Source of the DNA: Geomonas silvestris
GTDB lineage: Bacteria > Desulfobacterota > Desulfuromonadia > Geobacterales > Geobacteraceae
Assembly (NCBI RefSeq): GCF_014193515.1
Contig: NZ_BLXX01000002.1
Span: forward strand, 310,001 to 374,000
Reading direction: 5' to 3'
DNA length: 64,000 bases
In this document: positions 1 through 64,000 of the stretch, piece after piece
Layout: each line of letters begins with the position of its first letter
Numbering within the stretch: the stretch's first letter is position 1
The notes under the pieces: model-generated
Database searches by the model: none
What the model was told of the DNA's origin: nothing
Seen by the model: the letters and a program-made list of their open reading frames with translations, nothing else
Program-made: the position numbers and the translations under genes

Positions 1-614
1 GCGATGGAGGGGTTGGCCATCACGTGGTTCTGGATCCCGGCCAGCTTGGTGGTCCCGGTGGCGCCGTAGGTAAGCGCCATGCCGTAGAGCAGGAAGCCGG
101 TGGAGAAGGCGCCCAGGAGGAAGTACTTAAGCCCCGCCTCGTTGCTCTTCAGGCTCGCCCGGTTCCAGCCGGCCAGCACGTAGAGGCTCACCGAGAGGAC
201 CTCGAGACCGAGGAAGATGACCATGAGGTCGGTGCCCGAAGCCATCAGCATCATCCCGACGGTCGAGAAGAGGATCAGGGGGTAGAGCTCACCCTGGTTG
301 CAGTCCTCCTGGACCATGTAGCGGTCCGAGATCAGGATGGCGAGGCCAGCCGAGATCAGGAAGATCACCTTGAAGAAGATCGCGAAGTTGTCCTGCATCA
401 CCGCGCCGCCGAAACCCATCTGCGGGGTGCCCCAGCCGCTCACCACGCTGGCGGCGGTCACGGCGAGACCGACGATGCTCAGCCACCCGAGGTAACCCTT
501 GTCCTTGCCGGGGACAAATACGTTTACCAGCAGGAGCACCATGGCGACCACCGAGAGTATGCACTCGGGCATGATCGACGCTATGTTTACGGCCGGCATT
601 GCAATTGTTTCCAT
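1..614 (-). CDS. nuoN: NADH-quinone oxidoreductase subunit N (partial)
   Basis: Membrane antiporter-like subunit of respiratory complex I, one of the three proton-pumping channels. About 204 N-terminal residues are visible and the reading frame runs off the left edge of the window. The start is the ATG at 614-612, preceded by a clear GGAGGA ribosome site (621-626) and giving METIAMPAVN. Several hydrophobic helices follow, with typical NuoN stretches such as FLGLEVLSVSLYVLAG and the FLLGAFSTGFLLYG helix. It is the last gene of the nuoA-N operon, about 45 bases after nuoM. The call is firm from sequence and position; the C-terminus cannot be judged. Confidence 0.93.
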   Translation of the reverse strand, partial: METIAMPAVNIASIMPECILSVVAMVLLLVNVFVPGKDKGYLGWLSIVGLAVTAASVVSGWGTPQMGFGGAVMQDNFAIFFKVIFLISAGLAILISDRYMVQEDCNQGELYPLILFSTVGMMLMASGTDLMVIFLGLEVLSVSLYVLAGWNRASLKSNEAGLKYFLLGAFSTGFLLYGMALTYGATGTTKLAGIQNHVMANPSI

Positions 615-658
615 CTATAATCCTCCGATCAGGCTAGTTCTAAACGGTTCGCTTTTGG

Positions 659-2332
659 CTACTTTGCTTCGGTTGCCGGTGCTTGGGGAATGGCCGGATG
701 ACCTGCCGGCAGACCCTGTGCCGGTGCGGCTTCGGCCGGTGCTGCCGCCGGTACCGCTGCAGGGGCGGCCTCCGGTAGTGCCGGAGCGACTGCCGGAACT
801 GCTGCCGGTGCGGCTACGGTGTTCTGGGCCACCATCTTCTTGCCGTTTACCTGGGCGATCATCTTGTCAAGCGAAGGAGCCATGGTGTCTATGAAGGGGC
901 GCGGGTAGACACCCATGAAGAAGATCAGGAAGACCAGCGGCACCATGATGGCGATCTCGCGGGCGTTCAGGTCTTTCAGGTTCTGGTTCTTCGGGTTGTT
1001 GAGCTCGCCGAACATCACCCTCTGGAACATCCAGAGCATGTAGACCGCGGAGAGGATGACGCCCGAGGTGGCGATGATGGCATAGACTTTAAGCGGGCCG
1101 TTGAAGGCGCCCAGAAGGACCAGGAACTCGCCCACGAAGCCGTTGGTGCCCGGAAGCCCTATGGAGGAGAAGGTCACGATCATGAAGATGGTGGCGAAGA
1201 TCGGCATCTGCTTCGCGAGACCGCCGAAATCGGAGATCTGGCGGGTGTGACGCCGCTCGTAGATGAAGCCAACGATAAGGAACAATGCGCCGGTGGATAC
1301 GCCGTGGTTCAGCATCTGCAGCATCCCGCCGGAGAGCCCCTGCTGGTTCAGGGCGAAGACCCCCAGCATGACGAAGCCTAGGTGGGCAACCGAAGAGTAG
1401 GCGACCAGTTTCTTAACATCCTGCTGCACCATGGCGACCAGCGAGGCGTAGATGATGCCGATCACGGAGAGGGTGGCGATGAGCGGGGTGAACTGGGCGG
1501 TGGCGTCCGGGAAAAGCGGCATGGCGAAGCGGACGAAACCGTAGGTACCCATTTTCAGCAAGACGGCTGCCAGGATGACGGAGCCTGCGGTCGGCGCCTC
1601 GGTGTGGGCATCCGGCAACCAGGTGTGCAGCGGGAACATCGGGACCTTGATGGCGAACGCCAGGGCGAAGGCCAGGAACATCCAGGTCTGGGTGACCGGG
1701 TCGAGGTGCAGATCCCAGAAGCGCAGGATCGAGAAGTCGCCCTGGCCCCCCTTGAAGTAGAGGGCGATGAGCGCGATCAGCATGAGCAGCGAGCCGACCA
1801 TGGTGTAGATGAAGAACTTGACCGCCGCGTAGATGCGGTTCTTGCCGCCGAAGATACCAATCATGAAGTACATCGGGATCAGCATCACTTCCCAGTAGAT
1901 GTAGAAGAGGAAGAGGTCGAGGGCCACGAAGGCGCCGATCATGCCGACCTCGAGGAGGAGCAAGAGGATCATGTACTCCTTCACCTTCTCCTCAACCGCG
2001 GTCCAGGTGGAGAGGATGGCGATCGGCATGATGAAGGTGGTCAGGATCACGAGCCAGAGGCTGATACCGTCGATCCCCACGTGGTAGCTCATCTGGAAGG
2101 GGCCAGCGGCGATCCAGGGCACCTTCTCGAGGAACTGGAACCCGCCCACGTCGGTACCTGCGGCGTTGTAGCCGGAGATCAGGGGCAGCGAGGCGAGGAA
2201 GTTCACCACCGACACCGCCAAGGCAACGGTACGGAGCACGCCGTGGCTGTTCTTGTTCACAAAGAGGAGGACGAGCGCCCCAATCAGCGGTGTGAAGGTT
2301 AATATGCTCAGTAACGGTAGCGTCTGGCTCAT
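659..2332 (-). CDS. nuoM: NADH-quinone oxidoreductase subunit M
   Basis: Antiporter-like proton-pumping subunit of complex I, 557 residues with about 14 membrane helices. Typical family stretches include the first-loop HVGIDGISLWLV, the WEVMLIPMYFMIG helix with its conserved glutamate, and PLHTWLPDAHTEAPTAGS with the channel lysine region after it. The start ATG follows AAGGAG at good spacing. Unusual: after the last helix (around residue 495) the protein continues for about 60 residues of mostly alanine and proline (MVAQNTVAAPAAV onwards). This tail is not part of the NuoM fold and makes the protein longer than the usual 490-510 residues. It lies between nuoL and nuoN. Confidence 0.96.
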   Translation of the reverse strand: MSQTLPLLSILTFTPLIGALVLLFVNKNSHGVLRTVALAVSVVNFLASLPLISGYNAAGTDVGGFQFLEKVPWIAAGPFQMSYHVGIDGISLWLVILTTFIMPIAILSTWTAVEEKVKEYMILLLLLEVGMIGAFVALDLFLFYIYWEVMLIPMYFMIGIFGGKNRIYAAVKFFIYTMVGSLLMLIALIALYFKGGQGDFSILRFWDLHLDPVTQTWMFLAFALAFAIKVPMFPLHTWLPDAHTEAPTAGSVILAAVLLKMGTYGFVRFAMPLFPDATAQFTPLIATLSVIGIIYASLVAMVQQDVKKLVAYSSVAHLGFVMLGVFALNQQGLSGGMLQMLNHGVSTGALFLIVGFIYERRHTRQISDFGGLAKQMPIFATIFMIVTFSSIGLPGTNGFVGEFLVLLGAFNGPLKVYAIIATSGVILSAVYMLWMFQRVMFGELNNPKNQNLKDLNAREIAIMVPLVFLIFFMGVYPRPFIDTMAPSLDKMIAQVNGKKMVAQNTVAAPAAVPAVAPALPEAAPAAVPAAAPAEAAPAQGLPAGHPAIPQAPATEAK

Positions 2333-2444
2333 TTACTCTGCTCCTTTTACTTCAGGTCAAAATTGACTTTTATCTCTTTACCGTGCCGCTTCGGATGGTA
2401 TCCCTGCCTGTTTCCAACTGATTCCGAGCTTCAGGCCTGGGCTA

Positions 2445-2478
2445 AATCCCCCCCTGCCCCCCTTCGCAAAGGGGGGTG
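2445..2478. repeat. C-run/G-run inverted repeat between nuoM and nuoL
   Basis: The gap between nuoL and nuoM holds CCCCCCTTCGCAAAGGGGGG, a hairpin with short loop. A close relative is found at 49211-49234, so it is a dispersed intergenic element. Inside an operon it may act as a processing or partial attenuation site; that is inference. Confidence 0.6.
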
Positions 2479-2495
2479 GTTGGAAGGAGTCCTTA

Positions 2496-4502
2496 TTAGC
2501 TGAACAGGTAGGCGGCCACGATCACCACCACGCCGAGGGTCATGGAGAAGGCGTAGTTGTGGACTAAGCCGGTCTGCACGTAGCGCAGCATGCCGGAGAA
2601 GCCTTTCACCACCGCGGCCACGCCGTTCACGCACCCGTCGACCACGACCACGTCGAACCCTTTCCAGAGGAAGTTGCCCAGGGCCTTGCAGGGGTTCACG
2701 AAGGCGAAGTCGTAGATCTCGTCCATGTACCACTTGTTGTAGACCGCGCGGTGCAGTGCCGGGAAGGCGTTGGTGAAGGCGGCCGGAATGGTCGGCTTCA
2801 CGATGTAGAGTGCGGCAGCCAGGCCGATACCGGCGAAGGCGATGATCACGGAGACACCCATGAGGCCCCACTCCATGGCGACGCTGTGGGCTTCGCCGTG
2901 GGCGCCTGCATGTTTCATGTACTCGGTGGAGTAGGCAAACACCGGCTCCAGGTAGTGCTCCCACATGTTGGGAATGCCGCCCAGGGTTTCGCCGATGACT
3001 TTGGGGATCCCGACATAGCCGCCCACGATGGAGAGGCAGGCGAGCACCACGAGCGGCAGGGTGATGACCCAGGGAGACTCGTGCAGGTGGTGGAAGGCTT
3101 TCTCGGAAAGCCGGGTCTCGCCGAAGAAGGTCATGAAGACCAGGCGGAACATGTAGAAGGCGGTCAGGAACGCGGCGCAGGCGCCGAAGCCCCACAGGAT
3201 GATGTTCATCTCACCGTGGTGCGGGTTGGAGAAGGCCTGCCAGAGGATCTCGTCCTTGGAGAAGAAGCCGGCCAGACCGGGGACACCGGCGATGGCCAGG
3301 GTCGCGATCAGGAAGGTGGCGAAGGTGATGGGCATCTTGGCCTTGAGGCCCCCCATGTTTCTCATGTCCTGCGGGTCCGCGTCGGAGTGCTCGTGGTGCA
3401 GGGCGTGGTGCATGGCGTGGATGACCGAGCCGGAACCAAGGAACAGGCAGGCCTTGAAGAAGGCGTGGGTCATCAGGTGGAAGATGCCGGCGCCGAAGGC
3501 ACCCACACCCATCGCCAGGAACATGTAGCCCAGCTGGGAAACCGTCGAGTACGCGAGGACGCGCTTGATGTCGTTCTGGGCGGTACCGATGGTCGCGGCG
3601 AAGAGCGCGGTGGCGGCGCCGACGCAGGCGACGACGAGGAGCGCGGTCGGGGACTTGATGAACATGAAGTTCATGCGGCCGATCATGTAGACACCGGCGG
3701 TAACCATGGTGGCCGCGTGGATCAGGGCGGAAACCGGGGTCGGGCCTTCCATCGCGTCCGGGAGCCAGGTGTAGAGCGGAATCTGGGCCGACTTGCCGGT
3801 GGCGCCCAGGAAGAAGCAGAGGCAGATGATGGTGGTCACCCCGCCGACCGGCATCAGCTCGGCGTGGGAGGCGAGTTCACGGAAGTTGATGGTCCAGACG
3901 TTGTGCTGCCCGCCCAGGTACCAGAACATGGTGAAGAGGCCGAGGAGGAAACCGAAGTCGCCCACCCTGTTCATCACGAACGCCTTCTTGCCCGCGTCGC
4001 CCGCGCTCTTCTTGTGGAAGTAGTAGCCGATCAGGAGGTAGGAGCAGAGGCCCACCCCTTCCCACCCCACGAACATGAGGAGCAGGTTGTTGCCGGATAC
4101 CAGGCAGAGCATGGAGAAGGTAAAGAGGTTCAGGTAGCAGAAGTAGCGGTAGAACCCTTCCTCACCGTGCATGTAGCCGATGGAGTAGAGATGGATCAGG
4201 AAACCAACCCCGGTGACCACCATGAGCATCACGCAGGAGAGCGGATCGATCAAGAAGCCGATGTCGGCCTTGAACTGTCCGGACTGGATCCAGGTGAAGA
4301 TGGTCTTCTCGAAGTGCCGCTCTTCGCCCGGCAGGCTCAAAAGCTGCATCAGGATGCCACAGGCCACGAAGAACGAGCAGAGAACCGAGCCGGCTGCGAT
4401 ACCACCGATGACCGTTTCGTTCTTGATCTTCTTCCCGAACAGGCCGTTGATGACTGAACCGATGAGAGGGCACAGTGGGATCAACCATACTAAATCAAAC
4501 AT
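2496..4502 (-). CDS. nuoL: NADH-quinone oxidoreductase subunit L
   Basis: Largest antiporter-like subunit of complex I, 668 residues. It has about 16 membrane helices plus the long C-terminal lateral helix that clamps the pump modules together. Family landmarks seen: FVGWEGVGLCSYLLIGYYF near residue 145, PLYTWLPDAMEGPTPVSAL near residue 240 and LAYSTVSQLGYMFLA near residue 315. The start ATG is preceded by AAGGAG. Length is normal. It follows nuoK by about 58 bases and precedes nuoM by about 160 bases. Confidence 0.97.
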   Translation of the reverse strand: MFDLVWLIPLCPLIGSVINGLFGKKIKNETVIGGIAAGSVLCSFFVACGILMQLLSLPGEERHFEKTIFTWIQSGQFKADIGFLIDPLSCVMLMVVTGVGFLIHLYSIGYMHGEEGFYRYFCYLNLFTFSMLCLVSGNNLLLMFVGWEGVGLCSYLLIGYYFHKKSAGDAGKKAFVMNRVGDFGFLLGLFTMFWYLGGQHNVWTINFRELASHAELMPVGGVTTIICLCFFLGATGKSAQIPLYTWLPDAMEGPTPVSALIHAATMVTAGVYMIGRMNFMFIKSPTALLVVACVGAATALFAATIGTAQNDIKRVLAYSTVSQLGYMFLAMGVGAFGAGIFHLMTHAFFKACLFLGSGSVIHAMHHALHHEHSDADPQDMRNMGGLKAKMPITFATFLIATLAIAGVPGLAGFFSKDEILWQAFSNPHHGEMNIILWGFGACAAFLTAFYMFRLVFMTFFGETRLSEKAFHHLHESPWVITLPLVVLACLSIVGGYVGIPKVIGETLGGIPNMWEHYLEPVFAYSTEYMKHAGAHGEAHSVAMEWGLMGVSVIIAFAGIGLAAALYIVKPTIPAAFTNAFPALHRAVYNKWYMDEIYDFAFVNPCKALGNFLWKGFDVVVVDGCVNGVAAVVKGFSGMLRYVQTGLVHNYAFSMTLGVVVIVAAYLFS

Positions 4503-4560
4503 CCCTGACTCCTTTATTCTGAAGTTCTGATCTGAAAATGCGTAGGGTTCGCTTCGACTC

Positions 4561-4863
4561 TTACAGCTTCATCACGTTGATGTCTTCGACGTCGATGGAC
4601 TCGCGGTTCTTGTAGAAGGCGATCATCAGCGCGAGGCCCACAGCCGCCTCGGCGGCCGCCACCGTCATGATGAAGAAGACGAAGACCTGGCCGTCGATGT
4701 TCCCCAGGTAGCGCGAGAAGGCGACCAGGGTCAGGTTGACTGCGTTCAGCATCATCTCGACGCACATGAAGATGACGATGGCGTTTCTCCTGGTCAGCAC
4801 GCCGATGGTGCCGATGGAGAAGAGAATTGCCGAAAGTACCAGGTAGTTTTCTAAGGCTAGCAT
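4561..4863 (-). CDS. nuoK: NADH-quinone oxidoreductase subunit K
   Basis: Small three-helix membrane subunit of complex I (100 residues), related to the MrpC antiporter subunit and part of the proton path. I start it at the ATG at 4863 ([10 protein letters not shown]) because GAGGGGT sits just upstream. A five-residue upstream extension would need a TTG start. The two buried glutamates expected of NuoK are present in [12 protein letters not shown] and [11 protein letters not shown]. It is packed tightly between nuoJ and nuoL. Confidence 0.95.
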
Positions 4864-4887
4864 GTCAACACCCCTCAAATGCGGTAG

Positions 4888-5391
4888 TTAGATTCTCTTT
4901 TTGGCCAGGATGACGGCACCGATGATAGCCACCAACAGCAGGATCGAGGTCACCTCGAAGGGCAAGAGGAAGTCGGTGAAGAGCGCCTTGCCGATGATCT
5001 CGATGTGCCCGGTCTTGGCGATCGACTGCGGGCTCATGCTCCCGGTGGCGCCGGTAAGCGATCCCTTCAGGAGGAACCAGACGGTCAGGAACATGGAGAA
5101 GATCCCGATTGCCGATCCGGCCAGCACCGCGTGGGTGTTCGGCTTCACCGTCTCCGCCTTCACGTTTAAGAGCATGATGACGAAGATGATGAGGACCATG
5201 ATGGCGCCGGCGTAGACGATCACCTGGGTTACCGCCATGAAGGGGGCGTCCAGCATGACGTAGAAGGTCGCCAGGCAGAAGAAGGTCATCACCAGCGACA
5301 GCGCGCTGTTGATCGGGTTCTTGCAGGTGATCACCAGGAGACTGCAAATTACGGCTACCGCAGCCACGACGAAGAAGAAGATCGATTCCAT
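4888..5391 (-). CDS. nuoJ: NADH-quinone oxidoreductase subunit J
   Basis: Membrane subunit of complex I, 167 residues with five predicted helices. The third helix carries the conserved VIVYAGAIMVLIIFVIMLLN stretch, which undergoes the pi-bulge rearrangement during coupling. The start ATG follows AAGGAG by five bases. Length is normal for NuoJ of this group. It sits between nuoI and nuoK. Confidence 0.96.
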   Translation of the reverse strand: MESIFFFVVAAVAVICSLLVITCKNPINSALSLVMTFFCLATFYVMLDAPFMAVTQVIVYAGAIMVLIIFVIMLLNVKAETVKPNTHAVLAGSAIGIFSMFLTVWFLLKGSLTGATGSMSPQSIAKTGHIEIIGKALFTDFLLPFEVTSILLLVAIIGAVILAKKRI

Positions 5392-5401
5392 TGCTGCTCC
5401 T

Positions 5402-5800
5402 TTATTTCTTTTCTAAGAGTCGCTCTTTGGTAAAGGTGAAGTCGGCCCTGGTGTAGTTGGCCAGTTCGAAGGTTTCGCTCATGCGGATCGCGTCCACCGG
5501 GCAGGCCTCGACGCAGTACCCGCAGAAGATGCAGCGCAGCATGTCGATCTCGTACTTGGCTGCGAACTTGTCGTGCTTGGCGTCCTCGCCCGCCTCGACC
5601 GTGATGCACTTGGCCGGGCAGACGGTGGGGCAGAGGTAGCAGGCCACGCACTTGGCGCGGTCGTGCGACACGTTCAGGACGTGCAGGCCGCGGAAGTTGG
5701 GCTTGATCGCCGGCCGCTCGGTCGGGTACTGCAGGGTGACCGGTTTTTTGAACATGTGGCTGAAAGTTATCTGAAGACCTTTTAAGAGCGGCATTATCAT
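5402..5800 (-). CDS. nuoI: NADH-quinone oxidoreductase subunit I, two [4Fe-4S] clusters
   Basis: Ferredoxin-like subunit of the peripheral arm of complex I, 132 residues. It passes electrons from NuoG towards NuoB. Two [4Fe-4S] motifs are plain: CVACYLCPTVCP at residues 51-62 and CIFCGYCVEACP at about 91-102. The N-terminus has the amphipathic membrane-associated segment. The start is ATG at 5800; a second ATG two codons on is equally possible. Ten bases separate it from nuoJ. Confidence 0.96.
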   Translation of the reverse strand: MIMPLLKGLQITFSHMFKKPVTLQYPTERPAIKPNFRGLHVLNVSHDRAKCVACYLCPTVCPAKCITVEAGEDAKHDKFAAKYEIDMLRCIFCGYCVEACPVDAIRMSETFELANYTRADFTFTKERLLEKK

Positions 5801-5848
5801 TGTGCGGTACCTCGCCTTAAAGTAAGTAGTGCGCTTATGAAGCTTCTT

Positions 5849-6898
5849 CTAGAACTGCGTGACTGCGATCCAGATGCCGGTTCCCACGATGTTCAGGAGG
5901 GTGATCGGGAGGAACACCTTCCAGCCCAGGTGCATGAGCTGGTCGTAGCGGTAACGCGGGTAGGTGGCGCGGATCCACATGCAGACAAAGATCAGGAAGT
6001 AGACCTTGGCCACGAACCAGAACCAGCCGGGGAGGAACGCCGGGCCGTGCCAGCCGCCCAGGAACAGGGTGGTGGTGACCGCGCAGACCGTTACCATGTT
6101 GGCGTATTCAGCCATGAAGAACATCGCGTACTTCATGGAGGAGTACTCGGTGATGAAGCCGGAAACGAGCTCCGTCTCGGCCTCGGGGAGGTCGAACGGG
6201 GTACGGTTGATCTCGGCCAGCGAGCAGATGAAGAAGATCACGAAGGCGATCGGCTGCTTGAAGACGTACCAGGCGCCGTCGGCCTGGGCCGCTACGATCT
6301 GGTGCAGCGAGAGGCTGCCGGAGAGCATGAAGACCGCGATGATCGCGAGGCCCGCGGAGAGCTCGTAGGAGATCATCTGTGCCGCGGAGCGCAGGCCGCC
6401 TAAGAGCGAGTATTTCGAGTTGGAAGACCACCCCGCCAGGACCACGCCGTAGACACCCAGGGATGCCATGGCCAGGATGTAGAGGACGCCGACGTTGATG
6501 TCGAAGACCTGGGCGCCGGCCTGGTCGTAGTAGGCCGCGATCTGCAGCGGCACCTTGTAGCCGAATACCTCGATCGTGCCGCCGAAGGGGATGACGGCGA
6601 AGGAGATGAAGGCCGGGATGAGCGCCACCAGGGGGGCTAACAGGAAGGCGAACTTGCTCGCCTGGTCCGGAATGATCTCTTCCTTGAAGAAGAGCTTCAC
6701 CCCGTCGGCGATCGGCTGCAAAAGACCATGCCAGCCCGTCCGCATGGGTCCCAGGCGCACCTGCATGTGACCGATGATCTTCCTCTCCGCGTAAGTGGCG
6801 TAGGCCACGGTCAGCAGGACAAAGACAAAGGCTACGAGCACCTTGGCAACCATGGCTATATAGTACGCGACCGGCAGTCCTAAGATTAGCGTATCCAT
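5849..6898 (-). CDS. nuoH: NADH-quinone oxidoreductase subunit H
   Basis: Membrane subunit at the joint of the two arms of complex I, 349 residues and about eight helices. It forms much of the quinone-access chamber. Conserved landmarks include AERKIIGHMQVRLGPMRTGW near residue 38, the RTPFDLPEAETELVSGF loop near residue 212 and TEYSSMKYAMFFMAEY just after it. The start ATG follows a GAGGGGA ribosome site. Length is normal. Confidence 0.97.
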   Translation of the reverse strand: MDTLILGLPVAYYIAMVAKVLVAFVFVLLTVAYATYAERKIIGHMQVRLGPMRTGWHGLLQPIADGVKLFFKEEIIPDQASKFAFLLAPLVALIPAFISFAVIPFGGTIEVFGYKVPLQIAAYYDQAGAQVFDINVGVLYILAMASLGVYGVVLAGWSSNSKYSLLGGLRSAAQMISYELSAGLAIIAVFMLSGSLSLHQIVAAQADGAWYVFKQPIAFVIFFICSLAEINRTPFDLPEAETELVSGFITEYSSMKYAMFFMAEYANMVTVCAVTTTLFLGGWHGPAFLPGWFWFVAKVYFLIFVCMWIRATYPRYRYDQLMHLGWKVFLPITLLNIVGTGIWIAVTQF

Positions 6899-6946
6899 CT
6901 GATAGTCTTCCCCTCTAGTGTGAAATTAACGAACCAGGTTAAAGGT

Positions 6947-6977
6947 AGGGTTGAGGCCTTGCGAGCTCCTCAACCCT
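6947..6977. repeat. 10-bp perfect inverted repeat between nuoG and nuoH
   Basis: AGGGTTGAGG (6947-6956) and CCTCAACCCT (6968-6977) form a perfect 10-bp stem with an 11-base loop in the 90-base nuoG-nuoH gap. The arms resemble the CTCAACC-rich repeat at 55838-55958. No T-run follows, so a strong terminator is unlikely; an RNA-processing or stability hairpin is an inference. Confidence 0.55.
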
Positions 6978-6989
6978 GACCCGTTATTT

Positions 6990-9464
6990 CTATTTCCCGA
7001 CGGTGACCCAGGTTACCGCTTTGCCGTCGGTGACCGCGTTGATGCTCCCCTCGCCGAAGTGGTAGGGGGCGAACACGACACCCTGGGGCAGGCGGTAGCC
7101 GACCTTGGCGGTGACGCTCACCGACCCGGTGTCGCTCTTCACGGTGATGGCGTCGCCGTCCTCGATCTTCAGGACCTTGGCGTCGGCCGCGGAGAGCTCG
7201 GCGTAGGCGTTGGGGCAGACCAGCATCGGCCCCTCGCCGAAGCGGGACATGGTGCCGGAGTGGTAGAGCGCGCTGCCGGTGACCAGGGCCAGTTTGCCGG
7301 CAACCGGCGCTGCGGCCTGTGCCGCCACCGGAACCAGCTTGGCGGAGGGGGCAACCGGGAGGAGTTTCCCTTCGTCGCCCAAGGCCGCCTGGGAAAGCCC
7401 CGCGTAGGCCGGGACGTTCGCGGCGATCTCGGCGAAGAGCTCGCTCTGGTTTAAGTACTTCTGCCCGCCCAGGGCGGCGTTCAGGGTGTTCAGGATCTCG
7501 AAGTCGCTCTTGGCGAGGCCGACCGGCTTAACGGCCTGCTTCACCTGCTGGAGCTTTCTCCCCACGCTGGTGAAGGTACCGGACTTCTCGGCGAAGGAGA
7601 CCGCCGGGAGCACCACGTCGGCAAGCTGGGCCGTCTCGGTGAGGAAGAGGTCCGCCACCACCAGGAAGTCCACCGCTTCGAGCGCCTTCTCCACCTTGGC
7701 GCGGTTCGGGTAGGAGACCACCGGGTTCTCGCCGGCCACGAACAGGGTCTTCACCTGGCCGCTTATGCAGGCGTCGATGATGGCGCTGCCGTTGAGCCCG
7801 CTTGCTTTCGGGTGGATCCCCAAGTCGGCGGCACCCTGGCTGTTGTTCTTCTCGCCCATGACCAAGAGGCCCGTACCTTCCTTGCCGTACTTGCCGGTCA
7901 GGATGGCGAGGTTCGCGCAGGCCTCGGCCAGCGCCGCGTTGTGGCCCGGGTAGCCCAGACCGATCGGGAGCAGGATGAGCGCCTTCTCGGCGGCTGCGTA
8001 GTCCTTGGCGAGCTTGGCGATCTCGTCGGCGGAGACGCCGGTTGCGGCGGCCGCCTTCTCGAGCGAGACCTCGGCAAGGGCTGCCTTCAGTTCGGAGAGA
8101 CCCGGTGCTGCCGCGTCGGCAAGGCCCGCGTCGATGATCACCTTGGCGAGCGCGTTCAGCAGCAGGAGTTCGCTCCCCGGGGTGTGCACGGTGGTCTGGG
8201 CGCCCGGCAGTTTGCCGAGTTTGCCGCGCTTGTCCGAGACGATCCTCAGGTCCACCCCTTTGCGCTTCACGCCCAGGTTGATCTCGAAGCCGATGACCGG
8301 GTGGGTCTCGTAGGCGTCGGTTTTGATCACCAGGAGCAGGTTGCTCTTCTGGATGTCCAGGATCTCGGAAGGGGAGGCCACGGTGCCGAAGGAGGCCTTG
8401 AGCCCCTCGGTCAGTGCCGCGTGGGCGAAGCCGGCCGAGTGGTCGATGTTGTCGGTTCCCAGGGTGCCACGGAAGAGCTTCTCGAACAGGAAGAGCTCCT
8501 CGTTGGTGAGGTGGGCGGTGGAGAGTGCCGCAAGCGAGGCCGGGGCGGCCTTGGCCTGGGTGAGACGCTCGGTCACCAGGGCAAGCGCCTCGTCCCAGCT
8601 CGACTCGACCAGCTTTCCGTTTTTACGGATGAGCGGGGTGGTGAGCCTTTTGTCGGAGTTGACGAACTGGTAGGCGAAGCGGCCGCGGTGGCAGAGCTGG
8701 CCGTTGTGGAAGCCCTGGTCCTCGTCGTAGACGGTGGTCAAGACCTTGTTGTCCTTGCACCCCAGGGTGAGCTGGCAGCCGGTACCGCAGTAGGAGCAGA
8801 CGGTCTTCGTCTTGGAGAGCGCCCACCAGCGCGCCTGGAACTTGAAGGGGCGGGAGATCAGCGCGCCGACCGGGCAGACCGAGACGCAGGAGCCGCAGAA
8901 CTCGCAGTTCAGGGGGCCATCGAACTCGGTGCCGATCTTCGCCTCGAGGCCGCGGTTGATGACCGAGTAGGCGCCGTAGCTTACGATCTCGTCGCAGATG
9001 CGAGCGCACTTGCCGCACAGGATGCAGCGGTTCATGTCGCGCTCGATGATCGGGTTCACGTAGTCGATCTCGTGGTTGAACTTCTCGTCCACGAACTGGT
9101 TGCAGTTGACCTTGTACTCGTAGGTGAGGTTCTGCAGGTCGCAGTCGCCCGCCGCGTCGCACACCGGGCAGTCGATCGGGTGCTTGAGGAGCAGAAGTTC
9201 CAGCACCAGCTTCCTCGCCTTGACGATCTCGTCGTTGGAGGTCCTGACGATCATCCCCTCGGTGACCGGGGTGGTGCAGGCCGGGATCAGCCTCCCCTTC
9301 ATCTGCTCCACCTCGACGAGGCACATGCGGCAGCCGCCGAACGGGTGCAGCTTCTTGTCGTGGCACAGGATGGGGATCTTGATCCCCGCCGACTTGGCGG
9401 CGTCGTAAATGGTCGCGTCCTTGGGTACCGTTACCTGCTTGTTGTCTACTGTAAGATTTACCAT
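6990..9464 (-). CDS. nuoG: NADH-quinone oxidoreductase subunit G
   Basis: Large iron-sulfur subunit of the NADH-input module, 824 residues. An N-terminal [2Fe-2S] ferredoxin domain (C34, C45, C48 and a cysteine near 63) is followed by the HPIDCPVCDAAGDCDLQ His/Cys cluster site. Two [4Fe-4S] motifs come next (CILCGKCARICD and CEFCGSCVSVCP), then CSYCGTGCQL at the head of a molybdopterin-oxidoreductase-like domain. That CxxCxxxC site is the distal N7-type cluster of bacterial NuoG. The C-terminal domain is alanine-rich and appears catalytically empty, as usual. It follows nuoF after a 136-base repeat-bearing gap. Confidence 0.96.
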   Translation of the reverse strand: MVNLTVDNKQVTVPKDATIYDAAKSAGIKIPILCHDKKLHPFGGCRMCLVEVEQMKGRLIPACTTPVTEGMIVRTSNDEIVKARKLVLELLLLKHPIDCPVCDAAGDCDLQNLTYEYKVNCNQFVDEKFNHEIDYVNPIIERDMNRCILCGKCARICDEIVSYGAYSVINRGLEAKIGTEFDGPLNCEFCGSCVSVCPVGALISRPFKFQARWWALSKTKTVCSYCGTGCQLTLGCKDNKVLTTVYDEDQGFHNGQLCHRGRFAYQFVNSDKRLTTPLIRKNGKLVESSWDEALALVTERLTQAKAAPASLAALSTAHLTNEELFLFEKLFRGTLGTDNIDHSAGFAHAALTEGLKASFGTVASPSEILDIQKSNLLLVIKTDAYETHPVIGFEINLGVKRKGVDLRIVSDKRGKLGKLPGAQTTVHTPGSELLLLNALAKVIIDAGLADAAAPGLSELKAALAEVSLEKAAAATGVSADEIAKLAKDYAAAEKALILLPIGLGYPGHNAALAEACANLAILTGKYGKEGTGLLVMGEKNNSQGAADLGIHPKASGLNGSAIIDACISGQVKTLFVAGENPVVSYPNRAKVEKALEAVDFLVVADLFLTETAQLADVVLPAVSFAEKSGTFTSVGRKLQQVKQAVKPVGLAKSDFEILNTLNAALGGQKYLNQSELFAEIAANVPAYAGLSQAALGDEGKLLPVAPSAKLVPVAAQAAAPVAGKLALVTGSALYHSGTMSRFGEGPMLVCPNAYAELSAADAKVLKIEDGDAITVKSDTGSVSVTAKVGYRLPQGVVFAPYHFGEGSINAVTDGKAVTWVTVGK

Positions 9465-9510
9465 CTCGACCTCAGTCTCCGTGGGAATCAGAACAAGTTC
9501 TAAACGCTCA

Positions 9511-9595
9511 GTTCTAGGTTCTATGTTCTACGTTCCAAACCTTCTCAGTCTCGGCCGAACCACCAACCTAGAACTTAGAACCTAGAACATAGAAC
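9511..9595. repeat. GTTCTA-type palindromic repeat, copy 1
   Basis: Two arms built of tandem GTTCTA-like units (GTTCTAGGTTCTATGTTC from 9511, and CTAGAAC/ATAGAAC units at 9568-9595) face each other across a central loop. The same design occurs at 19644-19729 and 26101-26160. It occupies the nuoF-nuoG gap inside the operon. The RNA would fold into a long hairpin; whether it changes expression of the genes after it cannot be told from sequence. Confidence 0.75.
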
Positions 9596-9600
9596 GGGTT

Positions 9601-11385
9601 TTACTCGATGGCCATGAAGCGGCAGGCGTCGTAGCAGGATTTGCACTTGGTGCACTTCTCCTGCACCAGGGTCGCTACCTGCCCCTTCTCCCAGACGATG
9701 GCGTCGGACGGGCAGGCCTTGAGGCAGGCGCCGCACTTCACGCATTTCTCGGGGACCACTCTCCAAAGCAGGAGCTCCTTGCAGGAGTTGGAGGGGCAGC
9801 GCTTTTCGGTGATGTGCGCCTCGTACTCGTGGCGGAAGTACTTGACCGTGGAGAGGATCGGGTTGGGAGCGGTCTGCCCGAGGCCGCACAGGGAGGCCTT
9901 CTTGATGGTGGCGCCCATGTCGAGCAGGGTGTCGATGTCCTTCATCTCGCCCCTCCCCTCGGTGATGCGCTCGAGGATGTCCAACATGGCCTTCAGGCCC
10001 ACGCGGCAGGGGACGCACTTGCCGCAGGATTCCATGCGGGTGAAGCTGAGGAAGAAGCGGGCCACGTCGACCATGCAGGTGGTCTCGTCCATGACGACCA
10101 GACCGCCGGAGCCCATCATGGCGCCCGCCTTGATGAGCGAGTCGTAGTCGACCGGGGTGTCGAGCACCTCGGCCGGGATGCAGCCGCCGGAAGGACCGCC
10201 GGCCTGGACCGCCTTGAACTTCCGGTTGTTGGCGATGCCGCCGCAGACCTGGTAGATAACGTCGCGCACCGTCATGCCGGCCGGGACCTCGACGAGACCG
10301 GTGTGCTTCACCTTGCCGGTGACCGCGAAGATCTTGGTCCCCTTGGTGGTCTCGGTACCAAGCGACGCGTACCACTCGGAGCCCTTGTTGATGATGTGGC
10401 GTACGTTTGCGAAGGTCTCGACGTTGTTGATGTTGGTCGGGTGACCCCAGAGGCCCTTCACCGCCGGGAACGGCGGACGGGGACGCGGCATGCCGCGCTC
10501 GCCCTCGATGGAGGCCATGAGTGCGGTCTCTTCGCCGCAGACGAAGGCGCCGGCGCCCTTCTTGATCCTCATGTCGAAGTCGAAACCCCAGCCCCTGATG
10601 TTCTTGCCCAGGTACCCCTTCTCGTAGCAGGTATCGAGTGCCCTCTGGAGGCGCTCGATGGCCAGCGGGTACTCGGCGCGCACGTACACGTAACCGTGGG
10701 TGCAGCCGATGGCGTAGGCCGCGATCATCATCCCCTCGATGACGCAGTACGGGTCCCCTTCCAGGATGGAGCGGTCCATGAACGCGCCCGGGTCGCCCTC
10801 GTCGGCGTTGCAGATCAGGTACTTGTGGTGGCCGGGCGAAGCCGCGCAGAAGCTCCACTTCATGCCGGTCGGGAAGCCCCCGCCCCCGCGGCCGCGGAGT
10901 CCCGACTTCTTCACCTCGTCGATGACCTGCGCCGGGTTCATCTCCTTGACGCACTTCTCGATCGCCTTGAAGCCGTCCTCTTCGAGGAAGGCGTCGATCT
11001 TCTCGGGATCGATCTGGCCGCAGCCGGTCATGACTACGCGCATCTGCTGGTCGACGAAGGTGTTGTAGTAGGCCTTGGCCTTCTTCTTCTCGATCGGGGT
11101 CTGGGCGACGATGTGTTCCTTGAGGATGTTCTCGACGTCCTCGGGCTGCACGAAGTCGTAGGTGATCCGGCCGAGCTCCGGGGTGATGACGTCGACCAGA
11201 ACGTCGTTGGCGCACAGGCCGCGGCAACCGGTCTTGATCACGTCGCAGCGCTTGCCCACCTGGGCGTTGACGCCCAATTCGGCGATCAGCCTGGTGAACT
11301 CGTTTTCGACCTGCTTCGCGCCGGCAGAGATGCCGCCGGTACCCTGACAGATAAGAATCTTGATTTGGTCGCTTGCTTCACTCAT
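9601..11385 (-). CDS. nuoF: NADH-quinone oxidoreductase subunit F with extra ferredoxin domains
   Basis: NADH- and FMN-binding subunit of complex I, 594 residues, longer than the roughly 430 of a classical NuoF. Domain order: a thioredoxin-like [2Fe-2S] domain (about residues 8-95, CQGTGG and KTGCRGLCAND), the FMN/NADH core with GRGGGGFPTGMKW near residue 170, and ESCGKCVPCRVG binding the [4Fe-4S] cluster near residue 475. A C-terminal double ferredoxin follows (CVKCGACLKACP and CTKCKSCYDACR). This layout matches the HndC/HoxF-like branch seen in hydrogenase and bifurcating enzymes. It lies directly after nuoE. Confidence 0.94.
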   Translation of the reverse strand: MSEASDQIKILICQGTGGISAGAKQVENEFTRLIAELGVNAQVGKRCDVIKTGCRGLCANDVLVDVITPELGRITYDFVQPEDVENILKEHIVAQTPIEKKKAKAYYNTFVDQQMRVVMTGCGQIDPEKIDAFLEEDGFKAIEKCVKEMNPAQVIDEVKKSGLRGRGGGGFPTGMKWSFCAASPGHHKYLICNADEGDPGAFMDRSILEGDPYCVIEGMMIAAYAIGCTHGYVYVRAEYPLAIERLQRALDTCYEKGYLGKNIRGWGFDFDMRIKKGAGAFVCGEETALMASIEGERGMPRPRPPFPAVKGLWGHPTNINNVETFANVRHIINKGSEWYASLGTETTKGTKIFAVTGKVKHTGLVEVPAGMTVRDVIYQVCGGIANNRKFKAVQAGGPSGGCIPAEVLDTPVDYDSLIKAGAMMGSGGLVVMDETTCMVDVARFFLSFTRMESCGKCVPCRVGLKAMLDILERITEGRGEMKDIDTLLDMGATIKKASLCGLGQTAPNPILSTVKYFRHEYEAHITEKRCPSNSCKELLLWRVVPEKCVKCGACLKACPSDAIVWEKGQVATLVQEKCTKCKSCYDACRFMAIE

Positions 11386-11416
11386 GAAAGGTTCCCCTGC
11401 TGGTGAATTATCCGGG

Positions 11417-11929
11417 CTACTTCATCGGCCGTGCGTTGTAGGTGTTGATGATCTCGTCCACCTTCTGGACGGTCATCTTGCCGAAGGTGTCGTCGTTGAC
11501 CATGGCGAGCGGTGCCATGCCGCAGGCGCCCAGGCAGGCGACCTTCTCGAAGGTGTAGCGCAGGTCCGCGGTGGTCTCGGCGTGGCCGATCTTCAGCCTG
11601 TCGAAGAAGGTTTCCGTGATGCGCTCGGCACCCTGGACGTGGCAGGCGGTACCCACGCAGACCCTGATGATGAACCGGCCGCGCGGCTTCAGGTGGAACT
11701 GCGCGTAGAAGGTCAACACGCCGTAGATCTGGGCCGGGTACGCGTTCAGCCTCTCGGCGACCAGGGCGATGGCCGGTTTGGGGACGTAGCCGTAGGCCTC
11801 CTGGATCCCCTGGAGGACCGGCATCAGGTTGCCGGGCAGCGTCAGGTATTTATCGATGACCTCGTTGGCTTCGGTGAGGTCGATTTCTTCTTCGGTCTGA
11901 AGCTCTTCTGCGGCTGGAGCGTTGGACAT
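11417..11929 (-). CDS. nuoE: NADH-quinone oxidoreductase subunit E
   Basis: Thioredoxin-fold [2Fe-2S] subunit of the NADH-input module, about 170 residues. The four ligand cysteines are in CVGTACHVQG and ACLGACGMAP, as in the family. I place the start at the ATG at 11929 (MSNAPAAEEL), since AAAGGAG lies nine bases before it. An ATG three codons earlier directly abuts that ribosome site and is less likely. The first 25 residues are acidic and probably flexible. It precedes nuoF by about 31 bases. Confidence 0.94.
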   Translation of the reverse strand: MSNAPAAEELQTEEEIDLTEANEVIDKYLTLPGNLMPVLQGIQEAYGYVPKPAIALVAERLNAYPAQIYGVLTFYAQFHLKPRGRFIIRVCVGTACHVQGAERITETFFDRLKIGHAETTADLRYTFEKVACLGACGMAPLAMVNDDTFGKMTVQKVDEIINTYNARPMK

Positions 11930-11960
11930 GTACCCCATCTCCTTTGATTCTTAGTGTCAG

Positions 11961-13133
11961 TTACCGGTCGATTTCACCAAGCACGATGTCGAGGGTTCCG
12001 ATGATGGCCACCAGGTCCGGCAGCATGCTCCCCTTGGCCATCTTCTCGATGGCGGAGAGGTTGACGAATGAGGGGGGCCGGATCCTCATGCGGCGCGGCT
12101 TGGTGCCGCCGTCGGAGACGATGTAGAAGCCGAGCTCCCCTTTGGGCGCCTCGACCCCCTGGTACACCTCGCCCTCGGGGACCGGGAAGCCTTCCGAAGC
12201 GATCTTGAAGTGGTGGATGAGCCCCTCGATGGAGTTGTAGACGCTCTCTTTCGGCGGGTAGCAGACCTGCGGCGCGTCGGCCAGGATCGGGCCGGGCTTC
12301 AACTTCTTCAGGGCCTGGGTGATGATCTTCACCGACTCGCGCATCTCGATGAGGCGCACCTGGTAGCGGTCGAAGGTGTCGCAGTTCTCGCCGACCGGCA
12401 CCTTGAAGTCGTAGTTCTCGTAGCCGCAGTAAGGCTGGTCGCGCCTGAGGTCGATGTCGACGCCGGAGCCCCTGAGGGCCGGGCCGGTGATGCCGTAGTC
12501 GATGGCGTCCTCGGCGGAGATCACCCCGTTACCCACGGTACGCTGCACCCAGATGGTGTTCTTGGTCAAAAGCCCCTCGTAGGTGTCGAAGTGCCCCGGG
12601 AAGGTGTCCACGATCTCCTGGCACTTCGCCTCGAAGTCCTCGGGGAGTTCGCGGGAGAGCCCGCCCACCCGGAAGAAGTTGGAGGTCATGCGGGCGCCGG
12701 AGACGTTCTCGTAGAGCTCCATAACCTTCTCGCGCTCGCGGAAGGCGTAGATGAAGACGGTCATGGCACCGATATCGAGCGCGTGGCAGGCGATCCAGAC
12801 CAGGTGGCTTTTGAGGCGGGTCATCTCGTTCATGATGACGCGGGCCACCTGGGCGCGCTCGGGAACCTCGATCTCCAAAAGCTTCTCGACGGCCAGGATG
12901 TAGCCCAGGTTGTTGCTCATCGGGGCCAGGTAGTCCAGGCGGTCGGTGAGCGGGATGGTCTGGTGGTAGGTCCTGTGCTCGGAGAGCTTCTCCACACCGC
13001 GGTGCAGGTAGCCGATGTGGGGGGTGATCTTCTGGATCACCTCGCCGTCCAGCTCGACGATGAGCCGCAAAACGCCGTGGGTACTGGGGTGCTGGGGCCC
13101 CATGTTCAGTGTCATTATCTCGGTGCTAGCCAT
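11961..13133 (-). CDS. nuoD: NADH-quinone oxidoreductase subunit D
   Basis: 49-kDa-type subunit of complex I (390 residues), evolved from the large subunit of NiFe hydrogenases. With NuoB it forms the quinone-reduction site. Landmarks: GPQHPSTHGVLR at residues 12-23, with the quinone-contacting histidine, HIGYLHRGVEKL near residue 40, and a C-terminal end IIGTLDIVLGEIDR. nuoC and nuoD are separate genes here, not fused as in Escherichia coli. Length is normal. Confidence 0.97.
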   Translation of the reverse strand: MASTEIMTLNMGPQHPSTHGVLRLIVELDGEVIQKITPHIGYLHRGVEKLSEHRTYHQTIPLTDRLDYLAPMSNNLGYILAVEKLLEIEVPERAQVARVIMNEMTRLKSHLVWIACHALDIGAMTVFIYAFREREKVMELYENVSGARMTSNFFRVGGLSRELPEDFEAKCQEIVDTFPGHFDTYEGLLTKNTIWVQRTVGNGVISAEDAIDYGITGPALRGSGVDIDLRRDQPYCGYENYDFKVPVGENCDTFDRYQVRLIEMRESVKIITQALKKLKPGPILADAPQVCYPPKESVYNSIEGLIHHFKIASEGFPVPEGEVYQGVEAPKGELGFYIVSDGGTKPRRMRIRPPSFVNLSAIEKMAKGSMLPDLVAIIGTLDIVLGEIDR

Positions 13134-13179
13134 TGATCGCCTCTATAAGTTCGGAGTTTGAAATCCTTGGGTTCACGAG

Positions 13180-13674
13180 TTAGGACAGGCGGCCCTTGTA
13201 GGGCTCGCGGTCCGGTCCCTGGAGGGGGTAGTCCTTCCTGAGCGGGTGCCCGACCCAGTCGTCGGTCATCAGGATGCGCACCATGTTGGGGTGGTTGTTG
13301 AACCGAATCCCCATCAGGTCGTAGACCTCGCGCTCGAGCCAGTCGGCGGTCTTCCAGAGCGCGCAGGCGCTGTCGATGGTGCAGTCGGACTCGGTGACCG
13401 GTGCCTTGATCCTGATCCGCTCCTTGTTGGGGATGGAGTAGAGGTGGTAAACCACCATGAAGCGGGGTTCCTGGCCCAGGTAGTCGACCGCGGTCACGTC
13501 GGTGAGGAAGTTGTAGCCCAGGTCCTGTTTCAGGCACTTGAGGACTTCCAGGATCTTCTCCTTTTTCACGACCACCGTCGTCTCGCCACGGAATTCCTTC
13601 GACTCGAGGACGGAGTCCGCGAAACGCTCTTGGAGCTTCACTACAGCGCGATTGTTTTCTGCCATATCAGCCAT
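13180..13674 (-). CDS. nuoC: NADH-quinone oxidoreductase subunit C
   Basis: 30-kDa-type structural subunit of the peripheral arm of complex I, 164 residues. The family signature ending is clear: WLEREVYDLMGIRFNNHPNM followed by MTDDWVGHPLRKDYPL. It carries no cofactor. It lies between nuoB (24 bases upstream) and nuoD (46 bases downstream), matching the order of the operon. Confidence 0.96.
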   Translation of the reverse strand: MADMAENNRAVVKLQERFADSVLESKEFRGETTVVVKKEKILEVLKCLKQDLGYNFLTDVTAVDYLGQEPRFMVVYHLYSIPNKERIRIKAPVTESDCTIDSACALWKTADWLEREVYDLMGIRFNNHPNMVRILMTDDWVGHPLRKDYPLQGPDREPYKGRLS

Positions 13675-13698
13675 ACCTTTCCCTTTGGTCGTAGTGGA

Positions 13699-14211
13699 TT
13701 ACGCAGCCGGCTCGAGCCTTTCGCCCATACCGATGGAGGAACCGAAGGAGTTCTTCTCCTTCATGATCTTGTCCTGCAGCTTCATCAGGCCGTAGAGCAG
13801 CGCCTCGGGGCGCGGCGGGCAGCCCGGGATGTAGACGTCGACCGGGAGGGCCTCGTCGATCCCCTGTACTACCGAGTAGGTATCGAAGATGCCGCCGGAG
13901 CAGGCGCAGGCGCCCATGGCGACCACCCACTTCGGTTCGGGCATCTGCTCGTACACGGTCTGGATCACCGGAAGCATCTTCTTGGTGACCGTGCCGGCGA
14001 TGATGATGCAGTCGGCCTGGCGCGGGGAGGCGCGGAAGATGATGCCGAAGCGGTCGAGGTCGTGCTTGGCGGCACCGGTCGCCATCATCTCGATGGCGCA
14101 GCAGGCCAGACCGAAGGTCATCGGCCAGATGGAGGACTTCCGGGCCCAGTTAACCAGACTGTCCAGGGAAGTCGTGATGATGTTATCGCCGAGCGGATTA
14201 TCTACTCCCAT
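13699..14211 (-). CDS. nuoB: NADH-quinone oxidoreductase subunit B
   Basis: Subunit holding the terminal [4Fe-4S] cluster N2 that reduces quinone, 170 residues. The adjacent cysteines C37-C38 ([10 protein letters not shown]), the later GACACSGG and the [12 protein letters not shown] motif supply the cluster ligands. The start is the ATG at 14211 ([10 protein letters not shown]), overlapping the nuoA stop by ten bases, which implies translational coupling. An open frame continues upstream but is only the shadow of nuoA. Confidence 0.97.
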
Positions 14212-14558
14212 TCCAGTGCTCCTTTTTTCCAAACGTATACGTAGCCTACGAAGAGGATGACGATGAAGATGCCCATCTCGATGAGGCCGAAGACGCCGAG
14301 CTTCTTGAAGAGCACGGCCCAGGGGTACATGAAGACGGCCTCGATGTCGAACAGGATGAAGAGCATCGCAATCAGGTAGAACTTGACGGAGAAGCGCTCG
14401 CGGGCGCTGCCCACCGGATCGCAGCCGCACTCGTACGGTTGGAGTTTGACCTTAGACGGTTTTTTCTGCCCGATGAGCGATGAGAAGATCACCGACCCCA
14501 GGCCGAACAAGACCGCTATGACTACCAGCACCAAGATTGGCAGATACGCACCAAGCAT
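14202..14558 (-). CDS. nuoA: NADH-quinone oxidoreductase subunit A
   Basis: Three-helix membrane subunit of complex I, 118 residues, first gene of the operon. Conserved [21 protein letters not shown] (here with a cysteine in the loop) and the acidic [11 protein letters not shown] helix identify it. I use the ATG at 14558 ([10 protein letters not shown]), because GGGAGGATAGGG stands just before it and the length then matches the family. Two in-frame ATGs further upstream lack such a site. The start is about 155 bases downstream of a sigma-70-like promoter. Confidence 0.95.
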
Positions 14559-14613
14559 CCCTATCCTCCCGTACTCCTGCATTGTTTTTTGTTGCAACCG
14601 TTTCTCTAAATAG

Positions 14614-14832
14614 CGTATACTGCGTCGATTCCTGCCCTGCAGTTCCCTTTTTCCCCGTCGTTTTTTTCCCGACGAGATCCCGACGCAAGTATACTGTATA
14701 CAAAAAGCGCTTAAAAATTATTTCATTCCTTGCTCTTTGTCAAGCAGAAAATATTTCAATTCTTTTGCGAACTTCTGCCTCTGGAGACCCCCGAAATCAG
14801 CAAAACGACGTTACTATTTGGAGCACGTATAC
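14614..14832. promoter_or_regulatory. GTATAC palindromes in the nuo control region
   Basis: Four copies of the palindrome GTATAC lie here: 14614-14619, the close pair 14689-14694 and 14696-14701 (one base apart), and 14827-14832. The pair sits just downstream of the predicted nuo -10 box, near the expected transcription start, where a bound repressor would block RNA polymerase. The same motif recurs before both atp operons (18196, 18282, 46747, 46755). HgtR of Geobacter is known to repress nuoA and atpG; assigning this site to it is inference. Confidence 0.6.
14715..14743 (-). promoter_or_regulatory. predicted nuo operon promoter
   Basis: On the minus strand TTGACA (14743-14738) and TAATTT (14720-14715) are separated by 17 bases, a good sigma-70 arrangement. 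Transcription would start near 14707, leaving a leader of about 150 bases before nuoA. The leader contains two GTATAC sites at its start and one at 14614. Confidence 0.6.
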
Positions 14833-15024
14833 GGAGTTCCAAGCCGTTGTTTTTCTGTTCTCTTTTCCAGATCGGCGCTAACTCCGCCAGTTGCATCATG
14901 AGTCTTCGCTAACAACCGTTACTTCCGCTGCCGCACAGCCGCCCCGACCGACCAAGCCGGAGCGAGGTCCCGGGACGCGCCGCGCCGGTCCTTTGGTCCG
15001 TTTCTTCTCCCGCGCGCTTATTCC

Positions 15025-15054
15025 TTGACATAAAGCGCGCTGCTATGCTACCAA
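15025..15054 (+). promoter_or_regulatory. predicted hemL promoter
   Basis: TTGACA (15025-15030) is followed after 18 bases by TACCAA, with a TGC just before it that could act as an extended -10. The hemL start is about 48 bases downstream. The -35 is perfect and the -10 weak. Confidence 0.5.
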
Positions 15055-15101
15055 AGCTACTGATAAACCAAACATAATTAGCGAGTTAGGAGTGTTCCCC
15101 C

Positions 15102-16385
15102 ATGAAAAACAGCCGCTCGACCCAGCTTTTCCAGAAAGCCCTGAAGACCATCCCCGGTGGCGTGAACAGCCCGGTACGCGCCTTCAGATCCGTTGGTTCC
15201 GATCCGCTCTTCATCAAGAAGGCCGCGGGCAGCAAGATTTACGACGAGGACGGCAACGAGTTCATCGATTACGTCGGCTCCTGGGGTCCGGCGATCCTGG
15301 GGCACTGCCACCCGACCGTGGCCGCCGCCGTGAAGGCTGCCGTGGACAACGGCTGCAGCTTCGGCGCCCCGACCGAACTCGAGATCACCCTGGCCGAGAT
15401 GGTGACCAAGGCCTACCCGTCCATCGAGATGGTGCGCATGGTAAGCTCCGGCACCGAGGCGACCATGAGCGCCATCCGGCTCGCCCGCGGCTACACCGGC
15501 CGCGACAAGATCCTCAAGTTCTCCGGCTGCTACCACGGCCACTCCGACTCCTTGCTGGTAAAGGCCGGCTCGGGCCTCGCCACCTTCGGGGTACCCGACT
15601 CCCCGGGTGTTCCCGCCGACTTCGCCAAGCACACCCTGACCGCCGTGTATAACAGTGTGGAATCGGTGCGCGAACTGGTGGCCGCCAACAAGGACCAGGT
15701 CGCCTGCGTCATCGTGGAGCCGATCGCCGGCAACATGGGGACCGTCCCCCCGAATCCCGGGTTCCTCGAGGGGCTGCGCGAACTCTGCACCCAGGAAGGG
15801 ATCGTGCTTATCTTCGACGAGGTGATGTGCGGCTTCCGCGTGGCCTACGGCGGGGCGCAGGAGGTGTACGGCGTGAAAGCCGACCTGACCACCCTCGGCA
15901 AGATCATCGGCGGGGGACTTCCGGTCGGGGCCTTCGGCGGCAAGAAGGAGATCATGAAGCACCTCTCCCCGGCAGGCGGCGTCTACCAGGCCGGCACCCT
16001 GTCCGGCAACCCGCTGGCCATGACCGCCGGTATCGAGACCCTGAAACTTCTGCAGGCGCCCGGCTTCTACCAGGGCCTCGAGGAGAAGGCCAAGTTCGTG
16101 GCGGAAGGGATCGCCAAGGCAGCCAAGGACGCCGGTTACCCGATCTACTCCACCCGGGTGGGCTCCATGTTCTGCGCCTTCTTCTCGAAAGACCCGGTCT
16201 ACGACTGGGATTCCGCTGCGAAGTGCGACACCAAGGCCTTCGCGACCTACTTCCGCGGCATGCTCGAGGAAGGGATCTACCTCGCCTGCTCGCAGTTCGA
16301 GACCGCCTTCGTCGGTGCGGCCCACAGCCAGGCGGACCTCGAGAAGACCATCGCCGCGGCGGCCAAGTGCTTCAAGGCGCTGTAG
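15102..16385 (+). CDS. hemL: glutamate-1-semialdehyde 2,1-aminomutase
   Basis: PLP enzyme of the C5 heme pathway that moves the amino group of glutamate-1-semialdehyde to give 5-aminolevulinate; 427 residues, the usual length. Landmarks: [20 protein letters not shown] at the N-terminus, [20 protein letters not shown] near residue 110, and [18 protein letters not shown] with the PLP lysine at K267. It is transcribed alone from its own promoter, divergent from nuo, and ends at a hairpin terminator. Heme supply fits the cytochrome-rich lifestyle suggested by the window. Confidence 0.98.
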
Positions 16386-16478
16386 GGGAAAGGCAGGGAC
16401 TGGGGGCTAGGGACTGGAAAATTCCTGGAAACCTTTGCAGAACGGCCCCGGCGGCCTGACGATACGTGCGAAACAAAA

Positions 16479-16516
16479 GAAGGCGGAACTTCCTTGGTGG
16501 AAGCTCCGCCTTCTTT
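16479..16516 (+). terminator. hemL terminator
   Basis: GAAGGCGGAACTTCC (16479-16493) pairs with GGAAGCTCCGCCTTC (16499-16513) with one mismatch and a 5-base loop, then TTTG. It lies about 95 bases after the hemL stop. The upstream A-run could also serve the opposite strand. Confidence 0.75.
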
Positions 16517-16556
16517 GTAGTACGTCCGTTATTCTGCCAGAGTAGTCCGACTAGGT

Positions 16557-16658
16557 TCCCTCTCCCCTTGCGGGAGAGGGCCAGGGTGAGGGGGAAGGCG
16601 CCACGTTCAGCGCCGATGGCAGCTTCACCCACCTCACCCTCTCCCGTCGAGAGGGGGG
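16557..16658. repeat. CCTCACCCTCTCCC-type palindromic repeat, copy 1
   Basis: CCCTCTCCCC...GGGAGAGGGCCAGGGTGAGGG is followed by a reverse copy CACCTCACCCTCTCCCGTCGAGAGG. Relatives lie at 39506-39563 and 52468-52511. The 340-base gap between hemL and the convergent gene at 16727 holds only this repeat and the terminator. Confidence 0.7.
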
Positions 16659-16726
16659 GTGCTGCGGCCTTCCCGTAATCCGCCTATCCAGCCTGTCACC
16701 TCGCGAACTGCGGTCCGTCCCTGCAG

Positions 16727-17899
16727 CTATACAATACAGATCCTCTTCTTAAGACCCAGCATCTCGAAGGCGAGTTCGGCCTTGGCGACCACCCGCCGCA
16801 GGTCGAAGAGCCCCGGGGCAAGGCGCCCCCGCTCGTCTTCCACCATCAGGAAGGCGACACTGGTCCCTTCCACCACCAGCGGAAGCAGCAAGACGGGGGA
16901 GCCGGCGCTGCCTCCAATTTTAGACTGGATCCGCTCCTCGGTGCCACCCGCGGGGAGCATCCCGAGGTACGGCTCCTTCTCGAGCAGCACCTGCTTGACC
17001 AAGTCGGCCCGGTCGAGGTTCGCGAGCCACCCGCCGAACTGGTTCACGTTCGCCCCATCCGCCACGGCCTGCACCCCTTGGGCAGCGCCGCACTTGAGGC
17101 TGAAGAATCCGGCGCGGTCGAACTCCTCGGCGAGGTAGGACATGAGAGCGGTGACCACGTCGACTTCGCCGGTTGCCGCCACGAACCTGCGGGAGAGCGC
17201 GTCCATGACCGCTTCGATACCATGCCGGCGCGCGCTCGCCGCTCCCCCGTCCAGGAAAGCGTTCTTCCCGGCCAAAACCGGCCCGGCTTCCCCTTGCACT
17301 GCGCCGGAATCGGACTGGAGCTGGTCATCCCCGTTACCCGGGGGCACTACAGCGCGTTGCGCAACCGGGGAGGCTCCGGGAGCTGGACCGGTTCCGGCCA
17401 GTGACGCCAGGGTTTTCCGGGTCGCCGTGGTTCTGGCACCTTCGGGCATCGGGATGTAGCGCAGGGCACGCTTGATGCCGTAGTAGTGCTCGAGGGCGAC
17501 CGACAGACGCAACTCCGGGCAGACGCGCGGAACGATGACCAATCCGGTGGCAAAGCCGAGTTCCTCGACGGCATGAAAATCGGCGGGGTCGGCCATGGCC
17601 ACCGAAAGCTTTCTCCCCTCCTGGGCCACGGGCACCACGCGGAAGCGCCGGGCGAGTTCCGCCGGAAGGGCCTCGATCACCGACGCGGGGACCGACTCGA
17701 GGCTTGCCGCAGTCACGCACGGCACGCCGAGCTTCTGGTTCAAAAGGCGCCCCAGTTCCTCCTCGCTTACCAGCCCCATCTCAAGGAGGTTGGTACCGAT
17801 CCTGCCGCCGTAGATCGACTGGGCACTCAGCGCCTCCTCGAGCTGCGTCGCGGTCAGGGTGCCTTCCTGGAGCAACATCTCACCCAACCTTTCCGCCAT
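16727..17899 (-). CDS. stand-alone MshEN (GspE/PilB N-terminal) domain protein with GAF-like C-terminus
   Basis: Probable cytoplasmic signalling protein of 390 residues. The N-terminus has the duplicated MshEN pattern, RLGEMLLQEGTLTATQLEEA followed by RIGTNLLEMGLVSEEELGRL and LNQKLGVP. In secretion and pilus ATPases such motifs bind cyclic di-GMP. The rest of the T2SSE_N domain continues to about residue 150. No Walker ATPase follows. Instead there is a proline/glutamine-rich linker and, from about residue 235, a domain resembling GAF (SPVLLLPLVVEGTSVAFLMV). The start at 17899 has GGGGAGG five bases before it. It is monocistronic. Ligand binding is inferred from the family, not shown. Confidence 0.72.
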   Translation of the reverse strand: MAERLGEMLLQEGTLTATQLEEALSAQSIYGGRIGTNLLEMGLVSEEELGRLLNQKLGVPCVTAASLESVPASVIEALPAELARRFRVVPVAQEGRKLSVAMADPADFHAVEELGFATGLVIVPRVCPELRLSVALEHYYGIKRALRYIPMPEGARTTATRKTLASLAGTGPAPGASPVAQRAVVPPGNGDDQLQSDSGAVQGEAGPVLAGKNAFLDGGAASARRHGIEAVMDALSRRFVAATGEVDVVTALMSYLAEEFDRAGFFSLKCGAAQGVQAVADGANVNQFGGWLANLDRADLVKQVLLEKEPYLGMLPAGGTEERIQSKIGGSAGSPVLLLPLVVEGTSVAFLMVEDERGRLAPGLFDLRRVVAKAELAFEMLGLKKRICIV

Positions 17900-18044
17900 G
17901 GGAACCTCCCCGTGCCGTTGCTGCGGCCCCTCAGCTGAACTTCCGCTACCTGCTCCCACCTCACCGCGCTCCTGCACCGGCTGTCCTGCCCCCGCACCAG
18001 GAGCCGGAGTGGCCGCACCTTACATTTAATTATCACCGTCTCAT

Positions 18045-18072
18045 ATTGTACTGGGCGTTGCGGGTGCCGCAA
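18045..18072 (-). promoter_or_regulatory. predicted promoter of the MshEN gene
   Basis: Minus strand TTGCGG (18072-18067) and TACAAT (18050-18045) are 16 bases apart. The -35 box is half of a small palindrome TTGCGG-GTG-CCGCAA (18058-18072). The leader would be about 140 bases. The rest of the 408-base gap 17900-18307 holds the atp promoter and otherwise nothing recognised. Confidence 0.5.
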
Positions 18073-18195
18073 TGAAGCTGCGCAAAGAATTGTCCCCCTT
18101 GCCGGCCCCCCGGTTCGAGGCGCAAAATGAAGATGGGAACCACCTCCGGCCTGGACTCGCCAGGAGGCGATGGTACCGGAGCATTCGCGCCAGCG

Positions 18196-18287
18196 GTATA
18201 CACTTTTTGCTCTAATGGTCGGAAATTGATTGACATTCGCAGTGTTACCATGCTATTTAGCCTAAGTTTCTGCCGTTGGGCGTATAC
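18196..18287 (+). promoter_or_regulatory. atpZ-I-B promoter with flanking GTATAC sites
   Basis: TTGACA (18230-18235) is followed after 18 bases by TATTTA (18254-18259), an acceptable sigma-70 promoter. One GTATAC palindrome (18196-18201) is upstream of the -35 and another (18282-18287) is downstream of the start region, about 20 bases before the atpZ start. The arrangement mirrors the nuo and second atp control regions. Confidence 0.55.
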
Positions 18288-18307
18288 ATGAAGAGCGAGG
18301 AGGTCTG

Positions 18308-18586
18308 ATGGATGAGGAGAAGAAGAGCCTCCTGAAGACCCTCGGCATGGTCTCGACCATGGGGATCTCGTTTGCGGTGGCCATCGCGATCGGGGTCTGG
18401 ATCGGGACCGAGTTGGACGCCTGGTTTTTGAGGAAACAGTGGCCGGCGGTGACCTGGCTGGCGGGCAAGCACGGATTTTTCTTCATCTTTCTCTTTTTCG
18501 GCATTGCGGCCGGCTTCCGCAACATCTTCATTCTTGCGGGAAAAGAACTGCGCGATGACGGGTCAGACCAAGATAAACGAGACTAA
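18308..18586 (+). CDS. atpZ: AtpZ-type F1Fo ATP synthase assembly protein
   Basis: Short two-helix membrane protein, 92 residues, of the AtpZ/AtpI family encoded ahead of Fo genes. These proteins assist assembly of the c-ring and Mg2+ supply to the ATP synthase. Two hydrophobic helices (about residues 12-32 and 53-77) with GVWIGTELDAWF and FFGIAAGFRNIF between and after fit the family. GAGGAGGT lies before the ATG. Its 3' end overlaps atpI by 32 bases. Function rests on family and position. Confidence 0.78.
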   Translation: MDEEKKSLLKTLGMVSTMGISFAVAIAIGVWIGTELDAWFLRKQWPAVTWLAGKHGFFFIFLFFGIAAGFRNIFILAGKELRDDGSDQDKRD

Positions 18587-18944
18587 CCTCTTCCCGAAGC
18601 TGGTCACGGGAAGCCTGCTCATGAGTGCCGTGTTAGCGGTGCTCACGGCACTTCTGGTCTCGCTGAAGTTCGGCTTGTCGCTTCTGGCAGGCGGCCTCCT
18701 GGCCACGGCGAACTTCATCTGGCTGAGAAGAGGGCTGGAATCGGTCCTGGCGCTCACGCCTAGTCTGGCGCCCAAGCTCGCCACCCTGCGCTTCGTCTTG
18801 CGACTCGCCATCATGGCGGGCTTTTTGTACCTTTTGATCGTGGTCCTGGGTGCCGACATCTTCGGCATCCTCATCGGACTCTCGATCCTGGTGATCAACA
18901 TAATCCTATTTTCGATATACCTGTCGACCCGTAAAGGAGGCTAG
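18555..18944 (+). CDS. atpI: ATP synthase subunit I
   Basis: Four-helix membrane protein of 129 residues, ATP synthase I family, needed for efficient c-ring assembly in other bacteria. I start it at the ATG at 18555 ([10 protein letters not shown]), overlapping the end of atpZ, because a longer frame would reach deep into that gene. The pattern is LPKLVTG-type amphipathic N-terminus, hairpin helices [20 protein letters not shown], then two more helices. It ends five bases before atpB. Confidence 0.75.
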
Positions 18945-18949
18945 CTGCA

Positions 18950-19639
18950 ATGGTTCATCCCTATCTGTTCCTTCAGTTTTTCCGCGAGATTCTTCACCCG
19001 CTCGGCATTTCCGAAGCTGGTGCGGATGCCGTCGTCTACACCTGGCTGATCATGCTCGGCCTGGTGCTGCTCTCCATCGTGGCCACCAAGCGCCTGCAGT
19101 CGGTGCCGACCGGCACCCAGAACTTCATGGAAGTGGTCGTGGGCGGCATCGAGAACATGCTGATCGAGACCATGGGCGAGCACGGCCGCCCCTTCTTCCC
19201 GCTGATCGCGACCCTGGCCCTGTTCATCCTGGTTTCCAACCTGGTTGGCCTGATCCCGGGCTTCTTCCCGCCGACCGCGAACATCAACACCACCGCGGCC
19301 TGCGCGGTCGTGGTCTTCGTGGCTACCCACGTCGTGGGTGTCAAGGAGCACGGCGCCGGCTACATCAAGCACTTCCTGGGCCCCATCGCCTGGCTCGCCC
19401 CGATGATGTTCTTCATCGAGGTGATCGGTCACTTCAGCCGCGTCATTTCGCTCACCCTGCGTCTCTTCGGTAACATGAACGGCCACGAGCTGGTGCTGAT
19501 CATCTTCTTCGGCCTCGCCCCGTTCCTGGTGCCGCTCCCCATGATGCTGATGGGCGTCCTGGTCTCCTTCATCCAGGCCTTCGTCTTCATGCTGCTTGCG
19601 ATGATCTACATCCAGGGCTCGCTGGAGCACGCGCACTAA
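18950..19639 (+). CDS. atpB: ATP synthase Fo subunit a
   Basis: Stator channel subunit of Fo, 229 residues with about five or six helices. It carries protons or ions to the c-ring. The essential arginine is in [18 protein letters not shown] near residue 170, and the last helix holds [22 protein letters not shown]. The start ATG follows AGGAGG at good distance. It is separated from atpE by a 156-base gap with a palindromic repeat and a possible extra promoter. Confidence 0.97.
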
Positions 19640-19643
19640 AACC

Positions 19644-19729
19644 GGTTCTAAGTTCTACGTTCCAGGTTCTAGGTTGAAAAACCTTAGAACCGATGCCACG
19701 GGTTGTAGGTTTAACGTAGAACCTAGAAC
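19644..19729. repeat. GTTCTA-type palindromic repeat, copy 2
   Basis: Arms GGTTCTAAGTTCTACGTTCC and AACGTAGAACCTAGAAC, with an inner AGGTTGAAAAACCTT hairpin. It lies between atpB and atpE, inside what would otherwise be one operon. Copies 1 and 3 lie at 9511-9595 and 26101-26160. Confidence 0.75.
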
Positions 19730-19751
19730 AGCTTTTATGATTTTCCCTTCC

Positions 19752-19757
19752 TATACT
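19752..19757 (+). promoter_or_regulatory. possible -10 box of an atpE promoter
   Basis: TATACT stands 38 bases before the atpE start, framed by TTCCTA...TAGGAA. No convincing -35 hexamer is found 16-18 bases upstream, so this is a weak candidate. Extra atpE transcription would suit the many c subunits needed per complex. Confidence 0.35.
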
Positions 19758-19795
19758 ATTTAGGAAATAAACCCCGCAGAAAAGGAGAAGTAAAG

Positions 19796-20071
19796 ATGAG
19801 CTTTTTCACTATGTGCGTTCTCGCAGCAGGCATCGGCATGGCACTCGGCACCGTGGGCACCGGCATCGGCCAGGGTCTGGCAGTTAAAAGCGCCGTTGAA
19901 GGCGTTTCCCGTAACCCGGGCGCTTCCGGCAAAATCCTGACCACCATGATGATCGGTCTGGCCATGATCGAGTCCCTCGCGATCTACGCCCTGGTTATCT
20001 GCCTGATCATCCTCTTCGCCAACCCCTACAAGGATCTGGCAGTGGAACTGGCAAAAACCGTTGCAAAGTAA
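19796..20071 (+). CDS. atpE: ATP synthase Fo subunit c
   Basis: Two-helix proteolipid of the rotor ring, 91 residues. Helix 1 has the glycine ladder GMALGTVGTGIGQGLAV, the polar loop is SRNPGASGK, and helix 2 carries the ion-binding glutamate E59 in MIESLAIYALV. Residues Q26, E59, S60 and Y64 match ligands of the sodium-binding c-ring of Ilyobacter tartaricus. The usual second-shell threonine is leucine (L61). AAGGAGAAG precedes the ATG. A strong terminator follows. Confidence 0.97.
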   Translation: MSFFTMCVLAAGIGMALGTVGTGIGQGLAVKSAVEGVSRNPGASGKILTTMMIGLAMIESLAIYALVICLIILFANPYKDLAVELAKTVAK

Positions 20072-20090
20072 TTAGCTTCACCAGCTGTCG

Positions 20091-20127
20091 AAAAAGGGGT
20101 GTGCCGCAAGGCACGCCCCTTTTTTTG
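20091..20127 (+). terminator. atpE terminator
   Basis: AGGGGTGTGCC (20095-20105) pairs with GGCACGCCCCT (20110-20120), with loop GCAA, followed by a run of seven T. It is a textbook intrinsic terminator 20 bases after atpE and ends the first atp locus. Confidence 0.92.
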
Positions 20128-20231
20128 TGTCAAACGGAGAGGGATGCGGGGGAAGACCGCGTCCCAGGGGCCTCAGTTCGGCCCGCCCCCCCTTCCTTGA
20201 CTTTTACCTGGTGCTATGAAATAGTCAGCCC

Positions 20232-20948
20232 ATGAAAATATACGCTGATCTGCATACTCATACTATCGCCTCAGGCCACGCCTATTCGACCATCAACGAA
20301 CTGGCACAGGCTGCCGCCCGGAAGGGGCTCAAGGCGATCGCGCTGACCGACCACGGCCCTGCCCTCCCCGGCGGACCGCATGAGTACCATTTCCGGGCCA
20401 TGCGCTTCGTCCCCCGGCACATCGAAGGGGTGCGCATCCTGCGCGGCGTCGAGGCGAACATCCTGAACGAACGCGGCGACCTGGACCTGACGGAAGAGGT
20501 CCTCGCCGAGCTCGACTTCGTCATGGCGGGGATCCACGACGCCGTCGGTTTCTGCGGCCGCAGCTCTGAGGTTTATACCAGGGCCCTACTTGCCGTCCTG
20601 GAGAACCCGCTGGTTAAGTGCATCTCGCACCCCGGCAACCCGGAGTTCCCCTCCGACTACCACCAGGTGGTGCAGGCGGCCGCACGGACCGGTACCGCCC
20701 TCGAGATCAACAACTCCTCGGTGGGCGGGGTGAGCCGCAAGGGGAGCTGCGAGAACTGCCTTGAAGTGGCGAGGCTCTGCGCCAGGTACGGCACGCAGGT
20801 GCTGATCGGCTCGGACGCCCACATCGCCCAGGGGATCGGCGTCTTCGACGATGCGATCAAACTGGTGCAGGATGCTGGACTTCCGGAAGAACAGGTGCTG
20901 AACGCTTCGTGGGAAAGGTTGCTGGCGTTTTTGGGGGACGAGGGGTAA
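20232..20948 (+). CDS. PHP-domain phosphoesterase (YcdX-like)
   Basis: Metal-dependent hydrolase of the PHP superfamily, 238 residues, close to the YcdX group of phosphatases. Metal ligands are visible: HTH at residues 8-10, TDHGPALPG near residue 39, GVEAN near residue 74, a histidine in MAGIHDAVGF, SHPGNPEF and the final GSDAH. These cover the full trinuclear site. The natural substrate is unknown. It stands alone on the plus strand and converges with an EamA gene through a large palindrome. Confidence 0.82.
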   Translation: MKIYADLHTHTIASGHAYSTINELAQAAARKGLKAIALTDHGPALPGGPHEYHFRAMRFVPRHIEGVRILRGVEANILNERGDLDLTEEVLAELDFVMAGIHDAVGFCGRSSEVYTRALLAVLENPLVKCISHPGNPEFPSDYHQVVQAAARTGTALEINNSSVGGVSRKGSCENCLEVARLCARYGTQVLIGSDAHIAQGIGVFDDAIKLVQDAGLPEEQVLNASWERLLAFLGDEG

Positions 20949-20955
20949 AAAGTCC

Positions 20956-21057
20956 AAAGCCTCACCACTGAGGACACAGAGGCACACAGAGGAAAGGCAA
21001 AACCTACCGGGTTTCCATCTCCTCTGTGTGCCTCTTTTCGCTTAGTGGTGAGGCTTT
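20956..21057. repeat. CACAGAGG-type palindromic repeat, copy 1, likely bidirectional terminator
   Basis: AAAGCCTCACCACT (20956-20969) pairs perfectly with AGTGGTGAGGCTTT (21044-21057). Inside them, ACACAGAGGCACACAGAGGA pairs with TCCTCTGTGTGCCTCTTTT. It fills the gap between two convergent genes. The outer arms end in A-runs and T-runs on both strands. A second copy is at 54471-54626, also between convergent genes. Confidence 0.8.
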
Positions 21058-21061
21058 TCTG

Positions 21062-21973
21062 TCAGTTCTTTTTGCCGCCCAGAGAGCCCGCCAGGACTGC
21101 CAATCCGGCAAAGAGCAGCGGGATGCCGCACAGGGCCAGCGGACTCAGCCGCTCGCCCAGGACGACGATCCCCAGAAGTGCCGCGGTGAGAGGTTCGGCA
21201 AGGGAGAGGGTAACCGCGGTGGCGACGGGAACGCTCCGTAGCCCGCGGGCGAAAAGCCAGTAGGAGAGCGCCGTGACGATCACGCCGAGGTAGAGTACCA
21301 GCGCGATGCCGCGCGGCGCGGCCATCCAGGTGAGATCCGCGGAGAGCAGCAGCGGGGAGAGGATGAGCGCCCCGATGCAGAAGACCACGGCCATGACGGC
21401 GTCGGGTGTGCGCCCCGGCAGGAGCCCCTTGATCGCCATGGTGTAGCTTGCGTAGCTCGCGCCGGCACCGAGCGCCAAGAAGACACCGACCGGATCCAAC
21501 GACAGCTTGCCGCCGCCACCTACCAGCAGACCACACCCCGCAAGCGCAAAGCAGGTCGCCACCATCCAGCGGTGCCCGGGACGCTCGCCACGGAAGACAA
21601 AGCCGAGTACCCCGGCGATGACCGGCGAGCTGCCGATCCCCACCAGGGTCCCTACCGCTACCCCGGTGCGCTGTACGGCCCAGAAGAAGCAGAGTTGGTA
21701 AGAGGCGACACAGGCCCCTGCGAGCAGGGTGCCGAATACCGGCCAGCGGCCGGTGCCGAAACCGCCGCGCAGCAGGGTCAGGAGCAAAAGCGCCCCGCCC
21801 CCCACCACGAGTCGCAGTGCGCCGATACTGGTCGGCGTGACGCCCGCGGGCGCCAGCGCCTGGGTGGTCCCCGTCGTCCCCCAGAGGACCCCGGCGGCCA
21901 CTACCAGGAGCGCTCCAGCCGTCATGCCCTGCCCGGCCGGCTCATGGGCTATGCTTTTCTCAGCTGTGCTCAC
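21062..21973 (-). CDS. EamA/DMT-family transporter
   Basis: Inner-membrane exporter of the drug/metabolite transporter superfamily, 303 residues with ten predicted helices in two EamA repeats. The first half has [19 protein letters not shown], and the second half starts near [21 protein letters not shown]. Substrate cannot be predicted. The start used is a GTG at 21973 overlapping the last 14 bases of prfC. An internal ATG at codon 17 is an alternative. It ends in the shared palindrome before the PHP gene. Confidence 0.85.
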
Positions 21974-23540
21974 GGGTCGCGTGGAAGACGAGATCCTTCC
22001 AATTCTCCATAGTATTGTCCAGACGCCACTGGCTTCCGGCCAGGTAGGCGAGGTTCCCTTCGCCGTCGGTGTAGAGGCTCATCGCCTCTTTCCTCTGGAA
22101 CTCCTCCAGGCGCTTCTTGTCGCCGGTGACCCAGCGTGCGGTCACGTAGGAGACCGGCTCGTACACCGACTGCACGCCGTACTCGTGCTCGAGGCGGTGC
22201 ATGACCACGTCGAACTGCAGCATGCCGACCGCCCCCACGATCCAGTCGGCGCCCATGAGCGGCCTGAAGACCTGGGTGGTTCCCTCCTCGGCGAGCTGCA
22301 CCAGCCCCTTCTCCAGCGCCTTCGACTTCATCGGGTTCAGGATGCGCACCTTGCGGAAGTGCTCCGGCGCGAAGTTCGGGATCCCGGTGTACTTGAGATC
22401 CTCGCCCTGGGTGAAGGTATCGCCGATCTTGATGGTGCCGTGGTTGTGAATGCCGATGATGTCGCCGGCGTAGGCCTCGTCCACGTTGGTGCGGTCCTGG
22501 GCCATGAAGATGGTGGCATTGGCGATCTGCACTTCGCGCCCCAGCCTCAGGTGTCTCACCTTCATGCCGCGCACGAACTTCCCGGAGCAGATCCGGAAGA
22601 AGGCGATGCGGTCGCGGTGCGCCGGGTCCATGTTCGCCTGGATCTTGAAGGCGAAGCCGGTAAAGGCCTCCTCGAACGGGGAGACGGTGCGGGTGAGGGT
22701 CTCGCGCGGCATGGGCCCCGGGGCGTGCTGGACGAAGGAGTCCAGAAGCTGCTGAACGCCGAAGGTGTTGATGGCGGAACCGAAGAAGACCGGGGTCTGG
22801 CGGCCGGCCAGGTATTCCTCGAGATCGAAGGGATGCGCCGCCCCTTCCAGGAGTTCCACGTCGTTGCGCAGCTCGTCTACCTGGCTCCCCAGAAGCTCGT
22901 CCAGGCGCGGGTCGTCGAGCCCCTTGACGGTAACCACCTCGCCTACCCCGTGATCGGCCTCCGGATCGTAGAAGGTGATCTCCTTGGTGTAGAGGTGGTA
23001 GGTGCCGCGGAAGCGCTTGCCCATGCCGATCGGCCACGTCATGGGAGCGCACTGGATTTTCAGCGTGCTTTCGATATCATCCAACAGGTCGAGCGGTTCG
23101 CGCCCTTCCCGGTCCAGCTTGTTGATGAAGGTCATGATCGGCGTGTGGCGCAGCCGGCAGACCTCGAGGAGCTTCTTGGTCTGGCTCTCCACCCCTTTCA
23201 CCGAGTCGATCACCATGAGGACGGAATCGACGGCGGTCAGGGTCCGGTAGGTATCTTCGGAGAAGTCGTTGTGCCCCGGCGTGTCGAGCAGGTTCACCTC
23301 GTAGTCGCGGTAGCTGAACTTCATAACCGACGAGGTGACCGAGATGCCACGCTGTTTTTCCATCTCCATCCAGTCGCTGGTCGCATGGCGGGAGGATTTG
23401 CGGGCCCGGACCTCGCCGGCCTGCTGGATCGCCCCACCGAAGAGGAGCAGTTTCTCGGTTATGGTGGTCTTACCGGCATCCGGGTGGCTGATGATGGCGA
23501 AGGTGCGCCGCTTGGCGATTTCCTGCTCGTTGTACAACAT
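21960..23540 (-). CDS. prfC: peptide chain release factor 3
   Basis: GTPase that recycles RF1/RF2 from the ribosome after termination and helps post-peptidyl-transfer quality control; 526 residues, the usual length. It has the G1 loop [10 protein letters not shown]2 region with [18 protein letters not shown] (G3) and [10 protein letters not shown] (G4), all at family-specific positions. The start is the ATG at 23540 ([11 protein letters not shown]), with AAGGAG about ten bases before it. A longer frame adds eleven unlikely residues. The downstream EamA gene overlaps its end. Confidence 0.96.
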
Positions 23541-23671
23541 GGACTGAAAGCTCCTTAACAAAACGCTGGACAAAATAAAGGCGAAGAGGGTATCTTCGCC
23601 GGGTTGGCAAGTAAGTTCCTATATTTGCATGGATAAGTGCAAAAGGGCAATAAGTTTTTTTGGGTGACCGA

Positions 23672-24379
23672 ATGAATGATACCTATCAGAAAATCGAGTT
23701 GGCCGGCCCCGAAGCGGACCAGCAGGAGATCCTCTCCTGCCTGGCGGAAATCCGCGCAGGGCGCCTGGTCAACGATCTGAAACTGGTCAACTACTACCGG
23801 GAGATCCCGGTCAGCTACTCCGCCGACGTGCTGACCGTCGAGGAGACCTCGGTGGAGTTTCTGGTGCACCAGATCCAGGCGGTGGCGATCTCGCTCGAGA
23901 AGGTCACCGTCTTGAAAAGCGACCACTTCAAGCGCCCGGTGATCGCAACCGTCAACTACGTGAACATCGAAAAGTCGCGCATCGTGCTCTCCGGCTTCTC
24001 CTATGCCACCATTCGGGCAGACCGCAGGATGTCGGTCCGGGTCGCACTCATCGAGTTGATCCGCGTCACCTTCCGGACCGAGGAAACCAGCACCAGTGGG
24101 CACCTGCTGGACATCTCCCTCACCGGCGTCTCGATACAGGTGGACCAGGACCCTGGTATCGAACTCAGCGAACAGGGCGAACTCACCGTCGGTCTCCCCG
24201 CGGGAAGCATCGCATTTCCCGCCTCGCTCCTCAAGGTGGTCCCCATGACCAGCGGGACCCGCCTGGTGTTCGAGGTGGAACTCGACCGCGCCAGCGAGGT
24301 CAGCATCTCGCAGTTCATCTTCAAGCGCCAGGTCGAGATCATCAAGGAGCTCAAGGAACACCCCGGGCTCAACCTGTAA
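23672..24379 (+). CDS. PilZ-domain protein
   Basis: Likely cyclic di-GMP effector, 235 residues. The N-terminal half (to about residue 110) resembles the YcgR-N-like beta domain. The PilZ domain begins at RADRRMSVRV, whose RxxxR motif binds the dinucleotide, followed by DISLTGVSI matching the D/NxSxxG motif. No membrane segment is seen. I chose the ATG at 23672 over a TTG four codons upstream. It is four bases upstream of tatD and probably co-transcribed. Its target is not evident. Confidence 0.85.
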   Translation: MNDTYQKIELAGPEADQQEILSCLAEIRAGRLVNDLKLVNYYREIPVSYSADVLTVEETSVEFLVHQIQAVAISLEKVTVLKSDHFKRPVIATVNYVNIEKSRIVLSGFSYATIRADRRMSVRVALIELIRVTFRTEETSTSGHLLDISLTGVSIQVDQDPGIELSEQGELTVGLPAGSIAFPASLLKVVPMTSGTRLVFEVELDRASEVSISQFIFKRQVEIIKELKEHPGLNL

Positions 24380-24383
24380 CCCC

Positions 24384-25157
24384 ATGTTCTTCGACAGCCA
24401 CTGTCATCTCGATGCCCCGAGCCTGAGCGACGACCTTCCCGGCACCCTGGCCGGTGCCCGCACAGCCGGTGTCACCGGCTTTTTGGTCCCCGGTGTGCAC
24501 CCCGCCAGCTGGCCCCGGATCGCCGAACTCTCGAAACTCTCCCCCGAGATCCATCCCGCCTTCGGCGTACATCCGATGCATGCCGACCTGGTGAGCGGTG
24601 AACTCCTCGACACCCTCGCTGCCCTTGCGCCTCAGGCCCGCGCCATCGGCGAGATCGGACTCGACTACCAGATTGCCTCCCCCTCCCGCGACTGTCAGCG
24701 TGAAGCCTTCCGGGCCCAGTTGCGCCTCGCGGTTCGGGCCCAGCTCCCGGTGCTGCTGCACTGCCGCAAGGCCTTCGCGGACCTGCTGGAGATCGCCCGC
24801 GAAGAAGGGGTCGCCACGGCGGGTGGCGTGATGCACGCCTTTTCGGGGAGCCCGGAACTGGTTCGCGAGTGTGTGCGGCTCAACCTGTACATCTCCCTCG
24901 CCGGCACCGTGACCTACCGTAACGCGCAGCGCCCCCCGGCGGTTGCGCAGGCGGTGCCGCTGGAGCGCCTGCTGCTGGAGACCGACGCCCCGGACCTCGC
25001 ACCGGAGCCCTACCGCGGCACGGCAAACCGACCGGAATACCTGCTGGAAACCGCCCGGCGCGTGGCGGCGTGGCGGGGGGTGAGCCTGGAGGAACTCGCC
25101 CAGGCGACCAGCCGCAACGCGCGGAAGCTCTTCCGCCTCCCGTGGTCGCCGCCCTGA
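24384..25157 (+). CDS. TatD-family metal-dependent hydrolase
   Basis: TIM-barrel hydrolase of 257 residues in the TatD DNase family. The motifs appear in order: FFDSHCHLDAP (HxH), GEIGLDY with the bridging glutamate, LLHCRKAF, MHAFSGSPE and ETDAPDLAPEPYRG. These form the two-metal site. Family members act as 3'-5' exonucleases or D-aminoacyl-tRNA-related hydrolases. The four-base gap after the PilZ gene suggests one transcript. It ends in a GC-rich gap. Confidence 0.9.
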   Translation: MFFDSHCHLDAPSLSDDLPGTLAGARTAGVTGFLVPGVHPASWPRIAELSKLSPEIHPAFGVHPMHADLVSGELLDTLAALAPQARAIGEIGLDYQIASPSRDCQREAFRAQLRLAVRAQLPVLLHCRKAFADLLEIAREEGVATAGGVMHAFSGSPELVRECVRLNLYISLAGTVTYRNAQRPPAVAQAVPLERLLLETDAPDLAPEPYRGTANRPEYLLETARRVAAWRGVSLEELAQATSRNARKLFRLPWSPP

Positions 25158-25526
25158 CGCAGCCCGGGCGGCTCAGCCGGAAAACCTGGGCACCTCTTCC
25201 CTGCCAATTCCCTTTCAGATGTTCCCGCGACACCCTCTCGTTTCGCCTCCCCGCTCCCTCCTCAGCCCCCCCTCGTTTTTTGCTTCCCTTTTGTTTCTTC
25301 ATGAGGCAAGCGGTGCCGACGGGGCGATCGCGCCCCAATCAGGTATCTGGCTAGCTCTGCTTAACCTCACGGCTTTTAGGCAGTTGCGCCGAAAAGCAAG
25401 GACCGCCGCCTGCCGGTTAGAATTCTGCATCGGACATCTTAATTATTATTTCGACGATTGACCGGCTTAGGGCATTAGGTATAATTCACGCGAAGGTCAG
25501 TTCAGCCAGCCGACGGAGGTGCAATC
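25158..25526. other. 369-base gap between tatD and the ferritin-like gene
   Basis: No coding region found. It contains a perfect hairpin GGGGCG-ATCG-CGCCCC (about 25320-25335), a second stem around CGGCTTTT...AAAAGC (25370-25400) and, at the right end, the promoter of the next gene. The stems lie upstream of that promoter, so they belong to the tatD transcript if to any. No known riboswitch was recognised. Confidence 0.5.
25458..25485 (+). promoter_or_regulatory. predicted promoter of the ferritin-like gene
   Basis: TTGACC (25458-25463), a 16-base spacer and a perfect TATAAT (25480-25485). The start codon is 42 bases downstream. It is one of the best sigma-70 matches in the window. Confidence 0.7.
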
Positions 25527-26024
25527 ATGGTCAAGGAATACACCCTGCAGGAGGCATTGAAGCTCGCGATCAAGACGGAAAAGGAGAGCATGGATTTCTA
25601 CCGTAAGGCCGGCTCGATCACCAAGGACGAACGTTCCAAGAAGGTCTTCGACCTGCTGGCCAACGAGGAGGTCGCCCATCTCAAGGCCTTCTTCGAGCAC
25701 TACCGCGGGAAGGACCTGGGGGACCTCCCGACCCTGCTTAACGGCCCCATGGACAAGCTCTCGGCAACCCACCAGGCGCTGGAAAAGGCGATCGCGGAGG
25801 ACACCCACGAACAGAAGGCGTTGGAGATTGCGCTGCAGGAGGAGAAAGCCTGCGTGGAGCTGTACAGCCTCATGCTGAAGGACATCGTGGACCCGCTGGT
25901 GCGCCGGGTCTTCGAGACGGTGATCAAGGAGACCCAAGGGCACTACGACATGATCGAGGACGAGTACATGCGGGTGATGACCATGGTGGACCGCTCCGAC
26001 CAGGACATCTACGTCAGGGAATAG
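25527..26024 (+). CDS. ferritin-like diiron protein (erythrin/rubrerythrin type, no rubredoxin domain)
   Basis: Four-helix ferritin-like protein of 165 residues. Iron-ligand pattern: KTEKESMDFY (Glu), ANEEVAHLKAF (ExxH), a glutamate in EEKACVELY and ETQGHYDMIEDEY near the end. The Cys4 rubredoxin module of classical rubrerythrin is absent, so it is the shorter erythrin-like form. Such proteins reduce peroxide or handle iron in anaerobes; the electron donor is not evident. A strong promoter, single gene and terminator indicate independent expression. Confidence 0.8.
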   Translation: MVKEYTLQEALKLAIKTEKESMDFYRKAGSITKDERSKKVFDLLANEEVAHLKAFFEHYRGKDLGDLPTLLNGPMDKLSATHQALEKAIAEDTHEQKALEIALQEEKACVELYSLMLKDIVDPLVRRVFETVIKETQGHYDMIEDEYMRVMTMVDRSDQDIYVRE

Positions 26025-26049
26025 CGGCGGGGAAGGTTTAGAGAAGAGC

Positions 26050-26090
26050 AATGGCCGGGGGCATGGGTGCCTCCGGCCATTTGTGTTTTT
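26050..26090 (+). terminator. terminator of the ferritin-like gene
   Basis: AATGGCCGGGGGC (26050-26062) pairs with GCCTCCGGCCATT (26069-26081), a 13-bp stem with one G-U pair, followed by TTGTGTTTTT. Confidence 0.88.
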
Positions 26091-26100
26091 ACTAAAGCAC

Positions 26101-26160
26101 GTTCTATGTTCTATGTTCTAGGTTTAAACCTTCACCAGCCAGTGGGTTTTAACGTAGAAC
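26101..26160. repeat. GTTCTA-type palindromic repeat, copy 3
   Basis: Tandem GTTCTAT/GTTCTAG units (26101-26122) face AACGTAGAAC (26151-26160), with GGTTTAAACC in the middle. It lies between convergent genes. Shares arms with copies at 9511-9595 and 19644-19729. Confidence 0.75.
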
Positions 26161-26167
26161 GGTGGGG

Positions 26168-26968
26168 TTATCCGACATACTGGGTGTAGTACCCTTTCAC
26201 CTTGGCGAGGTAGTCGCGGGTTTCGCGGGGGAGCGCGGTGAGGCCGCGCCGGTCCACGTTGCCCGGACCCCAGTTGTAGGCGGCGAGTGCCTCGTCGACG
26301 TTACCGTAGCGCTGCAGCATGTCCTTCAGGAACCGGGTGCCGGCCATCACGTTCTGCTCGGGATCGAAGGAATCAGTGACACCGAGACCCCGGGCGGTGG
26401 AGGGCATGAGCTGCATGAGCCCCTGGGCGCCGGCGGAGGAGACGGCCCGCGGGTTGAAATTGCTCTCCTGCTTGATGACGGCGCGGATCAGGCCGGCATC
26501 GACGCCGTAGCGACGCGAGGCCTTGTCGATGATCGCCGCGATGGACGGGTTCGGCCCGAGGTCTTCGTTTTGCCGGGCTGCCTCGCTGGAAAGCGGGGCG
26601 ACGGCGTCGGCGTAGTCGCCGAAGACGTTGCCGGCGTTGCCGGCTGCGCCGGCGGAGCTGGCGGTACTGCCGGTGCCGTTTGCGCCTTTGGGGAGTTGTT
26701 CGAGGAATTTGTTGAGCAGCCCCTGGACTGCCGTGGACTGGGTGTCGGGGGGGGCGGCCTGTTCGCTACCCAGGTTGAGCGCGGCGCTCAGCATCTTCAG
26801 GCGAAGGACTTCGGCCGCGGTACTCGGAGTAACTGCTTCCTCCCCCGCGGCATTGCTCCTGCCGGAGAGGATTTCTGCAAAGGTGTTCAGGGCGTTGCTG
26901 CTACCCGGCTCGCCCGTTTTCTTGGGAACTTCTGACCACTGCCCTGTCGCAACCGGATTAACCGACAT
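26168..26968 (-). CDS. SLT-type lytic transglycosylase without signal peptide
   Basis: Peptidoglycan-cleaving enzyme of 266 residues. The C-terminal 120 residues form a goose-lysozyme-like SLT domain: IRAVIKQESNFNPRAVSSAG with the catalytic glutamate, GAQGLMQLMPSTARGLGV, and AAYNWGPGNV. The N-terminal 130 residues are Ala/Gly/Ser-rich and lack a hydrophobic signal sequence, so ordinary Sec export is not obvious. The start ATG follows AAGGTAGGG. It begins 14 bases after the response-regulator gene and is probably in its operon. Flagellar or other specialised export is a possible explanation. Confidence 0.85.
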   Translation of the reverse strand: MSVNPVATGQWSEVPKKTGEPGSSNALNTFAEILSGRSNAAGEEAVTPSTAAEVLRLKMLSAALNLGSEQAAPPDTQSTAVQGLLNKFLEQLPKGANGTGSTASSAGAAGNAGNVFGDYADAVAPLSSEAARQNEDLGPNPSIAAIIDKASRRYGVDAGLIRAVIKQESNFNPRAVSSAGAQGLMQLMPSTARGLGVTDSFDPEQNVMAGTRFLKDMLQRYGNVDEALAAYNWGPGNVDRRGLTALPRETRDYLAKVKGYYTQYVG

Positions 26969-26982
26969 AACGCCCTACCTTG

Positions 26983-28380
26983 TCACGGGGAAAATTGTTC
27001 TCCATACACCAGCTTTTTCTTCTTCAACTTCTCGATCAGGGTGGTCCGCTTCAGGTTGAGGAGTTCCGCGGCCTCCTTCTTGTTGCCGCCGCTTTTCTCC
27101 AGAGCCTGCAGGATCAGCCTGTTTTCAAACTCCTCCACGGCACTGTTGAGGCAGAAGCCGTCCTCGGGGAGGGTCACCTGCTCGGTGCGGGCCGGACTCG
27201 TCCTGCCGCCGCGGTACTTCTCGGGGAGATCCGAGACGTTCAGGGTCCCGGACCCCTTGATGATCACCAGGCGCTCGACCAGGTTCTCCAGCTCGCGCAC
27301 GTTCCCCGGCCACTCGTAGTTGGTCAGGATGTCCATCACCTGCTTGTCGAACCCCTGCACCTTGCGCTGCTTGGAGCGGTTGAACTTCTCCAGGAAGTTG
27401 TTGAGCAGCAGGGCGATGTCGGCTTCCCGCTCGCGCAAGGGGGGAAGGACGATGGGGATCACCGAAAGCCGGTAGTAGAGGTCCTCGCGAAACTGCTTCG
27501 AGATCACCATCTGATCCAGGTTCTGGTTGGTCGCCGCGATAATCCGGACGTCGACCTTCTTGCTGCGCGTGGCACCCACCGGCTCCAGCTCACGGTTTTG
27601 CAGGACGCGCAAGAGCTTCACCTGCAGGTTCGCCTTCATGTCCCCGATCTCGTCCAGGAACAGGGTCCCCTTGTCGGCCATCTCGAAGCGGCCGATGCGG
27701 GTCGCCACGGCGCCGGTGAAGGAGCCCTTCACGTGACCGAAGAGCTCGCTTTCCAAAAGCTCGTCGGGGATGGCGGCGCAGTTCACCGCCACGAAGTTCT
27801 TGTTGTTGCGGTTGGAAAGGTCGTGGATGGCGCGGGCCACCAGTTCCTTGCCGGTTCCCGACTCCCCCTGGATCAGCACGGTGGAGTCGGAGCTGGCCAC
27901 CTTCTCGATCAGCTCGAAGAGGGAGAGCATCTTTTCGCTCTCCCCGATGATGTTGTTTAGGAGTGCCCGGTTCTTTATGCACGGTTTGGACCGAAAACTC
28001 TTGCTCTGCAGAGCCTGGTGCTCGAGCCCGCGTTTTACGTGGGTTTCCAGCTCCTCGAGGTTGAAGGGCTTTTCCAGGTAGAAAAAGGCGCCGGCCTTGA
28101 GAAGGTTGGCGGTCATCTCGTGGTTGGCAAAGGCGCTGTAGGCAATGGTTACGATCTCAGGACGGATCGACTTCAGCTGTTTGATGAACTCAAGGCCGTT
28201 GACCCGAGGCATCATGATGTCGGTGATCACCATCTGCACGTCGCTCAACTCGACCTTCTGCAGGGCATCCTGGCCGTCGAAGGCCTGGAATACCTGGTAA
28301 CCCTTGTAACTCAGGAAGGCCGCCACGAAATCGCGGGTCTTCTTGTCGTCATCCGCAATGAGAATTCTCGGTGTTTCCAT
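26983..28380 (-). CDS. NtrC-family sigma-54-dependent response regulator
   Basis: Transcription activator of 465 residues. Receiver domain with D10-D12 acidic pocket and phosphoacceptor D54 (VITDIMMPRVNG). AAA+ domain with GESGTGKE, the sigma-54-contact loop written GSFTGA instead of GAFTGA, LFLDEIGDM and NYEWPGNVRELENLVER. The C-terminal Fis-type helix-turn-helix is KKEAAELLNLKRTTLIEKLK, similar in style to flagellar regulators. The ATG at 28380 follows GGGGAAACA; the frame extends upstream without a ribosome site. No partner kinase is adjacent. The chemosensory operon lies divergently. Confidence 0.93.
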   Translation of the reverse strand: METPRILIADDDKKTRDFVAAFLSYKGYQVFQAFDGQDALQKVELSDVQMVITDIMMPRVNGLEFIKQLKSIRPEIVTIAYSAFANHEMTANLLKAGAFFYLEKPFNLEELETHVKRGLEHQALQSKSFRSKPCIKNRALLNNIIGESEKMLSLFELIEKVASSDSTVLIQGESGTGKELVARAIHDLSNRNNKNFVAVNCAAIPDELLESELFGHVKGSFTGAVATRIGRFEMADKGTLFLDEIGDMKANLQVKLLRVLQNRELEPVGATRSKKVDVRIIAATNQNLDQMVISKQFREDLYYRLSVIPIVLPPLREREADIALLLNNFLEKFNRSKQRKVQGFDKQVMDILTNYEWPGNVRELENLVERLVIIKGSGTLNVSDLPEKYRGGRTSPARTEQVTLPEDGFCLNSAVEEFENRLILQALEKSGGNKKEAAELLNLKRTTLIEKLKKKKLVYGEQFSP

Positions 28381-28444
28381 TGTTTCCCCGAATTTGGTTA
28401 AAGTTGCCCGGCATGGGCACCGATACAAATTGAAGCGCCCGCAA

Positions 28445-28473
28445 ACTATAGCGGCTTCTTTCGGCAATGTCAA
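28445..28473 (-). promoter_or_regulatory. predicted promoter of the response regulator operon
   Basis: Minus strand TTGACA (28473-28468) and TATAGT (28450-28445) with a 17-base spacer, close to consensus. The start codon is 65 bases downstream. In the 326-base gap to cheW I find no convincing promoter for cheW and no GG/GC sigma-54 site. The remainder of the gap shows nothing else. Confidence 0.7.
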
Positions 28474-28706
28474 TAAAATGACTTGCTTTGGCCACGGTTT
28501 CTGTCAATTTTTTGCACCGCCCCCGGAAACGCCCCCTCCTCGGTCGCCGCAGGGCGCCCCCGGGCGGCTAACCGGCCGATCCTGCGCACGAAGCGCCCGC
28601 TGAAAAATTTTCTTCATATTTGCCTATGGCATCCGAATAGGTAAGAACAGAGGGGACGCGGACGGCGACTCGCCCGACCCCCAGATCAGCAGCATACGGA
28701 GGGTCC

Positions 28707-29204
28707 ATGCAAACGACCGCACTGAAGGTAAAAAGCGAAGAGTACGCTGGGGAACTGATCCAACTGGTCAGCTTCAACCTGGAGAACGAGGAGTACGGGA
28801 TCAACGTACTGATGGTGCGTGAGATCATCCGGATGCTCAACATAACCCGCGTACCCAACACCCCGCACTACGTGGAAGGGGTAATCAACCTGCGCGGCAA
28901 GGTGATCCCGATCATCTCGCTCAGGCGCAAGTTCGACCTCCCCGAGGCCGAGTACGACAAACGCACCCGCATCATGGTGATGGAGGTGGTCGGCGAGATG
29001 ATGGGCTTCATCGTCGACGAAGTCTCCGAGGTGATCCGGATCTCCGAGAAAGAGATCCAGCCCCCGCCGCCGGTGGTCTCCAGCGGCATCGACCAGGAAT
29101 GCATGGCCGGGGTCATCAACCAGGCCGAGCGCCTGCTGGTCCTCTTGGACCTGGAGCGCATGTTCACCGCAGACGAAAGAAAGTTGTTCAGCAGCGTAGC
29201 CTAA
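28707..29204 (+). CDS. cheW: chemotaxis coupling protein CheW
   Basis: Adaptor that links chemoreceptors to CheA, 165 residues, one CheW SH3-like double barrel. The family features QLVSFNLENEEYGINVLMVREI, VPNTPHYVEGVINLRGKVIP and DEVSEVIRI are all in place. The short C-terminal tail adds nothing obvious. It is the first gene of a five-gene chemosensory operon (cheW, cheA, cheR, an HDOD gene, cheB). GGAGGGT precedes the ATG. Confidence 0.95.
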   Translation: MQTTALKVKSEEYAGELIQLVSFNLENEEYGINVLMVREIIRMLNITRVPNTPHYVEGVINLRGKVIPIISLRRKFDLPEAEYDKRTRIMVMEVVGEMMGFIVDEVSEVIRISEKEIQPPPPVVSSGIDQECMAGVINQAERLLVLLDLERMFTADERKLFSSVA

Positions 29205-29254
29205 TAAAGTCGCCGGCCTGACCGGGCCGCGACTTCCCCGACTTGGAGCAGACC

Positions 29255-31039
29255 ATGCCGATAGATTGCGAAGATCAGGAACTTTTGGAAGGTTTTCTCG
29301 CCGAGACGACCGAGCTTCTCGAAAAACTTGACGACGACCTGGTGAGCCTGGAGAAGAGCCCGGAAGATGCCGAGCTCATGAACCGGATCTTTCGTTCCAT
29401 CCACACCGTGAAAGGGGCCTCGAGCTTCCTCGGGTTCGACCTGTTGGTCAAGGTGACCCACAAGACCGAGGACGTCCTGAACCGCCTGAGAAAGGGCGAG
29501 CTGGTGGTGACGCCGGAGATCATGGACGTGATCCTCGAGGCGGTCGACCTGGTGAAGACCCTGGTCGCCGACATCAAAGCCGGGGAGATCGTGGAGCGCG
29601 ACATCGAGTCGACCATCGCCAAGCTGGTCCCGTACCTGTCCATGAGTGCGACCGAGGCGACCGTGCTCTCGGCCGCGCCGAAGGCGGAGGGAGCGGCACC
29701 TGCCGCCGCACCCCAGCCCGAGAGCGCCCAGGCGGCGGTCCTCCAGGTCGCCCCCGCGGCGGCGAAACTCAAGGAACCCGCGGCCCAGAAGCCGGCAGCC
29801 CCGGCGGCCAAGGGGGAGGAACTCGCCGACAACTCGACGGTGCGCGTGGACGTGAAGCGCCTGGACGACCTGATGAACCAGGTCGGCGAGTTGGTCCTGG
29901 AGCGCAACCGGATGATCCAGCTGCACTCCGACTACCAGAGCGGCCTCGACCCTAACGGGTTCGCGGACGACTTCGGCAAGCTCTCCAAACGGCTCAACTT
30001 CGTCACCTCGGAGTTGCAGATGCAGGTCCTCAAGATGAGGATGCTGCCGGTCGAGAAGGTCTTCAAGAAGTTCCCCCGCATCGTGAGGAACCTGGCGCGC
30101 GACCTCGGCAAGGAAGTCGACCTGCAGATCTTCGGTGAGGAGACCGAACTGGACCGCTCCGTGGTCGACGAGATCGGCGACCCGCTCATCCACCTCATCC
30201 GTAACGCCCTGGACCACGGCCTGGAGACCCCCGACGAGCGCCTCGCCTCCGGCAAGCCCCGCATGGGGACCGTCATGCTCTCCGCTGCACACGAGGGGAA
30301 CCAGATCGTCATCAGCATCAAGGACAACGGCCGCGGCATCAACCCCGACAAGATCGCCCAAAAGGCCCTGGACAAGGGGCTCATTACCGAGGAGCAGCTG
30401 GCGGTCATGGGGAGCCGGGAGATCCTGGAACTCATCTTCCTCCCCGGTTTCTCCACCAAGGAGCAGACCACCGACCTCTCCGGCCGCGGTGTCGGCATGG
30501 ACGTGGTGCGCACCAACATCAGGAAACTAAACGGCATCATCGAGATCAAAAACGAATTGGGACACGGCAGCGAGTTCATCCTGAAGCTGCCGCTCACCCT
30601 TGCCATCATCCAGTCGCTTCTGGTCGAGGTGGAGCGCGAGGTCTACTCCATCCCGCTCGCCTCGGTCATCGAGACCATGCGTGTCGACCAGAAGGAATTC
30701 CACATGATCGGCGGGCAGGAAGTGCTCAAGCTGCGCGACTCCGTGCTGCCGCTTTTGCGTCTGGGCCGGGTCTTCTCCTGCGCCGACGCGGGTCACGACC
30801 GCAGCACCTGCTACGTCGTCATCGTCGGCGTGGCCGAAAAACGGGTGGGGCTCGTGGTAACCCGCCTCTTAGGGCAGCAGGAAGTCGCCATCAAGTCGCT
30901 GGGCAAATTCCTCGCCAACCTCCCGGGTATCGGTGGTTCGACCATCATGGGTGACGGCAGAGTGGCGCTCATCGTCGACCCGATGGGTCTCATCGGTGGA
31001 GGCGAAGGGACAGGAGTCAGGAAATCCGCAGCTGCCTGA
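29255..31039 (+). CDS. cheA: chemotaxis histidine kinase CheA
   Basis: Sensor kinase of the chemosensory array, 594 residues. P1 HPt domain with the phosphorylated H50 (SIHTVKGASSFLGF). A long Ala/Pro linker (about 133-190) replaces a recognisable P2 domain. Then come the P3 dimerisation helices (VDVKRLDDLMNQVGELVLER), the P4 kinase core (LIRNALDHGLE N-box, DNGRGI, GRGVGMDVV) and a P5 CheW-like domain. Start at ATG 29255 with GGAG six bases upstream, rather than a TTG four codons earlier. Lack of P2 suggests direct transfer to a receiver; the only receiver in this operon is that of CheB. Confidence 0.95.
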   Translation: MPIDCEDQELLEGFLAETTELLEKLDDDLVSLEKSPEDAELMNRIFRSIHTVKGASSFLGFDLLVKVTHKTEDVLNRLRKGELVVTPEIMDVILEAVDLVKTLVADIKAGEIVERDIESTIAKLVPYLSMSATEATVLSAAPKAEGAAPAAAPQPESAQAAVLQVAPAAAKLKEPAAQKPAAPAAKGEELADNSTVRVDVKRLDDLMNQVGELVLERNRMIQLHSDYQSGLDPNGFADDFGKLSKRLNFVTSELQMQVLKMRMLPVEKVFKKFPRIVRNLARDLGKEVDLQIFGEETELDRSVVDEIGDPLIHLIRNALDHGLETPDERLASGKPRMGTVMLSAAHEGNQIVISIKDNGRGINPDKIAQKALDKGLITEEQLAVMGSREILELIFLPGFSTKEQTTDLSGRGVGMDVVRTNIRKLNGIIEIKNELGHGSEFILKLPLTLAIIQSLLVEVEREVYSIPLASVIETMRVDQKEFHMIGGQEVLKLRDSVLPLLRLGRVFSCADAGHDRSTCYVVIVGVAEKRVGLVVTRLLGQQEVAIKSLGKFLANLPGIGGSTIMGDGRVALIVDPMGLIGGGEGTGVRKSAAA

Positions 31040-31049
31040 GGGGACGATA

Positions 31050-31925
31050 ATGGCGATTGAGAGCAAACCATTGGAAATAAAGGCCGGAGCCCAGAAGATT
31101 TCCGACAAGGACTTCGAGCAACTCCGGGATTACATCTACAACGTCTGCGGCATCTATTTCCACAGCTCCAAGAAGTACTTCCTCGAAAGCCGGCTGGCGC
31201 GCCGCATGGAGGGGACCGGCTGCAAGACGCACGCGGAGTACTACCAGTACGTCCGCGGTGCGGCAACCGGCAGCGCCGAACTGAAGAGACTTTTGGATGA
31301 AATCACCACCAACGAGACCTGCTTCTTCCGCAACCTCCCCCAGCTGACCGCGCTGGAAAACAAGTTCCTGCCGGAGATCGTCGCGGCCAAGTCCAAGATC
31401 GGCTTCAAGAAGCTGCGCATCTGGAGCGCCGGCTCCTCCTCCGGGGAGGAGGCCTACACCATGGCGATGATCTTCCTCGAGAAGCGGGCCACGCTGTTAA
31501 AGGACTGGATCATCGAGATCGTGGGGACCGACATCAACGAGACGGTGCTCGGCCAGGCCAAGGAAGCGGTCTACAACAGCTACTCGGTGCGCAACACCCC
31601 GGACTTCTACCTGAAGAAGTACTTCAAGGAGGAGACCCCCGGCCGCTTCGTGCTCTCCCCGGAGGTGAAGAAGCTCGCGAGCTTCAACCACCTGAACCTC
31701 TACGACGACAACAAGATGCTGTTCATGAAGAGCTTCGACTTCATCTTCTGCGCCAACGTGCTCATCTACTTCGACGCGGCCTCCAAGAGCAAGGTGGTGC
31801 AGCACTTCTACAACAACCTGCAGCCCTACGGCTACTTCTTCGTGGGGCAGTCCGAGTCGCTGCACGGCGTCAACGACAAGTTCAAAACGGTTCACTTTCC
31901 GGGCGGATTTTCTTACAACAAGTGA
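31050..31925 (+). CDS. cheR: chemotaxis methyltransferase CheR
   Basis: S-adenosylmethionine-dependent methyltransferase that methylates receptor glutamates, 291 residues. It has the N-terminal alpha domain (residues 15-85, SRLARRMEGTG), TTNETCFFRN and the SAM-binding IWSAGSSSGEEAYTMAMIF, then GTDINETVL and FCANVLIYFD. The start is ATG 31050; a longer frame runs back into cheA and has no support. Ten bases follow cheA, and the stop overlaps the likely ribosome site of the next gene. Confidence 0.96.
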   Translation: MAIESKPLEIKAGAQKISDKDFEQLRDYIYNVCGIYFHSSKKYFLESRLARRMEGTGCKTHAEYYQYVRGAATGSAELKRLLDEITTNETCFFRNLPQLTALENKFLPEIVAAKSKIGFKKLRIWSAGSSSGEEAYTMAMIFLEKRATLLKDWIIEIVGTDINETVLGQAKEAVYNSYSVRNTPDFYLKKYFKEETPGRFVLSPEVKKLASFNHLNLYDDNKMLFMKSFDFIFCANVLIYFDAASKSKVVQHFYNNLQPYGYFFVGQSESLHGVNDKFKTVHFPGGFSYNK

Positions 31926-31933
31926 GGATGGGT

Positions 31934-32833
31934 ATGGAAAAACAAGCCATGATGCAGGCGGCTCAGGAGATGGTGGAGAGCTTCGTCGATCTCCCCACCA
32001 TACCGCAGGTGGCTACCAGGGTCATCGAGCTCCTGGACAAGCCGGGCGTCGAGCTAGACGAGGTTGCCGACATGATCCTGGCCGACCAGGTCCTGGCGGC
32101 CCGCGTCATCAAAATGGTGAACTCCCCGCTTTACAAGCCCGCGCACGAGATCAAATCGGTGAAGCGCGCCCTGATCTACCTGGGGTTCCGCCACATCCGC
32201 GAACTCGCCTTCACCTGCTCCTTTGTCGACGTCTTCGAGGGGCGCGACGGCATCCTCGACATCAAGAGTTTCTGGGAGCACTCCTTCGGCGTCGGCGTCG
32301 TGTCCAAGATCATCGCCCAGAGGGTGCGTTACCCGGATACCGAGAAGGCCTACCTGGTGGGGATCGTGCACGACATCGGCGAGGTGTTCCTGAGCTTCTA
32401 CCGTCAGGAGGCCTTCCGGGCGCTGCTCGATTCGGTGCAGGGACAGCCCTTCCGCCTGGTGCAGAAGGAGATCGAGTTCCTGGGGACCTCGCACAACGAG
32501 GTGGGGCTCTGCATCGCCCGCAAGTGGAACTTCCCGGCGGACTACTGTGAGGTGATCGCGCTGCACCACGCCCCCGAGGAGGCGACGCTCGATCCCACCC
32601 TGTGCGCCATCGTCAACATCGCTGACCTGTTCTGCTCGGTCTGCCAGCTCGACTACGGCGGGCAGGCCTGGGTCTCGTTCAATCTGGCCGAGGAGAAGGC
32701 CTGGTCCCTTCTCAAGGCCTACGCACCCAACCTGGTCGACCTGGACGTGGAGCGCTTCTGCTATGAACTCGAGGACCGGGTCCCCGAGATCCAGGACATG
32801 GTCAAGTCGATCTTCCAGGGCATAGGAGGGTGA
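31934..32833 (+). CDS. HDOD-domain signalling protein
   Basis: Protein of 299 residues with an HDOD domain (about residues 15-215): LPTIPQVATRVIELL, ILADQVLAARVIKMVNSPLY, IKSVKRALIYLGFRHIREL, GIVHDIGEVFLSFY, ALHHAPEEA. HDOD domains are relatives of HD phosphohydrolases; here the HD pair HDIGE and HH are still visible, though most HDOD proteins lack catalysis. The gene sits between cheR and cheB and overlaps cheB by four bases when counted to a possible GTG. That makes it an operon member whose role in the array is unknown. Confidence 0.88.
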   Translation: MEKQAMMQAAQEMVESFVDLPTIPQVATRVIELLDKPGVELDEVADMILADQVLAARVIKMVNSPLYKPAHEIKSVKRALIYLGFRHIRELAFTCSFVDVFEGRDGILDIKSFWEHSFGVGVVSKIIAQRVRYPDTEKAYLVGIVHDIGEVFLSFYRQEAFRALLDSVQGQPFRLVQKEIEFLGTSHNEVGLCIARKWNFPADYCEVIALHHAPEEATLDPTLCAIVNIADLFCSVCQLDYGGQAWVSFNLAEEKAWSLLKAYAPNLVDLDVERFCYELEDRVPEIQDMVKSIFQGIGG

Positions 32834-32841
32834 CCGGTACC

Positions 32842-33912
32842 ATGTTTACCAGCGCGCAAGGATCCAAACTGAGGGTGCTCATCGTCGACGACTCCTCCTT
32901 CATGCGCATGGCGATCCGCGGGATCCTCTCCCGGGCGCCGGGGATCGAGGTGGTGGGTATCGCCTCGGACGGCATGGAAGGGGTGGAGAAGGCACTCGCC
33001 TTGAAGCCCGACCTGATCACCATGGACGTCGAAATGCCGCGCATGGACGGCATCGCTGCCTTGAAGCAGATCATGGCCAAGCAGCCGACCCGGGTGCTCA
33101 TGGTCTCCACGCTGACCTGCGAGGGTGCCAAGGCGACCTTCGAGGCCCTGGACGCCGGGGCGATCGACTACGTCCCCAAGAACGTCACCGACTCCAAAGA
33201 CGCCCAGCGCGCCTTCCAGGAGGCGTTGCTCTCCAAGGTGACCGAGGCCTCCAACTCGCGCGTGAAGCGGGTGATCGGCGTGACGCGCCCCTCCCTGGTG
33301 CGCCCGGCCGAGGTGCGCCCCTCGCGCTTCACCCGCAAGGTAAGCTGCGTCGGGATCGGCGCCTCCACCGGCGGCCCGGTGGCGCTCCAGGAGGTGCTCT
33401 CGCGGGTGCCGGTCAACTTCCCGCACGGCATCGTGGTAGCGATCCACATGCCCAAGGCCTTCACCGGACCGTACGCCGAGAGGCTGAACGCCAAGTGCTC
33501 GCTTTCCATCAAGGAAGGGGTGAACGGGGATATCGTGAAACCGGGACAGGTGCTGATCGCACCGGGGGGGCAGCATACCTCGCTGGTGAAGCAGGGGGCG
33601 AACATCGTGATGCGGGTCGCGCCGACCACCGACTACCCGCAGTACATCTACATCCCCTCGGTCGACCTGATGCTGACCTCGCTGGCCGATGCCTGCGGCG
33701 GCTCGATGCTGGGGGTGATCCTGACGGGGATGGGGAACGACGGGTTCAAGGGGATGCAGCACCTGAAGTCGAAGGGTGGCGTGACCCTGGTGCAGGACCA
33801 GGAGACCTCGACGATCTACGGGATGCCCCGGGCCTGTATCGAGGGGAAGGTGGCCGACGTGGTGCTCCCGCTGGACCAGATCGGCTACGAGATAGGGAAG
33901 ATCGGGCAGTAG
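32842..33912 (+). CDS. cheB: chemotaxis protein-glutamate methylesterase CheB
   Basis: Receptor demethylase/deamidase, 356 residues. Receiver domain with D16-D17 and phosphoacceptor D62 (LITMDVEMPRMDG), then the methylesterase domain. The serine/histidine/aspartate triad is in GIGASTGGPVAL, VVAIHMPKAF and GVILTGMGNDG. Start taken at ATG 32842 with AGGAGGG 11 bases upstream; a GTG at 32830 lies on top of that site. It ends the operon. Its stop is only two bases from the stop of a convergent gene. Confidence 0.95.
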   Translation: MFTSAQGSKLRVLIVDDSSFMRMAIRGILSRAPGIEVVGIASDGMEGVEKALALKPDLITMDVEMPRMDGIAALKQIMAKQPTRVLMVSTLTCEGAKATFEALDAGAIDYVPKNVTDSKDAQRAFQEALLSKVTEASNSRVKRVIGVTRPSLVRPAEVRPSRFTRKVSCVGIGASTGGPVALQEVLSRVPVNFPHGIVVAIHMPKAFTGPYAERLNAKCSLSIKEGVNGDIVKPGQVLIAPGGQHTSLVKQGANIVMRVAPTTDYPQYIYIPSVDLMLTSLADACGGSMLGVILTGMGNDGFKGMQHLKSKGGVTLVQDQETSTIYGMPRACIEGKVADVVLPLDQIGYEIGKIGQ

Positions 33913-33914
33913 CG

Positions 33915-34232
33915 CTAGCGCCGCCCCCGGACCAGGAGCCCGTCCTCCTGGGTGGTGACGGTGCAGGCGGAAAAACCTTCGCGCTTCAGACGGAACAAAA
34001 CGGCCGTAGCGGCCAGGGCATAGCAGCCGGGGATGAAGAGCTTGAGCTCTCCCCGGCTGTTTGTCATTGGGGCGATGCCGCCTCGCAGCGCCTTCGGCTC
34101 TACCCTAAGGCAGCCGTCGGCGGCGCAGCTTTCGCGCGCTGCCGCTTCCGCCCCGGAAGGGGGCTGGGCCCCGAGCTTTCTGGGGCTCAGCGCGCAGCAG
34201 ACGAGCTCGATGGTGCGCAGGGCTCGGTTCAT
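33915..34232 (-). CDS. small cysteine-containing protein of unknown function
   Basis: Unrecognised protein of 105 residues with six cysteines (CC at 12-13, others spread over the chain), a disordered centre and a C-terminal segment ending LFRLKREGFSACTVTTQEDG. It looks like a real gene. Its ATG overlaps the stop of the upstream EamA gene (ATGA) and is preceded by GAGGAGG. No membrane segment. It may have arisen as a translationally coupled partner of the transporter. No function is proposed. Confidence 0.55.
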   Translation of the reverse strand: MNRALRTIELVCCALSPRKLGAQPPSGAEAAARESCAADGCLRVEPKALRGGIAPMTNSRGELKLFIPGCYALAATAVLFRLKREGFSACTVTTQEDGLLVRGRR

Positions 34233-35209
34233 AGCTCCTCCTCACTCCGTCCCGACACCGGCGCCTGGTGCGAGCCGCGCGGCTGACGGCTCCCCCAGTA
34301 TACCCCGAGTACCACCAGGCAGCCTCCCCAGATCTGGGCCGCGATGAGCCGCTCGCTCAGAAGCAGTGCGGCGAGCAGGGTGCCGAAGACCGGCACCAGG
34401 TTCACGAACGCGGCGGCCCGGGCCGTCCCGATCAGGTGGACCCCCTGGTACCACCAGACGAAGCCAACCACCGTCCCCAAAAGCGCCAGCTGCAGGATGG
34501 CGAGCCATCCCATCCAGCTGAACTGCGGCAGCGGTCCCCCGTGTGCGGCGTGCTCCACGACCGCCGCCGGCACCAGGAGCACCGCGCCGAAAAAGGCCGC
34601 GTACGCCGTCGCGGCCAGCGGGGTGAACCGCGCCAGCACCTTCTTCCCCAGAATAGAGTAGAGCGCCCAGCAGAGCGGCGCCCCCAGCATGATCAGGTCG
34701 CCGCGGTTGAAGGAGTGCTGCAGGATGACGTCCAGCGAGCCGCGGGCGATCACCAGGGTCACCCCGACGAGCGAGAGGAGCAGGCCGGCCGCCTGGGTCG
34801 GGCGCACCTTCTCGCGCAGCCACAGGGCCGAGAGGACGGCGGTCAAAAGCGGGTTGATGGCCACGATGAGCGCGCCGTTACTGGCGGTGGTGAACTTGAG
34901 GCCGGTGAAGAAGACCGCGTTGTAGAGAAAGACGCCGGTGAGTCCCAGGCTGAAAAGCCCCAGGAACTGGCGCGGCGAGCGGGGGAGCGGGAAGCTGGTC
35001 CCTGCGCTCCTGGCCTGCCAGGCGGCCATCGGGACGAGGAGCAGCGCGGCGATAAGGAACCGGCAGCTGGCGGCGAAAAAAGGTGGCGCCTCCTTGACCG
35101 CGAAGCGCGCGGCGACGAAGGTGCCACCCCAAAAAAACGTGGTCAGCCAGAGCTTGAGATAGACGCGGTTGATACGAACCTCCTTCAGTGCAGGTGTTTC
35201 AGTGTTCAA
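34229..35209 (-). CDS. EamA/DMT-family transporter
   Basis: Inner-membrane exporter with ten predicted helices in two EamA repeats, up to 326 residues. Family signs: FFWGGTFVAARFAVKEAPPF in the first helix pair and GAPLCWALYSILGKKV opening the second half. Substrate unknown. The start is uncertain. The longest frame uses a TTG at 35209 without ribosome site, whereas AAGGAGG (35179-35185) lies five bases before an ATC codon (35173), from which a 314-residue protein would begin right before helix 1. Its stop overlaps the next small gene. Confidence 0.85.
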   Translation of the reverse strand: MNTETPALKEVRINRVYLKLWLTTFFWGGTFVAARFAVKEAPPFFAASCRFLIAALLLVPMAAWQARSAGTSFPLPRSPRQFLGLFSLGLTGVFLYNAVFFTGLKFTTASNGALIVAINPLLTAVLSALWLREKVRPTQAAGLLLSLVGVTLVIARGSLDVILQHSFNRGDLIMLGAPLCWALYSILGKKVLARFTPLAATAYAAFFGAVLLVPAAVVEHAAHGGPLPQFSWMGWLAILQLALLGTVVGFVWWYQGVHLIGTARAAAFVNLVPVFGTLLAALLLSERLIAAQIWGGCLVVLGVYWGSRQPRGSHQAPVSGRSEEEL

Positions 35210-35369
35210 ATCACAGGTGAGTCATGGCGGCGGGGGTGAGGCGACCGAAAGCCTGGCAGTGTGGGGCAGGTAACGCACCCACCCACCTTCGCCTCGTCCG
35301 GCAACGACCGGCTAACTTCGCCGAATCGCCTTTCATTGTCAACCGACCATTGTCAATCATCAATTGCCT

Positions 35370-36401
35370 TCAGTTCCACCTGATCAGCTCCCGCTCCATG
35401 TCAACCTGGTAGGGGTGTTTGGACAGAAAATCCATGCCGAGCAGCCCGTCGTGCAGCCCCTGGCTCCCGCGGTAGGGGAGGACGTCCAGCTCGGGGCCGT
35501 TCATGGTGAAGGGGCCCACGCTGAGGGCATCGACCGGGGCCCTGAGGGCATTGATGAGCCTCCCGTCGGCGACCTCGGCGAGGGTCGAGTGCGCCGTTTT
35601 CAGGTCGATCTTGAGCTTTGCGGCGACCCCTTCGTGGATCGAGCTGCGGGTAGCCCCGGTATCGAGCACCAGCTCTACCCGGATGCTTTCCGCCCCGTTC
35701 TGGATGAGGGCCGGAACCAGGATCTGGTTGTTCACCACCGCTACCTTGGTGATCTGCGACTCCGCCCGGTTCTGGCCGGCCTCGGTGCCCGTCCCGGCCG
35801 ATGCGGCATCGCCCGAGGCCGTTTTCCCCGACTGCAGGGTGAACGAAGCCGCCGCTCCGGTCGCGTTGCCGGGAAGCGCCGGCTGCATCGGGGCCGGCAG
35901 TGCTGCCTGCCGCGGCACCGCCACCGCCTGGGTCGGTTGCGGTTGCTCCGGCGCCTGTCCCGGCCAGATCAAAACCCCTGTCAAAAGCGCCAGCGCGACG
36001 CCCCCGCCCCAGGCAGCACGACGCGCCAGAGGGTGCCCGGTGCGCTGTTTTGGTCCGGTGCACCCGGCCAGCAGCTGCTGGGAATACACCTTGAGTTTCT
36101 TCTTGATAAGCGGATCGGAGCACCCTTCGGCTATCTCGGTCAGGACCGCCACCCCGCGGGTGTCCCTGGTGGCGCTCCTGATCATGGGGATCGCGATGAA
36201 ACTCACGAGCTCCAGGACCGCCCCCTGCTTTTCCGCATAGTCGGTGCTGCGCAGCGGTGGCCCGAGTGCCGGCAGTACCGCCCGGCTCATCTCGTAGAGC
36301 GCCGCAAGCAAGAGCTCCCAGCGTTCCTGGTCCCCGTGCGCCTCGGGAAGTTCAGCGGCAAGCTTTGCCTTCAGTGCAGCGCTGCGCGATTTCAGGTCCA
36401 T
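35370..36401 (-). CDS. membrane-anchored retropepsin-like aspartic protease domain protein
   Basis: Protein of 343 residues. The first 125 residues are soluble and helical (MDLKSRSAALKAKL onwards). One membrane helix follows (AAWGGGVALALLTGVLIW, about 130-148), then a Pro/Ala/Gln-rich linker. From about residue 225 there is a clan AA aspartic protease fold: VELVLDTGATRSSIHEGVA with the DTG active-site triad, and GLLGMDFLSKHPYQVD as the second-lobe signature. Such proteases act as homodimers, here probably periplasmic. GGGGAGG precedes the ATG. A longer upstream frame lies over the MATE gene and is not real. Substrate unknown. Confidence 0.75.
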   Translation of the reverse strand: MDLKSRSAALKAKLAAELPEAHGDQERWELLLAALYEMSRAVLPALGPPLRSTDYAEKQGAVLELVSFIAIPMIRSATRDTRGVAVLTEIAEGCSDPLIKKKLKVYSQQLLAGCTGPKQRTGHPLARRAAWGGGVALALLTGVLIWPGQAPEQPQPTQAVAVPRQAALPAPMQPALPGNATGAAASFTLQSGKTASGDAASAGTGTEAGQNRAESQITKVAVVNNQILVPALIQNGAESIRVELVLDTGATRSSIHEGVAAKLKIDLKTAHSTLAEVADGRLINALRAPVDALSVGPFTMNGPELDVLPYRGSQGLHDGLLGMDFLSKHPYQVDMERELIRWN

Positions 36402-36460
36402 CCCCACCTCCCCGCCCTGATGCTGCTGCGGCATCGGGCCCTGGAAAAGATGGGGATAGT

Positions 36461-37852
36461 TTAACGCACAATATTTCCAGCGTCCGGTTCGGCGACCGGC
36501 TTGTTTTCCCGTCGGGCGAGCCGAGAGACGCTGCGCAGAACGTAGAACATCGCCACCAGGGCAGCACCCCAGGTGACCGCCAGGATCCCGCACCAGATGC
36601 CGTAGAGCCCCCAGCCAAAGAAGACCGCCAGGAGGTAGAACACGGGCACCGGCAAAACGATCTGCCTCATAAGCCCAATGACCAGCGGGAATACCGGCCG
36701 CTTCAGCCCCTGGAGCACCGAGACGCTGGTGTAGAGGATCACATAGGCGATGAAGACGAAGACCTCGATGTGCAGGTAGTTCACCCCGATCGCCACGACC
36801 GCCTGATCTTTGGTGAAGAGCCGCATCAAAGGGGCGGCCCAGATGAAGACGGCTACCGTCCCGAACCCCATCAGGACAATCCCAGCCTTGAGCGCGGCCT
36901 GGACCGTTTCCAGCACCCGCTCCAGCCGGCGGGCACCGAAGTTCTGCGCCACCAGCGTGAGGGTGGCCACGTTCATCCCCATGATCGGCATCAGGGCGAT
37001 CTGCTCGATGCGGGTAGCGATGCCGTAGGCCGCCACCGCGTCGCGGCCGTAGCGCCCCACGAACCAGGTGATCACGAAGATCCCTAACCCTACGGTCAGC
37101 ATGTTGAGGCTGGAGGGGAAGCCCTGCTTGAAGAGCTCCAGATAGGCGCGCCGCTCCGGCAGAAGCCCGTGCAGCGACCCGGTCAGAAGGCCGGTGCGCT
37201 TGGTGCGGCCGAAAAGGTAGAAATTTCCGAGGGCTTGGATCACCACGGTCGCCCAGGCCACACCCGCCACGCCGAGGGCCGGCATTCCGAAACCGCCGTA
37301 GAGAAACCAGGGGTCGAGGGCCAGGTTCAAAAGGCATCCCGCCACCAGGAAGTTCCGGAAGCTCTTGGTATCCCCCGTCGCGTTGAGGATCGCGTTCAGC
37401 ACGAAGTTGACCAGGAAGAAGAGGCTCCCCAGGAAGATGGCATTGATGTAGCTGAGGGCGAGGGCGTGCACCTTGCCGGAGGCGCCCAGCAGGGTGAAGA
37501 GCCAGGGGGCCAGCATGAGGCCGGCGACTGTCACCAGGACGCCGTTGGCCAGGCCGAACGAGACGGTCTGCGCCGCGAGGTGGCCCGCCTCTTTCCTGTT
37601 CCCGGCTCCCAGTGCATGGCCGATCAGGGCGGTTGCCCCGGTGGAAATCCCTGCACCCACCGCGATGATCAGGAAGAAGACCGGGAAGGACATCGATAGA
37701 GCGGCGAGCGCCTCGGTTGAGATCTTGCCCCCGTAGTAGGTATCCACCACGTTGAACATGGTGTTGAAGAAGTACCCGATGCTGGTGGGGACCGCTATCT
37801 TGCGGATCAGCTTCGGTATCGGCTGGTTCAGGAGGTCGAACTGTTGGCTCAT
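36461..37852 (-). CDS. MATE-family efflux transporter
   Basis: Twelve-helix multidrug/toxin exporter of about 463 residues, driven by a proton or sodium gradient. Family features: PTSIGYFFNTMFNVVDTYYGG near the N-terminus, GAGISTGATALIGHALGAGN and, in the second half, GIATRIEQIALMPIMGMNVA. I start at the ATG at 37852 (MSQQFDLLNQP), since the residues upstream look non-membrane and unconserved, but no clear ribosome site is visible. The gene is likely monocistronic. Substrates cannot be inferred. Confidence 0.9.
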   Translation of the reverse strand: MSQQFDLLNQPIPKLIRKIAVPTSIGYFFNTMFNVVDTYYGGKISTEALAALSMSFPVFFLIIAVGAGISTGATALIGHALGAGNRKEAGHLAAQTVSFGLANGVLVTVAGLMLAPWLFTLLGASGKVHALALSYINAIFLGSLFFLVNFVLNAILNATGDTKSFRNFLVAGCLLNLALDPWFLYGGFGMPALGVAGVAWATVVIQALGNFYLFGRTKRTGLLTGSLHGLLPERRAYLELFKQGFPSSLNMLTVGLGIFVITWFVGRYGRDAVAAYGIATRIEQIALMPIMGMNVATLTLVAQNFGARRLERVLETVQAALKAGIVLMGFGTVAVFIWAAPLMRLFTKDQAVVAIGVNYLHIEVFVFIAYVILYTSVSVLQGLKRPVFPLVIGLMRQIVLPVPVFYLLAVFFGWGLYGIWCGILAVTWGAALVAMFYVLRSVSRLARRENKPVAEPDAGNIVR

Positions 37853-37948
37853 AGATTTGTGTGGTGCTCGAGAGTATGCGGCGGAGGCCGGATGGGACAA
37901 AGGGAGGATGTTACTCCGGTTTGCCGGGCGGGGCAAGCCGGATTTGGC

Positions 37949-38677
37949 TCAGTACTTAAGGACCCTGCTCAGAAAGCTGGCCAGCTCGGTGGTCTTCGGC
38001 TGGTCGAAGAGTTCGTCCGCGTTCCCGGTTTCCAGTATCCTGCCGCCGGAGAGGAACAGGCAGTGGTCCGCCACCCTGCGCGCGAACCCCATGTTGTGGG
38101 TCACCAGGACGAGCTCGCGCCCCTCGCCCTTCAGCTCAGCGATCAGGTCGAGCACTTCGGCCGTCATCTCCGGATCGAGCGCCGAGGTCGGTTCGTCCAG
38201 CAGCAGGAAGCGCGGCTTGATGGCGATGGCGCGCACGATGGCCACCCGCTGCTGCTGCCCGCCGGAGAGCTCCATGGGCATCTTGTGGGCGTGCGCCTCC
38301 AGGTGGAAGCGCCGCAAAAGCTCGAGGGCGTACTCCGTCGCCTCGCCGCGCTGCTGTCCCTGCGCCTGCACAAGCGGCAGGGTGACGTTCTCCAGCGCGG
38401 TCAGGTGCGGGAACAGGTTGTAGGCCTGGAAGACGGTCCCGATGCGGCGCCGGTAGCTGATCAGATGCTCCTCGTGACTGGGGAGCGGGTCGCCGTCGAT
38501 GATGACGCTCCCCTGGTCCAGGAGCTCCAGGCCGGCGAGCACCCGCAAGAGGGTGGATTTCCCGCCGCCGGAGGGACCGATCAGCACCAGGGAGCGCGCC
38601 TCGGCATCCAGCGAGATGCCGTCCAGCGCCGTCTGACCGTGGAAGCGCTTCACCAGGTTGGTCAGCTTAAGTTGCAT
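37949..38677 (-). CDS. polar amino-acid ABC transporter ATP-binding protein
   Basis: ATPase subunit of 242 residues. Walker A GPSGGGKSTLLRVL, Q-loop TVFQAYNLFPHLTALENV, signature LSGGQQQRVAIVRA, Walker B FLLLDEPTSALDPE and the H-loop VTHNMGFA match the GlnQ/HisP group. The start overlaps the permease stop by 11 bases, so expression is coupled. It is the third gene of a binding protein-permease-ATPase importer. Confidence 0.95.
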   Translation of the reverse strand: MQLKLTNLVKRFHGQTALDGISLDAEARSLVLIGPSGGGKSTLLRVLAGLELLDQGSVIIDGDPLPSHEEHLISYRRRIGTVFQAYNLFPHLTALENVTLPLVQAQGQQRGEATEYALELLRRFHLEAHAHKMPMELSGGQQQRVAIVRAIAIKPRFLLLDEPTSALDPEMTAEVLDLIAELKGEGRELVLVTHNMGFARRVADHCLFLSGGRILETGNADELFDQPKTTELASFLSRVLKY

Positions 38678-39467
38678 AGCGGAACCTTCCTTCCAGGTAG
38701 CGGCTTAAAAGCGATATCGGCAGGGTCAGGATCAGGTAGCCGATGGCCAGCGGCAGGTAGCTTTCCATGGTCGAGTAGGTGAAGGCGTTCACCTCCTGGG
38801 CGTTCAGGGTGATCTCGTTCACCGCGATGATGGAGAGCAACGAAGAGTCCTTGATGAGCGAGGCGAACTGCCCCGCCAAGGGTGGCAGGATCCGGCGCAT
38901 CACCTGGGGGAAGATCACGTAGCGGTAGGTCTGGCCTCGGGTCAGCCCGATGGCGCGCGCCGATTCCAGCTGGGTATCGCCGACGCTCTCGATCCCCGCC
39001 CTGATGATCTCGCTTATGTAGGCGCCGGCAAAGAGCGCCAGGGTGAGCACCCCGACGGCATAGCGGTTTCCGACCCCGAAGGCGTCCGCCACCACGTAGA
39101 AGAAGACCAGGATCTGCACCAGGAGCGGCGTGCCGCGGATGAGTTCCACGTAGATCTTTCCCAGGTAGCGCAGGGTAATAAACGAGGAGCGCTGGGCAAG
39201 TGCAGCGCAGAGGCCGAAGAAGATGCTGGTGATGAGAGAAGCCGCGGAGATGGCCAGTGTCACCAGCCAGCCGGTGAGGAACTTCTGCCGGTAGACGTAG
39301 ATGGCACCCCAGTTCCAGCCGTACTGGAGGCGGTAGAAGGCATAGCTGAAGACGGCGGCGAGGATGAGGATCGCGAGCAGCACGCCGATGATCCTTCCGT
39401 GCAGGGCGATCTCTTCCTTGTTGCCCCTGCGGCGCACGAAGAAGGCGGCTGTCCAGCGTGCTTTCAT
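38667..39467 (-). CDS. polar amino-acid ABC transporter permease
   Basis: Membrane subunit of 266 residues with about five helices. It has the HisM/GlnP-type signature ELIRGTPLLVQILVFFYV and the EAA loop ESARAIGLTRGQTYRYVIFPQ that contacts the ATPase. The N-terminal 25 residues are basic and cytoplasmic (FFVRRRGNKEE). A single permease gene implies a homodimeric channel. The ATG follows CGAGGTTTC. It lies 165 bases after the binding-protein gene, with a palindromic repeat between. Confidence 0.94.
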   Translation of the reverse strand: MKARWTAAFFVRRRGNKEEIALHGRIIGVLLAILILAAVFSYAFYRLQYGWNWGAIYVYRQKFLTGWLVTLAISAASLITSIFFGLCAALAQRSSFITLRYLGKIYVELIRGTPLLVQILVFFYVVADAFGVGNRYAVGVLTLALFAGAYISEIIRAGIESVGDTQLESARAIGLTRGQTYRYVIFPQVMRRILPPLAGQFASLIKDSSLLSIIAVNEITLNAQEVNAFTYSTMESYLPLAIGYLILTLPISLLSRYLEGRFRYAT

Positions 39468-39505
39468 GAAACCTCGGGTTACTTGCTCGGGACTGGGTGG
39501 CCGGT

Positions 39506-39563
39506 AGCGCCCCCCTCACCCCCGCCCATCTCCCAGAGGGCGAGGAGCAGGGGTGAGGGCGCT
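39506..39563. repeat. CCTCACCC-type palindromic repeat, copy 2
   Basis: AGCGCCCCCCTCACCCC (from 39506) pairs with GGGGTGAGGGCGCT (39550-39563), an almost perfect stem. It lies between the binding-protein and permease genes of the ABC operon, a place where such hairpins often leave the upstream gene more expressed than the downstream ones (inference). Related to 16557-16658 and 52468-52511. Confidence 0.7.
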
Positions 39564-39632
39564 GCTACAACGTAAATGGTGGGCTCGGCAACCTCCCGTG
39601 TCCCCTAGGATGGGTCTGCGCCCGCCTGGCAC

Positions 39633-40430
39633 CTACAGGAAGAACGGGTACCCCAGCTGCTTGAAGGCGTCTTTCTCCTCTTTCAGGTAGCGGTCGCCCA
39701 GCTTCCCGAAACCGCCGGTCTTCCTGAACTCGAAGAGGAACCTGTTGACCTTCGCCTTCAACTCGTCGTTGCCTTTGCGAAGGCCGATCGCCCAGGACTC
39801 GGTCTGGAAGGGCTTGAGGATCGGCCGGGTGGTCTCCCGGTTCCTCTGGAAATTCTGATAGGTCGACATCTGGTCGTAGATGAAGGCGTCTGCCTTCCCC
39901 TGCACCACCTCGAGCACCGCGGCCGCCTCCTTGTCCAGCACCAGGACCTTCGCCTTCTTCAGGTTGTTGCTGGCGTAGAGGTGTCCGGTGGTCCCCTTCT
40001 TGACCGCGATGGCCCGCCCCGGCTGGTCGAAGTCGGCGATGGTGCTCCCCGGGACCTTCTTGTTGACCAGCAGACAGAGGCCGGTGCTCAGGTAGGGATC
40101 CGAGAAGTCGATCGATTTGGCGCGCTCGGCAGTGGCCGTCATGGAAGAGATGATCAGGTCGATCTTGCCGGTCTTCAAAGCCGGAATGAGCCCATCGAAG
40201 GCCATATTCTTGATCTCGACCGGACGCCCCAGCGCCTTCCCCAGCTCGTAGGCCAGCTGCACGCTGACCCCGTCGGGCTTGCCGCTCGCATCGGTCATCT
40301 CGAAGGGGGGATACGCCAGCTCCATGCCCACCACCAGCGGTTTGCCGGCGGCCCGGGCAGGAACAGAAGCGGCCATCTGAAGGCAAAGCACAAGAGCGAT
40401 GAAGAACAACCACTTGATACCGTTGGACAA
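39633..40430 (-). CDS. periplasmic polar amino-acid binding protein
   Basis: Solute-binding protein family 3, 265 residues. Signal peptide WLFFIALVLCLQMAASVPARA with cleavage after ARA. The mature part starts GKPLVVGMELAYPPFEMTD, with GVSVQLAYELGKALGR and the ligand-binding IDLIISSMTATAERA. The family binds polar amino acids; the exact ligand is unknown. It begins with TTG, supported by GGAGG six bases upstream. A near-consensus promoter lies about 35 bases before it. Confidence 0.92.
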   Translation of the reverse strand: MSNGIKWLFFIALVLCLQMAASVPARAAGKPLVVGMELAYPPFEMTDASGKPDGVSVQLAYELGKALGRPVEIKNMAFDGLIPALKTGKIDLIISSMTATAERAKSIDFSDPYLSTGLCLLVNKKVPGSTIADFDQPGRAIAVKKGTTGHLYASNNLKKAKVLVLDKEAAAVLEVVQGKADAFIYDQMSTYQNFQRNRETTRPILKPFQTESWAIGLRKGNDELKAKVNRFLFEFRKTGGFGKLGDRYLKEEKDAFKQLGYPFFL

Positions 40431-40463
40431 GGGACACCTCCACTGGATAAAAGATGCTGTTAC

Positions 40464-40492
40464 CTAATACACCCTGGGTCGGTCACTGTCAA
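40464..40492 (-). promoter_or_regulatory. predicted promoter of the amino-acid ABC operon
   Basis: Minus strand TTGACA (40492-40487) and TATTAG (40469-40464), 17 bases apart. It lies between the atpC terminator and the binding-protein gene, so the importer is transcribed independently of the atp operon. Confidence 0.65.
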
Positions 40493-40582
40493 TGAAGGGC
40501 CGCTTACTTATGCTTGCGTTGTGCTACTGAGTACTAGGGAAGGCGGGAACGGTGTGGAGAGGGAATCTCTCTCACCACAAAC

Positions 40583-40617
40583 AAAAAAAGAGCGGCCTTA
40601 AGCCGCTCTTTTTCCTT
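40583..40617 (-). terminator. atp operon terminator
   Basis: AAAGAGCGGC (40587-40596) and GCCGCTCTTT (40602-40611) form a perfect 10-bp stem with loop CTTAA. Seven A on the plus strand give the T-run for the minus-strand transcript ending after atpC. The plus-strand T-run would also allow termination from the other side. Confidence 0.9.
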
Positions 40618-40635
40618 CTTTATGCAAAGTTCCCG

Positions 40636-41049
40636 TTACAGCTTCGCCTTGCCGGCAACCTGAACCCTGATCAAGGCGCGCTCGAGAGCGGCCTCGTAGA
40701 TGCGGAAGTTCTTGTCCTCCGGGGTGAGCCCTTTAAGCTCAGCCTCGGCGCGGCCCAGAGCGGCCTTGGCACGCTCCAGATCGATCTCGTCCGCCTTCTC
40801 GGCGGTCTCGACCAGCACGGTAACCGTGTCGTTCTCCACCTCGAAGTAGCCCCAGTTGACCGCCATGTGGTACAGCGCACCGTCCTTTTTATAGGTCAGC
40901 TCACCGATCTTCAGGGAGGTAAGGAAGGGAGCATGGCCCGGCAGCACGCCGAACTCGCCGAGCGCACCGTTCGCGGTGATCTCGTCTACTTCTTCCGAGA
41001 GGACCTTCTTGTAGGGAGTTACCAGTTCTACTTTCAGTTTTTCAGCCAT
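40636..41049 (-). CDS. atpC: ATP synthase F1 subunit epsilon
   Basis: Rotor-stalk and regulatory subunit, 137 residues, with an N-terminal beta-sandwich (MAEKLKVELVTPYKKVLSEEVDEI) and a C-terminal helical hairpin (ERAKAALGRAEAELKGL) that can brake ATP hydrolysis. GALGEFGVLPGHAPFLTSLK is the family signature. It is the last gene of the second atp operon. The 117-base gap before it contains a small GGGGCG/CGCCCC hairpin (41132-41153). Confidence 0.96.
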   Translation of the reverse strand: MAEKLKVELVTPYKKVLSEEVDEITANGALGEFGVLPGHAPFLTSLKIGELTYKKDGALYHMAVNWGYFEVENDTVTVLVETAEKADEIDLERAKAALGRAEAELKGLTPEDKNFRIYEAALERALIRVQVAGKAKL

Positions 41050-41166
41050 ATATAACCCTTCTTAGAGTCCTGCGCCGACCCAGGTGAGCCGGTCATTACC
41101 GCAGAACCAATGGGATTGTGAAGGTCGCGGCGGGGCGAGCGGTCACCCGCCCCACCTATCGTTTGA

Positions 41167-42612
<1,446 letters not shown>

Positions 42613-42628
42613 CTATTTGTTATAAGTT

Positions 42629-43492
<864 letters not shown>

Positions 43493-43511
43493 TTAGCTGT
43501 CCGTCCTTGGA

Positions 43512-45020
<1,509 letters not shown>

Positions 45021-45029
45021 AGAACCGTC

Positions 45030-45572
45030 TCACCCCTTCTGTAATGTATCTTGAATTCTTGCTAACTGTGTCCTTACGCTTCCGTCAAAGACTTTGCCGC
45101 CGATCTTGGTGATAACACCGCCGATGAGCGAGGGATCCACTTCAACCTTGAGTTCCACCTTCTTGCCGGTCGACTTCGCGAGCGTCGCCTTGATCTCTTC
45201 GATCTGGGCGGCGTCCAGCGGCAGGCCGGAGGTGAGCGTCGGGCGGATCACGCCGGACAGCTCGTCGGCCATGGCGCCGTAGCTCTCTGCGATGAGCGGC
45301 AGCGCAGCGAGGCGGCCGCGCTCCAAAAGGAGCATCAGCAGGTTGGATACGATCGGGGAGACCTGGGAGCGGCTAACCAGCTCCTTCATGATCTCGGTCT
45401 TGGACTCGATGCCGTAGGCGGGGTTGCTGAACACTTGGGCGAGCTCGCGGTTCTCGGTGAGAAGCGCGCTGAACCGGCCCAGGTCGGCATTGTACTGGTC
45501 GACGGCCCCGGACTCGGAACCTATCTGCACCAGCGCCTTGGCGTAACGTTTGGCAATCGCGTTAATGCTCAA
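45030..45572 (-). CDS. atpH: ATP synthase F1 subunit delta
   Basis: Peripheral-stalk connector (OSCP) between F1 and the b subunits, 180 residues. It has a six-helix N-terminal bundle ([20 protein letters not shown]) and the conserved C-terminal [26 protein letters not shown] element. Its start overlaps the atpF stop by four bases, so translation is coupled. Confidence 0.96.
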
Positions 45573-46186
45573 TGTAGAGTCACCACCTTGGAGATATATT
45601 CGCCCACCAGCTTGTCCTGGTCGCCTTTTGCAATGTTCTTCACGATCTTCTGCTCGGCAAGCTCAACGGCCAGCTTGGCGGCCTCGGCGCGGAGCTCGTT
45701 TTTCGCCTTGAGCACTTCCTGCTCGGCGGCCACTTCGGCCTGGGCCACGATGCGGGCAGCGGCTGCGTTCGCCTCGGCGACGATGCGCTCCTTCTCCAGC
45801 TCGCCTTCGCGCTTCATGTTGGCCGAGATCTGCTCGATCTCCTGGTTGGCGGCCTCGAGGCGACCGTTGTACTCCTGGAACTTCTTCTCGGCGGCTTCCT
45901 TGGCGGCGACCGCTTCTTCCAGGGTGCGCTTGATGCCGGCGGAACGGGCGGCCAGGGTCCCTTTCAGATCGGCCTTCTTGATGGCCCAGACGGCGATGAG
46001 CACCAGGGCGCCGAAGTCGACACAGCGCCAGATGAAGTCCTTCATCTGAGCGGCGCCGTGCCCGCCTTCGTGGCCGCCGGCGGCGTGCTGGGCCTCTTCG
46101 GCGAAACCGAAGGCGGCCAGGCCGAGGACGATGCCGCAGACGCAGAGAGCGGTCAGGGCGGTGCGGGAGATACGAGTAATATGCAT
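45569..46186 (-). CDS. atpF: ATP synthase Fo subunit b with unusual N-terminus
   Basis: Peripheral-stalk subunit, 205 residues, longer than the usual 155-170. Residues 8-29 form a hydrophobic segment ending [11 protein letters not shown] that looks like a cleavable signal peptide. Next comes a His/Gly-rich stretch ([15 protein letters not shown]), then the membrane helix expected of subunit b (about 50-68, [13 protein letters not shown]) and a long charged coiled coil to the C-terminus. It overlaps atpH by four bases. Whether the first hydrophobic segment is removed is unknown. Confidence 0.93.
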
Positions 46187-46188
46187 GC

Positions 46189-46614
46189 TTACAGACTCCT
46201 TCCGAGTACTTTTTCGCAGATATCGGCGGACAGGGCCTCGGCGCTCGCCTTCAGGGCAGCGCGGGCTTCCTCGGCTTCCTTGGCGACCTTGGCCTTGATG
46301 GAAGCGAGCTTCTCGGTCGACTCCTGACGGGCCTTCTCGAGGATGGCGGCTTCCTGAGCCTGCGCTTCCTTCTTAAGGACAGCGCGCTCGTCGGCGGCGC
46401 CGGAGCGGATCTCGCGCAGGCGGGCCTCGTAGCTGGCCATCTTCTCCTGCACCTCGCGATCAACGGCAGCGCTCTTCTCTTTAGCGCCGGCGATCAGCGC
46501 GGCCCGGTCGGCAAGATGCTTCCTGATCGGCTTGTACAGAAAGACGTTCAAAAGCAGCACCAGGACCAGGAAGTTCACCAGCTGGAATACAAATGCGATG
46601 TCTAAATTGATCAC
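46189..46614 (-). CDS. ATP synthase Fo subunit b'
   Basis: Second peripheral-stalk subunit, 141 residues, with one N-terminal membrane helix (IAFVFQLVNFLVLVLLLNVFLY) and a coiled coil rich in alanine, lysine and glutamate. Paired b and b' genes make a heterodimeric stator. I favour the GTG at 46614 (GAGG seven bases upstream) over a TTG one codon earlier. It is the first gene of the second atp operon. In Geobacter sulfurreducens the orthologue has been called atpG and is reported as an HgtR target. Confidence 0.93.
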   Translation of the reverse strand: MINLDIAFVFQLVNFLVLVLLLNVFLYKPIRKHLADRAALIAGAKEKSAAVDREVQEKMASYEARLREIRSGAADERAVLKKEAQAQEAAILEKARQESTEKLASIKAKVAKEAEEARAALKASAEALSADICEKVLGRSL

Positions 46615-46688
46615 CAATCCACCTCTTGTTGAACATTTTTAAAGCGCTTGCTCACCCGCACCAAATCCGCGGTGCGCAAAACAGGTGG

Positions 46689-46718
46689 TAACTACCACAT
46701 AAATCCCTCAACAGTCAA
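46689..46718 (-). promoter_or_regulatory. predicted promoter of the second atp operon
   Basis: Minus strand TTGACT (46718-46713) and TAGTTA (46694-46689) with an 18-base spacer, about 75 bases before the b' gene. Moderate match to sigma-70 consensus. Confidence 0.5.
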
Positions 46719-46746
46719 GTGATTTATCCGTTTCCAAGGCAAAATT

Positions 46747-46760
46747 GTATACACGTATAC
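46747..46760. promoter_or_regulatory. paired GTATAC palindromes before the second atp operon
   Basis: GTATAC-AC-GTATAC, itself almost a palindrome, lies about 29 bases upstream of the predicted -35. The same doubled motif, one base apart, stands at the nuo promoter (14689-14701), and single copies flank the atpZ promoter. Confidence 0.6.
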
Positions 46761-46852
46761 CTTTCATGCGGTTAGCGGGCGCTGATTAGCGGGAAGCAGT
46801 TCTGCAGATTTCCTTGCCGGGAGAAGGGGAAGCTGGGGAAGGAAGAAGGGGC

Positions 46853-46880
46853 GCCGGAGCCCAGCGTTGCGGGCTCCGGC
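46853..46880 (-). terminator. possible parB terminator hairpin
   Basis: GCCGGAGCCC (46853-46862) and GGGCTCCGGC (46871-46880) form a perfect 10-bp stem 20 bases past the parB stop. On the minus strand it is followed by a C/T-rich run and not a T-run, so strength is uncertain. Confidence 0.55.
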
Positions 46881-46899
46881 CTTGGGTGAGGCAGACCGG

Positions 46900-47751
46900 T
46901 TAGAGGTCGAGGATTTCGATGATGCGGGCCAGGTCCTTCTGGTCCGAGAAGCTGATCTCCAGCTTGCCGCCACGCCCGGAGCGGCGCAGGGCGACCTTGG
47001 CGGCGAAATGGCGCTGGATGCGGTCCAGAAGGTCGCGGTGGTCGGCATCCTCGGCCTTGCGCGCCTTGGGGACGATCTTCGCCTTCTTCTTCTTGACCAG
47101 CGCCTCCGCCTCGCGCACCGAGAGGTGCTTGGAGACGATCTCGTCGCGGGCCGCCTTCTGCTCCTCGTGGTCCTCGAGGGTCAAAAGGGCGCGTGCGTGC
47201 CCCATGGAGAGCCTATCCTCGGCGATGTCGCGCTTGATCTCGGGGGGGAGCTTCAAGAGCCTCAAGGCGTTCGCGATGGTGGAGCGCTCCTTGCCGACCC
47301 TTTTGGCGAGCTCCTCCTGGGAGAGGTCGAAGCGCTCCAAAAGGGCGTGGTAGGCCTCGGCCTCCTCAACCGCGTTCAGGTCCTCGCGCTGGATGTTCTC
47401 GATGAGCGCCATCTCGAGGGCGGTGTCCTCGGAGACGTCCTGGATCACCACCGGAACCTCTCTCAGGCCCGCCTTCTGGGCGGCACGCCAACGGCGCTCG
47501 CCGGCGATGATCTCGTAGTGGTCCTCGCGCCTTAGCACGACGATCGGCTGGATGATCCCCTTCTCGCGGATCGAGGCGGCAAGCTCCTCCAGCTTCTCGT
47601 TAACGAAGGTCTTGCGCGGCTGCTCCTTGTTGGGCTTGATCTCCTCGATCGGGCAGGAGAAGAACTTCTTGCCGGCCTTGTCTTCCACCACCGGAAGCGG
47701 TGGCGGGATCAGCGCGCCAATCCCCTTGCCCAGTCCCATCTTCTTAACCAT
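46900..47751 (-). CDS. parB: chromosome partitioning protein ParB (Spo0J)
   Basis: Centromere-binding CTPase of 283 residues. N-terminal GLGKGIGALIP, the CTP-binding ParB/Srx box GERRWRAAQKAGLREVPVVI near residue 95, the helix-turn-helix SQEELAKRVGKERSTIANAL and a basic C-terminal dimerisation region ending KDLARIIEILDL. GGAGG precedes the ATG. It overlaps the end of parA by eight bases. The consensus parS site was not seen in this window. The pair next to an atp operon is consistent with a location near the replication origin. Confidence 0.96.
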   Translation of the reverse strand: MVKKMGLGKGIGALIPPPLPVVEDKAGKKFFSCPIEEIKPNKEQPRKTFVNEKLEELAASIREKGIIQPIVVLRREDHYEIIAGERRWRAAQKAGLREVPVVIQDVSEDTALEMALIENIQREDLNAVEEAEAYHALLERFDLSQEELAKRVGKERSTIANALRLLKLPPEIKRDIAEDRLSMGHARALLTLEDHEEQKAARDEIVSKHLSVREAEALVKKKKAKIVPKARKAEDADHRDLLDRIQRHFAAKVALRRSGRGGKLEISFSDQKDLARIIEILDL

Positions 47752-48517
47752 GTGCCGCCTCCCGCGTGATCAGTTCCTTGGCCAGGTCCAGGTAGCTCGT
47801 GGCCCCCTTCGAGGTGATATCGTAGAGGATGATCGGCTTGCCGTGCGAGGGGGCCTCGGAGAGCCTCACGTTCCTCGGGATCACCGTCTCGAAGGTCTCT
47901 TTCGGGAAGTGGGTGCGGATCTCCTCGCTCACCTGGTGCGAGAGGTTGTTGCGGGCGTCGAACATGGTGAGCAGGATCCCTTCGATCTTCAGCGCGTTGT
48001 TGAGCCCCTGCTGGATGAGCCCTATGGTCTTCAGGATCTGGGAGAGCCCTTCCATGGCGTAAAACTCGCACTGCATCGGGATCAGCACCGAGTGGGCCGC
48101 GGTCATGGCGTTGATGGTCAAGAGGCTCAACGACGGCGGGCAGTCGATGAAGATGTAGTCGTAGGAGCCGTTCACCTTGGCGAGGATCTGCTTGAGCCGC
48201 TGCTCGCGCCCCTGCACGTCGGCCAGTTCCAGCTCGGCGCCTGCCAGGTCCGAGGTCGCCGGCAAAAGGTGCAGGAAGGGGATCTCCGTCTGCAGCACGA
48301 TCTTGTCCGGTGCCGTGTCCTCGATCAGGGCATCGTAGATGCTCTCGGTAAGCGCCGACTTGTCGGTGCCGACACCGGAGCCCGCGTTCCCCTGCGGGTC
48401 CATGTCCACCAAAAGGACCCGGCGCTCCGCAACCGCCAGCGACGCGGCGAGGTTCACCGCGGTCGTGGTCTTGCCGACACCGCCTTTCTGATTCGCCACA
48501 CAGATGATTTTTGCCAT
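47744..48517 (-). CDS. parA: chromosome partitioning ATPase ParA (Soj)
   Basis: Deviant Walker ATPase of 257 residues that moves ParB-bound origins. NQKGGVGKTTTAVNLAAS at residues 9-26, VDMDPQGNAGSGVGTD and FIDCPPSLSLLTINA are all present. No N-terminal DNA-binding extension, as in chromosomal Soj. First gene of the parAB operon. Confidence 0.97.
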   Translation of the reverse strand: MAKIICVANQKGGVGKTTTAVNLAASLAVAERRVLLVDMDPQGNAGSGVGTDKSALTESIYDALIEDTAPDKIVLQTEIPFLHLLPATSDLAGAELELADVQGREQRLKQILAKVNGSYDYIFIDCPPSLSLLTINAMTAAHSVLIPMQCEFYAMEGLSQILKTIGLIQQGLNNALKIEGILLTMFDARNNLSHQVSEEIRTHFPKETFETVIPRNVRLSEAPSHGKPIILYDITSKGATSYLDLAKELITREAAHG

Positions 48518-48642
48518 ATCGTTTCCCGCCCGAAATTGGTTGGTCTCTTGGTCCAGGTAAAAAAGCTTCCTGAAAAAGACATGAAAATTACCACAGCGGC
48601 GCCGCTATGCAAAGCGTTTTTCTCGGCGTCTTGCCTAACCCT

Positions 48643-48685
48643 CTTGACTTAGGTCAAGGCATCCTGATGCCGAGCGCGCTAGGCT
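48643..48685 (+). promoter_or_regulatory. Crp/Fnr-family-like palindrome with class-II promoter spacing
   Basis: CTTGAC-TTAG-GTCAAG (48643-48658) is a perfect 16-base palindrome of the Fnr/Dnr type (TTGAC-N4-GTCAA). A possible -10, TAGGCT, lies at 48680-48685. With a start near 48692 the palindrome is centred at about -41.5, the classical activating position. The leader to the triheme cytochrome would be about 208 bases. It is GC-rich and holds no recognised riboswitch. The rest of the 382-base gap (48518-48642) shows nothing clear beyond the parA upstream region. Confidence 0.55.
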
Positions 48686-48899
48686 GTAGCTGTCCCATGC
48701 CGTCCGCCCCCAGCCTCGCCCGCGGTGCAGGACGCCGGGAGCGGCTTTGGCCGTGCAGACGGAGCGGACCGGCCGGAAGGCTTCAAGGATGGTGCGTGGA
48801 TCACCTCGCGCCCCGGGAAGCTTAAGCGCTGCCCCCCGGAGCCGCTTTCGGAACGCAGCACAAGCGTCACAGACCAGAATAGGACCACAAGGAGTAATC

Positions 48900-49148
48900 A
48901 TGAAAATCGTCGTAGCTACCCTCGCGTTGCTCATCACCGCCCAGAGCGCCTTCGCCTTCCAGTGCAACGAATGTCACAGCAAGAACCCGGCAATGGTCAA
49001 GATGCACAAGGCGCTGCAGGGGCGCGACTGTTTCGCCTGCCACCGGATCGGCGAAAAACTGATGGGTAAGGCCGTACCCAAGGACAAGGCCGCCCAGATG
49101 CAGCGCCGGGTGACCGAGGCGATCTGCCTGGAGTGCCACAAGAAGTAG
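48900..49148 (+). CDS. small periplasmic triheme c-type cytochrome
   Basis: Exported cytochrome of 82 residues. The signal peptide (MKIVVATLALLITAQSAFA) leaves a mature chain of about 63 residues. Three heme-c motifs: CNECH (22-26), CFACH (44-48) and CLECH (76-80). Only one further histidine (H36) is present, against four methionines (32, 35, 55, 67). The all-bis-histidine pattern of PpcA-type c7 cytochromes is therefore impossible within one chain. The ATG follows AAGGAG. It is downstream of a Crp/Fnr-like site and upstream of a heme-c sensor gene. Electron-transfer role inferred. Confidence 0.88.
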   Translation: MKIVVATLALLITAQSAFAFQCNECHSKNPAMVKMHKALQGRDCFACHRIGEKLMGKAVPKDKAAQMQRRVTEAICLECHKK

Positions 49149-49560
49149 TCCTGACCGCGTCGCGGAGTCCCGGGGAAGTACGATCTTTAGCTGGCAAAAG
49201 AGTCCTCACGTCCCCCCCTTTGCAAAAGGGGGGATTCGCTTTTAGCCTTCCCTGCGCTCTCCAGCGGTCGCAACTCTGGCTCAACCCCTTCTGCCGCCGC
49301 GTATTCGCTAGCGTTCCCACGCTCCGGCGTGGGAACGCTAGCCGGGGACGCTCCAGCGCCCCCTTTTTTTGGCACCGAAGCAACCACCCAGGCATGCGTC
49401 GCAAGCCCCGCCTCCCCAATGAAGAGCAGCTCCCCCACCCTCCAACCATCCTGCCACGCGACGGCCGGACTTCTTATCCCCTTAACATCCCGTACTCCTT
49501 GCGCATCCTACCACCTCCGGTATACTTGCCCTGGCTAATTAACCGCCTGCCGGAGGGTGC
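49149..49560. repeat. 412-base gap with two strong inverted repeats
   Basis: No gene seen. CCCCCCTTT-GC-AAAAGGGGGG (about 49212-49233) could end the cytochrome transcript. A perfect 16-bp stem, GCTAGCGTTCCCACGC (49307-49322) with GCGTGGGAACGCTAGC (49327-49342) and loop TCCG, follows; TTCCCACGC-type palindromes are a known kind of dispersed repeat in proteobacteria. A GTATAC lies at 49520-49525, upstream of the next gene. Confidence 0.75.
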
Positions 49561-50766
49561 ATGCCCCGCTTTGCCGATCTGCCGATTCGCAGCAAGTTCA
49601 ATATCCTGCTCTCCCTGTTGTTGCTGGTCCTCTTTCTTGCCTCCGCCCTCTTCACCTACCAGCGCCAGAAGAGTTTCGTGCTGCGCTTTGCCGTCGACAA
49701 CGCCCGCAACTTCGCACGCCAGCTCGTCGAGACCCGCGACTACATGTCCAGCGTGGTAAGAGGCGAGCCGGAGCAGAATTACAACCTGGTGCCGCAGGTG
49801 GTGGCGACCCAGGTCGCCAAGCGCGTCACCCAGAACACCAAGTACTACCTGCGCCAGGTCTCGCTGCGCTACCGCAACCCACAGAACAGTCCGGACGCCT
49901 ACGAAGCCGAGCAGCTCAAGAAGTTCGCCCACGAGTCCCGCCCCCGTGAGGTGTACGGCGTCCTGGAATCCGATGGGAAGCAGGTCTTCCGCTACCTGCA
50001 GCCGATGATCGCCACCCAGTCCTGCCTTGAGTGCCACGGCACCTACCAGTCCGCACCCGATTTTGTCCAGAGGCGCTTCCCGCCGGGGCACTACTCCTAC
50101 AACTACAAGGTGGGTGAGGTGATCGGGGCGGTATCCGTCACCATCCCGATGCAGGACCTCTACGCCGGGCTGGGGGTGAATTTCCAACTCGACCTCGCCA
50201 CCCGGGGTGCGGTCTTCTTCCTGATCATCCTGATCACCGGCATGGTGCTGCGCCGCCAGATCATCGACCCGGTCAAACTCCTCTCGGAAGAGATCACCCA
50301 TGTCACGAAGACCGGCGACTTCGAGCACAAGCTCCCCAGTCACGCCAACGACGAGATCGGCCAAACCTTCACCGCCTTCAACGACATGATGGACGAGCTG
50401 GCGCGCCGCACCCTGCAGTCGCGCGAGGCGGACGAGCGCTACCGGCTCTTCATCGAACTCTCCAACTCGGCGGTAGCCACCTTCCTGCAGGACGGCAAGA
50501 TCGTCATCGCCAACCAGAAGGCCGAGGCCCTCTTCGAGCGTTCGCGCCAGTCGCTCCTGGGGGAGTCCCTCTTCGGCTTCCTGCAGGACGACGAGCTGTT
50601 CCGCAGGCTCCTGGCTCCCGGCATGAGGGGTAAGGAAGAAGACGTGCCGGTCACCGTGCGCGGCAGCAAGGGGAAGCTCACCGAGGTGCTGGTCTCCGTC
50701 ACCGCCTCGCGCACCGACCGGGAGCCGATGTTCACCGCCATTTTGCGCGAGAAGGAGACCACGTGA
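49561..50766 (+). CDS. heme-c sensor: periplasmic DUF3365-like domain, HAMP and PAS, no output domain
   Basis: Membrane sensor of 401 residues. TM1 at about 14-33; a periplasmic domain (34-210) of Tll0287/DUF3365 type with a heme-c motif CLECH (155-159); TM2 at about 216-232; HAMP (about 233-285) with PVKLLSEEITHVTK; then a PAS domain (about 290-400) ending TASRTDREPMFTAILREK. It stops there: no histidine kinase, GGDEF or methyl-accepting region follows. GGAGGG precedes the ATG. The next gene begins 31 bases on. Sensing redox state or a gas through the heme is inferred from related sensors. Confidence 0.85.
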   Translation: MPRFADLPIRSKFNILLSLLLLVLFLASALFTYQRQKSFVLRFAVDNARNFARQLVETRDYMSSVVRGEPEQNYNLVPQVVATQVAKRVTQNTKYYLRQVSLRYRNPQNSPDAYEAEQLKKFAHESRPREVYGVLESDGKQVFRYLQPMIATQSCLECHGTYQSAPDFVQRRFPPGHYSYNYKVGEVIGAVSVTIPMQDLYAGLGVNFQLDLATRGAVFFLIILITGMVLRRQIIDPVKLLSEEITHVTKTGDFEHKLPSHANDEIGQTFTAFNDMMDELARRTLQSREADERYRLFIELSNSAVATFLQDGKIVIANQKAEALFERSRQSLLGESLFGFLQDDELFRRLLAPGMRGKEEDVPVTVRGSKGKLTEVLVSVTASRTDREPMFTAILREKETT

Positions 50767-50797
50767 GTCCCGCGCCGATACCACCGTCGAGGCTGTG

Positions 50798-51757
50798 ATG
50801 CCGGCCGTGCTGGTTCTCTCCCGCGGGGAGCGCCTGCTGCGGCTGGTCCGCCCCCTGGTGCAACCTAACCTTTTGCGCCTCCATACTGCTGCGACCCTGG
50901 GCGAGGCACGTGAGGTGCTAGCGGAGCAGCAACCCGAGTGGGTTCTTGCCGACCTCGCCAGCCTGCCAGATTACGGTGCTGCCGAGATTACCGCGGCGTT
51001 GTCCGGCCCGGCGACCAGTGTGGTCCTGCTGGCTACGGGCCACGAGGCGATCGCGCCAGGCACCCCAAGCAGAGCGGACTTGGTACTGGACCTCGCGCTA
51101 TCCGATGCCGAACTGGTCCACGCCCTCAGGTCGCTCATCTGCTCCGGATCGACTGCCGAGCAACCGCAACCCGCCCCAGCACACCCCCTGGCCCAGGCAA
51201 GAGCACTCCTCTTCACCACCCCAGACCAGCAAGCCGAGCGCCCTCATCTCTGGGCGGCCCTTGGCAGCGCAGCGGTCTTCGGGACGGCCCTGGTCTTCTG
51301 GGCAGTCGCGGGGAGGCGGGGCCCTGAAGCCGTTCCCAGCCGTGCCGTTCCCGCAGCGCCACCGGTAGCGTCTTCCGCCCCATCTCCCGTTCCGACACCA
51401 CTACCGGCTCCCGCACCAAGGCCCCTACCGGCTCCGGCACAGGCGCGGCGCCCCGCGGCTGGACGATCGGTGAACTACTCTCAACCTGCCAGAAACGAAC
51501 CGACCGATCCCGCAGCACCTGAAGGGGTTCCTCCCGGATCCGTCGTAGTGGGGCCCAACGAAACGGTGTTGAGAATCCTCAAGCGCGATTTCGGGCTCGG
51601 CTACCACGAGGCATTGGCCCTTTTGCCCGCGCTGCGGCGCCTCAACAAAGGGAGAGACCTGGACCGGCTGCAGCCCGGGCAGAGGCTGGAACTGCCACCG
51701 GAGCTGCTTACCGGCGCCGCACCCGAGGCACCTGCCCCGTCCGGCGGATCAGAATGA
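50798..51757 (+). CDS. transmembrane protein with degenerate receiver and LysM-like domain
   Basis: Protein of 319 residues with no family I can name with certainty. Residues 1-115 follow a receiver fold: AVLVLSR where the acidic pair should be, D52 at the phosphoacceptor position (WVLADLASLPD), T80 (VVLLATG), but no lysine after strand 5. A single membrane helix lies at about 149-170. A linker of more than 70 residues rich in Pro/Ala follows, then a C-terminal segment with LysM-like ending (NKGRDLDRLQPGQRLELP). Topology would put the receiver inside and the LysM-like part in the periplasm. GAGG precedes the ATG. Confidence 0.7.
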   Translation: MPAVLVLSRGERLLRLVRPLVQPNLLRLHTAATLGEAREVLAEQQPEWVLADLASLPDYGAAEITAALSGPATSVVLLATGHEAIAPGTPSRADLVLDLALSDAELVHALRSLICSGSTAEQPQPAPAHPLAQARALLFTTPDQQAERPHLWAALGSAAVFGTALVFWAVAGRRGPEAVPSRAVPAAPPVASSAPSPVPTPLPAPAPRPLPAPAQARRPAAGRSVNYSQPARNEPTDPAAPEGVPPGSVVVGPNETVLRILKRDFGLGYHEALALLPALRRLNKGRDLDRLQPGQRLELPPELLTGAAPEAPAPSGGSE

Positions 51758-51831
51758 CTTTGCTGCGGAAGATCCGGTGTGCTAGAGTGGTCTCCGAGAA
51801 AACCAGAGATTGATCTAAGGGAGAAGAAGTA

Positions 51832-52410
51832 ATGAGTAAAGAGCTGTACGTGGGACATCTGTCCTATGACGCGACAGAATGGGAGCTGGAGAAGCTGTTC
51901 TCCGTGTCGGGGCGGGTTACCTCGATCCACCTGATCACCGATCCGGTCACCGGCCAGTTCAAGGGGTGCGGCTACGTGAGGATGTCCACCGAGGCTGAGG
52001 CCAAAGATGCCATCCTCTCGCTGGACGGTGCGCGCTTTTTGGATAGTACCATCACCGTTTCCGAGGCTCGTCCCCAGAAGCTGGTGACCAAGGGTGGCTA
52101 CAAGGGAAAATCTCCCCGTCCGCCCCAGGCCGCCGTCGGCAGAGGCGGCGCGCCCAAGAGCAGTGCGGCGAAGCCCGGCGGTTTCAAGGCGGCCGGCACT
52201 AAGCCCGCAGGCGCCAAGCCGGCAGGTGCCAAGCCGGCAGGTGCCAAGCCGGCAGGTGCCAAGCCGGCAAGTGCCAAGCCGGCAGGTGCCAAGCCGGCAA
52301 GTGCCAAGCCCGCAAGTGCCAAGCCCGCAGGAGCAAGGCCCGCAGGGAGCAAGACCGGCGGGTTCAAGGCCCCCTCCACCACCGGCAATCCGCGCAGCGG
52401 GAAACGCTAA
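51832..52410 (+). CDS. RRM RNA-binding protein with pentapeptide-repeat tail
   Basis: Cytoplasmic RNA-binding protein of 192 residues. Residues 3-80 are one RNA recognition motif with RNP2 LYVGHLSY and RNP1 KGCGYVRM. The RNP1 aromatics are partly changed: usual K-G-F-G-F/Y-V, here C replaces F. The rest is a basic low-complexity tail with about ten tandem AKPAG/AKPAS units and GGFKA stretches at both ends. Small RRM proteins of this type occur in cyanobacteria and Geobacter relatives and may act as RNA chaperones. GGGAGAAG precedes the ATG; a terminator follows. Confidence 0.9.
   Translation: MSKELYVGHLSYDATEWELEKLFSVSGRVTSIHLITDPVTGQFKGCGYVRMSTEAEAKDAILSLDGARFLDSTITVSEARPQKLVTKGGYKGKSPRPPQAAVGRGGAPKSSAAKPGGFKAAGTKPAGAKPAGAKPAGAKPAGAKPASAKPAGAKPASAKPASAKPAGARPAGSKTGGFKAPSTTGNPRSGKR
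52201..52350. repeat. 15-base tandem repeat inside the RRM gene
   Basis: About ten units of the form AAGCCGGCAGGTGCC (variants at three positions) starting at 52201, 52216, 52231 and so on. Each unit encodes AKPAG or AKPAS. Because the unit is a multiple of three, copy-number changes would alter tail length without a frameshift. Confidence 0.92.
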
Positions 52411-52467
52411 GTCAGGCCATCCACGGCACGGGCGACCGTAACCGTGGCGCATGATCGCAGCCAGCAC

Positions 52468-52511
52468 CCCCCTCACCCCTTCCCCTCTCCAAGAGGGCGA
52501 GGGGGTTTTTT
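52468..52511 (+). terminator. RRM gene terminator built from a CCTCACCC-type repeat
   Basis: CCCCCTC (52468-52474) pairs with GAGGGGG (52499-52505), with inner CCCTCT/AGAGGG, then six T. It is related to the palindromes at 16557-16658 and 39506-39563, showing that this family can provide terminators. Confidence 0.75.
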
Positions 52512-52634
52512 CTGCCCGCCCCTCTTTTTCCGCCTTGACGCCGCCTCTCCCTCTCCCCCAGCCCCTAGTCCCTGCCTCATCCCCCCCTGCCTTTCCCCTT
52601 CCCCCTTTCTAAGAACGCCGCTATACTACCCCTC

Positions 52635-54467
52635 ATGATAACGCCCGAGATGATTGCCAATTTCCCCAAGACCCCCGGTGTCTACCTGATGCGCTCCGCG
52701 GACCAGACCGTGCTCTACGTCGGCAAGGCGCGCAACCTGAAGAGCCGGGTGCGGGCGTACGTGGGGCCCGGCGACTCCCGGATCCACATCCGCTTCATGG
52801 TGCAGCAGGTAGTCTCGATCGAGTTCATCGTCACCGACACCGAGAAAGAAGCGCTGATCCTCGAGAACACACTGATTAAGCAGCACCGCCCCAAGTACAA
52901 CATCAACCTGCGCGACGACAAGACCTACTTCTCGCTGCGCATGGACATGAAGGAATCCTTCCCCAGGCTCTCCATCGTGCGCAAGGTCCCCGCCGACGGC
53001 GCCCGCTACTTCGGCCCCTACGCCTCGGCCACCTCGGCGCGTGAGGTCCTGAAACAGCTCTACAAGCTCTTCCCGCTGCGCCACTACCCGCTTGCCACCT
53101 GCATGGCGCGCAAGCGCCCCTGCCTGTACTACCAGATCAAGCAGTGCTCGGCCCCCTGCTGCGGCAAGATCAGCGTCGAGGATTACGCGGCGCTCGCCGA
53201 GGGAGCGGCCCTTTTTCTGGAGGGGAAGAACAACGAGGTGGCCCGGATCTACAAGGCGCGCATGAACCAAGCCTCTGAGCAGATGCGCTACGAGGACGCG
53301 GCACGTTACCGCGACCTCGTGAAGGCGATCGAGGTGACCGTCGAGCGCCAGAAGGTGGTGGCCCGCGGGGCGGACAGTGACGTCTTCGGCATCCACCGGA
53401 CCGGGGACGAGCTGCAGGTGGTGCTCTTGCACATCCGGGGCGGCGCCCTCACCGGCAGCCGCAGCTTTAGCTTCGAGTGGGAGTTGGAGACCGAAGAGGG
53501 ACTCGCCTCTTTCCTCAACGAGTACTACGGCCAGGAGAATCCGATTCCGCCCCAGATCCTGCTCCCCATGCCGCTCCCCGAGCCGCAGGCGCTCGAGGAG
53601 CTCCTCTCCGAGAAGCTGGGGAAGAAGGTGGCCATCACCGCTCCGCAAAGGGGGGCGAAGCTCGAGATCGTCATGCTGGCCCAGAAAAACGCCCTCACCG
53701 CGGCACAGGAGCGGATCAAAAAGGCGGAGTCGGCAGAGGACCTCCTGGACGAGCTCTCCAGCAAGCTGCACCTGGGGCGCCTTCCGAAACGGATCGAATG
53801 CTACGACATCTCTAACATCCAGGGGGAAATGGCGGTCGGGAGCCGGGTGGTCTTCGTGGACGGCAAGGCCGATAAATCGCTGTACCGGCGCTACAGGATC
53901 CGCAGTGTCTTGCAGTCCGACGACTTCGCCATGATGCGCGAGATGCTGTCGCGGCGCTTCAAGCCCGAGAGCGCAGAGGAGCGTCCCGACCTTATCGTGG
54001 TGGACGGCGGTATCGGCCAGTTGAACGTGTTGAGCGCGGTGCTGGAGGAGTTGGGGGTAGAGGGGGTCGAGGCGGCGGGCCTCGCCAAGAGCCGGGTGGA
54101 GCGGAGCATGGAGAGCGCGGAGCTACGGCGCAGCGACGAGCGCGTCTTCCGCCCCGGGCGCAAGAACCCGATCGTGCTGAGGCAGAACTCGGCGCCGCTT
54201 CTCTTACTGGCGCGCATCCGCGACGAGGCGCACCGTTTCGCCGTCACCTACCACAAGACCGTGCGCAGCAAGGTGTTCACCAGCTCCGAGCTGGACCAGG
54301 CCGCGGGAATCGGCGCGAAGCGCAAGAAGGCCCTGCTCAAGCATTTCGGGAGCCTCAGGAAGATAAAAGAAGCGTCGCTCGCGCAGCTTACGGAAGTCGG
54401 GGGGATGAACGAGAGCACCGCGCAGAAACTCTGGGAGCACCTGCACCACGCAAAGCCTGAGGCCTGA
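52635..54467 (+). CDS. uvrC: excinuclease ABC subunit C
   Basis: Dual-incision nuclease of nucleotide excision repair, 610 residues. GIY-YIG domain with TPGVYLMRSADQTVLYVGKA at residues 13-32, a cysteine cluster CMARKRPCLYYQIKQCSAPC, the UVR helix around residue 205, the RNase H-like C-terminal nuclease (ECYDISNIQGEMAVGSRVVF) and a helix-hairpin-helix pair at the end (GIGAKRKKALLKHFGSL). Length is normal. It is alone on the plus strand and converges with mglA. Confidence 0.97.
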   Translation: MITPEMIANFPKTPGVYLMRSADQTVLYVGKARNLKSRVRAYVGPGDSRIHIRFMVQQVVSIEFIVTDTEKEALILENTLIKQHRPKYNINLRDDKTYFSLRMDMKESFPRLSIVRKVPADGARYFGPYASATSAREVLKQLYKLFPLRHYPLATCMARKRPCLYYQIKQCSAPCCGKISVEDYAALAEGAALFLEGKNNEVARIYKARMNQASEQMRYEDAARYRDLVKAIEVTVERQKVVARGADSDVFGIHRTGDELQVVLLHIRGGALTGSRSFSFEWELETEEGLASFLNEYYGQENPIPPQILLPMPLPEPQALEELLSEKLGKKVAITAPQRGAKLEIVMLAQKNALTAAQERIKKAESAEDLLDELSSKLHLGRLPKRIECYDISNIQGEMAVGSRVVFVDGKADKSLYRRYRIRSVLQSDDFAMMREMLSRRFKPESAEERPDLIVVDGGIGQLNVLSAVLEELGVEGVEAAGLAKSRVERSMESAELRRSDERVFRPGRKNPIVLRQNSAPLLLLARIRDEAHRFAVTYHKTVRSKVFTSSELDQAAGIGAKRKKALLKHFGSLRKIKEASLAQLTEVGGMNESTAQKLWEHLHHAKPEA

Positions 54468-54470
54468 AGC

Positions 54471-54626
54471 ATCACCACAGAGGGGCACAGAGGAACGGCA
54501 GCGGCAAAAAACCAACATCGGAAAGCGAAGTATGCCTAAATAAAAAAACCAGGTCACCGGGGTTACCCCCAGGCCTGGTTTTGTTTTTCCTCTGTGTGCC
54601 TCTGTGTCCTCTGTGGCGAGGGCTTT
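54471..54626. repeat. CACAGAGG-type palindromic repeat, copy 2, with central terminator
   Basis: CACCACAGAGG...CACAGAGG (54473-54493) faces CCTCTGTGTGCCTCTGTG and CCTCTGTGG (54590-54616). In the centre AAACCAGG (54546-54553) and CCTGGTTT (54574-54581), flanked by A- and T-runs, form a bidirectional terminator for uvrC and mglA. Copy 1 is at 20956-21057. Confidence 0.8.
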
Positions 54627-54636
54627 TGCTTTTCCG

Positions 54637-55224
54637 CTACTTCCCTTTCTTCAGGTCGAACAGGATCTGCTTGGCGATCGCCTTCAGGGTCTCGAAGACC
54701 CCTTCGCCGGTGGTGGCGCAGGCCTCGAAATCGGGGACGTTGGTCGGGTTCAGCTCGCGCCTCAACTCCTCGACGCTCAACACGTTGGGGAGGTCGCGCT
54801 TGTTGTACTGCACCACGTAGGGGATCTTGTCCAGGTCGTACCCCTGCTCGGCCAGGTTGATGCGCAGGTTCTCGACGCTCTCGATGTTGGCGTCCATGCG
54901 CTCTTCCTGGGAATCGGCCACGAACACCACGCCGTCCACACCTTTCAGGATCAGCTTCCGGGAGGCGTCGTAGAAGACCTGCCCCGGCACGGTGTAGAGG
55001 TGGAAGCGGGTCTTGAAGCCGCGGATCTCGCCCAGGGCCAGCGGCAGGAAGTCGAAGAACAGGGTTCGCTCGGTCTCGGTCGCCAGGCTGATCATCTTCC
55101 CCTTCGCCTCGGGGGCAGTCTTCTGGTACACGAACTGGAGGTTGGTCGTCTTGCCGCAGAGACCCGGACCGTAGTAGACGATCTTGCAGTTGATCTCGCG
55201 GGAGGCGTAGTTGATGAAAGACAT
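54637..55224 (-). CDS. mglA: MglA-type polarity GTPase
   Basis: Small Ras-like GTPase of 195 residues. P-loop [10 protein letters not shown] at residues 19-28, switch region [16 protein letters not shown] (where eukaryotic Ras has DTAGQ) and the NKRDLP specificity motif. MglA defines the leading pole in Myxococcus; in other bacteria related proteins place pili or chemosensory units. It begins 20 bases after mglB, its GTPase-activating partner. What it positions here is unknown. Confidence 0.92.
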
Positions 55225-55244
55225 GCGACAGTACCTCTTAAAAG

Positions 55245-55736
55245 TTAGCTGAACAGGTTATCGATATCGTCGTCGGTGATCTCGGCAAAGGGGAACTCGC
55301 TGTCGCCGCTCTTCTCCTTCTCCTCGCTCTTCTGCAAAAGCTTGCCGAAGATGGCGCTCAACTCCTCGGAGGCCTTCTTCACCCTCAGGCGCACCAGCCC
55401 CAAGGAGGAGCGGGTATCGAAGAGCACCACCAAAATCACCCTTCCTGCCACGATCGAGATGTGCAGGTTGTCCTTCTCGCCTTCGTGGAACAGGATCGAG
55501 AATTCCTTCTCCCCGATCAGCTTGGCCAAGCCGCCGGTCGCCGCGATATTGCCGGCAGTCAGCGAGGCGAGCGAGGTGGTGTCGAAACGCTCGGTTTCGC
55601 CGCAGCCGGTAATGAGCTGGCCGTTCTTGTCCACCAGGAAGATAACCTTCGCGTTTGCTTCCCTAAGGAGCTTCTCGATTACCGCATTTATCTGCTTGAA
55701 TTCCTCGTCGTACATAATCAACTGAGGATTCGACAT
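55245..55736 (-). CDS. mglB: MglB-type Roadblock/LC7 protein
   Basis: GTPase-activating and polarity partner of MglA, 163 residues. One Roadblock/LC7 domain (about 10-125) with [20 protein letters not shown] and [20 protein letters not shown], followed by a charged tail rich in Glu/Lys/Asp ([12 protein letters not shown] onwards). AAGGAG stands before the ATG. Order mglB-mglA is the usual one. Confidence 0.92.
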
Positions 55737-55837
55737 GGATAACTCCTTAAGAGCGATGCTGAAATTTGACGCGAGCCCTATTCTATAACAGAACCACTAC
55801 TCGTTTTCAACAACAGGTTTAACTAGGCAGGTTGCGG

Positions 55838-55958
55838 TTAAGCTTGAGGTTGAGGAAAACCGAAAGCGATCTATTAAAAGCAGCAGCCCCAAAAAAGATT
55901 GAGGTTAGAAAACGCTTTTTCTTAACCTCAACCCTAACCTCAACCTTAACCTCAACCT
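55838..55958. repeat. CTCAACC-rich repeat between phosphohexomutase and mglB genes
   Basis: GCTTGAGGTTGAGG and GATTGAGGTTAG on the left face a tandem CCTCAACCCTAACCTCAACC run (55926-55958) on the right. AAAGCG/CGCTTTTT inside adds another stem. It lies about 100 bases upstream of mglB and just after the phosphohexomutase gene on the same strand, so it may end that transcript. Arms resemble 6947-6977. Confidence 0.7.
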
Positions 55959-55964
55959 GATTTT

Positions 55965-57374
55965 CTAGACTCCCGCAATCCCCCGCGCCGCCTCGAGGAG
56001 CGCGCTCACCTTGGCCGGGTCGTTGGCCTCGGAGTAAAGCCTCAGTACCGGCTCGGTACCGGAGGGGCGAATCAGCAGCCAGGAGCCGTCGCCGAAGATG
56101 AACTTGAAGCCGTCACTGAAGTTGGTGCTGGCCACCTGGTGGCCGGCGATGCTCTCGATGCCGCCTGCCGCCAGCCCCTGCACCAGCTCTTGCTTGGCCA
56201 GGTTCTCGATGGGGAGGTCGATGCGCGAGTAGTGGAAGTGGCCGATCTCGTCCATGGTCTCCTCTAAAAGCGCCCGCAGCCCCTTGCCGCTCATCGCCAT
56301 CGCCTCGAGGAGCAAGAGCCCCATGAGGATACCGTCGCGCTCCGGGATGTGTCCCTTCACCCCCAGGCCGCCGGACTCCTCGCCCCCCATCAGGATGTCG
56401 TGCTCCAGCATGAGCTCGCAGATGTGCTTGAAGCCGATCGGCGTCTCGAAGATGGGGAGGTCGAACTTGGTCGCCAGCAGGTCGATCATCCGGGTGGTGG
56501 AGACGGTCTTCACCACGCCGCCGCGCACCCCCTTGCGCTCGTAGAGATGCCTGAGCAGCACGGTAAAGATCCGGTGCGACGAGAAAAATTCGCCGGTCTC
56601 GTCGACCGCGCCGATCCGGTCGGCGTCGCCGTCCAGCGCGAGACCGACCTGGAACTTGCAGTCTGCCAAGAGGCTGCAGAGCTCCCCCAGGTGCTCTGCG
56701 ATCGGCTCCGGCGGATGGCCGCCGAACGAGGGGTTCTCGTTGCCGTGGATCTCGCTGATCCCCGGGATCAGCAGGGGGAGGAACCCGCACCCCGCGCCGT
56801 ACATGGGATCCACCACCGCCTTGATCCCCGCCGTGCGGATCAGGTCCAGGTCGACGTAGCGGCCCAGTTGGTCCAGGTAGGGCTTGGCCATGTCGAGGTA
56901 CTGCACCATCCCCGACTGCACCCCTTCTGCAAGGGTCACCGCCTGCACCGGACGCCCCGCGGCCTGGTTCCTGGCTACCATCCCCTCCAGGGTCTTGGTG
57001 GTTGCCGGGCGGGCCGAGCCGCCGAAGGACTCCTTCACCTTGAAGCCGTTGTAGCGGGGCGGGTTGTGGCTTGCGGTGATCATGACGCCCAGGCCCGCGC
57101 CGCGCTCGAAGACGGCCCAGGAGACCGCCGGAGTCGGTGCGTACCCTTCGGAGAGCCAGACCCGGATGCCGTTGCCGGCAGCGATGCCGGCGACCCGCTC
57201 GGCGAACTCGCGGGAGAGGAAGCGGCGGTCGTAGCCGATCACCAGCCCCAGATCGGCCAACTCTTCCTGGTGCATATAATCCATGGTGGCCTGTGCCACC
57301 AATGAGAGGTTTTCAAAGGTGAAGGTGTCGGCAATCACGCCGCGCCAGCCATCGGTTCCGAATTGTATCTGCAA
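55965..57374 (-). CDS. phosphoglucomutase/phosphomannomutase family protein
   Basis: Alpha-D-phosphohexomutase of 469 residues that interconverts hexose 1- and 6-phosphates. Active serine in MITASHNPPRYNG near residue 104, Mg-binding ALDGDADRIGAVD near 245, sugar-binding GGEESGGLG near 330 and phosphate-binding IRPSGTEPVLR near 440. Start at TTG (57374), supported by AGGAGG six bases upstream. Glucose versus mannose specificity cannot be read off. It is divergent from the cyclophilin gene. Confidence 0.92.
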   Translation of the reverse strand: MQIQFGTDGWRGVIADTFTFENLSLVAQATMDYMHQEELADLGLVIGYDRRFLSREFAERVAGIAAGNGIRVWLSEGYAPTPAVSWAVFERGAGLGVMITASHNPPRYNGFKVKESFGGSARPATTKTLEGMVARNQAAGRPVQAVTLAEGVQSGMVQYLDMAKPYLDQLGRYVDLDLIRTAGIKAVVDPMYGAGCGFLPLLIPGISEIHGNENPSFGGHPPEPIAEHLGELCSLLADCKFQVGLALDGDADRIGAVDETGEFFSSHRIFTVLLRHLYERKGVRGGVVKTVSTTRMIDLLATKFDLPIFETPIGFKHICELMLEHDILMGGEESGGLGVKGHIPERDGILMGLLLLEAMAMSGKGLRALLEETMDEIGHFHYSRIDLPIENLAKQELVQGLAAGGIESIAGHQVASTNFSDGFKFIFGDGSWLLIRPSGTEPVLRLYSEANDPAKVSALLEAARGIAGV

Positions 57375-57408
57375 CGCAAGCCTCCTGTGAGTCCATTAAT
57401 GGTGCGCC

Positions 57409-57437
57409 ATTTTCCATGGCGTCGTTTATTCTGTCAA
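57409..57437 (-). promoter_or_regulatory. predicted phosphohexomutase promoter
   Basis: Minus strand TTGACA (57437-57432) and GAAAAT (57414-57409), 17 bases apart. The TTG start is 35 bases downstream. Confidence 0.55.
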
Positions 57438-57477
57438 TCTTTTGTTGGTCTCTCGCTGTACCGAGGGTTGACCGGGA

Positions 57478-57506
57478 ATCGCACTTGGCATATACATGAA
57501 TAGGTG
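57478..57506 (+). promoter_or_regulatory. predicted cyclophilin promoter
   Basis: TTGACC (57478-57483), a 17-base spacer and TATACA (57501-57506). The cyclophilin ATG is 29 bases downstream of the -10. Confidence 0.6.
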
Positions 57507-57534
57507 CAAACCAAATAGACAGGAGGATTTTAAC

Positions 57535-58104
57535 ATGCTGAAACGAGTTGTCTGCCTGCTGGTTCTGGGGCTCTGCCTGGCGGGAACTGCCTTTGCCGGT
57601 GAGAAGAATCCCGTACTGGTAATAGAGACCAGCCTGGGCAACATGAAGATCGAACTGTTCCAGAAAGAGGCCCCGATCTCGACGCAGAACTTCCTGGACT
57701 ACGCCACGAGCGGCTTCTACAACGGCACGGTCTTCCACCGCGTCATCCCCGGCTTCATGATCCAGGGGGGCGGCCTGACCGCCAACATGGTGCCCAAGGG
57801 CGGCAACAAGCCGCCCATCAAGAACGAGGCCGGCAACGGGCTGAAGAACGACCGGGGTACCCTCGCCATGGCGCGCACCGGCGCCCCCGACTCCGCCACC
57901 TCGCAGTTCTTCATCAACGTGGTGAACAACAACGGCCTGAACCGCCCCAACCCGGATGGCTTCGGCTATGCGGTCTTCGGGAAGGTGATCGAGGGGATGG
58001 ACGTGGCGGACATGATCGTCAACACGCCGGCCGGCGTGAAAAACGGCTTCCCCAACGCGCCGCTCACCCCGGTGGTCATCAAGTCGGTCAAACTGCTGAA
58101 ATAG
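57535..58104 (+). CDS. periplasmic cyclophilin-type peptidyl-prolyl isomerase
   Basis: Proline isomerase of 189 residues with a signal peptide (VVCLLVLGLCLAGTAFA, cut before GEK), so it works in the periplasm. The cyclophilin domain has VFHRVIPGFMIQGG with the catalytic arginine, AMARTGAPDSATSQFFINV and FGYAVFGKVIEGMDV. Start at ATG 57535 with AGGAGG upstream; the frame extends 13 codons further without support. Single gene with its own promoter and terminator. Confidence 0.94.
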   Translation: MLKRVVCLLVLGLCLAGTAFAGEKNPVLVIETSLGNMKIELFQKEAPISTQNFLDYATSGFYNGTVFHRVIPGFMIQGGGLTANMVPKGGNKPPIKNEAGNGLKNDRGTLAMARTGAPDSATSQFFINVVNNNGLNRPNPDGFGYAVFGKVIEGMDVADMIVNTPAGVKNGFPNAPLTPVVIKSVKLLK

Positions 58105-58136
58105 CCGCCGGCAATCCGGTACGGCAGGAAAAAATG

Positions 58137-58165
58137 GGGCGCTCCGAAAGGGGCGCCCTTTTTTA
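58137..58165 (+). terminator. cyclophilin terminator
   Basis: GGGCGCTCC (58137-58145) pairs with GGGGCGCCC (58150-58158), loop GAAA, then six T. It overlaps the end of the convergent resB gene. Confidence 0.88.
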
Positions 58166-58849
58166 TTGCAGAGGCTTTCCGCGCCGCTGCATGAGCAGCA
58201 TCAGGTTGCCGACGGTGAAGAAGAGCGCGCCGGCGAGAGCTGCCCAGGCCCCCGGTTCGCGGTGCACCTCGATGAGCGCCACCGGCATCGGGGCCAGTTC
58301 CACCTGTTTCAGGTAGATCCCGTACCCCTTGTGGAACAGGGGGTGGTTCGGCTCGACGCTGTTTGGGGCGCCGTTGCCGATACGCATCAGGGCCTGGTAC
58401 GAGCTCAGCATCCCCATCGGGCCCGCCTGTCCCGAGATCCGCTCCACCGAGACCCGCTCCCCGTCCGGAAAGCCGAGGGAGCCCCCTTCGGGAAGCTGGA
58501 ACTGCTGCTTGAACCCGCCGTAGGCCGAGAGCAGGTGCGCGAGGACGATGAACAGAAAGCCCAGGTGCATGAGCTGCGGGGCGAGGCTGCGCCCTTTGCG
58601 GAGCGCCTCGATGCTGCAGAGGATGGCGTTAAGGGTCAAAAGCGCCAAAAGCGCGAGGGCGATCCAGAGCCACCAGGAGAAGCCGACCGGGGCGCCCAGG
58701 AGCCAGGCGAAGAGCGGCATCTCGTTGAGCGCGCCCCCTTCGGCCGCCCCCTGCGAAAAGGAACCCGCCGCGAGCGCGAGCATAACCCCGGCGATGAGCC
58801 AAAGCCCCAGGTTGAGCGAGGTAAGCTGCTGGTAAATCCGTTGGAACAC
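58163..58849 (-). CDS. resB: cytochrome c biogenesis protein ResB
   Basis: Membrane part of system II cytochrome c maturation, 228 residues, short for the family. Four helices: GLWLIAGVMLALAAGSF, FSWWLWIALALLALLTLNAIL, LMHLGFLFIVLAHLLSAYGG (with two histidines) and a last one near the C-terminus. A periplasmic domain sits between the third and fourth. I favour the GTG at 58849, with GAGGAG nine bases upstream. The longer ATG frame (58921) would translate a dispersed repeat into RTDRTDRADRT. It follows ccsA. Confidence 0.78.
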   Translation of the reverse strand: MFQRIYQQLTSLNLGLWLIAGVMLALAAGSFSQGAAEGGALNEMPLFAWLLGAPVGFSWWLWIALALLALLTLNAILCSIEALRKGRSLAPQLMHLGFLFIVLAHLLSAYGGFKQQFQLPEGGSLGFPDGERVSVERISGQAGPMGMLSSYQALMRIGNGAPNSVEPNHPLFHKGYGIYLKQVELAPMPVALIEVHREPGAWAALAGALFFTVGNLMLLMQRRGKPLQ

Positions 58850-58866
58850 TCGAGAAAGCTCCTCTG

Positions 58867-58911
58867 GCCACCACGTCCGATCAGCCCGATCCGTCCGATC
58901 GGTCCGAGGAC
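58867..58911. repeat. TCCGATCGGTCCG-type repeat, copy 1
   Basis: GTCCGATCAGCCCGATCCG and TCCGATCGGTCCGAGG lie in tandem between ccsA and the likely resB start. A relative is at 63389-63425, between ftsK and the RNase J gene. Confidence 0.55.
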
Positions 58912-58922
58912 CAAGGGCCACC

Positions 58923-59642
58923 TTAAAAACTGTGCGAACTCCGCATGAAGATGCTCACCCCCAAATAGGTGAAGAGCGCCACCAGAAAGCCGACGATTCC
59001 AAGCCAGGCGAAGCGCTTGTCCCAGCTAGTCCCCTTCGCCCGCAGGTGCAAAAAGAGCGAGTAGAAGAGCCACAGGATCGAGGTCCAGAGCTCCTTGGGG
59101 GTCCAGAGCCAGTAGGTCCCCCAGGCGTAGTAGCCCCAGATGCCGCCGGAAACCATGGAGAGCGAGAAGAAACTGTAGCCGGTGAGCGCGGCGCGGTACT
59201 GCAGGTCGAGCAAGCTGCGGCGCCCCTTCAAGAGGAAGGCTCCCCCCAAAAGCGCCCCGACACCGAAGAGGGCGTAGGCGAAAAAGGCAAGCGCCACGTG
59301 CAGCTCGAACCAGTAGGTGTCGAGCACCGGCGGCAGGGGCATGTTGAGGGTGGGAAAGGGGAGCGCCAGTCCGGCGAAGAGTGCGGCGATCGCCCCCAAG
59401 CCCCAGTACAGGTCCCGCTCCTGGTCGAGCTCGCGGGCGTACAGGAAGGGAAGCGCCATGAGGCCGATGGAGCAGGAGAAAAAGGCGAGCGTGTCCCCGG
59501 GGCCGATGAGCGGTAGCCGCCCCAGGGTGATGCCCCGGCCGGCCAGGTAGGCAAGCTGCAGCACCAGCGCCACAGCAAAGATCGGCCGCCGGAAGGCGCC
59601 AAACAGGTACACCGGTATGGAGGCGATCAACAGCCATTTCAT
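58923..59642 (-). CDS. ccsA: cytochrome c biogenesis protein CcsA with altered WWD motif
   Basis: Heme-handling membrane protein of system II cytochrome c maturation, 239 residues with about eight helices. The tryptophan-rich motif is WGTYWLWTPKELWT, where most CcsA proteins have WGSYWxWDPKExW, so the aspartate is threonine. Histidines for heme are in TYWFELHVALAF and in the last third (LFLHLRAKG). Start at ATG 59642 with GAGGG upstream. It is directly followed by resB; together they form the heme lyase. Confidence 0.85.
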   Translation of the reverse strand: MKWLLIASIPVYLFGAFRRPIFAVALVLQLAYLAGRGITLGRLPLIGPGDTLAFFSCSIGLMALPFLYARELDQERDLYWGLGAIAALFAGLALPFPTLNMPLPPVLDTYWFELHVALAFFAYALFGVGALLGGAFLLKGRRSLLDLQYRAALTGYSFFSLSMVSGGIWGYYAWGTYWLWTPKELWTSILWLFYSLFLHLRAKGTSWDKRFAWLGIVGFLVALFTYLGVSIFMRSSHSF

Positions 59643-59676
59643 GAACTGCCCTCGGAGAGAAACCAGACAAACTTTA

Positions 59677-59793
59677 GCACGCGGGTTAAGCGGAAACCAA
59701 GGCGACAAAGCCGGGTACAGCACAAGACTTTATGGGTAAAACCCTACGCTTGATCCGGCCGTTTTGCCTCTGTTTCCGGCCTTTTCCGCGTGC
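59677..59793. repeat. long imperfect palindrome, copy 1
   Basis: GCACGCGG (59677-59684) pairs with CCGCGTGC (59786-59793), with inner GGAAACC/GTTTCC and GGGTAAAACCC. A second copy at 60916-61030 shares GCGGAAACCA, CGTTTTG, TTTCCGGC and TTTTCCGCGTGCCCG in the same order. The pair brackets the ACT-def operon. Confidence 0.75.
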
Positions 59794-59809
59794 CCGCCTT
59801 TGGCCTCGG

Positions 59810-60316
59810 TTATTTGTAGCTTTTCCGCCTAAACAGGCCAGTCTTAAGGGAGCTGATGCGGTCCAGGAACAAGAGCCCGTCCAGGTGGTCCATCTCGTGC
59901 TGGATGGCAACCGCCTCGAAACCGCTGGCCACGAACTCGCGCAGCGTGCCGTCGGGCTCGCTGAAGCGCAGCGTGATCTCGGTGGCGCGCTCCACGTCAC
60001 CGGTGTAGTCCGGGACGCTCATGCACCCCTCGCGCATCACCGCGTTGCCGCTGCTTGCCACGATCTCCGGGTTGATCATCAAAAGCCGCCCGTGGTTATT
60101 GTCCTTGCCGTGGCGGCTGTTGGAGACGTCCACCACGCAGACCCTGAGGGAGACCCCGATCTGCGGCGCAGCGACCCCGACCGAGCCGGGTCCCGCCTCC
60201 ATGGTGTCCACGAGATCTTCAACCAGCTGCAGGATCTCGGCGTCGATCCGTTCCACGGTGCGGCACATCCGTTTCAGGATGGGATTTGGATAGAGAAGTA
60301 TGCGTTGTACGGCCAT
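59810..60316 (-). CDS. def: peptide deformylase
   Basis: Metal enzyme that removes the formyl group from nascent proteins, 168 residues. The three motifs are present: GVAAPQIGVS, EGCMSVPDY and QHEMDHLDG with the HExxH metal site. It starts four bases after the ACT-domain gene and is probably in its operon. Length is normal. Confidence 0.96.
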   Translation of the reverse strand: MAVQRILLYPNPILKRMCRTVERIDAEILQLVEDLVDTMEAGPGSVGVAAPQIGVSLRVCVVDVSNSRHGKDNNHGRLLMINPEIVASSGNAVMREGCMSVPDYTGDVERATEITLRFSEPDGTLREFVASGFEAVAIQHEMDHLDGLLFLDRISSLKTGLFRRKSYK

Positions 60317-60320
60317 AACC

Positions 60321-60887
60321 TTAAAGCGAGACCGGTGTGATGAGGCGCACCGAGATCTCTACGCTCAGCTCCTTCTTCAGATTTTCCAAAAGTTGCGAGA
60401 CCTGCTCCACGCTCATCTCCTGCGGAAGTGCCGCCTCCAGCATGAGGACGTAGACCGGTTCGGCGGGGCTGCCGATCAGCTTGGTGTTCAGGTCGGTGAT
60501 GTTGACGCCGCGGTCGGCAAGCTCGCGGGTGATCCGGAACACGATCCCGGGCTTGTCGCTGCCGTACACCGAGACCAGGCAGAGTTCGCCGGTCGGCTCC
60601 TGGTAGCAGACTTCGTCGTCCTTCAGGGTGCGGATGAAGGCGGAAAGCCCCCCGCCGGCAGTCTTGGCCGCGAACTCCACCTCCAGCTGCTTCTTGGAGA
60701 AGGGCTTCTCGTGCGAGATGATGAGGATCGTGGCAAACTCGCCCCCCAGCATGGTGCAGCTCGAGTCCTCCACGTTACAGCCGAGCTTGAAGAGCACCTC
60801 GGCGGTGTCCGCCACGATACCCGGGCGGTCCTTGCCTATGATGGTCAGCGCGAAATGCGCCAGACCCGCCTTGCGACAAGCGTTCAT
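60321..60887 (-). CDS. double ACT-domain protein (GcvR-like)
   Basis: Regulatory protein of 188 residues made of two ACT domains: FALTIIGKDRPGIVADTAEV (from about residue 11) and LVSVYGSDKPGIVFRITREL (from about 102). The architecture matches the glycine cleavage repressor-like GcvR family, which binds amino acids. There is no DNA-binding or catalytic domain. It precedes def with a four-base gap. The ligand is unknown. Confidence 0.85.
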   Translation of the reverse strand: MNACRKAGLAHFALTIIGKDRPGIVADTAEVLFKLGCNVEDSSCTMLGGEFATILIISHEKPFSKKQLEVEFAAKTAGGGLSAFIRTLKDDEVCYQEPTGELCLVSVYGSDKPGIVFRITRELADRGVNITDLNTKLIGSPAEPVYVLMLEAALPQEMSVEQVSQLLENLKKELSVEISVRLITPVSL

Positions 60888-60915
60888 GTTACCCCCTAAA
60901 AAAGAAAAACGTGTG

Positions 60916-61030
60916 GACGCGGATGACGCGGAAACCAGGGCAAAAAGACCGGATACGGCAAAAGCTTGTAGGGGTTACCCCCCAGCCTAATCCTGTCGTT
61001 TTGTCTGGGTTTCCGGCTTTTTCCGCGTGC
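60916..61030. repeat. long imperfect palindrome, copy 2
   Basis: Same element as 59677-59793, starting GACGCGGATGACGCGGAAACC and ending TTTCCGGCTTTTTCCGCGTGC. It fills the gap between ftsK and the ACT-domain gene (same strand) and could end the ftsK transcript. Confidence 0.75.
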
Positions 61031-61041
61031 CCGGTTTTGAT

Positions 61042-63375
<2,334 letters not shown>

Positions 63376-63388
63376 AGTTTCCCGCTGT

Positions 63389-63425
63389 TGGTCCGACCGA
63401 TTTGTCCGGTACGACTGATCGGTCC
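63389..63425. repeat. TCCGATCGGTCCG-type repeat, copy 2
   Basis: GGTCCGACCGATTTGTCCGG and TGATCGGTCCGGTC lie in the 52-base gap between the RNase J and ftsK genes. It is similar to 58867-58911, and both lie right upstream of a minus-strand gene start. Confidence 0.5.
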
Positions 63426-63427
63426 GG

Positions 63428-64000
63428 TCACATCTCCAGAATAAGCGGCAGTATCACCGGCCGCCGTTCAATAGTCTTGTTGAAAAAGCGCCTGAGCACC
63501 CGGCGCACCTCCAGCTTCACCTCGCTCCAGTCGGCGAGCACCTCGGTGTTCACCAGCGCGAGGGTGTCCAGCACCACCTTTTTCGCCTCGTCCAGGTACT
63601 GCTGGCTCTCGTCCTCGAAGACGAAGCCGCGCGAGACGATGTCCGGGCCGTAGATGATGGCTCCGCTCGCCTGGTTGATGCCGATGATCACCACCACCAT
63701 GCCGTCCTCGGAGAGGTGCTTTCGGTCCTTCAACACCACGTTGCCGACGTCCCCCACCCCTTTGCCGTCCACGAAGACCCGGCCGGTCTCGACCTGGTCC
63801 ACGATGGCCGCCTCGCCGTCCGAGAAGAGGACCACGTCGCCGTTCACCGCCAGAAGGCAGCGCTCTTTGGGGAGCCCCACCTTCTGGGCCAGCTGGCTGT
63901 GCTTCACCAGGTGCCGGTACTCGCCGTGCACCGGCACGAAGTACCTGGGCCTCACCAGGTTGTGCAAGAGCTTCAGCTCCTCCTGGCTTGCGTGCCCCGA
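63428..64000 (-). CDS. rnj: ribonuclease J (C-terminal part)
   Basis: C-terminal 190 residues of an RNase J-type 5'-3' exo/endoribonuclease. The frame enters from the right edge with [20 protein letters not shown], followed by [20 protein letters not shown] (with the last active-site histidine) and the C-terminal domain ([20 protein letters not shown]). The metallo-beta-lactamase core lies outside the window. It is upstream of ftsK on the same strand, 52 bases apart. Confidence 0.93.

Follow-up and report, generated by a model that had tools for sequence, protein, structure and literature searches.

The paired GTATAC motifs found upstream of nuoA (complex I) and of the ATP synthase b' gene of Geomonas silvestris are very probably operators of a single, autoregulated transcription factor of the FadR subfamily, which has a GntR-type winged helix-turn-helix and an FCD domain and whose gene is referred to here as gntR. 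The stretch of DNA analysed, hereafter the window, comprises 64,000 nucleotides (C2:310001-374000 of genome G000). It contains 11 GTATAC sites (14235, 14615, 14689, 14696, 14827, 18196, 18282, 34298, 46747, 46755 and 49520), eight of which fall in three control regions (nuoA, atpZ and b'), exactly where the initial annotation had placed them. That annotation had expected about eight sites in the window, which was too generous: the shuffled window contained 1.49 on average and 6 at most (100 shuffles), and the rate in the whole genome (200 sites in 5.115 Mb vs. 139 for the pattern read backwards) predicts 2.5 per 64 kb, so that 11 sites have a Poisson probability of approximately 6e-5. The single GTATAC is thus mildly frequent throughout the genome but dense in the window.

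The eight control-region sites are heterogeneous. They consist of two close pairs, 14689/14696 before nuoA, separated by one base, and 46747/46755 before b', separated by two, and of four isolated boxes (14615, 14827, 18196 and 18282). The relevant features, read from the sequence with additional evidence in parentheses, are as follows.

14205..14558, minus strand: nuoA, complex I chain 3, without the stop codon (PF00507, 2.4e-41)
14615..14620, minus strand: single GTATAC in the nuoA leader, a putative weaker accessory box
14689..14701, minus strand: paired operator GTATAC-N-GTATAC, a palindrome of 13 bp that follows closely on the predicted transcription start of nuoA (also before nuoA orthologues)
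14715..14720, minus strand: predicted nuoA -10 element (TAATTT), spaced 17 bases from the -35 element (in part by inference)
14738..14743, minus strand: predicted nuoA -35 element (TTGACA), which precedes the start of the operator by 42 bases
14827..14832, minus strand: isolated GTATAC that precedes the predicted nuoA start by approximately 120 bases
18196..18201, plus strand: single GTATAC upstream of the atpZ promoter
18282..18287, plus strand: isolated GTATAC within the leader of atpZ, ending up 26 bases ahead of its ATG
18308..18586, plus strand: atpZ (ATPase_gene1; PF09527, 2.4e-11)
46192..46617, minus strand: ATP synthase b' gene, without the stop codon (PF00430, 1.3e-17)
46747..46760, minus strand: operator pair preceding the b' gene, its boxes separated by two bases (pairs also before b' in other genomes)

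It is the close pair with a spacer of one or two bases, and not the single GTATAC, that is the distinctive element. When spacers of 0 to 6 bases were allowed, seven pairs were found in the G. silvestris genome, all with spacers of 1 or 2, while the reversed control gave none. These pairs precede nuoA, atp b', gltA, the gene for monomeric isocitrate dehydrogenase (icd), an sdhC/frdC-like gene (divergent from tgt) and genes for a porin-like protein and a bestrophin; the sdhC-like, porin-like and tgt genes had no Pfam match at 1e-5 and were named from their sequences only. A site before gltA (citrate synthase), whose presence the initial annotation had proposed to check, is therefore present: the pair lies 134 bases ahead of the gene (L004), and a third box follows at a distance of 15 bases. 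In a scan of the window with a softened weight matrix, no pair except that of nuoA scored above the shuffle maximum (25.4 vs. 13.7; three mononucleotide shuffles); the b' pair went unscored because the matrix models a 1-base spacer.

Pairs with spacers of 0 to 6 bases occur in 108 of the 117 genomes of the order. Those with a 1-base spacer occur in 104, and the reversed control was found 0 times in 112 genomes and once in each of the other five. To identify the genes that follow, 15 genomes of 15 genera were surveyed together with that of G. silvestris, which yielded 80 sites at 79 loci; the 15 other genomes contributed 73 of the sites, compared with 2 matches to the reversed pattern. Genes of the TCA cycle, complex I and ATP synthase, cydA or the GntR/FCD regulator gene follow the pair at 63 of the 79 loci (a reference gene start within 450 bases of the pair), although some single-case targets are assigned by construction, since the references were drawn from the very loci counted, and many target proteins are cut at the locus end, with some scores under curated cut-offs. 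Counted by genome (n = 16), the targets are nuoA in 14, monomeric icd in 13, gltA in 8 (9 loci), gntR in 8, sdhC in 6, b' in 4 (L023, L130, L147 and L161 being the loci in other genomes that we noted with pairs before b'), acnB in 3, succinyl-CoA:acetate CoA-transferase in 2, and fumA, malic enzyme, dimeric icd and cydA in 1 each. Among the remaining 16 loci, 10 have no assigned gene, and at 6 the pair is followed by glyQ or by a gene for a ferritin-like protein (without an NCBIfam match), a cytochrome, a porin or a bestrophin. Of 27 further loci, 4 have no pair with a 1- or 2-base spacer, and 19 of the other 23 precede genes of the same set. The suggestion of the initial annotation that proton pumping and ATP synthesis share a regulator is well supported for nuo and b' and weak for atpZ, which has only single boxes, while the regulon appears to be wider than supposed and to include much of the oxidative TCA cycle.

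Conservation in relatives, another check proposed at the outset, was evaluated as well. In 30 genomes chosen independently of the nuoA promoter, the pair precedes 25 of 27 nuoA orthologues, the exceptions being G009 and G012; three of the surveyed genomes have distant nuoA copies only, with no pair before them. Of 19 Geomonas genomes, 17 have the atpZ-leader box at -24 to -26; the 11 other genomes all lack it, one of them having boxes elsewhere. The box at 18196 is found at the same place only in G. silvestris and G058 (30 atpZ regions). The atpZ box is conserved within Geomonas only; that it was kept while its flanks diverged in the lineage of G. silvestris is a hint of selection, but a single box is weak evidence. 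The single box in the nuoA leader recurs at -60 to -67 from the ATG in L256, L258 and L260. It is plausible that the single boxes of atpZ, of the nuo flanks (14615 and 14827) and of hgtR, described below, are weaker sites.

The consensus of 86 exact pairs with a 1-base spacer is tTGTATAC-W-GTATACAa, in which the boxes are fixed by the search, whereas the centre and the flanks are not; the central base is A or T in 96% of them. The distance from a TTGAC element to the operator varies little within several targets: 20 bases at icd (15 of 15), 12 bases at gntR (15 of 16), 20-22 bases at acnB (6 of 6), 38-49 bases at nuoA (20 regions scored) and 72-80 bases at b' in four genomes. At gltA (12 regions) and sdhC (7 regions), no TTGAC was found within 80 bases before the operator. 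The gntR site usually lies between TTGAC and a TACAAT-like -10 element. The operators so located span the core promoter or the beginning of the transcript, in agreement with repression. At b', the operator of G. silvestris (L003) lies upstream of the likely promoter, and in L023, L130, L147 and L161 it lies downstream of a TTGAC promoter; judging from the sequences, this is site turnover in which the target was kept and the position changed.

The evidence that points to the GntR/FCD regulator as the binder comes mainly from its own gene, a recurring target of the pair that is divergent from a potassium-channel-like gene. The gntR gene of G. silvestris is located on the same contig outside the window (G000:C2:172030; L197:12030 onward), and its operator has one mismatch. 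Among 69 gntR loci, 10 duplicates were dropped, and all of the 59 distinct regions have the palindrome within 250 bases upstream of the gene, matching 10 or more of the 12 core bases. Over the longer motif, 57 of the 59 score at least 13 of 16, as compared to 84 of 1380 random 250-base windows, which were drawn from the same gntR loci, so that some contain real sites. The palindrome was also found at 13 genes that are 50-59% identical and come from elsewhere in the phylum, where gntR was detected in 71 of 395 genomes (at 1e-45); the putative FCD repressor thus appears, by homology, to be conserved well beyond the order.

The domain content of the regulator agrees with this assignment. Its N-terminal part matches the GntR winged helix-turn-helix (PF00392, 2.1e-19) and its C-terminal part FCD (PF07729, 6.7e-26), and its predicted model has a mean pLDDT of 88.7. 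The operator consensus given for the FadR subfamily is NyGTM-N0-1-KACNy, with a 2-base spacing listed for PrpR and others, and a considerable number of family sites are described as having further boxes 7-12 bases away from the centre (PMC4494728). The GT-AT-AC core, itself fixed by the search pattern, fits this consensus, and its flanks are A/T-rich. A site at the regulator's own gene, common but not required in the subfamily, is present, from which we infer that gntR is autoregulated.

Co-occurrence of the regulator and the operator points in the same direction. The pair with a 1-base spacer is found in 97 of 97 genomes with gntR and is absent from 13 of the 20 genomes without it, a correlation that is not independent proof, because few clades are involved and a hydrogenase-like activator (see below) is missing in nearly the same ones. 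Seven genomes have one to four pairs despite no detected gntR: G029 (2 pairs), G059 (1) and G078 (2), which are 96-100% complete; G036 and G105 (1 each); and G040 (3) and G099 (4), which are 81 and 78% complete, respectively. Since co-occurrence is undecided between gntR and the activator, it is the operator at the promoter of gntR itself that decides. G009 possesses gntR and lacks the activator; its sole pair is located at gntR and none is found at nuoA. Genera g4 (8 genomes) and g6 (2 genomes) have neither gntR nor the activator in any of the ten genomes, as if the whole circuit had been lost together, and G036 and G060, the two of these genomes whose nuoA was inspected, have only distant copies of it (best identity 39 and 43%, respectively).

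The nearest solved structures are those of PmiR/PrpR (PA0797) of Pseudomonas aeruginosa (PDB 7xp0 and 7xp1), with which the regulator shares the FadR-subfamily fold: the phmmer match has an E-value of 1.5e-31, and 7xp0 and 7xp1 are the top two Foldseek hits (34-35% identity). Like the regulator proposed here, PmiR represses a TCA-like pathway from an operator of the form GT-N2-AC (PMC9765439). The operator predicted there for PmiR, ATTGTCGACAAT, is a single 12-base palindrome, in contrast to the two GTATAC boxes found here. PmiR also differs in regulating propionate catabolism, whereas the targets of the GntR/FCD regulator belong to the core TCA cycle. As stated in the title of one paper, PmiR reportedly binds 2-methylisocitrate. 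By analogy with PmiR, which is named for sensing this compound, the signal of the GntR/FCD regulator is probably a tricarboxylate of the TCA cycle.

We propose that the regulator binds GTATACTGTATAC DNA, in which the two GT-AT-AC boxes, set at a distance of 7 bases or sometimes 8, could be occupied by two dimers or by the halves of one assembly. As a repressor, it would block RNA polymerase: the palindrome fills the space between the predicted -35 and -10 elements of gntR, overlaps the predicted -10 element at icd and acnB, and lies just past the predicted start at nuoA, all of them positions suited to a repressor. The genes so regulated would be those of much of the oxidative TCA cycle (gltA, acnB, icd and sdh/frd), complex I and the split ATP synthase operon, which fumA, succinyl-CoA:acetate CoA-transferase and malic enzyme may join in some genomes. 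If this reading is true, central metabolism and proton pumping are tied to one switch. Geobacter and its relatives couple acetate oxidation to metal reduction and to electrodes, and TCA flux sets their current and growth; with an operator, a regulator and a conserved gene set at hand, the throttling of the TCA cycle becomes directly testable.

A GntR regulator of G. sulfurreducens, GSU3370, was reported to bind the gltA promoter, its role being described as little known, in a 2023 article (PMC10599522) that cites Ueki and Lovley (2010). The gltA of G. silvestris carries the pair, which is found before gltA in 8 of the 16 surveyed genomes. We consider gntR the probable orthologue of GSU3370, on the basis of gene order and target and not of the GSU3370 sequence: five genes, named from their sequences as selA, ispD, ispF, glnS and cysS, separate gntR of G. 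silvestris from an hgtR-like ribbon-helix-helix gene, matching the five tags from GSU3370 to GSU3364, which makes the orthology very likely. A chemosensory-like cluster is inserted between the two genes in two other genomes. In the open-licence literature, which excludes the 2010 HgtR paper, nothing was found on an operator or a wider regulon beyond the gltA-binding statement.

HgtR (GSU3364), the hydrogen-dependent growth transcriptional repressor, is described as repressing gltA, atpG (the b' gene) and nuoA (PMC7726332), and all three carry the GTATAC pair in G. silvestris. A sigma-54 activator gene upstream of GSU3364 and a predicted RpoN promoter have also been reported (PMC2725144). The ribbon-helix-helix gene found here has both the adjacent sigma-54 activator and the sigma-54 promoter and is probably hgtR; its product would thus be a ribbon-helix-helix protein, not a GntR protein. 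It should be noted that this protein has approximately 60 residues and that its matches to ribbon-helix-helix families are weak (PF01402, 15.4 bits; PF19807, 20.9 bits; both under the cut-offs), as is its predicted model (mean pLDDT of 76.8), which was not used as evidence of fold. The activator gene, adjoining the probable hgtR, is located as follows.

L063:1021-3303 (G000:C2:179762-182044), minus strand: sigma-54 activator with an N-terminal [FeFe]-hydrogenase-like domain, whose cluster cysteines are conserved

The activator contains ferredoxin-like clusters, an [FeFe]-hydrogenase large-subunit domain, an FeS domain and the sigma-54 activator domain. When 28 of the 30 activator loci were searched, the three cluster-binding loop patterns were matched in 28, 26 and 26, respectively. 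Loop 1, as assigned with the help of alignments, has a His where catalytic enzymes carry a second Cys. The activator adjoins the ribbon-helix-helix gene at 28 of 30 loci of that gene, and the small gene is present at 29 of the 30 activator loci. These features make the activator a candidate hydrogen sensor. It occurs in 97 of 117 genomes, 96 of which have pairs; 8 of the 20 genomes without it also have pairs.

It is only slightly less probable than not that both proteins act at the same promoters, the GntR/FCD regulator at GTATAC and HgtR at another or overlapping sequence during growth on hydrogen, which would be compatible with the explanation preferred here. Such a dual arrangement would account for the coincidence of the published HgtR targets with the GTATAC targets and for the proximity of gntR and the probable hgtR, and the statement that GSU3370 binds gltA cites the HgtR paper as its source (PMC10599522). 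A search for a second sequence argues against it, as the best 25 of the exact 7-base words common to the seven target groups were the -35 sequence, A-runs and purine-rich words. A candidate second site noticed near the nuo and b' pairs of the window, AAGCGCTT, was rejected: it was found in only 2 of 27 nuoA regions, 1 of 5 b' regions and none of the other five groups. On a more tentative and somewhat less probable view, Geobacterales have a two-layer switch, in which a tricarboxylate-sensing FCD repressor would act at gltA, acnB, icd, sdh, nuo and atp, while a hydrogenase-like, hydrogen-sensing activator would switch on HgtR to act at the same pathway. The two layers may be wired together, since boxes of the FCD-repressor type also occur upstream of hgtR. 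The hydrogenase-like sensor domain of the activator beside the probable hgtR offers a proposal for how hydrogen sensing turns the cycle down.

That HgtR itself, the small ribbon-helix-helix protein encoded beside the sigma-54 activator, binds the GTATAC boxes was at first the favoured explanation, because the ribbon-helix-helix gene and the hydrogenase-like activator fit the description of GSU3364. Dimers of ribbon-helix-helix proteins such as MetJ can recognize short boxes that recur at intervals of 7-8 bases, and the box spacing observed would suit such a protein. The three known HgtR targets (PMC7726332) all carry the pair in G. silvestris, GTATAC boxes precede the small gene in 44 of 59 regions (mostly from Geomonas and near relatives, with related genomes counted more than once), and the activator gene co-occurs with the pairs almost as well as gntR does. 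However, 115 of 117 genomes encode the probable HgtR protein (counting paralogues), including 11 of the 13 genomes that lack a pair of 1-base spacing, and the upstream regions of its gene have single boxes and no close pair, with no GTATAC at all in 15 of 59. By contrast, the palindrome fits a FadR-subfamily site and lies upstream of every distinct gntR examined. Because of this palindrome and because the small gene does not follow the pairs, HgtR as the direct binder was set aside and is considered improbable. The regulatory signal recognized by the initial annotation is real and its role was well guessed, but in naming HgtR the annotation chose, as far as the evidence goes, the wrong protein, as the palindrome tracks the GntR/FCD gene. 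That the pairs, unlike perhaps some single GTATAC boxes, are merely -10 elements (TATAC) or chance is hardly credible: TATACT and TACAAT do resemble -10 hexamers and some operators overlap a predicted -10 element, but the two-box palindromes have a conserved A/T centre, lie downstream of the predicted start at nuoA and at four b' genes, are nearly unmatched in the reversed control and are absent from most genomes without the regulator.

Several further observations were made. The region upstream of hgtR has a TGTGCC...GGCACA inverted repeat, with variations, and a -24/-12 element, both kept in an alignment of 23 of the 59 regions, which included divergent ones; the sigma-54 pattern matched 43 of the 59. 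In most Geomonas genomes, the GTATAC upstream of hgtR lies near -160 and often at -118 (L063, about 826-1000, minus strand). In the window, the single GTATAC at 49520-49525 is located approximately 40 bases ahead of an open reading frame that starts at 49561. A formate-dehydrogenase-like gene and the sigma-54 activator gene divergent from it are separated by a region with two GTATAC sites 47 bases apart (L061:849 and 896). In L012 and L013, from two genomes of one genus, the pair precedes a gene for glyceraldehyde-3-phosphate dehydrogenase, which suggests a lineage-specific extension of the regulon to glycolysis/gluconeogenesis.
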